Below are positions 1-40,925 of a stretch of DNA of 40,925 bases, in pieces. A model generated the notes under the pieces. It had not been told where the DNA came from. It searched no databases and saw only the letters and a program-made list of their open reading frames with translations. Each line of letters opens with the position of its first letter. The first letter of the stretch is position 1. Source of the stretch: Rhodospirillales bacterium (GTDB lineage: Bacteria; Pseudomonadota; Alphaproteobacteria; CACIAM-22H2); contig CANFCX010000010.1 of assembly GCA_947445225.1 (NCBI GenBank), positions 1 to 40,925 on the forward strand. Reading direction: 5' to 3'. The position numbers were made by a program, and so were the translations under genes.

Positions 1-41
1 TCCGGGGGAGGTTGAGTCTTCGCCTCTCCCCCCCGGGAGGT

Positions 42-59
42 CGGCGCCGTTAGGCGCCG
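42..59. other. Short perfect hairpin upstream of the cyclase gene
   Basis: A GGCGCC-GTTA-GGCGCC hairpin, extended by one C-G pair, lies 60 bases before the first gene. The first 40 bases can also form a G-rich/C-rich stem. There is no T-run, so a terminator for a gene left of the window is possible but not shown. Confidence 0.35.
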
Positions 60-119
60 GGTGAGGGCTTCGACCAGCCGCAACTCGCCGCTCCCGCCAA
101 ACCTCGCTACGATGGCGGC

Positions 120-923
120 ATGAACGAGAAGGTTAAGCGGCGGCTCACCACCGTGTTGTGCGCGGACGTGGCGGGGTATTCGCGGCTGATGGAGGCCGAC
201 GAGGCCGGGACCATGGTGATGCTACGTCGCTATCGCGGGGCGATGCGGGCGCTGGTCGCGCGCCATGACGGGCGCGTCGTCAATACCTGGGGTGACGCGG
301 TGATCGCCGAGTTTGCCAGCGTCGTTGAGGCCGTCCAATGCGCCGTGGAGGTGCAGCAGGAGCTTGCCGGCCACGACCGCGACCTGCCCGATGACAAACG
401 CATGCGCTTTCGCATCGGCATCAATCTCGGCGATGTGTTGACCGAAGGCGAGGACATCTATGGCGATGGCGTCAACATCGCCGCGCGTTTGCAGGAACAG
501 GCGGAGCCGGGCGGCATCCTGATCTCCGGCCCGGTCTACGATCAGGTGCACAACAAATTGGCGATCGGTTTCGACTACATCGGCCCCCAGCAGGTCAAGA
601 ACATGACCACGCCGGTGACGAGTTATCGCGTGAGCCTTCCCGGCGCCGCCAACGTCCAACCAGCGGAGACATCCAGGCCCGGACCGGCGCGGCCTGGCCC
701 GCCGCGGGGGTCGCTAACCCCGGCCGGGTTGTGGGCGCGATTCATGCGTTTGCCCGGCAAAGCTCGCGTGCTGGCCGCAGCGGCGCTCTTCTTTTTCACG
801 ATCAACCTGTTCACCGGCTTCAAGACGATCTGGTTCCATTGGCCAATCGCGGTGTTGTTGTTCGGCACCCTGTTGCGCCACCTCCGCGGCCCCAAAATCC
901 GGCGCGACCGCGACCGGCCCTAG
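120..923 (+). CDS. Class III adenylate/guanylate cyclase with C-terminal membrane segment
   Basis: Predicted to make a cyclic nucleotide from ATP or GTP. Residues 8-170 form a class III cyclase catalytic domain. The two metal-binding aspartates are D16 (ADVAGYSRLM) and D59 (GDAVIAEF), and the transition-state pair is N119/R123 in GDGVNIAARL. The position that usually holds the substrate-selecting lysine before the second aspartate is N55, so nucleotide preference is unclear. A proline-rich linker (about 175-200) leads to two hydrophobic stretches (about 218-236 and 240-256), ending in a basic tail, which resembles small 2TM modules. The protein is therefore probably membrane-anchored with a cytoplasmic catalytic domain. 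A TACGAT hexamer 7 bases before the ATG suggests a very short leader. It is a single gene with no partner visible to the left. Confidence 0.85.
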   Translation: MNEKVKRRLTTVLCADVAGYSRLMEADEAGTMVMLRRYRGAMRALVARHDGRVVNTWGDAVIAEFASVVEAVQCAVEVQQELAGHDRDLPDDKRMRFRIGINLGDVLTEGEDIYGDGVNIAARLQEQAEPGGILISGPVYDQVHNKLAIGFDYIGPQQVKNMTTPVTSYRVSLPGAANVQPAETSRPGPARPGPPRGSLTPAGLWARFMRLPGKARVLAAAALFFFTINLFTGFKTIWFHWPIAVLLFGTLLRHLRGPKIRRDRDRP

Positions 924-944
924 CGGCGCGCCGTCGGCGCCCTC

Positions 945-1010
945 TGTAACGCGTGTGATGCGGCTCGACTCGCGGAGCGGCGTTTGACCACCGTCACGCG
1001 ATGCGTTACA
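945..1010. promoter_or_regulatory. Inverted repeat spanning the higBA promoter
   Basis: TGTAACGC at 945-952 is matched by its exact reverse complement GCGTTACA at 1003-1010. The right arm overlaps the -10 element of the higBA promoter. HigA-type antitoxins commonly autoregulate by binding such repeats, so this is a candidate operator by inference. Confidence 0.4.
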
Positions 1011-1012
1011 GT
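984..1012 (+). promoter_or_regulatory. Candidate sigma-70 promoter for the higBA remnant
   Basis: TTGACC (984-989) and TACAGT (1007-1012) are separated by 17 bases. Initiation about 7 bases downstream would fall almost at the GTG at 1022, implying a leaderless or nearly leaderless transcript. Confidence 0.5.
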
Positions 1013-1021
1013 TTTGGCTTC

Positions 1022-1171
1022 GTGATCCGAAGCTTTCGCCACAAAGGCCTACGCGAACCGCTCAACGGTATGCCGAGGCGGTTTAGCGTTCGCGTCAATG
1101 GCCCTTGGCGAATAACGTTTGAGTGGGCGGAGGGCAACGCCTTAAGGGTCGACCTCGAGCAGCACCATTGA
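1022..1171 (+). pseudogene. higB: Internally deleted HigB toxin (49 codons)
   Basis: This short open frame starts at GTG. Its first 12 residues (IRSFRHKGL) match the N-terminus of HigB/RelE-family mRNA interferases. Residues 13-49 match the family C-terminus (FSVRVNGPWRITFEWAEG, ending in two histidines). About 40 residues expected between these parts, which carry the family's helices, are missing. The join is in frame, so the frame stays open to TGA. Full-length HigB proteins are about 90-95 residues. The stop lies 11 bases before the higA start and inside its Shine-Dalgarno region, which is the normal higBA layout. I infer the toxin is inactive, although a minimal functional peptide cannot be excluded. 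Confidence 0.75.
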
Positions 1172-1182
1172 GGACATCAACC

Positions 1183-1515
1183 ATGAGCAAGACAGGACAT
1201 CCCGTGGCGAACGAGCCGGTTCGCGAGCCAACACATCCCGGCGCCGTCCTGCGCGAGGACGTGTTGCCTTCGCTGGGGTTGAGCGTGAGCGAGGCGGCGC
1301 GGCAGCTCGGCGTGTCTCGCCAAACGCTGCACCGGGTCATGGCTGGAACCATGGGGGTGTCGCCGGAGATGGCCCTGCGGCTCGGTCAGTTCTGCGGCAA
1401 CGGGCCCGATCTGTGGCTTGCCATGCAGGCCGCCCACGATCTGTGGCACGCCCGGCGTGCTCTCGGCGAGAAGTTGGGCACCATCCCCAGCCACGCGCGC
1501 AAATCCGCGGCATAG
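1183..1515 (+). CDS. higA: HigA-family antitoxin (XRE helix-turn-helix)
   Basis: A DNA-binding antitoxin of 110 residues. It opens with the family motif HPGAVLREDVLPSLGLS and has a helix-turn-helix in VSEAARQLGVSRQTLHRVM, followed by the usual WLAMQAAHDLW segment. The ATG at 1183 is chosen because TGAGGA ends 8 bases upstream and because the protein then matches the normal HigA length. It sits directly downstream of the internally deleted higB, so it probably persists as a solitary regulator or as immunity against related HigB toxins (inference). It likely represses its own promoter through the inverted repeat at 945-1010. Confidence 0.88.
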   Translation: MSKTGHPVANEPVREPTHPGAVLREDVLPSLGLSVSEAARQLGVSRQTLHRVMAGTMGVSPEMALRLGQFCGNGPDLWLAMQAAHDLWHARRALGEKLGTIPSHARKSAA

Positions 1516-1550
1516 ACGCCCAGCGACCAGCCGCGCCGGGAGCGCCGGCA

Positions 1551-1579
1551 TTGACGCGGGGCTTGGACCTCTCTACCTA
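1551..1579 (+). promoter_or_regulatory. Candidate sigma-70 promoter of rnpB
   Basis: TTGACG (1551-1556) and TACCTA (1574-1579) have a 17-base spacer. The expected start, 7-8 bases downstream, coincides with the first base of the RNase P RNA P1 helix at 1587. Confidence 0.7.
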
Positions 1580-1586
1580 CACCTTT

Positions 1587-1988
1587 GCCAGACGGCCGGA
1601 TGGCCGCTCTTTCCCCGCTTGCCGGGGGGAGGGAGGAAAGTCCGGGCTCCACGGAAACACGGTGCCGGGTAACGCCCGGCGGGGGCGACCCCAGGGACAG
1701 TGCCACAGAAAACAAACCGCCGGCCGCGAGAGCGCCGCCGGCAAGGGTGAAACGGGGCGGTAAGAGCGCACCGCGGCCTCGGCGACGAGGACGGCACGGT
1801 AAACCCCACCGGGAGCAAGACCAAGTAGGAACGGCAGTCCGTTCGGCTTAAGCCGGGCGGGCGGGTGCGTCTCCGCATCGTCGTTCGGGTCGGTCGCGCG
1901 AGGCGCCTGGTAACAGGCGTCCCAGAGGAATGGCCATCGCCCGCCTTAAACAAGCGGTGCACAGAACCCGGCTTACAGGCCGTCTGGC
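1587..1988 (+). ncRNA. rnpB: RNase P RNA, bacterial class A
   Basis: This is the catalytic RNA of RNase P, which removes 5' leaders from pre-tRNAs. The conserved 5' core GAGGAAAGTCCGGGCTCC is at 1633-1650, followed by the CAGGG and ACAGAAA segments, the AGGGTGAAA core near 1744-1752, the GGTAAGAGCGCACCGC block around 1760, and the 3' core ACAGAACCCGGCTTACA at 1961-1977. The ends are set by an 11-bp P1 helix: 1587-1597 is exactly complementary to 1978-1988. A position just upstream of mraZ is common in Alphaproteobacteria. Confidence 0.95.
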
Positions 1989-1991
1989 TCC

Positions 1992-2037
1992 TGCGGAGGC
2001 CCTTGCAAGATACGCGGTGTTTGTAAGGGCTTCCGCA
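1992..2037 (+). terminator. Long hairpin directly after rnpB
   Basis: Bases 1992-2008 pair with 2021-2037 to form a 17-bp stem with only two G-U wobbles and a loop of about 12 bases. The stem starts 4 bases after the RNase P RNA 3' end. No clear T-run follows, so it may be a processing or stability element, or a terminator acting without a U-tract, rather than a classical intrinsic terminator. Confidence 0.5.
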
Positions 2038-2203
2038 AGTCTTGCCCCAATAAGAACATTACGAGAACACAATTTCGCCACAGTTGATGGCAAAGATGGC
2101 AAGTCGAGGAGTCGCGGCCGCGCGAATTTCCTCCGCCATCACCAGGAAACATCGCCGGGCCATGGGAACTGTTCTTCACTGCGCCCTGTTTTTATTGGCG
2201 TTT

Positions 2204-2248
2204 CCCATTGACGCCCATAATAGCCCATGTTATCCCACAATGTCCCAT
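2204..2248. promoter_or_regulatory. MraZ box: five CCCA repeats at 10-bp steps
   Basis: CCCA occurs at 2204, 2214, 2224, 2234 and 2244, exactly one helical turn apart; four of the five are followed by T. On the other strand this reads (A/G)TGGG with 10-bp periodicity, the hallmark of sites bound by the ring-shaped repressor MraZ. The array covers the candidate -35 and -10 elements of the dcw promoter, fitting autorepression. Confidence 0.8.
2208..2236 (+). promoter_or_regulatory. Candidate dcw promoter inside the MraZ box
   Basis: TTGACG (2208-2213) and TATCCC (2231-2236) are 17 bases apart and interleave with the CCCA repeats. Initiation near 2243 would give a leader of about 75 bases before mraZ. 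The -10 match is weak. Confidence 0.45.
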
Positions 2249-2317
2249 TGGGGAGGAGTCGGGGCCTTTTCCGCGGTGGGACAGGAACAGTCGCCGATTT
2301 CGGCGACAGGGGATGAG

Positions 2318-2776
2318 ATGGCATTGTTCCTGTCCACGTACCTGAACAAGGTCGATCGCAAGGGGCGCGTATCCGTCCCCGCGAGCTTCCGCGCGGCCCT
2401 GGCCGGCCAGGCTTTCCACGGCGTCGTGGCCTTTCCCGCGGTCGGCGTGCCGTCGATCGATTGTTTCGGCATCGACCGCATGGAGCGGTTGTCGGCGAGC
2501 ATCGATGACATCGATCTTTTCTCCGACCGCCAGCGCAACCTCTCCGCCACAATTTTCGCGGATTCCCATCAGCTCGCCTTCGATGGCGAAGGCCGCATCC
2601 TGCTGCCCGAAGCCCTGGTCACGCACACCCAGATCGCCGATCAGGCGCTGTTCGCCGGCGCAGGTCCTTCGTTCCAGATTTGGAGCCCCGATGCCTTCCG
2701 CCGCTACCAGCAGGACGCCCGCGGCAAGGCCCAGGGCCTGTCGGTGAAGCTGCGCCCGGCGGGATCGGGATCATGA
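2318..2776 (+). CDS. mraZ: Transcriptional regulator MraZ
   Basis: First gene of the dcw cluster, encoding a DNA-binding repressor that forms a ring and controls its own operon. The 152-residue product begins MALFLSTYLNKVDRKGRVSV, with the two SpoVT/AbrB-like MraZ repeats (DRKGRVSVP near residue 14, and DGEGRILLP near residue 90). The ATG at 2318 is chosen over upstream in-frame starts because the family N-terminus begins here, AGGGG lies 5 bases upstream, and the upstream frame crosses the MraZ box. Its stop overlaps the rsmH start (ATGA). Confidence 0.95.
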   Translation: MALFLSTYLNKVDRKGRVSVPASFRAALAGQAFHGVVAFPAVGVPSIDCFGIDRMERLSASIDDIDLFSDRQRNLSATIFADSHQLAFDGEGRILLPEALVTHTQIADQALFAGAGPSFQIWSPDAFRRYQQDARGKAQGLSVKLRPAGSGS

Positions 2777-3750
2777 ACACACTCACCCAGCCGGGAACCC
2801 ATCGCCCGGTCATGACCGCCGAAATCGTGGCCGCGCTCGCCCCGCGCGACGGCGAGGTCTTCGTCGACGGCACTTTCGGCGGCGGCGGCCATAGCCGCGC
2901 CTTGTTGGAGGCAGCGTCTTGCCGCGTCTGGGGGATCGACCAGGACCCCGACGCCGTTCCCCGCGCCGAGGCCCTGGCCCGGCAATATCCCGGCCGCTTC
3001 GCCCTGGTGCCCGGCCGTTTCGGGGAGATGGACGATTTGTTGAAGGCGCGCGGCGTCGACGCGGTCGCCGGCATCGCGCTGGATCTCGGCGTGTCGTCGA
3101 TGCAGATCGACGATCCCGAACGCGGCTTTTCCTTCCGTTTCGACGGACCCCTGGACATGCGTATGTCCGGCGGGCGCAGCCCGGCGGATTCCACCGCCGA
3201 TGGGCCGAGCGCCGCCGATCTGGTCAACACCCTGAGCGAGGGTGAACTGGCCGACATCATCCGCCGCTATGGCGAGGAACGCCGCGCAGGCGCCGTCGCC
3301 CGCGCCATCGTCGCGGCGCGCGCCGAAGGCCCGATCACGCGCACCGCCCAACTCGCCGACATCGTGCGCGCCGTCGTGCGCCGGTCCCCCGACGGCATCG
3401 ACCCCGCCACCCGCACCTTCCAGGCCCTCCGCATCGCGGTGAACGACGAAATCGACGAATTGCGGCGCGGCCTCGAGGCGGCGGAAAGGCTGCTCTCCCC
3501 CGGCGGCCGGCTCGCGGTGCTGTCGTTTCATTCACTCGAGGATTCGGCGGTGAAGGATTTTCTGCGCACACGTTCGGGCGGCGCCGGCACCTCGCGCCAC
3601 CTGCCGCTTCCGCCGGATCGCGGCCCGCCCGCCTTCACCCTGCCCTCGCGCAAGGCGATCAAACCCGGCGCGGCCGAGATCGCCGCCAATCCGCGCGCCC
3701 GCTCCGCCCGGCTGCGGATCGCGCACCGCACACACGGAGCACCCGCGTGA
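2773..3750 (+). CDS. rsmH: 16S rRNA (cytosine(1402)-N4)-methyltransferase RsmH
   Basis: A SAM-dependent methyltransferase (also called MraW) that modifies C1402 in the 16S rRNA decoding centre. The protein is 325 residues long. It has the start block HRPVMTAEIVAAL, the SAM-binding loop DGTFGGGGHSRALLE, the segment LDLGVSSMQIDDPERGFSF, and the C-terminal VLSFHSLEDSAVKDFLR motif. The ATG at 2773 overlaps the mraZ stop by 4 bases, implying translational coupling. The length and motifs are normal for the family. Confidence 0.96.
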   Translation: MNTLTQPGTHRPVMTAEIVAALAPRDGEVFVDGTFGGGGHSRALLEAASCRVWGIDQDPDAVPRAEALARQYPGRFALVPGRFGEMDDLLKARGVDAVAGIALDLGVSSMQIDDPERGFSFRFDGPLDMRMSGGRSPADSTADGPSAADLVNTLSEGELADIIRRYGEERRAGAVARAIVAARAEGPITRTAQLADIVRAVVRRSPDGIDPATRTFQALRIAVNDEIDELRRGLEAAERLLSPGGRLAVLSFHSLEDSAVKDFLRTRSGGAGTSRHLPLPPDRGPPAFTLPSRKAIKPGAAEIAANPRARSARLRIAHRTHGAPA

Positions 3751-4241
3751 TTCCGCGATCCGGCCTGATGTGGTTGGGCTTGGCGCTGGCCATCGGCGGC
3801 GGGCTTTTCAACCTTAAGCACGATGTCCAATCCTTCGAGGACGAGCTGAACCGGCTCAACCGCGCCATGACCGCCGAACAGCAGGCCATTCACGTTCTCA
3901 AAGCGGAATGGAGCCTGATGAACCAGCCCGCCCGCCTGCAGGGTCTCGCCGCGCGCCACCTCGAACTGGTCGCCATGGACCCTCGGCAGATCGTCCGTGT
4001 CGCCGACCTGCCGTTCCCCGGCGAGGTCCTTCCCGAACCCCCGCCTCCGGCCAAACGCCCCAACATCGCGCCGCGCCCGGCGAGTCCCCCGGTCGCCCGC
4101 GCCCCGGTTAAACCCGCCATCGTCGCGGAGTCCAAGCCGGCGGCGAGTGGGCGCGGTGCGGCCGATTCCGCGGCCAAGGCGCCGGCGCCCAGCCTGCCGC
4201 CGAAAATCGCCGTGCTCGCCGAAGCCGGAGGCCCGGAATGA
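3747..4241 (+). CDS. ftsL: Cell division protein FtsL
   Basis: A small bitopic divisome protein that works with FtsB/FtsQ in activating FtsWI. The 164-residue product has a single N-terminal hydrophobic segment (about residues 5-22, GLMWLGLALAIGGGLFNL). A predicted coiled-coil region follows (EDELNRLNRAMTAEQQAIHVL and on to about residue 75), then a proline/alanine-rich periplasmic tail that is longer than in E. coli FtsL. Sequence conservation in this family is weak, so the call rests mostly on topology and position between rsmH and ftsI. It starts at GTG, overlapping the rsmH stop (GTGA). Confidence 0.85.
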   Translation: MIPRSGLMWLGLALAIGGGLFNLKHDVQSFEDELNRLNRAMTAEQQAIHVLKAEWSLMNQPARLQGLAARHLELVAMDPRQIVRVADLPFPGEVLPEPPPPAKRPNIAPRPASPPVARAPVKPAIVAESKPAASGRGAADSAAKAPAPSLPPKIAVLAEAGGPE

Positions 4242-5974
4242 ACGCTCCCCTGCGCGCCGACCAAAAACTGGTCATCGAAGGCAGCGGCAAGCAGACTTTC
4301 GAGTTGGCGCGCACCCGCGTCCTGATCGCCGGCGTGGTCTTCGCGCTCGGCTTCCTCACCGTCGGCGCGCGGCTGGTCGACGTGACCCTGCTCCAGAACG
4401 GCCGCGAACCCCGGCTCGCATCCGCCCCGCCCGCCGCCGCGCTGGAAATGGACCGCGCCAATATCGTTGACCGCAACGGCGTCCTTCTGGCGACGAGCCT
4501 GTCGACCGCCTCGCTTTACGCCAATCCCAATCTGATCATCGACGCACGCGACGCCGCCGCCAAACTCGCCGCCGTGTTGCCCGATCTCGACCGCGGCGAG
4601 CTGCTGGCCAAACTCGCCTCCGATCGGTCGTTCGTCTGGATCAAGCGCAACCTGACGCCGCGCCAGCAATTCGAGGTCAACCGGCTCGGCATCCCCGCTT
4701 TGTCCTTCCAGCGCGAGGAACGCCGGGTTTATCCCCATGGCGCGCTCACCGCCCACATCGTCGGTTATACCGGCATCGACAATCGCGGCCTGGCCGGCCT
4801 CGAACAATCGATGGACGAGGCGCTGCGCCGGGCTCCGGAGGCCAGCGCCCCGCGCGCAAAAACAGGCGAGGCGCTCCAGCTCAGCCTCGACATCCGCCTG
4901 CAACATGGGTTGCGCCAGGAGCTGCAACGGACCGTCGCCGAGTTCGACGCGCTGGGCGCTTCAGGCATCGTCCTGGACGCACGCAACGGCGAAATCCTGG
5001 CCATGGTCTCGCTGCCCGATTTCGATCCGGTGGACGCGGGCACGGCCGAGCCCGAACAGCGGTTCAACCGCAATACGCTCGGCCTGTACGAGATGGGCTC
5101 GACCTTCAAGCTGTTCACGGCGGCGATGGCGCTGGAAAGCGGCGCGGTTGGGCTCCATGACGGCTTCGACGCCACCCAGCCGATCAAGGTTTCGCGTTTC
5201 ACCATCAAGGACTATCAGGGCAAGAAGCGCTGGTTGTCGGTGCCCGAAATCATCATGTATTCGTCCAATATCGGCGCCGCGAAGATGGCGCTGGCGGTCG
5301 GCGGACAACGCCAGCGCGACTATCTCGGAAAGTTGGGGCTGTTGAAGGCTTCCACCGTCGAGCTGCCGGAAATCGCCACGCCACTGGCGCCCGAGCGCTG
5401 GCGCGACATCAACACCATGACCATCGGCTTCGGCCACGGCATTTCGGTTTCGCCTTTGCACATGGCCGCGGGCGTGGGCGCCATCGCCAGCGGCGGCGTC
5501 TTGCACCCGGTCACGTTGCTGAAGCGGCCCGAGGGCGTGGCGGCGCCCGGACAACGTGTGTTGTCGCCCCAGACCGCGGAGCAAGTGTGGGGCCTGATGC
5601 GGATGGTCGTCGAAAAGGGCACCGGCAAGACCGCCGACGTCCCCGGCTATCTGGTCGGCGGCAAGACCGGATCGGCGGAAAAGCCGGCGGGCAAGGCCTA
5701 TCGGAAATCGGCCTTGATTTCGTCCTTTGTCGGCGCCTTTCCGATGAACGATCCGCGTTACGTCGTGGTTGTCGTCGTCGACGAGCCGCATGGCACCAAA
5801 CAAAGCCATGGCTATGCCACCGGCGGCTGGGTGGCGGCGCCCACCGTCGGCCGCATTGTGGCGCGGATGGCCACGTTGCTCGGCATCAAACCCCAGGGCG
5901 ACAAGGACCCCGCGCAACGCGAACTCTTGTTGGTCACGGTGAGCACGGGAGGCAAGAAGGGTGCGCCTTTCTGA
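4238..5974 (+). CDS. ftsI: Septal peptidoglycan transpeptidase FtsI (PBP3)
   Basis: A class B penicillin-binding protein that cross-links septal peptidoglycan as partner of FtsW. The 578-residue protein has one transmembrane segment (about 28-50), a dimerisation domain (about 70-210) and a transpeptidase domain. The active-site motifs are complete: S288-T-F-K291 (GSTFKLFT), S-S-N from residue 342 (YSSNIG) and K476-T-G (VGGKTGSAEKP). It starts with an ATGA overlap on ftsL and ends 14 bases inside murE. It is a beta-lactam target. Confidence 0.97.
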   Translation: MNAPLRADQKLVIEGSGKQTFELARTRVLIAGVVFALGFLTVGARLVDVTLLQNGREPRLASAPPAAALEMDRANIVDRNGVLLATSLSTASLYANPNLIIDARDAAAKLAAVLPDLDRGELLAKLASDRSFVWIKRNLTPRQQFEVNRLGIPALSFQREERRVYPHGALTAHIVGYTGIDNRGLAGLEQSMDEALRRAPEASAPRAKTGEALQLSLDIRLQHGLRQELQRTVAEFDALGASGIVLDARNGEILAMVSLPDFDPVDAGTAEPEQRFNRNTLGLYEMGSTFKLFTAAMALESGAVGLHDGFDATQPIKVSRFTIKDYQGKKRWLSVPEIIMYSSNIGAAKMALAVGGQRQRDYLGKLGLLKASTVELPEIATPLAPERWRDINTMTIGFGHGISVSPLHMAAGVGAIASGGVLHPVTLLKRPEGVAAPGQRVLSPQTAEQVWGLMRMVVEKGTGKTADVPGYLVGGKTGSAEKPAGKAYRKSALISSFVGAFPMNDPRYVVVVVVDEPHGTKQSHGYATGGWVAAPTVGRIVARMATLLGIKPQGDKDPAQRELLLVTVSTGGKKGAPF

Positions 5975-7433
5975 GCTGATCGAAGGCGCGGCGGCGGTTC
6001 CGCCGCTGGCGGTGCGCGACCCGGACATCGCCGGCATCGCCGCGGATTCGCGCGAGATCAGACCCGGTTATTTGTTCGCCGCCCTGCCCGGTCGCGTCGG
6101 CGACGGGCGGCGTTTCATCGACGACGCGCTGCGCCGCGGCGCGGTGGCGGTGCTCGCCGCGCCCGGCCTGCGTATCGGCGATCGGCCGGTTTCGGTGCTC
6201 GCCGACGACAATCCGCGGCGCCGGCTCGCGCTGATGGCGGCGCGCTTTTTCATCCGCCAGCCCCGTTACATCGCGGCCGTGACCGGCACCAACGGCAAGA
6301 CGTCGGTGGCATCGTTCGCGCGCCAATTGTGGACGCTGATGGGCCATAAGGCGGCGAGCCTGGGCACGCTTGGCCTCCACGGACCCGGCTTCGACCGCCA
6401 GGGATCGCTGACCACGCCCGACCCGCTAGCGCTGCATCGCGATCTCGCGGCGTTGGCCGATGCCGGCATCGACCGGGTGGCGATGGAGGCGTCCAGCCAC
6501 GGCCTCGATCAATACCGGCTCGACGGTGCGGTCCTGACCGCCGCGGCGTTCACCAATTTGACCCGCGACCATCTCGATTACCACCCATCCATGGGCGATT
6601 ACTTCAAGGCCAAGCTGCGTCTGTTCACGACGGTGCTGCCGCCGGGCGGGGTCGCGGTCCTCAATGCCGACGGCTCGGAATTCGGTCAATTGTACGAGGC
6701 CTGCGCCGCCCGCGGTCACCGGATCGTGACCTATGGCGAACGCGGCCACGATATCCGCCTGCGCGCCGCCACACCCCAGGCGGACGGACAGAACCTCGAC
6801 ATCGAAATCATGGGCCGGCGTTGTGTCGTCGAATTCCCGCTGCCCGCTTCGTTCCAGGCGATGAACGCGCTGTGCGCCCTCGGCCTCGTGCTCGGCGTCG
6901 ACGGTTTCACCGAAGCCGCGATCGACGCCGCGATCCGCGTCCTGCCCCTGCTGGAGGGTGTGCCCGGCCGCTTGCAGCACGCCGCGACCCTGGCGCGCGG
7001 CGGCATGGTCTATGTCGATTACGCGCATACGCCCGACGCGCTGGAAACGGTGCTGACCGCGCTGCGCCCGCATGCGCGCGGCCGGCTCGCCGTGGTTTTC
7101 GGCTGCGGCGGCGATCGCGACCCGGGCAAACGTCCGCTGATGGGCGCCATCGCGTGCCGGCTGGCGGATTCAGTGGTCGTTACCGACGACAACCCGCGCA
7201 GCGAAGACCCCGCCGTCATTCGCCGCCAGATTCTCGCTTCCTGCCCCGGCGCCCGCGAAATCGGCGCCCGCGCCGCGGCGATCGGCACCGCCATCGATGA
7301 ACTCGGCCCCGGCGACATCCTGGTGGTCGCCGGCAAGGGCCATGAGCCCGGGCAAATCGTCGGCACTGAAATCCTGCCCTTCGACGATATCGAGGCCTGC
7401 CGCCAGGCCGCCGCCACCCACGGTGCGGCATGA
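5961..7433 (+). CDS. murE: UDP-MurNAc-tripeptide synthetase MurE
   Basis: A cytoplasmic ligase adding the third amino acid to UDP-MurNAc-L-Ala-D-Glu. The N-terminal domain contains GIAADSREIRPGYLFAALPG, the ATP loop is VTGTNGKTSVASFARQ (about 108-120), and the C-terminal domain has TDDNPRSEDP. The DNPR signature is associated with meso-diaminopimelate as substrate, as expected for a Gram-negative. The 490-residue length is normal. The GTG start lies inside the end of ftsI (14-base overlap); the GGAGGCAAGAAGG just upstream gives a good ribosome binding site. Confidence 0.96.
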   Translation: MRLSELIEGAAAVPPLAVRDPDIAGIAADSREIRPGYLFAALPGRVGDGRRFIDDALRRGAVAVLAAPGLRIGDRPVSVLADDNPRRRLALMAARFFIRQPRYIAAVTGTNGKTSVASFARQLWTLMGHKAASLGTLGLHGPGFDRQGSLTTPDPLALHRDLAALADAGIDRVAMEASSHGLDQYRLDGAVLTAAAFTNLTRDHLDYHPSMGDYFKAKLRLFTTVLPPGGVAVLNADGSEFGQLYEACAARGHRIVTYGERGHDIRLRAATPQADGQNLDIEIMGRRCVVEFPLPASFQAMNALCALGLVLGVDGFTEAAIDAAIRVLPLLEGVPGRLQHAATLARGGMVYVDYAHTPDALETVLTALRPHARGRLAVVFGCGGDRDPGKRPLMGAIACRLADSVVVTDDNPRSEDPAVIRRQILASCPGAREIGARAAAIGTAIDELGPGDILVVAGKGHEPGQIVGTEILPFDDIEACRQAAATHGAA

Positions 7434-8851
7434 CCGCGCCCGTCCTATGGACCTCCGCCGAGGCCGAGGCCGCGACCGGCGGCCGATCGACGCTTCCTTT
7501 CCGGGCCAGCGGCGTTTCCATCGACAGTCGGACTTTAGTCCCAGGCGACCTGTTCGTCGCCATCTCGGGACCCAACCATGACGGCCACGATTTCATCGCG
7601 GCCGCCATCGCCGCCGGGGCGGCGGCCGCCGTAGTCGGCCGGATGCCACCCGCGATTGTCGGCACCGCTCCCCTCCTGGCGGTCGTCGATCCACGGGTGG
7701 CCTTGGTCGATTTGGCGGCCGCTGCTCGGCGTCGAACTTCGGCGAAAATCATCGGCGTCACCGGCAGCGTCGGCAAGACCGGGACCAAGGAAGCGATCCG
7801 CCTGGCCCTGGCCGCGCAGGGCGCGACCGCGGCCAGCGCCGGCAATTTGAACAATCAATGGGGCCTGCCCCTCAGCCTCGCCCGTACTCCGCGCGACTGC
7901 AAATACGCGGTCTATGAAATGGGCATGAGCCGCGCCGGCGAAATCGCCGCCCTGACCCGTTTGGCCCAGCCCGAGGTCGCGGTGATCACCACGATCGAGG
8001 CCGCCCATCTGGCCAATTTCGCCTCGGTCGAGGACATCGCCAGGGCCAAGGCCGAAATTTTCCTGGGCATGAAAGGCGGGGTTGCGGTCCTCAACCGCGA
8101 TAATCCTCATTTTCCGCTTCTGGCCGCCATCGCGCGCGGCGAAGGCGTGGCCCGGGTGGTCGGCTTCGGCGCCGATGCCGCCGCCGAGGTTCGGCTGATC
8201 GAATACGCGCCGCGCCATGACGGCGCCGCGATCGTGGCGAGTTTCGCCGGGCGCCCGTTGCGTTACCGGCTCGGCCTACCGGGCCGGCATTGGGCCATGA
8301 ACAGCCTGGCCGCTTTGGCGGCGATCGAGGCCGTGGGCGCCGATCTGGCACTCGCCGCGGACATGCTCGGCGGGCTGACCGCGCTGCCCGGCCGCGGCGA
8401 CCGGCGGCGCCTCTCCGTGCCCGGCGGCGCCATCGAGCTGATCGACGACAGCTACAACGCCAGTCCCGCCTCCATGCGCGCGGGTTTCGCCATGCTGCGC
8501 GAGACCCTGCCCGGGCGCACCGGCCGCCGCGTCGCCGTCCTGGGCGACATGCTGGAGCTGGGCGAGACCTCGCGGCGCCTTCATGCCGAGCTGGCGGGCG
8601 CCCTGGAAGCGGCCGGCATCGATCTCGTCTTCACCTGCGGGCGCGACATGGCGGCGTTGAACGAGGCCTTGCCGAAGGTCATGCAAGGCGGTCATGCCGT
8701 GGATGCGGCCGGGCTGGCGCCGGTGATTCCGGCGGCGATCCGGGCCGGCGACGTGGTCCTGGTCAAGGGTTCGCGCGGCAGCCGCATGGACCGGATTGTC
8801 GATGCCCTGTCGCGCCTGGCCGCGACTCCGCCGCGCGCCGCCAATGGCTGA
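7430..8851 (+). CDS. murF: UDP-MurNAc-tripeptide:D-Ala-D-Ala ligase MurF
   Basis: Completes the cytoplasmic muropeptide by adding D-alanyl-D-alanine. The 473-residue protein has the N-terminal SIDSRTLVPGDLFVAI element, the ATP-binding loop GVTGSVGKTGTKEAIR, YEMGMSRAGEI, and the C-terminal DDSYNASPASMRAGF and AVLGDMLELGE motifs. It overlaps murE by 4 bases (ATGA). A 15-base gap before mraY is one of the few breaks in the overlapping chain. Confidence 0.96.
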   Translation: MTAPVLWTSAEAEAATGGRSTLPFRASGVSIDSRTLVPGDLFVAISGPNHDGHDFIAAAIAAGAAAAVVGRMPPAIVGTAPLLAVVDPRVALVDLAAAARRRTSAKIIGVTGSVGKTGTKEAIRLALAAQGATAASAGNLNNQWGLPLSLARTPRDCKYAVYEMGMSRAGEIAALTRLAQPEVAVITTIEAAHLANFASVEDIARAKAEIFLGMKGGVAVLNRDNPHFPLLAAIARGEGVARVVGFGADAAAEVRLIEYAPRHDGAAIVASFAGRPLRYRLGLPGRHWAMNSLAALAAIEAVGADLALAADMLGGLTALPGRGDRRRLSVPGGAIELIDDSYNASPASMRAGFAMLRETLPGRTGRRVAVLGDMLELGETSRRLHAELAGALEAAGIDLVFTCGRDMAALNEALPKVMQGGHAVDAAGLAPVIPAAIRAGDVVLVKGSRGSRMDRIVDALSRLAATPPRAANG

Positions 8852-8866
8852 GGCGGATTAACGAAC

Positions 8867-9955
8867 ATGCTGTTCAACTTCCTCTATCCGCTGGCCGACG
8901 AGTTCAATGCGCTGAACCTGTTCCGCTATCTGTCTTTCCGTTCGGGCGGCGCGGTGATGACGGCGTTGCTCGTCAGCTTCCTGCTCGGTCCCGCCATCAT
9001 CCAGAACCTGAAACGCCGCCAGCGCGAAGGCCAACCGATTCGGACCGACGGGCCGGAAAGCCATCTCATCACCAAAAAGGGCACGCCGACCATGGGCGGC
9101 GTGCTGATCCTGCTCGCGGTCACCATCAGCACGTTGTTATGGGCGGATTTGACCAACGGGTTTGTTTGGGTGGTGTTGTTCGTGACCGCCGGCTTTGGCG
9201 CGGTTGGTTTCGCCGACGACTACAGGAAACTGACGCGGCGCTCCAGCCAAGGTCTGTCGGGCCGTGTCAAATTGCTGGTGCAAGCCGCGATCTCCGCCAT
9301 CGCCGCGCTCGCCATCGCCATGTTGACCCGCGAGCCGCTGACCACCGCGCTCGCCTTTCCCTTCCTCAAATCGCTGCTTTTCGACCTCGGCTGGTTTTTT
9401 ATTCCGTGGGCGGCCTTCGTGATGGTCGGGGCATCCAACTCCGTGAACCTGACCGATGGGCTCGACGGGCTCGCCATCGTGCCGGTGATGATCACCGCCG
9501 GGTGTTTCGCCGCGATCACCTATTTCGTCGGCAACCGCGTGTTCGCCGATTACCTGCTTCTTCATTACGTCGTCGGCTCGGGCGAATTGGCGGTCTTCTG
9601 CGCCGCCCTGGTTGGCGCGAGCCTTGGCTTCCTGTGGTTCAACGCGCCGCCGGCCATGGTGTTCATGGGTGATACCGGATCGTTGTCGGTGGGCGGCGCG
9701 CTCGGCGCGATCAGCGTCATCGTCAAACACGAGATCGTCTTGGCCATCATCGGCGGGCTGTTCGTACTCGAAACCATCTCCGTCATCGTGCAGGTGGTTT
9801 CCTTCAAGCTGACCGGCCGACGTGTCTTTCGCATGGCGCCGTTGCACCATCATTTCGAGAAGAAAGGCTGGGCGGAGCCGACGATCGTCATTCGCTTCTG
9901 GATCGTGGCGACCATTCTGGCGCTGGTTGGCCTGTCCACATTGAAGTTGCGTTGA
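8867..9955 (+). CDS. mraY: Phospho-MurNAc-pentapeptide transferase MraY
   Basis: An integral membrane enzyme transferring phospho-MurNAc-pentapeptide to undecaprenyl phosphate to form lipid I. The 362-residue product is polytopic, with about ten hydrophobic segments. It carries the family motifs [17 protein letters not shown], the catalytic [31 protein letters not shown] and HHHFEKKGW. The stop codon shares its last base with the murD ATG. Confidence 0.97.
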
Positions 9956-11361
9956 TGCGCGCCATCGAAACACGCGATTTCGGCGGACGTCCGGTTGCCG
10001 TGTTCGGCCTCGGCAAATCGGGCCTGGCCGCGGCGCGCGCCCTGCTCGCCAGCGGCGCCCACACCTGGGCCTGGGACGATGACGAGGGCCGGCGGCGCGT
10101 CGCCGGGGCCGAGGGCATCGAACTGGTCGATCTCTACCGGTGCGACTGGCGCGAGCCCGCGGCCCTGATTCTCAGCCCCGGCATCCCGCACACCCATCCC
10201 CGGCCGCATGTCGTGGCCGCCCGCGCCCGCGACGCCGGCGCGGAAATCATCGGCGACGTCGAACTTCTGGTGCGGTCGAGCCCGCGCGCGCGTTATGTCG
10301 GCGTCACCGGCACCAACGGAAAATCGACGACGACCGCGCTGATCGGCCACATCCTGCGCCGCGGCGGCATCAAGGTGGCGATCGGCGGCAATTTGGGCAC
10401 GCCCGCCCTCGAACTCGACGCGCTGGGCGAGGATGGCACCTATGTGTTGGAGTTGTCCTCCTACCAGCTTGAACTGACGCCGTCGCTGACGCTCGCCATC
10501 GCCGTGTTGCTCAACATCACGCCGGACCATCTCGACCGGCATGGCGGCATGACGGGTTATGTCGCGGCCAAGCGCCGGATATTCGCGCGGCTCAACGGCC
10601 CGCGCGCCGCCATTATCGGAATCGACGACGAACACGGGCGTGCCATCGCCGCCGAACTCGCCGCCGCGGGCGAGGCCAAGGTCATTCCGATTTCCGGGCG
10701 GGAGCGTGCTGCCGGCGGCGTTTATGCCATCGACGGCCGGCTTTACGACGATCTTGCCGGCGCCGGCGCCGAGGTTCTGGACATCGGCGCCGTGCCGACA
10801 CTTCCCGGCGCGCATAACGGGCAGAACGCCGCCGCCGCTTATGCCGCGGCGAAACTGGCCGGGCTGAACCGAGCGGCGATCACCGGCGGCATCGCGAGTT
10901 ATCCCGGACTGCCCCACCGCCAGGAACTGGTGGCGACCCTCGAGGGCATCCGCTTTGTTAACGACAGCAAGGCGACCAACGCCGACGCCGCGGCCAAGGC
11001 GCTGGCATCCTACGACACGGTTTATTGGATCGCCGGGGGACGGCCGAAAGAGGGCGGCATCAACTCGCTCGGGCCCTGGTTCGGGCGCATCGCCCACGCC
11101 TTTCTGATCGGCGAGGCGGCCCCGGATTTCGCGCGCACGCTCGCCGGGCATGTGGACACGACCGTGGCCGGCACCTTGGAAGCCGCGCTCGCGGCCGCGT
11201 TCGCCTTGGCCCGCCGCGAGATGCGCCCCAAGGCGGTCGTGCTGCTATCGCCGGCCTGCGCGTCGTTCGACCAATTCGCCAATTTCGAGGCGCGCGGCGC
11301 GGCCTTTCGCGATCTCGTGCGGGGTTTGGCCACGCCCGCCACCGCCGGGGGGGCGCGATGA
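9955..11361 (+). CDS. murD: UDP-MurNAc-L-Ala:D-Glu ligase MurD
   Basis: Adds D-glutamate to UDP-MurNAc-L-Ala. The protein has about 468 residues. The N-terminal nucleotide-binding fold is VAVFGLGKSGLAAARAL, the ATP loop is GVTGTNGKSTTTALIGH, and ELSSYQLE, NITPDHLDRHG, VNDSKATNADA and LLSPACASFDQF follow, all typical. A TTG at 9952 is an alternative in-frame start, but the ATG at 9955, overlapping the mraY TGA by one base, is preferred. It ends in an ATGA overlap with ftsW. Confidence 0.96.
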   Translation: MRAIETRDFGGRPVAVFGLGKSGLAAARALLASGAHTWAWDDDEGRRRVAGAEGIELVDLYRCDWREPAALILSPGIPHTHPRPHVVAARARDAGAEIIGDVELLVRSSPRARYVGVTGTNGKSTTTALIGHILRRGGIKVAIGGNLGTPALELDALGEDGTYVLELSSYQLELTPSLTLAIAVLLNITPDHLDRHGGMTGYVAAKRRIFARLNGPRAAIIGIDDEHGRAIAAELAAAGEAKVIPISGRERAAGGVYAIDGRLYDDLAGAGAEVLDIGAVPTLPGAHNGQNAAAAYAAAKLAGLNRAAITGGIASYPGLPHRQELVATLEGIRFVNDSKATNADAAAKALASYDTVYWIAGGRPKEGGINSLGPWFGRIAHAFLIGEAAPDFARTLAGHVDTTVAGTLEAALAAAFALARREMRPKAVVLLSPACASFDQFANFEARGAAFRDLVRGLATPATAGGAR

Positions 11362-12485
11362 CCGCCTTTCCGCGCAGCGATACCAGCATCGTCGGCCGCT
11401 GGTGGTGGACGGTCGATCGCTGGAGCCTGGTGGCGCTGGCGGTCCTGGTGGCCTTCGGCGTGCTCCTGAGCCTGGCGGCGACGCCGCCGGTGGCCGAGCG
11501 CATCGGCCTGGAGCCCTTCCATTTCGTGCGCCGGCAATTGGTGTTGGTGCCGCCGGCTCTCCTGATCCTGATTGCGGTGTCCATGCTCGATCCACGCGGG
11601 ATCAAGCGGCTGTCGATCGTGGTTTTCGGCGTGGCGTTGCTGCTGGTCATCCTGACCCTGGCGACCGGAGCGGAGATCAAGGGCGCGCGGCGCTGGCTGG
11701 CTCTGGGCGGATTGTCGATCCAGCCGTCGGAATTCCTCAAACCTGCCTTCGCGGTGCTTGCCGCGTGGCTGTTCGCGCGCCAGCACCGGCAGGACGGGTT
11801 TCCCGGCAACATCGCCGCCTTCGGCCTGTGCGCCGCCGTGTTGGTACCGCTGTTGCTCCAGCCCGATGTCGGCATGGCCGCGGTGGTCGCGGCGGTGTGG
11901 TTCGCGCAATTCTTCCTGGCCGGGCTGGGCCTGCGCTGGGTCGGCTTCTTCGCGATGACCGGTCTCGGCGGGCTGGTCGCGGCCTATACGATGCTGCCCC
12001 ACGTCGCCAGCCGCATCGACCGCTTCATCGACCCGAAATCGGGCGACAGTTATCAGATCGATACCGCGCTCGACGCCTTTCTCAATGGCGGGATGTGGGG
12101 CCGCGGCCCGGGCGAAGGAACCGTGAAGGCGATCCTGCCCGATGCCCATAGCGATTTCGTCTTCGCCGTCGCCGGGGAGGAATTGGGCCTGGTCGCCTGC
12201 CTGATCCTGGTCGGGCTTTTCGCCTTCATCGTGCTGCGCGGATTTTCGCGGCTTCTCGACGAACGCGACTTGTTCGTCCTGCTTGCCACCGCCGGCCTGC
12301 TCGTGCAGTTCGGCCTGCAAGCCCTGATCAACATGGGTTCGGCGCTCCATTTGATCCCGACCAAGGGCATGACCCTGCCGTTCATTTCCTATGGCGGCTC
12401 CTCGCTGATCGCCTTGTCGCTCGCCATGGGCATGTTGATGGCGCTGACGCGGCGGCGCGTCGGCCATGGGGAGGCGGATTCGTGA
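11358..12485 (+). CDS. ftsW: Septal peptidoglycan glycosyltransferase FtsW
   Basis: A SEDS-family polymerase that extends septal glycan strands from lipid II together with FtsI. The 375-residue protein has about ten membrane segments and the SEDS signatures GARRWL, IQPSEFLKPAF, LLLQPDVGMAAVV and the C-terminal LPFISYGGSSLIALSLAMG. The ATG at 11358 overlaps the murD stop; longer in-frame extensions upstream lie inside murD and are not conserved. The gene ends in a GTGA overlap with murG. Confidence 0.95.
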   Translation: MTAFPRSDTSIVGRWWWTVDRWSLVALAVLVAFGVLLSLAATPPVAERIGLEPFHFVRRQLVLVPPALLILIAVSMLDPRGIKRLSIVVFGVALLLVILTLATGAEIKGARRWLALGGLSIQPSEFLKPAFAVLAAWLFARQHRQDGFPGNIAAFGLCAAVLVPLLLQPDVGMAAVVAAVWFAQFFLAGLGLRWVGFFAMTGLGGLVAAYTMLPHVASRIDRFIDPKSGDSYQIDTALDAFLNGGMWGRGPGEGTVKAILPDAHSDFVFAVAGEELGLVACLILVGLFAFIVLRGFSRLLDERDLFVLLATAGLLVQFGLQALINMGSALHLIPTKGMTLPFISYGGSSLIALSLAMGMLMALTRRRVGHGEADS

Positions 12486-13621
12486 CCGGCCCCTTGATCG
12501 TCCTGGCCGCGGGCGGAACCGGCGGCCACGTTTTCCCGGCCGAGGCCTTGGCTGGAGTGCTGGCGGCGCGCGGCTTTCAACTGGCGCTGTTCACCGATCG
12601 ACGCGGCGGCGCCTTCGGCAACGCGGTGGCGGGGTTGGACGCGTATCGTTTGCACGCGGCGGCCTTCGCCGGCGGCGTCCTGAGGCGTTCGCTCGCCTTG
12701 GTCGAACTCGGGCGCGGCTTTCTCGAAGCCCGCCGATTGGTCGGACGCCTGGCTCCGGCCGCGGTCGTGGGCTTCGGCGGCTACCCCTCGATCGCCCCCA
12801 TGATCGCGGCGATTCGGGCCGGCGTGCCCACTCTCATCCACGAACAGAACGCGGTTCTCGGCCGCGCCAACCGGCTTCTGGCCGGGCGGGCCACCCGGAT
12901 CGCCACCTGTTTTTCGGCCGTGCGCGGCCTGGCCGGCGTGGCCGGCAGTCGCGCGGTCCTGACCGGCAATCCGGTGCGCCCGGCGATCCTCGCGCTGCGC
13001 GACCGGCCCTTGGTTCCACCGGCCGCGCATGCGTCCTTTCGCGTGCTGGTCACCGGCGGCAGCCAGGGAGCGGCGATTTTTTCACGCGTGGTGCCGGCGG
13101 CGCTGGCGCGGCTCGATGCCGCCCAACGCGCCCGCCTCGCATTGGTGCAGCAATGCCGCGCCGAGGACATCGATTCCGTGCGCGCGGCCTATCGACAAAG
13201 CGGCGTCGCCGCCGAGCTGTCGTCATTCTTCGCCGATCTGCCCGATCGATTGAGCGCAGCCCATCTGGTGATTGGACGCGCCGGCGCCTCGACCGTCGCC
13301 GAAATCACCGTGGCCGGGCGGGCCGCGATCCTGGTGCCCTACCCCGCCGCCGCCGACGATCATCAAAGCGCCAACGCCGCTGCGCTGGCCAATGAAGGCG
13401 CGGCCTGGGTAATGGCGCAGGACGATTTCACCCCGGCGGCTCTCGCGGCGCGGCTCGCCGCATTGATGAACGATCCCGCCGAAATCGTGGTGCGAGCCGG
13501 GCGGGCTGGTGCGTTGGGCCGGCCACGCGCAACCGAACACCTCGCGGACCTGGTCGGCATGCTCGCCGCGGAACCGCCGGTGGCCGCCCACAAACACACG
13601 TCGATGGGGTTGGCGGCATGA
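12482..13621 (+). CDS. murG: Lipid II synthase MurG
   Basis: A peripheral membrane N-acetylglucosaminyltransferase that converts lipid I to lipid II. The 379-residue GT-B protein has the N-terminal glycine loop [16 protein letters not shown], then [28 protein letters not shown], the second-domain loop [12 protein letters not shown], and [11 protein letters not shown] with [14 protein letters not shown] for nucleotide-sugar binding. It uses a GTG start overlapping the ftsW stop by 4 bases, and an ATGA overlap leads into murC. Confidence 0.96.
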
Positions 13622-15066
13622 GAGAGTTACCCCTGTCCATCGGCACCATCCATTTTGTCGGCATCGGCGGCATCGGCATGAGCGGCATCGCCGAAATCCT
13701 GCATAATCTCGGCTACAAGGTGCAGGGCAGCGACCTCGTCGAAAGCGCCAACGTCAAACGCCTAGCCGCCCTCGGCATCCCGGTCGGCAAGGGCCACCGC
13801 GCGGAAAACCTGGGCACCGCCCAGGTCGTCGTCATTTCCTCCGCCGTCGCCGCCGACAATCCGGAAGTCGCCGCCGCGCGCGCGCGTTTGATCCCGGTCG
13901 TGCGCCGCGCCGAGATGCTGGGCGAGCTGATGCGGCTGAAATGGTCGGTGGCCATCGCCGGCACTCACGGCAAGACCACCACGACATCGCTGGTCGCCGC
14001 ACTTTTCGACGCCGCCGCCCTCGATCCAACCGTGATCAATGGCGGCATCATCAACGCCTACGGCACCAATGCGCGGCTCGGCGCCGGCGATTGGATGGTG
14101 GTCGAAGCCGACGAATCCGACGGCACCTTCGTCAACCTGCCGGCGACCATCGCCATCGTCACCAACATCGACCCCGAACATCTCGATTTCTACGGCGATT
14201 TCGACGCCGAGCGGCGGGCCTTCGCGACCTTTGTCGGGCGCATCCCCTTTTATGGTTTCGCCGCGATGTGCCTGGATCATCCCGAGGTGCAGGCGCTGAT
14301 CCCCCAAGTCGCCGATCGCCGCGTCGTGACCTATGGCTTTAATCCGCAGGCCGATGTGCGCGGCACCGAACTGCACCTCGACGCCAACGGAGCCCGTTTC
14401 GACGCCGTCATCGCCGATCGCCTCGGCGGCGGCAGCCGGACGATCACCGGCCTGACGCTGCCGCTGGTGGGCGCGCATAACGTGCAGAATTCGCTGGCCG
14501 TCATCGCCGTCGCCACCGAGATGGGCATGGACGATGCCGTGATCCGCAAGGCGCTTGCCGGCTTCCGCGGGGTCAAGCGGCGCTTCACCAAGACCGGCGA
14601 GACGCGCGGCATCACGGTCATCGACGATTACGGCCATCATCCCGTCGAGATCGCGGCCGTGCTCAAGGCCGCGCGCAGCACCGGACCCAACAACGTGATC
14701 GCGGTCGTCCAGCCCCACCGTTTCACACGGCTATCGGCGCTGTTCGAGGAATTCTGCACCTGTTTCAACGACGCCGATGTCGTCATCGTCGCCGATGTCT
14801 ACGCGGCCGGCGAAAAGCCGATCGAGGGCGCCAACCGGGACGCCCTGGTCGAAGGGCTGCGCGCCCGCGGTCATCGCCGCGTCATTCCCATGCCCGCGCC
14901 CGAGGCCTTGGCCGAAATGGTGGCGGGGGTCGCCGGCCAGGGCGACCTCGTCGTCTGCCTCGGCGCGGGCACCATCACCCAATGGGCGCATGCGCTTCCC
15001 GGAGAATTGGCGGCCTTGACCGGCCCGGCCGGTGAAGAGCTGCACCGCGCCGGAGGGGCGCGATGA
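13618..15066 (+). CDS. murC: UDP-MurNAc:L-alanine ligase MurC
   Basis: First of the four Mur ligases in the pathway, adding L-alanine to UDP-MurNAc. The 482-residue protein shows [20 protein letters not shown] at the N-terminus, the ATP loop [38 protein letters not shown], and [12 protein letters not shown] in the C-terminal domain. It has 4-base overlaps at both ends, with murG and murB. Confidence 0.97.
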
Positions 15067-16010
15067 TCGTGGCTCCGATGGCGCAGGATCACCTCATCGA
15101 CCGGCTGCCGCCCGTGCGCGGAAGGTACACCGCCGACGCGCCGCTTTCAGGGATCACCTGGTTCCGGGTCGGCGGTCCGGCCGAAGTGATGTTCCGCCCG
15201 GCCGATAGCGACGACCTCGCCGCATTTCTCGCCGCGCGGCCGCGGGATGTTCCAATCACCGTTTTGGGCGTCGCCTCGAATCTTCTGGTGCGCGACGGCG
15301 GTATTCCAGGCGTCGTCATTCGGCTGGGCCGCGCCTTCGCCGAGGTGGCGGCGACGGGTTTGAACATCCGCGCCGGCGCCGGGGCGCTCGACGCCACTGT
15401 CGCCTTGGTCGCCCGCGACGCCGGGATCGGCGGGCTCGAATTCCTGTCGGGTGTGCCGGGGACGATCGGCGGGGCCTTGCGGATGAATGCCGGCGCTTAT
15501 GGCGGCGACATGAAGACGGCGACGGTCTCGGCCACGATCCTGGATGCGAGCGGCGGGCGGCGTGTCCTGACCGGCGCGGAGATCGGCTTCGTCTATCGCG
15601 GGAGCGAGGTGCCCGATGATTCGATTTTCGTCGCGGCCGAACTTGCCGGCGCGGCCGCTTCGACGCTCGACATCGCGCGCCGCATGGAAGCGATCGCCAC
15701 CGCGCGCGCCGAAAGCCAGCCGATCCGCAGCCGCACCGGGGGCAGCACCTTCACCAATCCGGCGAGTCTCGGCGGCCTGAAGGCCTGGCAGCTTATCGAG
15801 GCGGCGGGATGCCGCGGCCTGCGCCTGGGCGGCGCCATGGTGTCGGAAAAACACTGCAATTTTCTGATCAACACCGGGGGCGCCACGGCGGCGGATATCG
15901 AGGCGCTCGGCGAGGAAGTTCGGCGGCGTGTCCTCGACAACAGCGGCATCGCGTTGGAATGGGAAATCCGCCGCATCGGCGTGCCGGTCGAAGGGAGGCG
16001 GACGTCATGA
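15063..16010 (+). CDS. murB: UDP-N-acetylenolpyruvoylglucosamine reductase MurB
   Basis: An FAD- and NADPH-dependent reductase forming UDP-MurNAc. The 315-residue protein has the FAD-binding segments [15 protein letters not shown] and [13 protein letters not shown], the core [20 protein letters not shown] with GAYGG, and the active-site region [10 protein letters not shown]. The late stretch [19 protein letters not shown] is typical of type I MurB. The ATG at 15063 overlaps the murC stop; a second ATG five codons on (15078) is also possible. Confidence 0.96.
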
Positions 16011-16936
16011 ACCGCCGCATCGCCGTGCTCATGGGCGGCATTTCGGCCGAACGCGAGGTCTCGCTGGTCAGCGGGCGCGCCGTGGCCGCCGGTTTGCGCC
16101 AAGCCGGTTACGAGGCCGTCGAGATCGATGTCGGCGCGGACGTACACGCGCTGATCAAGGCTCTGACGCCCCGGCCCGATGTCGTCTTCAACGCGCTGCA
16201 CGGACGTTTCGGCGAGGATGGCTGCATCCAGGGCCTGCTCGATTTGCTCGGCATCCCCTATACCCATTCCGGGGTTCTGGCCTCGGCCATCGCCATGGAC
16301 AAACCGACCGCGCGCAAGGTGTTCGCCGCAGCCGGCCTGCGCTGCCCGGAGGGTCAGGTCATCCCGCGCGAGGCGGTTCCCTCAGCGATTCCCATGGCCC
16401 CGCCTTTCGTCTTGAAGCCGATCAATGAAGGATCGAGCGTCGGCGTCCACATCGTTTTCGACGACGACGGCCTCGCGGCCTTCGCGGCTTCGGCCTGGCC
16501 CTATGGCGAGGAAGTCCTGGTCGAGCGTTATATCCCGGGTCGCGAGATCACGGTCGCGGTGCTCGGCGACCGCGCGCTCGGCGTGCTGGAAATTCGCCCG
16601 AACAACGGCTTTTACGACTACGCCGCGAAATACACCGACGGAAAGGCGATCCATCTGGTGCCGGCGCCGATGCCGCCGGAGGATTACGGCGCCACGCTCG
16701 ATATCGCGTTGCAAGCCCATCGCACGCTGGGCTGCCGCGGCGTGAGCCGCGCCGATCTGCGGTATGACGACACCGGCGCCGGGCGCGCGGGCATCTACCT
16801 GCTCGAGGTCAACACCCAGCCAGGCATGACGCCGCTGTCGCTGGTTCCCGAAATCGCCGCCCACGCCGGGATCTCCTTTCCCCGATTGGTGTCCATGTTG
16901 GTGGAGGACGCACGATGCGCGCCCCGCCACGGCTGA
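16007..16936 (+). CDS. ddl: D-alanine--D-alanine ligase
   Basis: An ATP-grasp enzyme making D-Ala-D-Ala for MurF. The product has 309 residues. It begins RRIAVLMGGISAEREVSLVS and has NALHGRFGEDGCIQGLLDLL, the ATP-grasp lysine segment PFVLKPINEGSSVGVHIV, and the metal-binding end LLEVNTQPGMTPLSLVPE. The ATG at 16007 overlaps the murB stop by 4 bases. Its last 22 bases overlap ftsQ. A position between murB and ftsQ is the usual alphaproteobacterial arrangement. Confidence 0.96.
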   Translation: MNRRIAVLMGGISAEREVSLVSGRAVAAGLRQAGYEAVEIDVGADVHALIKALTPRPDVVFNALHGRFGEDGCIQGLLDLLGIPYTHSGVLASAIAMDKPTARKVFAAAGLRCPEGQVIPREAVPSAIPMAPPFVLKPINEGSSVGVHIVFDDDGLAAFAASAWPYGEEVLVERYIPGREITVAVLGDRALGVLEIRPNNGFYDYAAKYTDGKAIHLVPAPMPPEDYGATLDIALQAHRTLGCRGVSRADLRYDDTGAGRAGIYLLEVNTQPGMTPLSLVPEIAAHAGISFPRLVSMLVEDARCAPRHG

Positions 16937-17775
16937 CCGCGCCGCGTAGCGGCGCGCCCCGACGCCAGGCTCGGCGCCGGCTAAAGCTGCGGCCGTCGCG
17001 GCAGACGCTGCGCTGGATCGGGATCGGGCTCGGCACGCTTCTGGCTGGGGCCGGAATCGTCACGCTCATCCGTTCGCCGCTGCCGGCGACGGCCTGGATC
17101 TTAACGGCGGACGCGGCGCTCGGCCTGTCGTCCCGCGCCGGTTTTGCCTTGCGCGACGTCTATGTCGAGGGACGCGGGGAGACCGCGCGCGAGCGGGTTC
17201 TCATCGCACTCGGCGTCAACCTCGGCCAGCCCCTGGCCAGTATCGACATCGAGGCGGCGCGCGCGCGGCTCGCGGCGCTGCCCTGGATCAAGGACGCCGC
17301 CATCGAACGCCGCCTGCCCGGCACGTTGTATGTGCGGCTAAGCGAGCGCCAGCCCATGGCGTTATGGCAAAGGCGCGGTGAAATCGTGGTCATCGACGGC
17401 GAGGGTGTGGAGATCGCCGAGGCTCCGCTCGAGCGTTTCGCCGCGCTTCCGCTTGTCGTGGGTGAGGGCGCGCCAGCGGCGGCGCCCGCACTTCTGGCGA
17501 TCCTGGCGCGCGAGCCCGAACTGCGCCGGCGGGTGACCGCGGCGGTGTTCGTCGGCCAACGCCGCTGGACGTTGCGCCTCGACGATTCGATCGACGTCCA
17601 TCTGCCGGAAGACGACACCGCGGCGGCGTGGATGCGGCTAGCCGACATCGATCGACGCGACAAGGTGCTCGAACGCGAAATCTCGGCCGTCGATCTACGC
17701 CTGCCGGATCGCCTCGTCCTTCGCACCGTCCGTAGCCTGCCGCGCAAGCCGCCGGCGGCGGGACGCCAGACATGA
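16915..17775 (+). CDS. ftsQ: Cell division protein FtsQ
   Basis: A bitopic divisome protein linking early and late division proteins through FtsL/FtsB. The 286-residue product has a basic, proline-rich cytoplasmic N-terminus (about 1-38), one transmembrane segment (about 40-60), a POTRA domain (about 75-145, with LRDVYVEGRGETARERVLIA and LPWIKDAAIERRLPGTLYVR), and the FtsQ domain containing ERQPMALWQ. It overlaps ddl by 22 bases, the longest overlap in the cluster, and is followed by a 28-base gap before ftsA. Confidence 0.93.
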   Translation: MRAPPRLTAPRSGAPRRQARRRLKLRPSRQTLRWIGIGLGTLLAGAGIVTLIRSPLPATAWILTADAALGLSSRAGFALRDVYVEGRGETARERVLIALGVNLGQPLASIDIEAARARLAALPWIKDAAIERRLPGTLYVRLSERQPMALWQRRGEIVVIDGEGVEIAEAPLERFAALPLVVGEGAPAAAPALLAILAREPELRRRVTAAVFVGQRRWTLRLDDSIDVHLPEDDTAAAWMRLADIDRRDKVLEREISAVDLRLPDRLVLRTVRSLPRKPPAAGRQT

Positions 17776-17803
17776 GCCGACCTTCGGGAGATATGGAAGA
17801 CAG

Positions 17804-19057
17804 ATGATCGGACGAAGGTCCAAGACCCGGGGCGGCGTGATCGCCGCGCTCGACATCGGCAGCAGCAAGGTTTGCTGCTTCGTCGCGCGCATGAGCGGCG
17901 ACACCATCAACGTCATCGGCATCGGCCATCAGGTGGCCAAAGGCCTGCGCGGCGGCAGCGTCGTGGACATGGAGGCCGCGGAGGCGGCGATCCTCAACGC
18001 CGTGAGCGCGGCCGAACAGATGGCGGGGGAAACCCTGCGCTCGGTCATCGTGTCCCTGTCCGCGGGCCAGCTCGCCTCGCACACCACGGCAGTGGATGTC
18101 GAAATCGCCGGACATGAGGTCGGCGACACCGATCTGCGCCGGGTCATCGACCACGGCCGCCAGCACAACCAACGTCCCGAGCGCGAGCTGATCCACGCCA
18201 TCCCCGTCGCCTACACCATCGACGGCAGCCGCGGCATTCGCGATCCGCGCGGCATGTTCGGCACGCGGCTGGGTGTCAACATGCACATGATCACGGCGGC
18301 GCCCGCGGCGCTCCGCAACCTCGCCACCTGCATCGGCCGTTGCCATTTGAGCGTGGATGGCTTCGTCGTCTCGCCCTATGCCGCCGGCCTGGCCGTGCTG
18401 GTCGAGGACGAAATGGACCTCGGCGCGACGGTCATCGACATGGGCGGGGGCACGACCTCGATCGCCGTGTTCTTCGACGGCAACGTCATCCATGTGGACG
18501 GCGTTCCGGTCGGCGGCAACCACATCACCAATGACATCGCCCGCGGCCTGTCCACGCCCGTGGCCCATGCCGAACGCATGAAGACCCTCTATGGCAGCGC
18601 CATCGCCTCGCCCGCCGACGAACGCGAGGTCATCGACGTGCCCTTGGTCGGCGAAGAAGACGGCACCCAGCCCAACCACATTCCCAAATCGATCCTGGTC
18701 GGCATCATCCGGCCGCGCCTGGAAGAGATATTCGAAATGGTCCGCGCCCGGCTCGAAGCCAGCGGCGTCGACAGGATCGCGGGCCGCCGCGTCGTGTTGA
18801 CCGGCGGCGGCAGCCAGCTTCAGGGCGTGCGCGAATTGGCCGGATTGATCCTCGACAAACAGGTGCGGCTCGGGCGTCCGATCCGCGTGGCCGGCCTCGC
18901 CGATTCGACCGGCGGCCAGGCTTTCGCGGTCTGCGCCGGATTGCTGCAATACCCGCTCCAGCGACACGCCGAGGCCGCGCGACAGGCCGCCTATCGCGAT
19001 GGCGACCGCAGCGGCCTTTTCGGCCGCTTCGGGCTTTGGCTCCGTGAAGTCTTCTAA
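17804..19057 (+). CDS. ftsA: Cell division protein FtsA
   Basis: An actin-fold ATPase that tethers FtsZ to the membrane and recruits later divisome proteins. The 417-residue protein has the phosphate-1 loop AALDIGSSKVCCFVA, the 1C/SHS2 domain (about 90-170), phosphate-2 VIDMGGGTTSIAVFFDG and the adenosine loop LTGGGSQLQGVRELA. It ends in a short aromatic amphipathic helix (FGRFGLWLREVF) that fits the membrane-targeting sequence. GGAAG lies just before the ATG. Confidence 0.96.
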   Translation: MIGRRSKTRGGVIAALDIGSSKVCCFVARMSGDTINVIGIGHQVAKGLRGGSVVDMEAAEAAILNAVSAAEQMAGETLRSVIVSLSAGQLASHTTAVDVEIAGHEVGDTDLRRVIDHGRQHNQRPERELIHAIPVAYTIDGSRGIRDPRGMFGTRLGVNMHMITAAPAALRNLATCIGRCHLSVDGFVVSPYAAGLAVLVEDEMDLGATVIDMGGGTTSIAVFFDGNVIHVDGVPVGGNHITNDIARGLSTPVAHAERMKTLYGSAIASPADEREVIDVPLVGEEDGTQPNHIPKSILVGIIRPRLEEIFEMVRARLEASGVDRIAGRRVVLTGGGSQLQGVRELAGLILDKQVRLGRPIRVAGLADSTGGQAFAVCAGLLQYPLQRHAEAARQAAYRDGDRSGLFGRFGLWLREVF

Positions 19058-19111
19058 TCCGAAAACCCCAGCGAAACCCCCTGACCCCAGATCAACGCAC
19101 CGGAGGCTGAC

Positions 19112-20677
19112 ATGACGATCAATCTAACCGCACCAACCAAGGACAACGACCTCAAACCCCGCATCGTCGTCATCGGGGTTGGCGGCGCCGGCGGCAATGC
19201 CGTCAACAACATGATTCGTTCGAAACTGGAAGGCGTCGAATTCGTCGTCGCCAACACCGACGCCCAGGCGCTGTGCCAATCGCTGGCCGACCGCCGGGTC
19301 CAGCTCGGTTTGAATACCACGCGCGGTCTGGGCGCGGGTTCGCGTCCCGAAGTCGGCCGGGCCGCCGCCGAAGAAACGATGGAACAAATCCGCCAATATC
19401 TCGAAGGCTCCAACATGGTCTTCATCGCCGCCGGGATGGGCGGCGGCACCGGCACCGGCGCCGCCCCGATCATCGCCCAGGCGGCGCGCGATCTCGGCAT
19501 GTTGACCGTCGGCGTGGTGACCAAACCCTTCCATTTCGAGGGCCAGCACCGCATGCGTATCGCCGAGAGCGGCATCGAAACGCTGCAAGCCGTCGTCGAC
19601 ACCCTCATCATCATCCCCAACCAGAACCTGTTCCGCGTGGCCAATGAACGCACGACCTTCGCCGACGCCTTCAAGATGGCCGACGACGTGCTTCATTCAG
19701 GCGTCCGCGGCGTCACCGACCTGATGGTCATGCCCGGCCTCATCAACCTCGATTTCGCCGATATCCGCACGGTCATGAGCGAAATGGGCAAGGCGATGAT
19801 GGGCACCGGCGAGGCCGAGGGCGACAATCGCGCCGTCGATGCCGCGCAGAAGGCGATCTCCAATCCCCTGCTCGACGACGTCTCGATGAAGGGCGCGCGC
19901 GGTGTTCTCATCAACATCACCGGCGGCCCCGATATGACGTTGTTCGAGGTCGACGAGGCCGCGAACAAAATCCGCGACGAGGTCGACCCGGAGGCCAATA
20001 TCATCTTCGGCTCGACCTTCGATGAAAGCCTGGAAGGCCGCATGCGTGTGTCGGTGGTCGCGACCGGTATCGACGTCGCCGCCGGCACCGTCCGCCCGCC
20101 TTACGCCGGCATCACCCTGCCCCCGCGCGCCGTCGCCCGGCCGGTCACCCAGCCGGTGCAACCGGCGATCCGGGTTCCCGCCGCGATCGTGACGCCCACG
20201 GCCCCGCCGCCGGCCGCCTTTGAAGCGCCTCCCGCCGCGGCCCAGCCGGCGCCTCTGGCGGCCGCCCCGGTCGCCGCCGCGCCCGAGCCGGCCCCCGCTC
20301 CCGTGGCGCCGCCGCAACTGGCACCCGCGCGCCGCGCGACCAACGACATGCCGTTCCTGGCGCCGCCGCCGGTGGAGCCGGCCACTGTCGACCGCACTGC
20401 ACAAGCCGACCCCTTTAACGCCGCGGCGTTGACCAACACCGCCCGGGAACCGGCCAAGGAGCGCAAGAGCGGCGGTCCCAGCCTGTTGGAGATCGTTACC
20501 GGAACCGGGCGCGCCCGGCGCCCCGCCGAACCCCGCGAAAAACCGGCGGCGCCGGTGGCGGCGACGGCAAATCAGCCGCGTCTCGCCGGGCTCGACCCGA
20601 CCGAACGCCCGGCACCGTCGCGGTCCGAGGACGACCTCCTCGACATTCCCGCTTTTCTGCGTCGCCAGGCGAATTAG
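19112..20677 (+). CDS. ftsZ: Cell division protein FtsZ
   Basis: The tubulin-like GTPase that forms the Z ring. It has 521 residues. The N-terminal GTPase domain has [15 protein letters not shown], the tubulin signature [10 protein letters not shown] and the T7 loop region [13 protein letters not shown] long alanine/proline-rich linker (about 325-505) follows. The C-terminal conserved peptide [11 protein letters not shown], which binds FtsA and other partners, ends the protein. A long linker is typical of Alphaproteobacteria. The ATG at 19112 follows CCGGAGGCTGAC, a good ribosome binding site, after a 54-base gap from ftsA. Confidence 0.98.
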
Positions 20678-20729
20678 GTATTGCCCGGAAGTGCCTGGTT
20701 CACCGTAACAATTGGTAACAAACTGTGAC

Positions 20730-20758
20730 TTGAGCCAGGGTGGGCCGGCTGCTATCTA
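20730..20758 (+). promoter_or_regulatory. Candidate sigma-70 promoter for lpxC
   Basis: TTGAGC (20730-20735) and TATCTA (20753-20758) are exactly 17 bases apart. Initiation about 7 bases later falls inside the left arm of the inverted repeat at 20760-20814, giving a leader of about 130 bases. Two GTAACAA direct repeats, 10 bp apart, lie just upstream (20705-20721). Confidence 0.55.
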
Positions 20759-20759
20759 C

Positions 20760-20814
20760 GTTGCGGTGCCACATTTTTTTCACAATTGGCGGAAATCCGC
20801 TGTGGCACCGCAAC
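20760..20814 (+). repeat. 14-bp perfect inverted repeat between ftsZ and lpxC
   Basis: GTTGCGGTGCCACA (20760-20773) and TGTGGCACCGCAAC (20801-20814) are exact reverse complements. The 27-base interval contains a seven-T tract and a small inner hairpin, GCGGA-AA-TCCGC (20789-20800). In RNA this forms a large stem-loop. With the start predicted from the promoter at 20730-20758, it would sit at the very 5' end of the lpxC mRNA. It could instead act as a barrier to read-through from ftsZ. Confidence 0.8.
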
Positions 20815-20853
20815 ATTTTCGTAAGCCGTCGCCAGTCCGAACAATCGGGCGGC

Positions 20854-20869
20854 GACCGAGGGGACGGTC
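20854..20869 (+). other. Small leader hairpin before lpxC
   Basis: GACCG-AGGGGA-CGGTC forms a 5-bp stem, followed by ATTTTAA, 25 bases before the preferred lpxC start. It may be a weak attenuator or simply part of the folded leader. Confidence 0.35.
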
Positions 20870-20893
20870 ATTTTAACATCGGGGGAATTGAAG

Positions 20894-21787
20894 GTGGGTC
20901 GGCAAACTACGCTGAAATCCTCAATTCACTGCACAGGCACCGGGCTCCATAGCGGGGCCAAGGTATCGATCGCGCTGCATCCGGCCGAAGCCGGGAGCGG
21001 AATCGCGTTCCGCCGCACCGATCTGCCCGGCGGCCCGGTCATTGCCGCGGATTGGCGCAATGTCGCCGAGACCACGCTCAGCACGACGCTCGGCAACCAG
21101 GCCGGGGTGCGTGTCGGCACCATCGAACATCTGATGGCGGCCCTGTTCGGCTGCGAAATCGACAACGCGCTGATCGAATTAGACGGCCCCGAAGTTCCCA
21201 TCATGGATGGCAGCGCGGCGCCCTTTGTCTTCCTGATCGAATGCGCCGGGGTGGTGGAACAAAATCAGCCGCGCCGGGCGATAGAAATCTTGCGTCGGGT
21301 TTCGGTGGGCGACGGCGAACGCGGCGCGGGCCTGGCACCCGGGCGCGGGCTGTCGATCGATTTCGAGATCGCGTTTGAAAACACCCTGCTCCGCCGCCAG
21401 AACTGCCATATCGACCTGCGTAACGGCACCTTCAAATCCGACATCAGCCGCGCCCGCACGTTCGCCTTCGAGCATGAAGTCGGCCAAATGCGCGCCGCCG
21501 GGCTGGCCCGCGGCGGCTCCCTCGACAACGCCGTGGTCATCAGCGGGGCACGCGTCCTCAACCATGACGGGCTGCGCTACGACGACGAATTCGTGCGCCA
21601 CAAGGTTTTGGACTGCATCGGCGATCTCTATCTGGCCGGCGCTCCCGTTCTCGGCCGCTTCCATGGCCGCCGCTCCGGGCACCACCTCAACAACAAGCTG
21701 CTTCACGCCTTGTTCGCCGACAAAAAGGCTTGGCGTTACGTCGAGATGGACGCCAATACCGGAGCCAAAACCGCCGCCCTGGCGTAA
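20894..21787 (+). CDS. lpxC: UDP-3-O-acyl-N-acetylglucosamine deacetylase LpxC
   Basis: The zinc-dependent deacetylase that commits UDP-GlcNAc to lipid A synthesis. The product has about 297 residues, with [19 protein letters not shown] at the N-terminus, the zinc-ligand segment [11 protein letters not shown], the core [19 protein letters not shown], and the second metal site [14 protein letters not shown]. There is no ATG start. GTG at 20894 is preferred because GGGGGA ends 7 bases upstream and the N-terminus then aligns with known LpxC. TTG at 20888 is the alternative but lies only one base from that ribosome binding site. It ends convergently with the M48 peptidase gene. Confidence 0.95.
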
Positions 21788-21833
21788 GCCAACACCTCGC
21801 GGCGGGGGCTCCACCTCCGTATCGGTCCGAAGT

Positions 21834-22934
21834 TCAGCCGCAGATTCGCAGCAACGCGTTCCATTCGGCCGCGGACAACGCCGGCTTTTCGCCCAGCGAA
21901 CGCCGTCGCATGGCGGCCGCGCGTTCATTCAGCCCGGGGTGGGTGGAGATCGCCGAGAACAACCCCGAGGATTCGTCGTGTTGCGCCGCCAATGCCTCGA
22001 AAAAGCCGGCCAGCGGCGCCGAAGGCAGCCCAGCCAGGGTAAGCAGTGTCGCCGCCCGATCGTCGGCTTCGTTTTCCATGTCCCGGCTGTAAAAGCCGGA
22101 CACAACCATATTGAGCACGATGGCGCTCACGGAGACGCCAACCGCGTCGCCCAACGCCAGACCAACAACAATACCGAAGCCGGCCATCTCGATGGCGGAC
22201 TGAAAGGGATGGCGAAACTCGACATGGGCCATTTCGTGGGCCAGAACGCCCGCCACCGCTTCGGCATTGCCGGCCGCATCGATCAATCCGCGGAAGATGA
22301 AAATCCGTCCGCCGGGAAGCGCGAAGGCGTTGACGTGTTTGGTATTGAGCACGCGGACCAGCACCGGGAAATGCAATGACGCCGAGGCCGCAAGCCGCGT
22401 CGCAAGCCTGTCCAATGCCGTCGCGCCGTCGGCCGCCTCACACACGGCCTTGCCCTGCCTGCGGATGTCGTCGTCGACAAGCGCGGCAATGACTTCGTCC
22501 GACGCTAACGCGCCGACCCGCGCTTCCACGGCGGCTGGCATGAGCTGGGCCACCTCGCGTGCCAGCAACTTCACACCCACCAGAAGAAACAGCCCGACGC
22601 TGACCAAGGCGACGGCCGTCCAAACCGCGAGGCATTTGCCCGAGACACCGATGGCGTAGGGCGACTCGCCGAGATTGGGGCAAAACACGCGTAGCCACTC
22701 GAGGAAGTTGGGATCGCCGATCGTCAGCCTCGCCGCCCCGCCAAGGCGACACAGCCGCACGGCGCCGTCGCGATCGGGCCCGGCGAGCAGCCGCACCTCA
22801 CCCAAGGGCCACGCCACCGCAATCGCCCCGCCGTCGGTGATGGTCAGCGTATTGGCAAGAAATCCCACCTCGACATCGCGCAGCGTTGCGTCTTGTCCGT
22901 CGGCGAAACGTCCCGGAAATCTGGCGCCGGTCAT
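21834..22934 (-). CDS. M48-family zinc metallopeptidase, membrane-anchored
   Basis: A predicted envelope metalloprotease of 366 residues. The N-terminal 100 residues form a small unidentified domain. A transmembrane segment (WTAVALVSVGLFLLVGVKLL) follows. The M48 catalytic domain has the HExxH motif in VLAHEMAHVEFRHP, preceded by NAFALPGGRIFIFRGL, with the third-ligand region ENEADDRAATLLTLAG. The ATG at 22934 overlaps the stop of the upstream DUF898 gene by 4 bases, so the two are probably translated as a pair. An upstream in-frame extension lies entirely inside DUF898 and is rejected. Relatives include BepA- and Oma1-like quality-control proteases; the substrate is unknown. Confidence 0.88.
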   Translation of the reverse strand: MTGARFPGRFADGQDATLRDVEVGFLANTLTITDGGAIAVAWPLGEVRLLAGPDRDGAVRLCRLGGAARLTIGDPNFLEWLRVFCPNLGESPYAIGVSGKCLAVWTAVALVSVGLFLLVGVKLLAREVAQLMPAAVEARVGALASDEVIAALVDDDIRRQGKAVCEAADGATALDRLATRLAASASLHFPVLVRVLNTKHVNAFALPGGRIFIFRGLIDAAGNAEAVAGVLAHEMAHVEFRHPFQSAIEMAGFGIVVGLALGDAVGVSVSAIVLNMVVSGFYSRDMENEADDRAATLLTLAGLPSAPLAGFFEALAAQHDESSGLFSAISTHPGLNERAAAMRRRSLGEKPALSAAEWNALLRICG

Positions 22935-24079
22935 ATCGAACCGAAATCGAAACCGTCGGCCAGCCCCTCGCCATAGACCGGGGGTTGGACGTCGCTCTGT
23001 AGGATTTGGTCGGACGATTCGAGGCCGGAAATGTCGGTCGTGCGGCAGACCTGGCGGAGGACGCTGCCGGTGACGATCCCGGTCCACAGCGCCTCGCCCA
23101 GCAGAAACGACGTCAGAAAAGCGGCTATCGCCGCCGCGATCGGCGAATCGGGCTCGCTAAATCTTCCAAAAACATAGGCGGCCAGTATGGAGGCACCGGC
23201 CACTGGAATAAGAAAGGCACAAAGAAACAGCGCCAAACGTCCGAAAATCGGCGCCGCGCGCAATTGGGACCGAATGGCGAGCGGTCCCAGCCGCGTGTGT
23301 TCGGCGAAATACCGAAATTCGCGGACCCGATAAATGACCCAGGCAAAAGGGGCGACCGCCGCGGCAAGTATCGGCATGAGAACCGGTAGAATCAGGACAA
23401 TTTCGCCGGCGCCGCCCAACCGCATCATTCCCGCAGCGACGATGGCGGCCACGGCGATCATCAGCGCGATCGCAACGGGCGATAGGTACAGCACAAGCCA
23501 GGTTCGCATCAGCGGCCATAGCGGGGCGTCGAAGGTGCAATAGGTGTTCCCAAGGCGTGTGTTTTCGATGCGATACCGCTGCAACGCTTGGCGGGTGGCC
23601 GGCATTGCCAGGCCAAACGTGGCGAGCGTCACCAGACCCCACGACACCGAGAGCCAGAGATAGGTTGCCATCCTGCCGTCCTGTCCGGCGCGAATGCCGC
23701 GCCACAACGTGCGCGTCAGCCGGTAGCGGCGGGCCCTGAATCCCGCCGCCTGCCAGAGGAGGTAAAGGGCAAAGAGATAGGTGATCTGCCCGATGACACG
23801 AGCAGTCTCGTAACCTTCCAAGGCGAGATCGACCACCGACCAAACGATCGCCAGCGGGGTCAGAATCGCCGCCACGATCAGAAAGCCGATGAACAATTCC
23901 CTGGCCTGGCCGGTGTATTCGAGCGGTTCGCCGCCGATGCGGACGGAAGACCAGAAATAACGCCGCAGATTGGTTCGCGCCCAGAACCGATAGAACGACA
24001 AGGAGACCAGGTTCAGAAAGGCGTTCTTTGCCAGAATCGTGGCCAAAGAGCCGTTCGGCGCATGTTCCACGGTCGGCAT
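22931..24079 (-). CDS. DUF898 (YjgN-like) polytopic membrane protein
   Basis: A membrane protein of unknown function with about 382 residues. It has the DUF898 signatures KNAFLNLVSLSFYRFWARTN near the N-terminus and the repeated pattern of wide hydrophobic segments (about eight). NTRLGNTYCTFDAPLW is also characteristic. ATGs at 24097, 24085 and 24079 are all possible. The last is chosen because GAGGGG ends 6 bases before it; the protein then starts MPTVEHAPNGS. The gene overlaps the M48 peptidase by 4 bases. I infer that the two proteins act together in the envelope. The pair is inserted antisense between lpxC and bamD. Confidence 0.82.
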   Translation of the reverse strand: MPTVEHAPNGSLATILAKNAFLNLVSLSFYRFWARTNLRRYFWSSVRIGGEPLEYTGQARELFIGFLIVAAILTPLAIVWSVVDLALEGYETARVIGQITYLFALYLLWQAAGFRARRYRLTRTLWRGIRAGQDGRMATYLWLSVSWGLVTLATFGLAMPATRQALQRYRIENTRLGNTYCTFDAPLWPLMRTWLVLYLSPVAIALMIAVAAIVAAGMMRLGGAGEIVLILPVLMPILAAAVAPFAWVIYRVREFRYFAEHTRLGPLAIRSQLRAAPIFGRLALFLCAFLIPVAGASILAAYVFGRFSEPDSPIAAAIAAFLTSFLLGEALWTGIVTGSVLRQVCRTTDISGLESSDQILQSDVQPPVYGEGLADGFDFGSI

Positions 24080-24200
24080 CGGCATCCCCTCGGACATCCG
24101 AAATGGCGATCTTCGGCGTGGCGTGGCCACATTCTTACCACGGCCGGCGGCCCTTGCGCCGGGTCTCGATTAAAGCCGCGTTCGTGATATAGTCCCTGCC

Positions 24201-25013
24201 ATGCAAAGGATGTTGAAACGTTCATCGCGGCTATTGCCGGGCCTTTTTCTTGCCCTCGCGCTCGCCGCCTGCGCCGCGCCGCCGGATGACTACGTCGAGC
24301 GGCCGGTCGAAGACATCTACAACACCGCGATGAACTCGCTGCTGGCCGAAAATTTCGTCGAGGCCGCCAAGGAGTTCGACGAGGTCGAACGTCAGCACCC
24401 CTATTCCGTCTGGGCGACCAAGGCCCAGTTGATGGCCGCGTTCGCCAATTATCAAAACAGCCGTTACGACGAAGCCATCATCGCGCTCGACCGCTTCATT
24501 CAGCTTCATCCCGGCAATCGCGACGTCGCCTACGCTTATTACCTAAAGGCGCTTTGTTATTACGAGCAGATTTCGGACATCGCCCGCGATCCGAAAATGA
24601 CCGAATTGTCGTTGCGCGCGCTGGATGAGGTCGTCCGCCGTTTCCCCGACAGCAGTTACGCGCGCGACGCCCGGCTCAAGCTCGATCTCACCACCGACCA
24701 TCTCGCCGGCAAGGAAATGGATATCGGGCGGTATTACCTGAAACGCACCGAATATGTCGCCGCGATCAACCGTTTCCGGCGGGTCGTGGAGAAATACCAG
24801 ACCACCGCCCATGTGCCCGAGGCCCTGCACCGCCTGACCGAGGCTTATCTCGCGCTCGGCCTGGTGGACGATGCGCGTCAATCCGCCGCCGTGCTCGGTT
24901 ATAATTATCCGGGCAGCGAATGGTACGCCGACAGTTACGCCCTGCTCGAGCAGGGCACACCCGCCGCCGAAGCGCAATCCTGGCTCGGCCGCACCTGGAA
25001 CTGGATGTTCTGA
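24201..25013 (+). CDS. bamD: Outer membrane assembly lipoprotein BamD
   Basis: An essential lipoprotein of the BAM complex that inserts beta-barrel proteins into the outer membrane. The 270-residue protein has a signal peptide ending in the lipobox LAAC (Cys24), then five TPR-like repeats from about residue 35 (PVEDIYNTAMNSLLAENFVEA, with DEVERQHPYSVWATKAQLM). A TATAGT hexamer (24188-24193) lies 7 bases before the ATG, so the mRNA may be leaderless. A second ATG three codons in (24210) is an alternative. The gene follows the usual alphaproteobacterial bamD-recN-ligA order. Confidence 0.95.
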   Translation: MQRMLKRSSRLLPGLFLALALAACAAPPDDYVERPVEDIYNTAMNSLLAENFVEAAKEFDEVERQHPYSVWATKAQLMAAFANYQNSRYDEAIIALDRFIQLHPGNRDVAYAYYLKALCYYEQISDIARDPKMTELSLRALDEVVRRFPDSSYARDARLKLDLTTDHLAGKEMDIGRYYLKRTEYVAAINRFRRVVEKYQTTAHVPEALHRLTEAYLALGLVDDARQSAAVLGYNYPGSEWYADSYALLEQGTPAAEAQSWLGRTWNWMF

Positions 25014-25019
25014 ACCCGC

Positions 25020-29235
<4,216 letters not shown>

Positions 29236-29239
<4 letters not shown>

Positions 29240-29493
29240 TTGTACACACTTCCCCTCGGCCCGATTTCCATCACGCGCATGACGCGCGGGTCGGCGCCAA
29301 TTTCGTAGATCACACGCCAATCGCCGACTCGAAGGCGATAACCGGAACGTCCTCGCAACGGCCTGACGTTCACGTTCACGGCAAACGGGTCGGCCGCCAA
29401 ACCCTCGATCTTGCGTCGAATGAGACAATTGATGTTTGCCGGCATGCGCCGCAGGGTTCGCAGCGCTTCCGCGCTGTACTCTATGGGAAACAC
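29236..29493 (-). CDS. RelE/ParE-superfamily toxin
   Basis: An 85-residue toxin. The C-terminal half has the RelE pattern of basic residues and beta strands, LRGRSGYRLRVGDWRVIYEI, ending in IGPRGSVYK. Known RelE relatives cleave mRNA on the ribosome; the target here is not shown by sequence. It begins at GTG, 8 bases from a TATATA hexamer, so the transcript may be leaderless. It is coupled to the antitoxin by an ATGA overlap. Confidence 0.88.
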
Positions 29494-29501
29494 GCCTACA
29501 T

Positions 29502-29520
29502 ATATAGCATAACGCTATAT
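29502..29520 (-). promoter_or_regulatory. Operator palindrome of the RelE-like module
   Basis: ATATAGC (29502-29508) and GCTATAT (29514-29520) form a perfect 7-bp inverted repeat with a 5-base spacer. It overlaps the TATATA/TATGCT hexamers that probably act as the minus-strand -10 element. This is a typical site for antitoxin autoregulation. Confidence 0.65.
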
Positions 29521-29531
29521 GCCCGCTATTG

Positions 29532-29588
29532 GCCGTTCTCGGGATCAAAACCCTGTCGGAGGACGAGTGGCTTGGACTCATCGGTTGA
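29532..29588 (+). pseudogene. Stranded second copy of the ligA 3' end
   Basis: This segment reads A-V-L-GIKTLSEDEWLGLIG-stop. The real LigA end is [18 protein letters not shown]-stop. From the shared CTC codon to the shared ATC codon, 36 of 45 bases agree, and most differences are conservative or synonymous. It is the last 17-18 codons of a diverged ligA, with no start and nothing upstream. It lies between two toxin-antitoxin modules, so recombination at the ligA tail probably brought in a cassette and left the displaced tail behind. Confidence 0.85.
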
Positions 29589-29613
29589 AACCGGCGTTCG
29601 GGCGGCGGGTATC

Positions 29614-29901
29614 TCAAGGGACGCGGCTGGCGCGCGCGCCGTGTCGTACAGCGAGCATCAGGACCGTGTCCCCTTGCTCGACGCGATACAGCAGGACGTA
29701 ACGCGTTCCAAGAACGAGGCGCTCGCGAAGTTCCCCCTCGTGCCGAATTGGGTTTCGTTTTGGAAGCGTCGCCAGCGCGTTGCCGGACGCGATGATGGCC
29801 TCGACCAGATCGACCGCCGCCATCGGGTTGTGCTGCTCGATGCTAGAGAGAAATTCGCGGAGATTCGCGCGAGCCTCGCGCGTCCAACGGACAACCCCCA
29901 C
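29614..29901 (-). CDS. ParE-family toxin
   Basis: A 95-residue type II toxin. It starts VVRWTREARANLREFLSSIE, typical of ParE, and has the middle NALATLPKRNPIRHEGELRE and the end strand RYVLLYRVEQGDTVLMLAVRHGARA. Known ParE proteins poison DNA gyrase; that role is inferred here. The GTG start lies 3 bases after the antitoxin stop. It has the antitoxin-first order, unlike the RelE-like module beside it. Confidence 0.87.
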   Translation of the reverse strand: MGVVRWTREARANLREFLSSIEQHNPMAAVDLVEAIIASGNALATLPKRNPIRHEGELRERLVLGTRYVLLYRVEQGDTVLMLAVRHGARASRVP

Positions 29902-29904
29902 GGC

Positions 29905-30111
29905 TCAGCGCAACTTGACCGCTTTGCGCGCGTGCTTGACGATCTCAGCCGCCCGCCGACGGAGCCATTTCGCCACATCGGCGTGGTCGTGGAGTCGGCC
30001 CGCTTTTACATCCGCCTCGGCGCGTTTCACGGCCGCCTTCTCCGCCGCTGTCAGGGCAGGCGAATCGCTGTCCTCGTCGTCTATCGTAACGCCCAGGGCA
30101 TTCTTGGCCAT
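29905..30111 (-). CDS. Small antitoxin paired with ParE
   Basis: A 68-residue acidic-then-basic protein. It has an N-terminal DDEDSDSPALTAAEKAAVKR, the segment AEADVKAGRLHDHADVAKWL common in ParD-like and related antitoxins, and a basic helical tail. The ATG at 30111 is chosen since the upstream extension is not antitoxin-like. It overlaps no other gene and lies just upstream of parE. The DNA-binding fold cannot be assigned by eye. Confidence 0.75.
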   Translation of the reverse strand: MAKNALGVTIDDEDSDSPALTAAEKAAVKRAEADVKAGRLHDHADVAKWLRRRAAEIVKHARKAVKLR

Positions 30112-30204
30112 GCATTCAGGATAGCACAGCTGCGGCAGGGTTGCAGGGGTAGACGCCAGGCTATAAGGAGTCGACAAGCGCCGGTCTTAAAATCTTTCCC
30201 CACC

Positions 30205-32250
30205 TCAATCCGGCACAGGAACCGTCCGCGTCGCGTCCTTCAGCCACGCGGCGGTGGCGGCATCGACGAGCGGAGTCAGCGTCTCGCGTACCCTCGCATG
30301 ATAGGCGTTCAGCCAGTCGATTTCGCGGGCGTCGAGAAGCGCCGTATCCACAACTTCAAGGTCGATCGGGGCGAGCGTCAGCGTCTCGAAACCAAGCATC
30401 TCGCGTTCGCCGCCGGGAAGACCGGGCAACACGGTCACAACCACGAGATTTTCGATGCGGATGCCATAACCCGCGGTCTTGTAATAGCCGGGTTCGTTGG
30501 AAACGATCATGCCCGGCCGCAGCGCGATGATGGACGGCAGCTTCGAGATGCGCTGCGGCCCTTCATGTACGCCGAGATAGCTGCCGACGCCGTGACCCGT
30601 GCCGTGATCGTAGTCGAGCCCGACATCCCAGAGCGGGCGGCGGGCGAAGCCATCGAGCTGCGCGCCGGTCGTGCCCTGCGGAAAGCGCGCGGTGGCGATG
30701 GCGATATGGCCTTTCAGCACGCGGGTGAAGCGGTCGCGCTGTTCGGGTGTGGGCCGACCGATGGCGACCGTGCGCGTCACATCGGTCGTGCCGTCCAAAT
30801 ATTGGGCACCGGAATCGACGAGATAGAGCATCCCAGGTTCGAGGCGCCGATTGCTCGCCGGTGTCGCTCGGTAGTGAACGATGGCGCCGTTGGGCCCGGC
30901 GCCCGAAATCGTGTCGAAGCTGAAATCGCGGAAATGTTCGCCGCCGCCGCGGAATTCGGCGAGGCGGTCGGCGGCCTCGATTTCGGTCAACCGGCCGGAG
31001 GGCGCCTCGCGCGCCAGCCAGGCGAGAAACCGTGTCAACGCGGCGCCGTCGCGCCGGTGCGCGGCGCGGGTGCCCGCCAGCTCCGCCTCGTTCTTGCAGG
31101 CCTTGGGCAGGGAGACCGGATCGGGCGCGCGCACGATGCCGGCCTTCGCCGCCGCCAGCCGGTCGAAAATCCAGGACGCGGCGGTGGTGGGATCGGCGAG
31201 TACACGCCGGCCGGATAGCGCGTCCAGCGCCGGTCCCAAGGCCGACGGCGGCTCGACGTGGATTTCATTGCCGAGATGTTCGCGCAGGCCCGGCGCCAGC
31301 TTGCGCGGTTCGATGAACAGATCGACATTCGCGTTGCGACGGAGAATGGCGAAGGATAGGGGCAGCGGCGTGTGCGGCACGTCGCCGCCGCGGATGTTCA
31401 AGAGCCAAGCGATGGCATCCGGGGCGGTCAGGATGGCGGCGTCGATCCCGTCGGCCGCCAATTTTTCCGCCAACTCGCGGCGTTTGGCCCCCGAATCGCG
31501 GCCGGCGAAGGTGAGCGGATGGGCGACGACCGGCGCGATCGGCGGCGGCGGCTGGTTGGTCCATACCGCATCGACCGGATTGCCAGGGCAAGGAATCAGC
31601 TCGGCCTTTGCCTTGATGCAGGCGGCGCGCAGGCGTTCGGCGCCGTCCGGCGCGTGTAGCCAGGGGTCGTAACCCAGTTTGTCGCCAGGCTTGAGGTTGC
31701 GCGCCAGCCACTCAGCGGGCGGCGAGTCGCTGATGTGCAGCGGCTCGAAGGCGCCGCCATCGACCTGGGACCGCACCTGAATCGTATAACGGCCGTCGAC
31801 GAAGATCGCGGCTCTGTCGGCCAGCACGATCGCCAGCCCCGCCGAGCCGGTGAAGCCGGTGAGCCAGGCCAGGCGCTCGGCGCGCGGCGCCACGTATTCG
31901 CCCTGATGTTCGTCGCCGCGCGGCTGCACATACCCGGCCAAGCCGCGCGCCGACAACTCGGTCCGCAACGATGCGACACGTCCCGCGGTCCAGCGCCCCT
32001 CGCCGAGGCCGTCGTCGCGGAGGGCGCTCATCTCGTCCTTGAGCGCGCGCAGTTGCTCGCGCAGCGCCGGGCCGGGACTGGCCGCGATCAGCCCGATCCA
32101 GGCATCGGAGTCCGCCGCGGGTGGCGCCGCCAACACCCCCGCCACGATGTCGCGCAGCGCGGGTACGGTCAGGCTGGCGCCGTCCTTGCGCAAAAGCCGT
32201 TCGAGGGTCGCGTCGCCCTGGTAGCCCGCAACGACCGCCGCTTTCTGCAT
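30205..32250 (-). CDS. Xaa-Pro aminopeptidase (M24B, aminopeptidase P)
   Basis: Removes N-terminal residues that precede proline. The 681-residue protein has two creatinase-like N-terminal domains (about 95-410) and a pita-bread catalytic domain. The metal ligands are visible: two Asp in YLVDSGAQYLDGTTDVTRT, His in HGTGHGVGSYLGVHEGP, Glu in SNEPGYY, and Glu in GIRIENLVV. Before the usual start region (near LRTELSARGLAGYVQP) there are about 90 extra residues, probably a small helical domain, making it longer than the common 590-610 residues. It is transcribed alone, with 93 bases separating it from the ParE module. Confidence 0.93.
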   Translation of the reverse strand: MQKAAVVAGYQGDATLERLLRKDGASLTVPALRDIVAGVLAAPPAADSDAWIGLIAASPGPALREQLRALKDEMSALRDDGLGEGRWTAGRVASLRTELSARGLAGYVQPRGDEHQGEYVAPRAERLAWLTGFTGSAGLAIVLADRAAIFVDGRYTIQVRSQVDGGAFEPLHISDSPPAEWLARNLKPGDKLGYDPWLHAPDGAERLRAACIKAKAELIPCPGNPVDAVWTNQPPPPIAPVVAHPLTFAGRDSGAKRRELAEKLAADGIDAAILTAPDAIAWLLNIRGGDVPHTPLPLSFAILRRNANVDLFIEPRKLAPGLREHLGNEIHVEPPSALGPALDALSGRRVLADPTTAASWIFDRLAAAKAGIVRAPDPVSLPKACKNEAELAGTRAAHRRDGAALTRFLAWLAREAPSGRLTEIEAADRLAEFRGGGEHFRDFSFDTISGAGPNGAIVHYRATPASNRRLEPGMLYLVDSGAQYLDGTTDVTRTVAIGRPTPEQRDRFTRVLKGHIAIATARFPQGTTGAQLDGFARRPLWDVGLDYDHGTGHGVGSYLGVHEGPQRISKLPSIIALRPGMIVSNEPGYYKTAGYGIRIENLVVVTVLPGLPGGEREMLGFETLTLAPIDLEVVDTALLDAREIDWLNAYHARVRETLTPLVDAATAAWLKDATRTVPVPD

Positions 32251-32464
32251 CCGCCGATCCTCGATTCATCTCGACCGTCGTACCAAAGCTAGGGCCACGG
32301 CGCGCCGCGGACAAGCCCAACCGCCCGGCGCCGGGGCCACCATCATGCACGGAACGCATCGCTCCTCTGCAGTTATGCCGCTCCACATCCGCGCGCCAAG
32401 GTTTAGGTTGTGTTCAACGCGGGACGAATCGTTCGCCCCTGCTTTCGATTTTCGGAGAATACCC

Positions 32465-32812
32465 ATGTTGACCATCGACGACGCGAGCCACCCTTCGGGG
32501 GCGGACTTGCACCGTGAAACGCGGCGCTTGCGCGACCGCGAGATGCGCGAAATCTTCAGCCGCGGCTTTGCCTATCTGGCCGCATGCCTGCGCGGCTTCA
32601 GCGAATGGCGGAGGCAGCGGGCTGCCCACGCCGCCTTGATGCGGCTGGACGACCGCATGCTCAGCGACATCGGGCTTAACCGCATGGATGTCACCCATGG
32701 CCGGGTGCCGGAACTCCGGCCTTCGGCGGTGCTTGAAACGTTGGCGCCCGACGCGCTAGCGGTGGGCAACAAGTTGAGAATCAAGGACAAGCCGCGGCGT
32801 CTCGCGGCTTAG
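32465..32812 (+). CDS. DUF1127 (YjiS-like) small protein
   Basis: A 115-residue protein with the DUF1127 core AALMRLDDRMLSDIGLNRMD near residue 57. In the family this arginine-rich module is linked in some Alphaproteobacteria to RNA regulation and phosphate or stress responses; no specific role can be read here. The ATG at 32465 is preferred over an upstream in-frame ATG because GGAG lies about 8 bases before it. The N-terminal region (about 1-40) is basic and charged. Its stop overlaps the prmA stop by 4 bases on the opposite strand. The 214 bases upstream, shared with the divergent aminopeptidase, show no clear promoter. Confidence 0.85.
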   Translation: MLTIDDASHPSGADLHRETRRLRDREMREIFSRGFAYLAACLRGFSEWRRQRAAHAALMRLDDRMLSDIGLNRMDVTHGRVPELRPSAVLETLAPDALAVGNKLRIKDKPRRLAA

Positions 32813-33714
32813 GCCTGGCGGCGCTGGTGTCGATTCCTCCCAAGCACCAGCGCCTGCCAGCCGTTAAGGTTACGGCGCCGACGCAGGGTTAGTCCCTGGC
32901 GCCGATAGGCGGCAAGAACCTCCCTTTCCTGGGTTGATAGAAGCCCGGCGAGTACGATCAGGCCGTTTCCGGCCAATCGTCGGCCGAGGCCGCGCGCCAG
33001 CCGGCACAGCGGCCGCGCCAGGATATTGGCGAAAATCACATCGAAGCGGCCGCCGGCCAAAAGCGCGGGCGAATGCAGGCCATCGGCCCGAACCACGCGA
33101 ATCCGGCGGAGCGCGTTGACTCCGGCATTTTCGCGCGTCACCGCCACGGCATCGCCGTCGATATCGGCGGCCACGATTGCAGCCGCCGGCCAGGTCCGCG
33201 CCGCGGCCATCGCCAGGATCCCGGTGCCACAGCCAAGATCGAGGATCCGCCGCGGGCGGCGGGTTCGCGCGATTTCCTCGAGGCTCAGGAGGCAACCGCG
33301 CGTGCTCGCATGTTCGCCGGTGCCGAAGGCCAGCCCGGCATCGATACGCAGGCCGATCGAGCCCGCCGGGGGGAGCCGCCGGCTTTGCCGTCCATGGATG
33401 AAATAGCGGCCGGCGGCGATCGGCGGAAAGGCCTTTTGGTTTTCGGCTAGCCAATCCGTCGGCGGCAGTTTCTCGACGCGAAATTCCGGCGCGGCCAAAC
33501 CTTGGCTCGCCGCGACCAGGGCGATGCGGGCGGAGACTAGGCCGCGATCCGGTTCGGCGACCGCGATGGCCTCGACGACCCAGGCGCCCGGAACGTTCGA
33601 TTCATATTCGGAAACCGCCGCGAACCCGTCTAGCGCCGCCGCGAACGCGGAACTCGCCGCTTCGGGCACACACAGCCCAATCCGCCACAGATCGGGCGCG
33701 ACCGGTCTCGCCAT
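32809..33714 (-). CDS. prmA: Ribosomal protein L11 methyltransferase PrmA
   Basis: A SAM-dependent enzyme that methylates ribosomal protein L11. The 301-residue protein has an N-terminal substrate-recognition domain (about 1-110), then AFGTGEHASTRGCLLSLEE, the SAM loop ILDLGCGTGILAMAAA and FDVIFANILARPL. The ATG at 33714 lies 2 bases after the end of the helicase gene, so the two are likely cotranscribed. It ends convergently inside the DUF1127 stop. Confidence 0.94.
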   Translation of the reverse strand: MARPVAPDLWRIGLCVPEAASSAFAAALDGFAAVSEYESNVPGAWVVEAIAVAEPDRGLVSARIALVAASQGLAAPEFRVEKLPPTDWLAENQKAFPPIAAGRYFIHGRQSRRLPPAGSIGLRIDAGLAFGTGEHASTRGCLLSLEEIARTRRPRRILDLGCGTGILAMAAARTWPAAAIVAADIDGDAVAVTRENAGVNALRRIRVVRADGLHSPALLAGGRFDVIFANILARPLCRLARGLGRRLAGNGLIVLAGLLSTQEREVLAAYRRQGLTLRRRRNLNGWQALVLGRNRHQRRQA

Positions 33715-33716
33715 GG

Positions 33717-35978
33717 TCAGGCGGGGGTGACGAAGCTGTCGATCACCGTCTTGCCGCCGGCCTTCTCGAAATCGATGTCGAGCCGGTCGGCATCGACGGC
33801 GACAACCCGGCCGTAACCGAATTTCATGTGGAAGACCCGGTCGCCGACCTTAAAGGCCGAGGCGGGCCGAGGGCTGCGGACTTCGCGCGCGCGACCGTCG
33901 ATCATCCTGTCGCGCGGCGACGCCGCACCCCCATAAGCGGATCGCCCCGGTCGCGCCCGCCCATCCCAGGCATTGGCCCGCGAGCCGGCCCCGAACAGGC
34001 CGGGCTGGCTCACCAGATCGATATTCTCGGCCGGCAATTCGCCCACGAAACGCGACGGCAGGCTGCTCTGCCACAGATTGTGGATGCGCCGATTGGCCAC
34101 AAAGGAAACGAACAAACGTTCACGGGCACGGGTCAGCCCGACATGGGCGAGCCGCCTTTCCTCTTCCAATCCACCCTCGCCTTTTTCTTCCAGCGCGCGC
34201 GGGTGTGGGAACAGGCCTTCCTCCCAGCCGGGCAGGAACACCGTGTCGAATTCGAGCCCCTTGGCGCTGTGCAGGGTCATGACATTGACCATGTCGCCGC
34301 CGGCGCCCTCCACCGCGTCCATGACCAGGCTGACATGTTCGAGGAACCCGGTCAGGCCGTCGAATTCGGCGATGGCCGCGACCAATTCCTTGAGATTCTC
34401 CAGCCGTCCGGGCGCCTCCGGGGAACGGTCGTTTTGCCACATCGCCGTGTAGCCCGATTCGTCCAACACGATGCGCGCCAGCTCTGCATGGTGACTCTGC
34501 GTGAGTTGGCCGCGCCAGCGGTCGAAATCGGCCAGCAGCCGCTTGAGCGAGGCGCGGGCCGGGCCCTTGATCTCGTCCGTGACGACCAGGCGGCTCGCCG
34601 CTTCCACCATCGAGATTCGCGCATCCCGCCCAAGACGGTGCAAGGTCTGCACGGTCGCCGCGCCGATGCCCCGTCGCGGCACGTTGACGATACGCTCGAA
34701 GGCCAGATCGTCGTCGGGTTGGGCGACCAGGCGGAGATAGGCCATCGCGTCCCTGATTTCCTGGCGTTCGTAGAAACGCGGGCCGCCGATCACGCGATAG
34801 GGCAGGCCGATGGTCATGAAACGCTCTTCGAATTCGCGGGTCTGGAAACCGGCGCGGACCAGCACCGCCACTTCGCTCAGCGCGTGGCCCTTGCGTTGCA
34901 GCGCCTCGATCTCCTCGCCGATCCAGCGCGCCTCCTCCGCGCCATCCCACAGCCCGCGGACCTGAACCTTTTCGCCGCCCTCGACCGAGGTGAACAGGGT
35001 CTTGCCGAGACGTCCGCGGTTGTGCGCGATCAATCCGGAGGCCGCCCCCAGGATGTGGCGCGTGGAGCGGTAATTCTCCTCCAGCCGGACGATCTTGGCG
35101 CCGGGAAAGTCCTTCTCGAAGCGCAGGATGTTGCCCACCTCCGCCCCGCGCCAGCCATAGATCGATTGGTCGTCGTCGCCGACGCAGCAGAGGTTGCGAT
35201 GGGCCTGAGCCAGCAGGCGCAGCCAGAGATATTGGGCGACGTTGCTGTCCTGATATTCGTCGACCAGGATGTAGCGGAAGCGGCGATGGTATTCGGCCAG
35301 CACATCCTCGTGGCGGGTGAACAGGGTCAGCCCGTGCAAAAGCAAATCGCCGAAATCCGCCGCGTTCAGAGTCAGCAGCCGGTCCTGATAGGCGCGGTAC
35401 AGGCCGAGCAGATCGACGCCGTCCCCGTCCTCTGCCTCGGTGCCGGAAACCTTTTCCGGCGTCAGGCCGCGGTCCTTCCATCGCTCGATGGCGCCGAGAA
35501 TGGCCCGCGGCGGCCATTTCTTGTCGTCGAACCGCGCGCCCTCCAGCAATTGCTTGACCAGGCGCAGCTGGTCGTCGGCATCGAGGATAGTGAAGTTGGG
35601 TTTCAGGCCGATTCGTTCGGCATGACGGCGCAGGATGCGGGCGGCAAGAGCATGAAAGGTTCCGAGCCACAACCCTTCCGCGGACGGTCCGATCAGCGCG
35701 GTCACGCGTTCGCGCATCTGGCGCGAGGCCTTGTTGGTGAACGTGACCGCCAACACTTGGCTCGGCCAGGCGCGGCCACTGAAGAGGATATGGGCGAGCC
35801 GTGCGGTCAAAACCCGCGTCTTGCCCGTGCCCGCCCCGGCGAGCACCAGCAACGGCCCATCCAAGGCCTCGACCGCCATACGTTGGGCCGGGTTCAGCGC
35901 CGACAGATAGCCGGGAACGGGCGCGTCGGCGGGGCCGGCGGGTGCCGCGTCATCGGCGTGTGGCGCGGGGATCGACAT
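33717..35978 (-). CDS. uvrD: UvrD/PcrA-type superfamily 1 DNA helicase
   Basis: An ATP-dependent 3'-5' helicase in repair and replication restart. The 753-residue protein has Walker A AGAGTGKT (Lys53), motif Ia VTFTNKASRQMRERV, motif II VDEYQDSN, GDDDQSIYGWRGA, motif IV region LEENYRSTRHIL, VMTLHSAKGLEFDTVFLPGW and GLTRARERLF. The C-terminus ends in the PcrA-like tudor segment VGDRVFHMKFGYGRVV, which can bind RNA polymerase in relatives. A minus-strand TATACA hexamer lies about 9 bases before the ATG, suggesting a very short leader. Confidence 0.94.
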   Translation of the reverse strand: MSIPAPHADDAAPAGPADAPVPGYLSALNPAQRMAVEALDGPLLVLAGAGTGKTRVLTARLAHILFSGRAWPSQVLAVTFTNKASRQMRERVTALIGPSAEGLWLGTFHALAARILRRHAERIGLKPNFTILDADDQLRLVKQLLEGARFDDKKWPPRAILGAIERWKDRGLTPEKVSGTEAEDGDGVDLLGLYRAYQDRLLTLNAADFGDLLLHGLTLFTRHEDVLAEYHRRFRYILVDEYQDSNVAQYLWLRLLAQAHRNLCCVGDDDQSIYGWRGAEVGNILRFEKDFPGAKIVRLEENYRSTRHILGAASGLIAHNRGRLGKTLFTSVEGGEKVQVRGLWDGAEEARWIGEEIEALQRKGHALSEVAVLVRAGFQTREFEERFMTIGLPYRVIGGPRFYERQEIRDAMAYLRLVAQPDDDLAFERIVNVPRRGIGAATVQTLHRLGRDARISMVEAASRLVVTDEIKGPARASLKRLLADFDRWRGQLTQSHHAELARIVLDESGYTAMWQNDRSPEAPGRLENLKELVAAIAEFDGLTGFLEHVSLVMDAVEGAGGDMVNVMTLHSAKGLEFDTVFLPGWEEGLFPHPRALEEKGEGGLEEERRLAHVGLTRARERLFVSFVANRRIHNLWQSSLPSRFVGELPAENIDLVSQPGLFGAGSRANAWDGRARPGRSAYGGAASPRDRMIDGRAREVRSPRPASAFKVGDRVFHMKFGYGRVVAVDADRLDIDFEKAGGKTVIDSFVTPA

Positions 35979-36097
35979 CGTTGGAGATGTATAACATCCC
36001 GCCGGCCAAGGGAACCCATCGCGACGGAATCTCGGGCGGGCCGCGGCAGGTCGTGTTAGGGTTCGTTCTCTAACCCCACGACAAGGAGAGAGCGGCC

Positions 36098-37165
36098 ATG
36101 CTCGAGCGTCCCTGTGGGATCGCCGCCGGCTTATTTTTTCGCTCCAACCCGACTCCGTCTCATCGTCCGAAATCGCGATTTTTCCGCCGCCCGTGGCTGG
36201 CCGCGCTCGCGTTTCTCGCTTTGTCCTCCAGCCCCGAGGCGCGCGCCGCCACGCCGTTCGAGGACGTGTTCACCGCCATCGTCAAGATCCGCGCCCATAT
36301 TCCCGCCGATTCGCGCACGGCCGACGCGTTGGGCACCGAACGCGAAGGCACGGGCGTGGTCATCGATAGTTCCGGGATCGTCCTGACCATCGGGCACCTT
36401 ATCGTCGAGGCGATGTCGGTCGAGGTCACGATCAATGGCCGGTTTCCGGTCATCGCCTCGGTCTTGGCCTATGACCACGACACTGGCTTCGGCCTCGTCA
36501 AGACGATCGAGCCGCTGAAGGTCAAAGCCATCGAATTCGGGGACTCCATCAAGGTCGCCGAGCGTCAACCGGTGCTGATCGTGCCCTTCGGCGGAATCGC
36601 CGGTGCCGGCAAGGCAATGGTCGTGTCGCATCGCGAATACGCGGGCTATTGGGAATATCTGTTGAGCGACGCCATCTTCACCACCCCGCCCCTTCGCGAA
36701 TTTCCCGGGGCTGCGCTGATCGGCAGCGACGGCAAGCTGCTCGGCATCGGCTCGCTTTTTCTGTCCAATACCCTGGTTGGCCATTCACCCGTTCCCGGCA
36801 ACATGTTCGTGCCGATCGATCATCTGAAGCCGATCCTGGCGGCGTTGATCGAAACCGGGCGCGCCGAGCGCCCCGCGTCGCCGTGGCTTGGGATCAATAC
36901 CGACGATTCGCGCGGACCGATCGCGATCACGCGGGTCAGCGAGGGCGGCCCTGCCGCCCAGGCCGGTTTGGAAAGCGGCGACATCGTGGTCGCGGTGGGC
37001 GGAAAACGGCCCCAGACCTTGATCGAATTCTACAAGATGATCCGGGCGATCGGACCGGCCGGAGCCGCTATCCCCCTGACCATCCGCAGGGGGCGCGAGG
37101 TTCGCGAGATCGTCGTCGGATCGCTTGATCGCAACCAATTCCTTCGCCAGCAACGGTCGTACTGA
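36098..37165 (+). CDS. Secreted trypsin-fold PDZ protein lacking the catalytic serine
   Basis: Related to HtrA/Deg (S1C) proteases. A signal peptide runs to about residue 51 (AAL-rich core, ARA-AT cleavage). The trypsin-like domain covers about 55-250. The histidine site is kept (LTIGHLI, His100). The catalytic-serine motif GNSGGPL is replaced by EFPGAAL (201-207), putting Pro203 at the serine position. The aspartate region reads AYDHDTGFGLVK, and strict alignment places Gly130 at the acid position, with D126/D128 nearby. A PDZ domain (about 262-345, TRVSEGGPAAQAGLESGDIV) ends the protein. I infer a non-proteolytic binding protein in the periplasm. AAGGAG lies 9 bases before the ATG. Confidence 0.85.
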   Translation: MLERPCGIAAGLFFRSNPTPSHRPKSRFFRRPWLAALAFLALSSSPEARAATPFEDVFTAIVKIRAHIPADSRTADALGTEREGTGVVIDSSGIVLTIGHLIVEAMSVEVTINGRFPVIASVLAYDHDTGFGLVKTIEPLKVKAIEFGDSIKVAERQPVLIVPFGGIAGAGKAMVVSHREYAGYWEYLLSDAIFTTPPLREFPGAALIGSDGKLLGIGSLFLSNTLVGHSPVPGNMFVPIDHLKPILAALIETGRAERPASPWLGINTDDSRGPIAITRVSEGGPAAQAGLESGDIVVAVGGKRPQTLIEFYKMIRAIGPAGAAIPLTIRRGREVREIVVGSLDRNQFLRQQRSY

Positions 37166-37172
37166 CCGGCTT

Positions 37173-38054
37173 TTAGGGACCGAGGTCGCGCACCACGCGA
37201 AATCCAAGGTCATAGCTGCGGAAATCGGCGCGGCTGGCGTTGCGCGCCGCGTTGCGCGCGACACGGGCGTGGAAATACCAGGAGCCGCCGCGGACGCGGC
37301 GGGTCGTGCAATCCGCGACGCGCCACGGACTGCCGTCGCGCGGCGCGGCCTCGTAGGACCCGCCGCCGCAATCTTCCACCCATTCCAGAACATTGCCGAT
37401 GACATCGTGCAGGCCGAAGGCATTGGCCGGAAATGAGCCCACCGGCGCGGTCTGCCGGGCGCTCCACACCGTGCCGCAATCGCCGCAATTGGCGCGGGCG
37501 GCGTCCAGAGCTACACCCCAGGGCCGCGTCGCCCGGCTGCCCGCGCGCGCGGCATATTCCCATTCCGCTTCGCTCGGCAGGCGATAGGTCCGGCCGGTAC
37601 GCGCCGAAAGCCAGCGCAGGAATTCCTTGGCGTCGTTCCAATTCACGTCGATCGCCGGACGGCGGCCTCGACCCCAACCCTTGTCGTCGGGGCGATTCCG
37701 GCATCCGCCGGAAGCAACGCAAAGGTCCCATTCGGCGAAGGTGACCTCGAAGCGGCCGATGGCGAATGGCCGCGTTATCGTCACGAGGTGTTGCGGCCCT
37801 TCCTCGGCGTCGCGCCCGCTTTCGGTTTCGGGCGATCCCATGACGAAGGCGCCGGCGGCGATGGCGACCATCTCCGGACAATCGTCGCAATCCTTGAAAA
37901 CGGTGCCCGGATCGGGCGCCGGCGCCTGCGCCCAAGCGGCGCTACCGACGAGCAGCAACAGCAGCGCCGGGACACACACCCCGGAAAAGCCCCCCACCCC
38001 ACGCCCGGCATCACCTTTTTCCGTCGATCGTGCCAACGCCGCCATCCTCCACAT
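37173..38054 (-). CDS. Secreted SUMF1/FGE-like domain protein
   Basis: A 293-residue protein with an N-terminal signal peptide (hydrophobic VCVPALLLLLVGSAAWAQA) and a formylglycine-generating-enzyme-like domain (about 55-290). The fold signatures are AIAAGAFVMGSPETESGRD, YRLPSEAEWEYAARAG, NAFGLHDVIGNVLEWVED and RRVRGGSWYFHARVARNAAR. The catalytic cysteine pair of true sulfatase-activating enzymes is not present in that last segment, so it is probably not a sulfatase activator. Similar domains serve binding or other oxidative roles. A second ATG at 38045 is possible. It lies 16 bases after the ElyC-like gene on the same strand. Confidence 0.85.
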   Translation of the reverse strand: MWRMAALARSTEKGDAGRGVGGFSGVCVPALLLLLVGSAAWAQAPAPDPGTVFKDCDDCPEMVAIAAGAFVMGSPETESGRDAEEGPQHLVTITRPFAIGRFEVTFAEWDLCVASGGCRNRPDDKGWGRGRRPAIDVNWNDAKEFLRWLSARTGRTYRLPSEAEWEYAARAGSRATRPWGVALDAARANCGDCGTVWSARQTAPVGSFPANAFGLHDVIGNVLEWVEDCGGGSYEAAPRDGSPWRVADCTTRRVRGGSWYFHARVARNAARNASRADFRSYDLGFRVVRDLGP

Positions 38055-38070
38055 GCCCGCGGTGCCCGGA

Positions 38071-38868
38071 TCAGGCGCGCGGGCCGGGCAGAAACTCCGA
38101 TGTCTTCCCGGTCAGGTAATACACCGCCAGCCCGATCCAGGCATGGATGCCGGCCCCGAACTTCTCGAGCTGATAGGTCGGACTGATGGACGTCCGCAGC
38201 CACGACAGCCCGGTCGTGTTGAAATCGACGACGAGCGGAACGACCTCCCAGCCGATTGCGCGGAAACATCCGACCGAGCGCGGCATATGTGCGGCACTGG
38301 TCACGAGGAGCCAGACCTGGCCCGGTTTCGGTTTCGCCAATTCCTTGGAAAAAACCGCGTTTTCATAAGTGTTGCTGGACGTTTCCTCATACAACACACG
38401 ATCCGGATTTATCCCGAATTCCACGAGCAGAAGGCGCACCGTGTCGCTCTCTTTGCTTTCCCGGTTGAGCAGGTCTCCGGAACCGCCGCTGAACACGATG
38501 GGCGCGTTCGGGAACCGGCGGATCAGCGACAGCAGGGCAAACATGCGTTCGGCGGAATCGTTGAAGGAAGGCCGCCCGCGCGCCGCCGTGATCTGGGTGC
38601 TTTGGCTGCCGCCCAAAATCACGATCCCGTCGACTTGGTCCGGCGGCTGGGTGAAATCGGCGAAACGCTGTTCAAGCGGATAGAGCAGCCATTGATCCAT
38701 CGGCAGCAGGATGAACGCGGCGAGGAAGGTGACGATCGCGACGATCAGCCGGCGACCCCACATCCGCCACCGCGTCGCCAGCAGTATCGCGGCCACGCCA
38801 AGAAGGATCGTCAGGAAGGAAAGCGGGTTGGCGACGAACCAGAAAATTTTCGATGCGGTGAAGAACAC
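38071..38868 (-). CDS. ElyC/YdcF-family (DUF218) envelope protein
   Basis: A 265-residue membrane protein with two N-terminal transmembrane segments (about 10-30 and 38-58) and a DUF218 domain (about 75-240). The domain has GIVILGGSQSTQITAARGRP, APIVFSGGSG, VLYEETSSNTYENAVFSKEL and VWLLVTSAAHMPRSVGCFR. The E. coli relative ElyC affects undecaprenyl-linked envelope synthesis; the function here is inferred. GTG at 38868 is chosen because GGAG ends 7 bases upstream and the length and N-terminus then match ElyC. The longer open frame upstream is not protein-like. It is probably cotranscribed with the SUMF1-domain gene. Confidence 0.87.
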   Translation of the reverse strand: MFFTASKIFWFVANPLSFLTILLGVAAILLATRWRMWGRRLIVAIVTFLAAFILLPMDQWLLYPLEQRFADFTQPPDQVDGIVILGGSQSTQITAARGRPSFNDSAERMFALLSLIRRFPNAPIVFSGGSGDLLNRESKESDTVRLLLVEFGINPDRVLYEETSSNTYENAVFSKELAKPKPGQVWLLVTSAAHMPRSVGCFRAIGWEVVPLVVDFNTTGLSWLRTSISPTYQLEKFGAGIHAWIGLAVYYLTGKTSEFLPGPRA

Positions 38869-39248
38869 GTGCCGGCTCCAGAATGCTGTCGCCCGATTGG
38901 CGGCGAGACCGCACGATAGCGGCTTGGCCGCGCCCCCTGCAAATTTCCGGCAACGATGGGTTGCGCGCGAGCGCCGCGTTCGCCCTTGGGAAACGACGAT
39001 GGACGCGCTATACAGGTCGCCGCCGGAAAAAACGGACAACGCCGAATACGCGCGACTCCTGGGGCCTCGCGATGCGCGCCCTGGTCTGGGGCGTCGGTGC
39101 TCAATGTTTTTGACGGTCGGCAATCGCCTGCCCTGCCGCGGATTCGGGCAAGTAGATTCCCGCGCGCCGCGCCTCGGCGGCGGCCGCGGGAGCAGATGAA
39201 AAGAGGCTGTCCTGACCGACATCGCCTCCATGTGGAAGGGTTCGTTCA
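38869..39248. other. Gene-free 380-base interval
   Basis: This lies between two divergent genes. It holds a good plus-strand promoter (38986-39014) and GC-rich hairpins, for example GGG(CCT)CGCG-ATG-CGCG-CCC around 39062-39081. Short open frames are present but show no conserved-looking protein or ribosome binding site. The last 230 bases are probably the leader of the RRM gene. Confidence 0.55.
38986..39014 (+). promoter_or_regulatory. Candidate sigma-70 promoter of the RRM gene
   Basis: TTGGGA (38986-38991) and TATACA (39009-39014) are 17 bases apart. Initiation near 39021 would leave a leader of about 228 bases before the RRM start codon at 39249. Confidence 0.55.
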
Positions 39249-39626
39249 ATGGGTCGCAAGTTGTACGTCGGCAATCTGCCGTATTCTTATACCTCGCAGC
39301 ACCTGGAGGAGATGTTTAGTCCCCACGGTGCGGTGACCTCGGCGCAGGTCATCGTCGATCGCGTCTCCAATCAGTCCCGTGGCTTCGGCTTCGTCGAGAT
39401 GCAGTCGGAGCAGGAAGCCGACAAGGCCATCGAGGCCCTGAACGGAACCAGTATCGGCGGCCGGAGCCTGACCGTTAACGTCGCCCGCGACCGCGCGGAA
39501 GGCGGACCCGGTGGCGGAGGCGGCCGTTCCAATCGAGGCGGCGGGGGCGGCTTCGATCGCGGCGGCGGCGGGGGCGGTTTCGATCGCGGCGGGCCGCCGC
39601 GGGGCAATTCCTTCCGGCGCGACTGA
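39249..39626 (+). CDS. RRM-type glycine-rich RNA-binding protein
   Basis: A 125-residue single-stranded RNA-binding protein. Residues 3-80 form an RNA recognition motif, with RNP2 KLYVGNLPYS and RNP1 SRGFGFVEM. Residues 85-125 are glycine/arginine-rich, with repeated GGGGGFDRGG units. This architecture matches bacterial proteins often induced by cold; the RNA targets are unknown. GGAAGG lies 8 bases or so before the ATG. A long leader precedes it and two terminators follow. Confidence 0.93.
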   Translation: MGRKLYVGNLPYSYTSQHLEEMFSPHGAVTSAQVIVDRVSNQSRGFGFVEMQSEQEADKAIEALNGTSIGGRSLTVNVARDRAEGGPGGGGGRSNRGGGGGFDRGGGGGGFDRGGPPRGNSFRRD

Positions 39627-39646
39627 TCGACCAGCCCACACCAACT

Positions 39647-39676
39647 ATCCCCAATTTCCGGGGATGGCCTTTTTTC
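39647..39676 (+). terminator. First terminator after the RRM gene
   Basis: ATCCCC (39647-39652) pairs with GGGGAT (39661-39666), followed after GGCC by six Ts (39671-39676). It begins 20 bases after the stop codon. Confidence 0.65.
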
Positions 39677-39677
39677 A

Positions 39678-39711
39678 ACGCCGCCGCGATACCCCGCGGC
39701 GGCGTTTTTTC
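39678..39711 (+). terminator. Strong intrinsic terminator
   Basis: A 12-bp perfect stem, AACGCCGCCGCG (39678-39689) with CGCGGCGGCGTT (39696-39707), has a 6-base loop and runs into six Ts. It is the clearest intrinsic terminator in the window and insulates the gcrA-like gene. Confidence 0.93.
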
Positions 39712-39720
39712 TTTATTTCC

Positions 39721-39778
39721 TGCATCCATCACTATATATAGTAGGAGGTATTCGATCCTCCCACCGAATATGGATGCA
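39721..39778. promoter_or_regulatory. Nested inverted repeats just before the gcrA-like start
   Basis: Outer arms TGCATCCAT (39721-39729) and ATGGATGCA (39770-39778) are exact reverse complements. Between them lie a perfect 12-bp palindrome ACTATATATAGT (39731-39742), which could serve as a -10 region, and GGAGG/CCTCC arms (39744-39748 and 39757-39761). The outer right arm ends 2 bases before the start codon. It may be an operator or a leader hairpin that hides the start region. Confidence 0.6.
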
Positions 39779-39780
39779 CC

Positions 39781-40128
39781 ATGATCGCTGCTTCGATTTG
39801 GACCCCTGCCCTCGTCGAACAATTGCGCAGTCTGTGGCAAACCGGCGCCTCCACCGCGGAAATCGGACGGCGCCTCGGCATCTCCAAGAACGCCGTGGTT
39901 GGCAAAGCACACCGACTCGGCCTCGATTCGCGCGCCGCCCCGGTTGCCGCCCGGGCTCCGGTTGTGGTCGCCCTGTCACGGCATGCCTGCCAGTGGCCGG
40001 TCGGTCATCCGGGGGAAGATGGCTTTCACTTCTGCGGCGGTCCCAGCGCACCGGGGAAACCGTATTGCAACGAACACGCGAGCAAGGCGTATCGTACCGT
40101 CCAGCCCAGAACCGAAAGCGCCGCCTGA
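39781..40128 (+). CDS. Short GcrA-family cell cycle regulator
   Basis: GcrA proteins bind methylated promoters and RNA polymerase holoenzyme to drive cell-cycle genes in Alphaproteobacteria. This 115-residue member has the N-terminal helix-turn-helix (IWTPALVEQLRSLWQTGAS, then EIGRRLGISKNAVVGKAHRL) and the C-terminal sigma-binding segment ACQWPVGHPGEDGFHFCG, followed by KPYCNEHASKAY. The linker is only about 15 residues, so it is much shorter than the 173-residue Caulobacter protein. It may be a paralogue rather than the main GcrA. No normal ribosome binding site precedes the ATG; a five-codon open frame (39770-39784) overlaps the start. Confidence 0.88.
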   Translation: MIAASIWTPALVEQLRSLWQTGASTAEIGRRLGISKNAVVGKAHRLGLDSRAAPVAARAPVVVALSRHACQWPVGHPGEDGFHFCGGPSAPGKPYCNEHASKAYRTVQPRTESAA

Positions 40129-40198
40129 CGTTCGGGCCGCTTCGTTTTTCTGGACACCACCACCCGGGTGCCTAGCCCTCCCGCGCAAACCGGATTTT

Positions 40199-40218
40199 TA
40201 CTGTTCCCTGCAACAGTA
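40199..40218. promoter_or_regulatory. Inverted repeat upstream of the PilZ gene
   Basis: TACTGTT (40199-40205) and AACAGTA (40212-40218) form a perfect 7-bp repeat around CCCTGC. The right arm runs into TACTAT (40217-40222), a possible -10 element, about 70 bases before the PilZ start. It is a candidate operator. Confidence 0.4.
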
Positions 40219-40290
40219 CTATGATTGGCCGGCGTCTCGGCCGATGACCGAGTCGCGCGGAGCCCTGTGAATAATTTGGAGGGGACGACG

Positions 40291-40662
40291 ATGTCGAATG
40301 TCCAGGTAGTCGGCCACACATGGCGCAACCGGCGGCATGACAAACGTCTCAAGGCGCCGCTGACCGTCATCATCGGCGAAAAACCGTTCACGGTCGATAA
40401 TTGGAGCCTGGGCGGATTCATCATCCGCGAAGCCGTGGTCGACCTTGTTCCCGAAACCTCGACCAAGGTCCGTCTGCTCGTGCCCTTCCCGGATGGCGAA
40501 GTGACACTCGATGTCACCATCAAGGTCGTCCGCAACGGCGGCGATGAACCGCAATTCGCCGCCAATTTCGTCGAACTCGACAATCGCGCTGTCGACGCGC
40601 TCGACCGTTACGCGAGCCGCCGCTTCGTTCGGTCCGGTCCACCGCCGACACCGGCGCGGTAG
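40291..40662 (+). CDS. PilZ domain protein
   Basis: A 123-residue single-domain protein of the cyclic-di-GMP receptor family. It has the arginine motif in RNRRHDKRLKAPL (about residues 13-21) and the second motif NWSLGGF (N-x-S-x-x-G form). Both elements needed for ligand binding seem present. The ATG at 40291 follows GGAGGGG by 5 bases, so longer in-frame starts are rejected. It has no transmembrane or output domain, so it probably acts by binding a partner. Confidence 0.88.
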   Translation: MSNVQVVGHTWRNRRHDKRLKAPLTVIIGEKPFTVDNWSLGGFIIREAVVDLVPETSTKVRLLVPFPDGEVTLDVTIKVVRNGGDEPQFAANFVELDNRAVDALDRYASRRFVRSGPPPTPAR

Positions 40663-40667
40663 GCGGC

Positions 40668-40925
40668 CTAACGCGGTAGGATTGGGGCGCCGGCGGCCGC
40701 GGGCGGCGCGGCGCCCGGGGTCGATTGCGCGCCGCGCGGGGCGACGATGAATTCGATTCGGGCACCGTCGAGCCGGGCGCCTACGATCTGAACCGTCGCA
40801 ACGCGATTTTCCCGCATGAACGTCAATACGCTGTTGGCCGCGCGGACGACGCTGAGTTCGGTCCAGCCGAATCGCGGCATCTGCTGACGATAGAAATCGA
40901 ACATCTCGTTGGCGCTGTGCGACGA
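40668..40925 (-). CDS. 3' part of an unrecognised gene, cut by the window edge
   Basis: The open frame runs in from the right edge and ends at 40668. It reads SANEMFDFYRQQMPRFGWTE, then a basic and hydrophobic stretch, and ends in an alanine/proline-rich tail. An internal ATG at 40904 is not necessarily the start, because the frame remains open to the edge. The pattern of a helix followed by a glycine-tryptophan turn and beta strands suggests a small alpha/beta domain, possibly of a secreted protein. I do not recognise the family. It converges on the PilZ gene, with 5 bases between their stops. Confidence 0.6.
   Translation of the reverse strand, partial: SSHSANEMFDFYRQQMPRFGWTELSVVRAANSVLTFMRENRVATVQIVGARLDGARIEFIVAPRGAQSTPGAAPPAAAGAPILPR

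Follow-up and report, generated by a model that had tools for sequence, protein, structure and literature searches.

HtrA-Derived Pseudoproteases and a Probable New Family

As far as the available parts of two reports go, HtrA-derived pseudoproteases are an established kind of protein, with MamO (PMC4794232) and PflC (PMC12222027) as examples. MamO functions in magnetosome formation in magnetotactic Alphaproteobacteria, and the accessible portion of its description attributes a block of the active conformation to a residue other than Gly at the position aligned with chymotrypsin 193 (PMC4794232). PflC, in the part of its report at hand, is a dead HtrA relative in the flagellar motor of Campylobacter (PMC12222027). 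Of the 247 prokaryotic trypsin-like proteins that a 2008 survey gathered from 91 genomes, 2 were inactive homologues according to its available text (PMC2605481).

The window, that is, the whole stretch of 40,925 nucleotides analysed here, encodes a further protein that is probably of this type. Like HtrA, DegP, DegQ, and DegS (MEROPS S1C; TIGR02037), it has a trypsin-like domain followed by a PDZ domain, with significant matches in sequence and fold; however, it lacks the catalytic Asp and Ser, contains one PDZ domain, and carries AGxWEY in place of the loop L3 stretch, and its family has Tyr, Phe, or His at residue 100. With MamO, as described in the accessible portion of that report, it shares the condition of a pseudoprotease, a non-Gly residue at the chymotrypsin-193 equivalent, and a bulky aromatic residue in loop L1, whereas MamO keeps His and Asp with Thr in the place of Ser, has a TauE-like transporter domain, is encoded in magnetosome islands, and binds metal via a di-histidine motif (PMC4794232). 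Moreover, the WEY pseudo-HtrA family, to which the window protein belongs, is far more widespread than MamO. PflC is likened here by its description as a periplasmic HtrA relative without a catalytic triad that serves as a structural scaffold; nevertheless, according to the same partial source, it has two PDZ-like domains, has lost the His loop, has Asn instead of the Asp, and is a motor part of one genus (PMC12222027). Arabidopsis Deg5/Deg8 and other Deg proteins with a single PDZ domain or none share the HtrA fold, Deg1 (3qo6) and Deg8 (4ic6) being among the structure matches, but they are chloroplast proteases and the comparison is one of fold only. As candidates for a closer relative, MamO and PflC are absent by name from the best 60 of 377 PDB sequence matches and from the 50 structure matches listed in each of two comparisons, and no description of the WEY pseudo-HtrA family was found among the literature matches listed, which is not proof of its absence from print. 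How large and how old the family is seems to be new, as do its invariant replacement motif and its apparent occurrence in two compartments.

Architecture and Active-Site Positions of the Window Protein

The open reading frame at 36098-37165 (+) encodes a trypsin-like and PDZ protein of HtrA architecture, with AAGGAG close upstream of its ATG. Its features are as follows.

36098-37165, + strand: pseudo-HtrA gene, 355 amino acids, coordinates including the stop codon, ATG start
36086-36091, + strand: Shine-Dalgarno-like GGAGAG, putative in function, within AAGGAGAG from 36083, the stretch being identical in two congeners
36191-36247, + strand: apparent signal peptide, residues 32-50, PWLAALAFLALSSSPEARA, hydropathy peak of 2.15 at residues 34-44
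36254-36871, + strand: trypsin-like (HtrA) domain, residues 53-258, from Trypsin_2, AlphaFold2, and structure comparison, with outer limits chosen by the authors
36395-36397, + strand: His100, position of the catalytic His; Tyr or Phe in the rest of the family
36485-36487, + strand: Gly130, position of the catalytic Asp in the alignments
36650-36658, + strand: Trp185-Glu186-Tyr187, invariant family motif, in the stretch aligning with HtrA loop L3
36698-36718, + strand: EFPGAAL, residues 201-207, with Pro203 at the nucleophile position in the alignments
36872-37162, + strand: PDZ domain (Pfam) followed by the C-terminal tail, residues 259-355, in which the PWLG loop occupies 262-265; outer limits chosen by the authors

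Pfam finds Trypsin_2 at residues 84-217 (45.7 bits against a cut-off of 27.6) and PDZ models above their cut-offs within residues 263-339; no other models match the protein, and a TauE-like transporter domain is not among them. Both domains occur in 21/21 members of the family alignment A1. The NCBIfam model TIGR02037 for Do-family endopeptidases scores 80.7 bits, far below its curated cut-off of 416.2. At the N-terminus, a hydrophobic run at about residues 32-44, followed by EARA-ATP, resembles a signal peptide in its hydropathy. Thus, the PDZ domain and the signal peptide of the original prediction are both found, the latter as an apparent one. The GC content by codon position (0.63/0.49/0.80) is like that of the adjoining uvrD (0.71/0.46/0.82).

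The predicted fold is HtrA-like. AlphaFold2, with 21 family members as input and a single chain without partner or oligomer, gives a mean pLDDT of 84.1, with residues 1-51 below 50. The trimer is the basic unit of HtrA proteins, and this prediction covers a single chain. All 50 matches listed by Foldseek are HtrA-type proteins, and the best solved structure in VIA-align is Deg1 (3qo6_C; Z 25.1, rmsd 6.4 over 285 residues); many further HtrA entries come within 1-2 units of its score. The large rmsd would fit two domains sitting at different angles.

The catalytic positions have been located in two ways. A HMMER alignment with E. coli DegQ (4a8a, a mutant entry with Ala at the nucleophile position) pairs His100, Gly130, and Pro203 with the catalytic His, the catalytic Asp, and the nucleophile position, and a MAFFT alignment with three HtrA paralogues of the same genome (G000; contigs C56, C46, and C51), all with His, Asp, and GNSGG intact, places their H, D, and S in the same three columns. 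Since these independent alignments agree, the assignment of Gly130 and Pro203 is firm, and since both other examined genomes of the genus (L007 and L008) have the same residues, they are not a sequencing slip. The His-Asp-Ser triad is therefore represented by His100 together with Gly130 and Pro203, and E-F-P-G-A stands where the oxyanion-hole motif GNSGG would be expected. The original prediction, in which EFPGAAL replaces GNSGG and the active site is destroyed, agrees with both alignments, and the aspartate position that it left in doubt is now resolved as Gly130; Asp126 pairs with a neighbouring, non-catalytic Asp. No other serine lies close to residue 203 in the sequence, the nearest being Ser190 and Ser210. 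Proteolysis by the HtrA mechanism is very improbable.

Distribution and Conserved Residues of the Family

A protein search at E <= 1e-20 finds matches in 28/61 genomes, comprising the window's own, 22/22 other examined genomes of its taxonomic family, and 5/38 others of the class. In a profile search at E 1e-40, which leans to A1-like sequences, 96/385 genomes of the class Alphaproteobacteria, the window's included, have at least one copy, and the remaining 289 have no match at that threshold. A phylum sample weighted to complete genomes yields 28/299 genomes with a match, 27 of them of the same class. A pattern scan of named genomes gives at least 586 relatives, and the 80 taken from it include Beta- and Gammaproteobacteria, Desulfobacterales, and one SAR324 contig. 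Family-like matches at 41-46% identity are also present in 26 plasmid records (Rhizobium, Neorhizobium, Pararhizobium, Phyllobacterium, and Azospirillum), of which five name the protein "S1C family serine protease", one names it "signal protein PDZ", and the rest leave it unannotated; two further plasmid matches, at 27-30% identity, are annotated as DegQ. Because databases name relatives "S1C family serine protease", proteins that very probably cannot cut by the HtrA mechanism enter both the protease counts and the predicted functions of many Alphaproteobacteria.

An exported copy is retained in two single-contig genomes of about 1.2 Mb (L235/G120 and L237/G394; locus GC 0.31-0.32) and thus survives genome reduction. 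Two copies from one taxonomic family (f174), L255 (G508) and L260 (G448), carry one in-frame stop each (TAG and TAA), so that the gene can be lost.

The window protein shares 37-49% identity with the 18 A1 members outside its genus. Family members score a median of 420 bits with the family profile (5th percentile 358), whereas the three paralogues of the window's genome score 95, 85, and 44. Residue tallies refer to 222 distinct rows, after 15 duplicate loci had been collapsed on an identical 150-residue end; they leave out 26 loci new from later searches (L244-L271 minus those already in), the second copies in G011 and G008 (2 of the 33 places of the protein search), and the fragment G333:C321 of the profile search. 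Moreover, 80 rows came through patterns that demand G[YH]L or WEY, for which they are circular, and the other 142 rows have been counted apart.

At position 100, 212 rows have Tyr, 4 have Phe, 3 have His, and 3 have gaps. At position 130, 219 rows have Gly and 2 have gaps, while a lone Ser comes from a 158-residue fragment (L240) that is poorly aligned there. Trp185-Glu186-Tyr187 is found in all 218 rows with letters at these positions. The 142 rows not chosen by pattern give Tyr 132, Phe 4, and His 3 at position 100, Gly 139 and Ser 1 at position 130, and WEY in 138/138. Position 203 varies far more (Gly 115, Ser 65, Ala 15, Gln 12, Pro 4, Asn 4, and Thr 3, with 4 gaps), and none of the 65 rows with Ser203 has His or Asp at the other catalytic positions. 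Around it, the counterpart of the oxyanion-hole Gly is position 201, with Glu in the window protein and Gly in 4/218 rows, position 202 is W/F/Y/H, position 204 is Gly in 218/219, and position 205 is mostly Ala. The EFPGAAL stretch, whose conservation in homologues the original prediction proposed to check, is thus not conserved across the family. By the family's own marks, Gly130 and WEY, the window protein is a member, His100 in place of Tyr or Phe being its sole deviation. The three rows with His100 are those of the window's genus and the other 216 of the 219 rows have Tyr or Phe, so that the earlier view of His100 as a kept catalytic residue is not supported.

The most constant positions of the family differ from the old catalytic ones. 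At least 95% of rows have one residue at Arg82, Thr97, Gly99, Glu104, Asp126, Gly130, Trp185, Glu186, Tyr187, Pro197, Gly204, Ser219, Asn235, Pro239, Trp263, Gly265, and Arg345, among others. In the PDZ loop, Pro262 is found in 218/220 rows, Trp263 in 217/220, and Gly265 in 220/220. In the HMMER alignment, Trp185-Glu186-Tyr187 falls on the DegQ stretch RSGLNLEGLENF, which is the HtrA sensor loop L3. In HtrA, loop L3 passes PDZ occupancy to the active site; this relay, or the surface that it formed, may have been kept under a new rule while the old output was lost.

Judged by these alignments, the relatives are a distinct HtrA-derived family in which the loss of the cutting machinery is old and shared.

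Branches with and without an Apparent Export Signal

In the family tree, one 71-tip clade (support 0.83; inner 67-tip node 0.93) differs from the rest in its N-terminus: judged by hydropathy, 70/71 members lack a hydrophobic N-terminal stretch, versus 10/145 of the others. Many of its members start like M-S-x-x-x-D-W-E-I-P-x-x-x-Q-P ... F-D-L-D, and a W-x-[FILV]-[PA] motif occurs in 39/71. One of them (L109:7974-8945) has an AlphaFold2 pLDDT of 92.2 and matches 3qo6_B with Z 25.8 and rmsd 5.5 over 282 residues, with the same architecture as the window protein. Hydropathy suggests that the proteins of this branch are cytosolic; examples of an apparently cytosolic dead HtrA are L109:7974-8945, L144:1989-2963, and L232:1992-2975. 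One member of the branch lies on a Chromatiales contig and others are in Alphaproteobacteria. Since one branch has no recognisable export signal, the periplasm would not be needed for the shared core function, provided that the non-exported branch stays in the cytosol.

Age of the Loss and Selection

A FastTree tree with the paralogues of the window's genome as its root, and with rows of 240 residues or fewer left out (222 to 216), places the genus inside a clade of 49 tips (support 0.94). Tyr100 and Gly130 are present in every one of the 46 tips of this clade outside the genus; nodes nearer to the genus are weaker (0.68 for 30 tips and 0.38 for 4). According to this tree, the family lost the catalytic His and Asp before it spread. 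With Tyr100 proteins surrounding the genus in the tree, the simplest account of His100 is a late substitution rather than a retained catalytic residue, and the simplest reading of the tree is that Tyr100 to His and Ser203 to Pro arose within an already inactive family.

The open reading frame is intact in all three examined genomes of the genus, and the three congeneric copies give dN/dS values of 0.14, 0.16, and 0.18. The gene is under purifying selection, and this makes its product a maintained, working non-protease rather than debris.

Possible Functions

The protein is probably a pseudoprotease that binds partners through its PDZ domain and its remodelled cleft, as a scaffold, holdase, or adaptor. 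With the HtrA architecture of signal peptide, trypsin-like domain, and one PDZ domain, it would have no usable HtrA triad; the PDZ domain, whose PWLG loop is retained, could capture a partner peptide or protein tail, the peptide groove being assessed here by this one short motif; and the remodelled protease domain, with Tyr or His at residue 100, AGxWEY at loop L3, and a bulky residue 202 beside the former nucleophile, might bind or position the partner without cutting it. The protein would then act as a scaffold, holdase, or adaptor, and in the window's genus the site would have drifted further, from Tyr100 to His and from Ser203 to Pro. Published precedents for a binding or structural role of dead HtrA relatives are MamO (PMC4794232) and PflC (PMC12222027). 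Against this reading stand the 65/218 rows with Ser203, which show that loss of the nucleophile is not universal in the family, and the lack of a constant gene partner in the neighbour clustering. The original prediction of a periplasmic binding scaffold instead of a protease therefore fares unevenly: the destroyed triad and the maintained gene agree with it, and a binding scaffold may be the best guess, but the periplasm does not seem to belong to the shared core.

Alternatively, the dead subunit could regulate active HtrA proteins, joining or competing with DegP/DegQ-type paralogues and tuning their activity, much as MamO promotes the proteolysis that depends on MamE. The window's genome does encode three paralogues with intact triads, and, in the available part of the MamO report, processing that depends on MamE requires MamO but not the catalytic residues of MamO itself (PMC4794232). 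By analogy this role is conceivable but improbable, since the non-exported branch could not meet periplasmic HtrAs, barring an unrecognised export route, the paralogues score far from the family profile, and the activating part of MamO is the TauE-like domain that the window protein lacks. A new catalytic or ligand-binding centre formed by Arg82, Tyr100, Glu104, Asp126, Trp185-Glu186-Tyr187, Ser219, and Arg345 has somewhat poorer prospects still. Each of these polar positions has the same residue in at least 95% of rows, unlike the old catalytic ones, which are lost or variable, and the set is common to the exported and non-exported branches; nevertheless, a catalytic Tyr would not tolerate the His of the window's genus or the Phe of 4 rows at position 100, and Ser219 belongs to the strand that follows the nucleophile loop.

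Decay to a pseudogene in this lineage is very unlikely. Relatives elsewhere in the class carry the in-frame stops mentioned above (G508 and G448), and 289/385 class genomes give no match at the threshold, but all three genus genomes have an intact reading frame, every other examined genome of the taxonomic family has a copy, and the dN/dS of 0.14-0.18 refutes decay for the genus unless the constraint reflects very recent history. Least credible of all is a residual or unusual protease that would use His100 with another serine, for although His100 is present and Ser203 occurs in 65/218 family rows, the window protein has Gly130, Pro203, Glu instead of Gly at position 201, and no Ser between 190 and 210, and no row combines His with Ser, all three His rows having Pro203.

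The pseudoprotease reading could be extended, as a rather unlikely possibility, to a whole HtrA-fold family in about a quarter of the sampled alphaproteobacterial species and in other proteobacteria, which would have given up proteolysis before its spread, gained a new, strictly conserved ligand site around loop L3 (AGxWEY, Arg82, Tyr100, Glu104, Asp126, and Arg345), and come to occupy two compartments, one branch being exported and another not. If this were true, the family would represent a general module that reads peptides or ligands, rather than a relic of periplasmic quality control. So large a dead branch, in which the replacement motif is invariant, also offers a clean system for following the reuse of an allosteric protease fold after the end of catalysis, and the non-exported branch allows the question of fold reuse to be separated from envelope stress.

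Genomic Surroundings

The pseudo-HtrA gene lies head to head with uvrD/pcrA (region 33717-36098), with 119 bases between the two starts. A uvrD-like gene stands upstream on the opposite strand in 54/222 loci; where the upstream sequence available reaches 0.9 kb or more, it accompanies 51/139 exported versus 3/68 non-exported copies. This pairing is taken as shared gene order and not as a sign of function. Neighbour clustering over the 222 loci, with an ORF caller that missed 8 targets, found no constant same-strand partner, and an operon or partner logic has been rejected because the only frequent neighbour is the divergent uvrD/pcrA-like gene. Rarer opposite-strand neighbours include a ClC-like channel (19 loci) and a thioesterase-like gene (22 loci), both named from reading of the sequences rather than from a family search, among others.

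An imperfect inverted repeat, GTCGTG-TTAG...CTAA-CACGAC, lies at 36050-36083, just before the Shine-Dalgarno-like site, and its outline is kept in two congeners. As an RNA element this upstream hairpin has been rejected, its folding energy being no better than that of shuffled sequences (z -0.07). Rfam found nothing over 33000-40925, a promoter scan found none, and one terminator-like site lies within the gene, versus 1.3 expected. A defence origin (PADLOC, 0 families) and a phage origin (no phage record matched at E 1e-10) have also been discarded.

Downstream, and convergent with the pseudo-HtrA gene, 37173-38054 (-) encodes an FGE-sulfatase-domain protein that bears an apparent signal peptide and, in NCBIfam, matches PvdO best (243.6 bits against a cut-off of 500). 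Further on, 39249-40662 (+) encodes three proteins in series: an RRM RNA-binding protein that has a glycine-rich tail and scores just above the NCBIfam Rbp_regulator cut-off, a short protein resembling GcrA, and a PilZ-domain protein.
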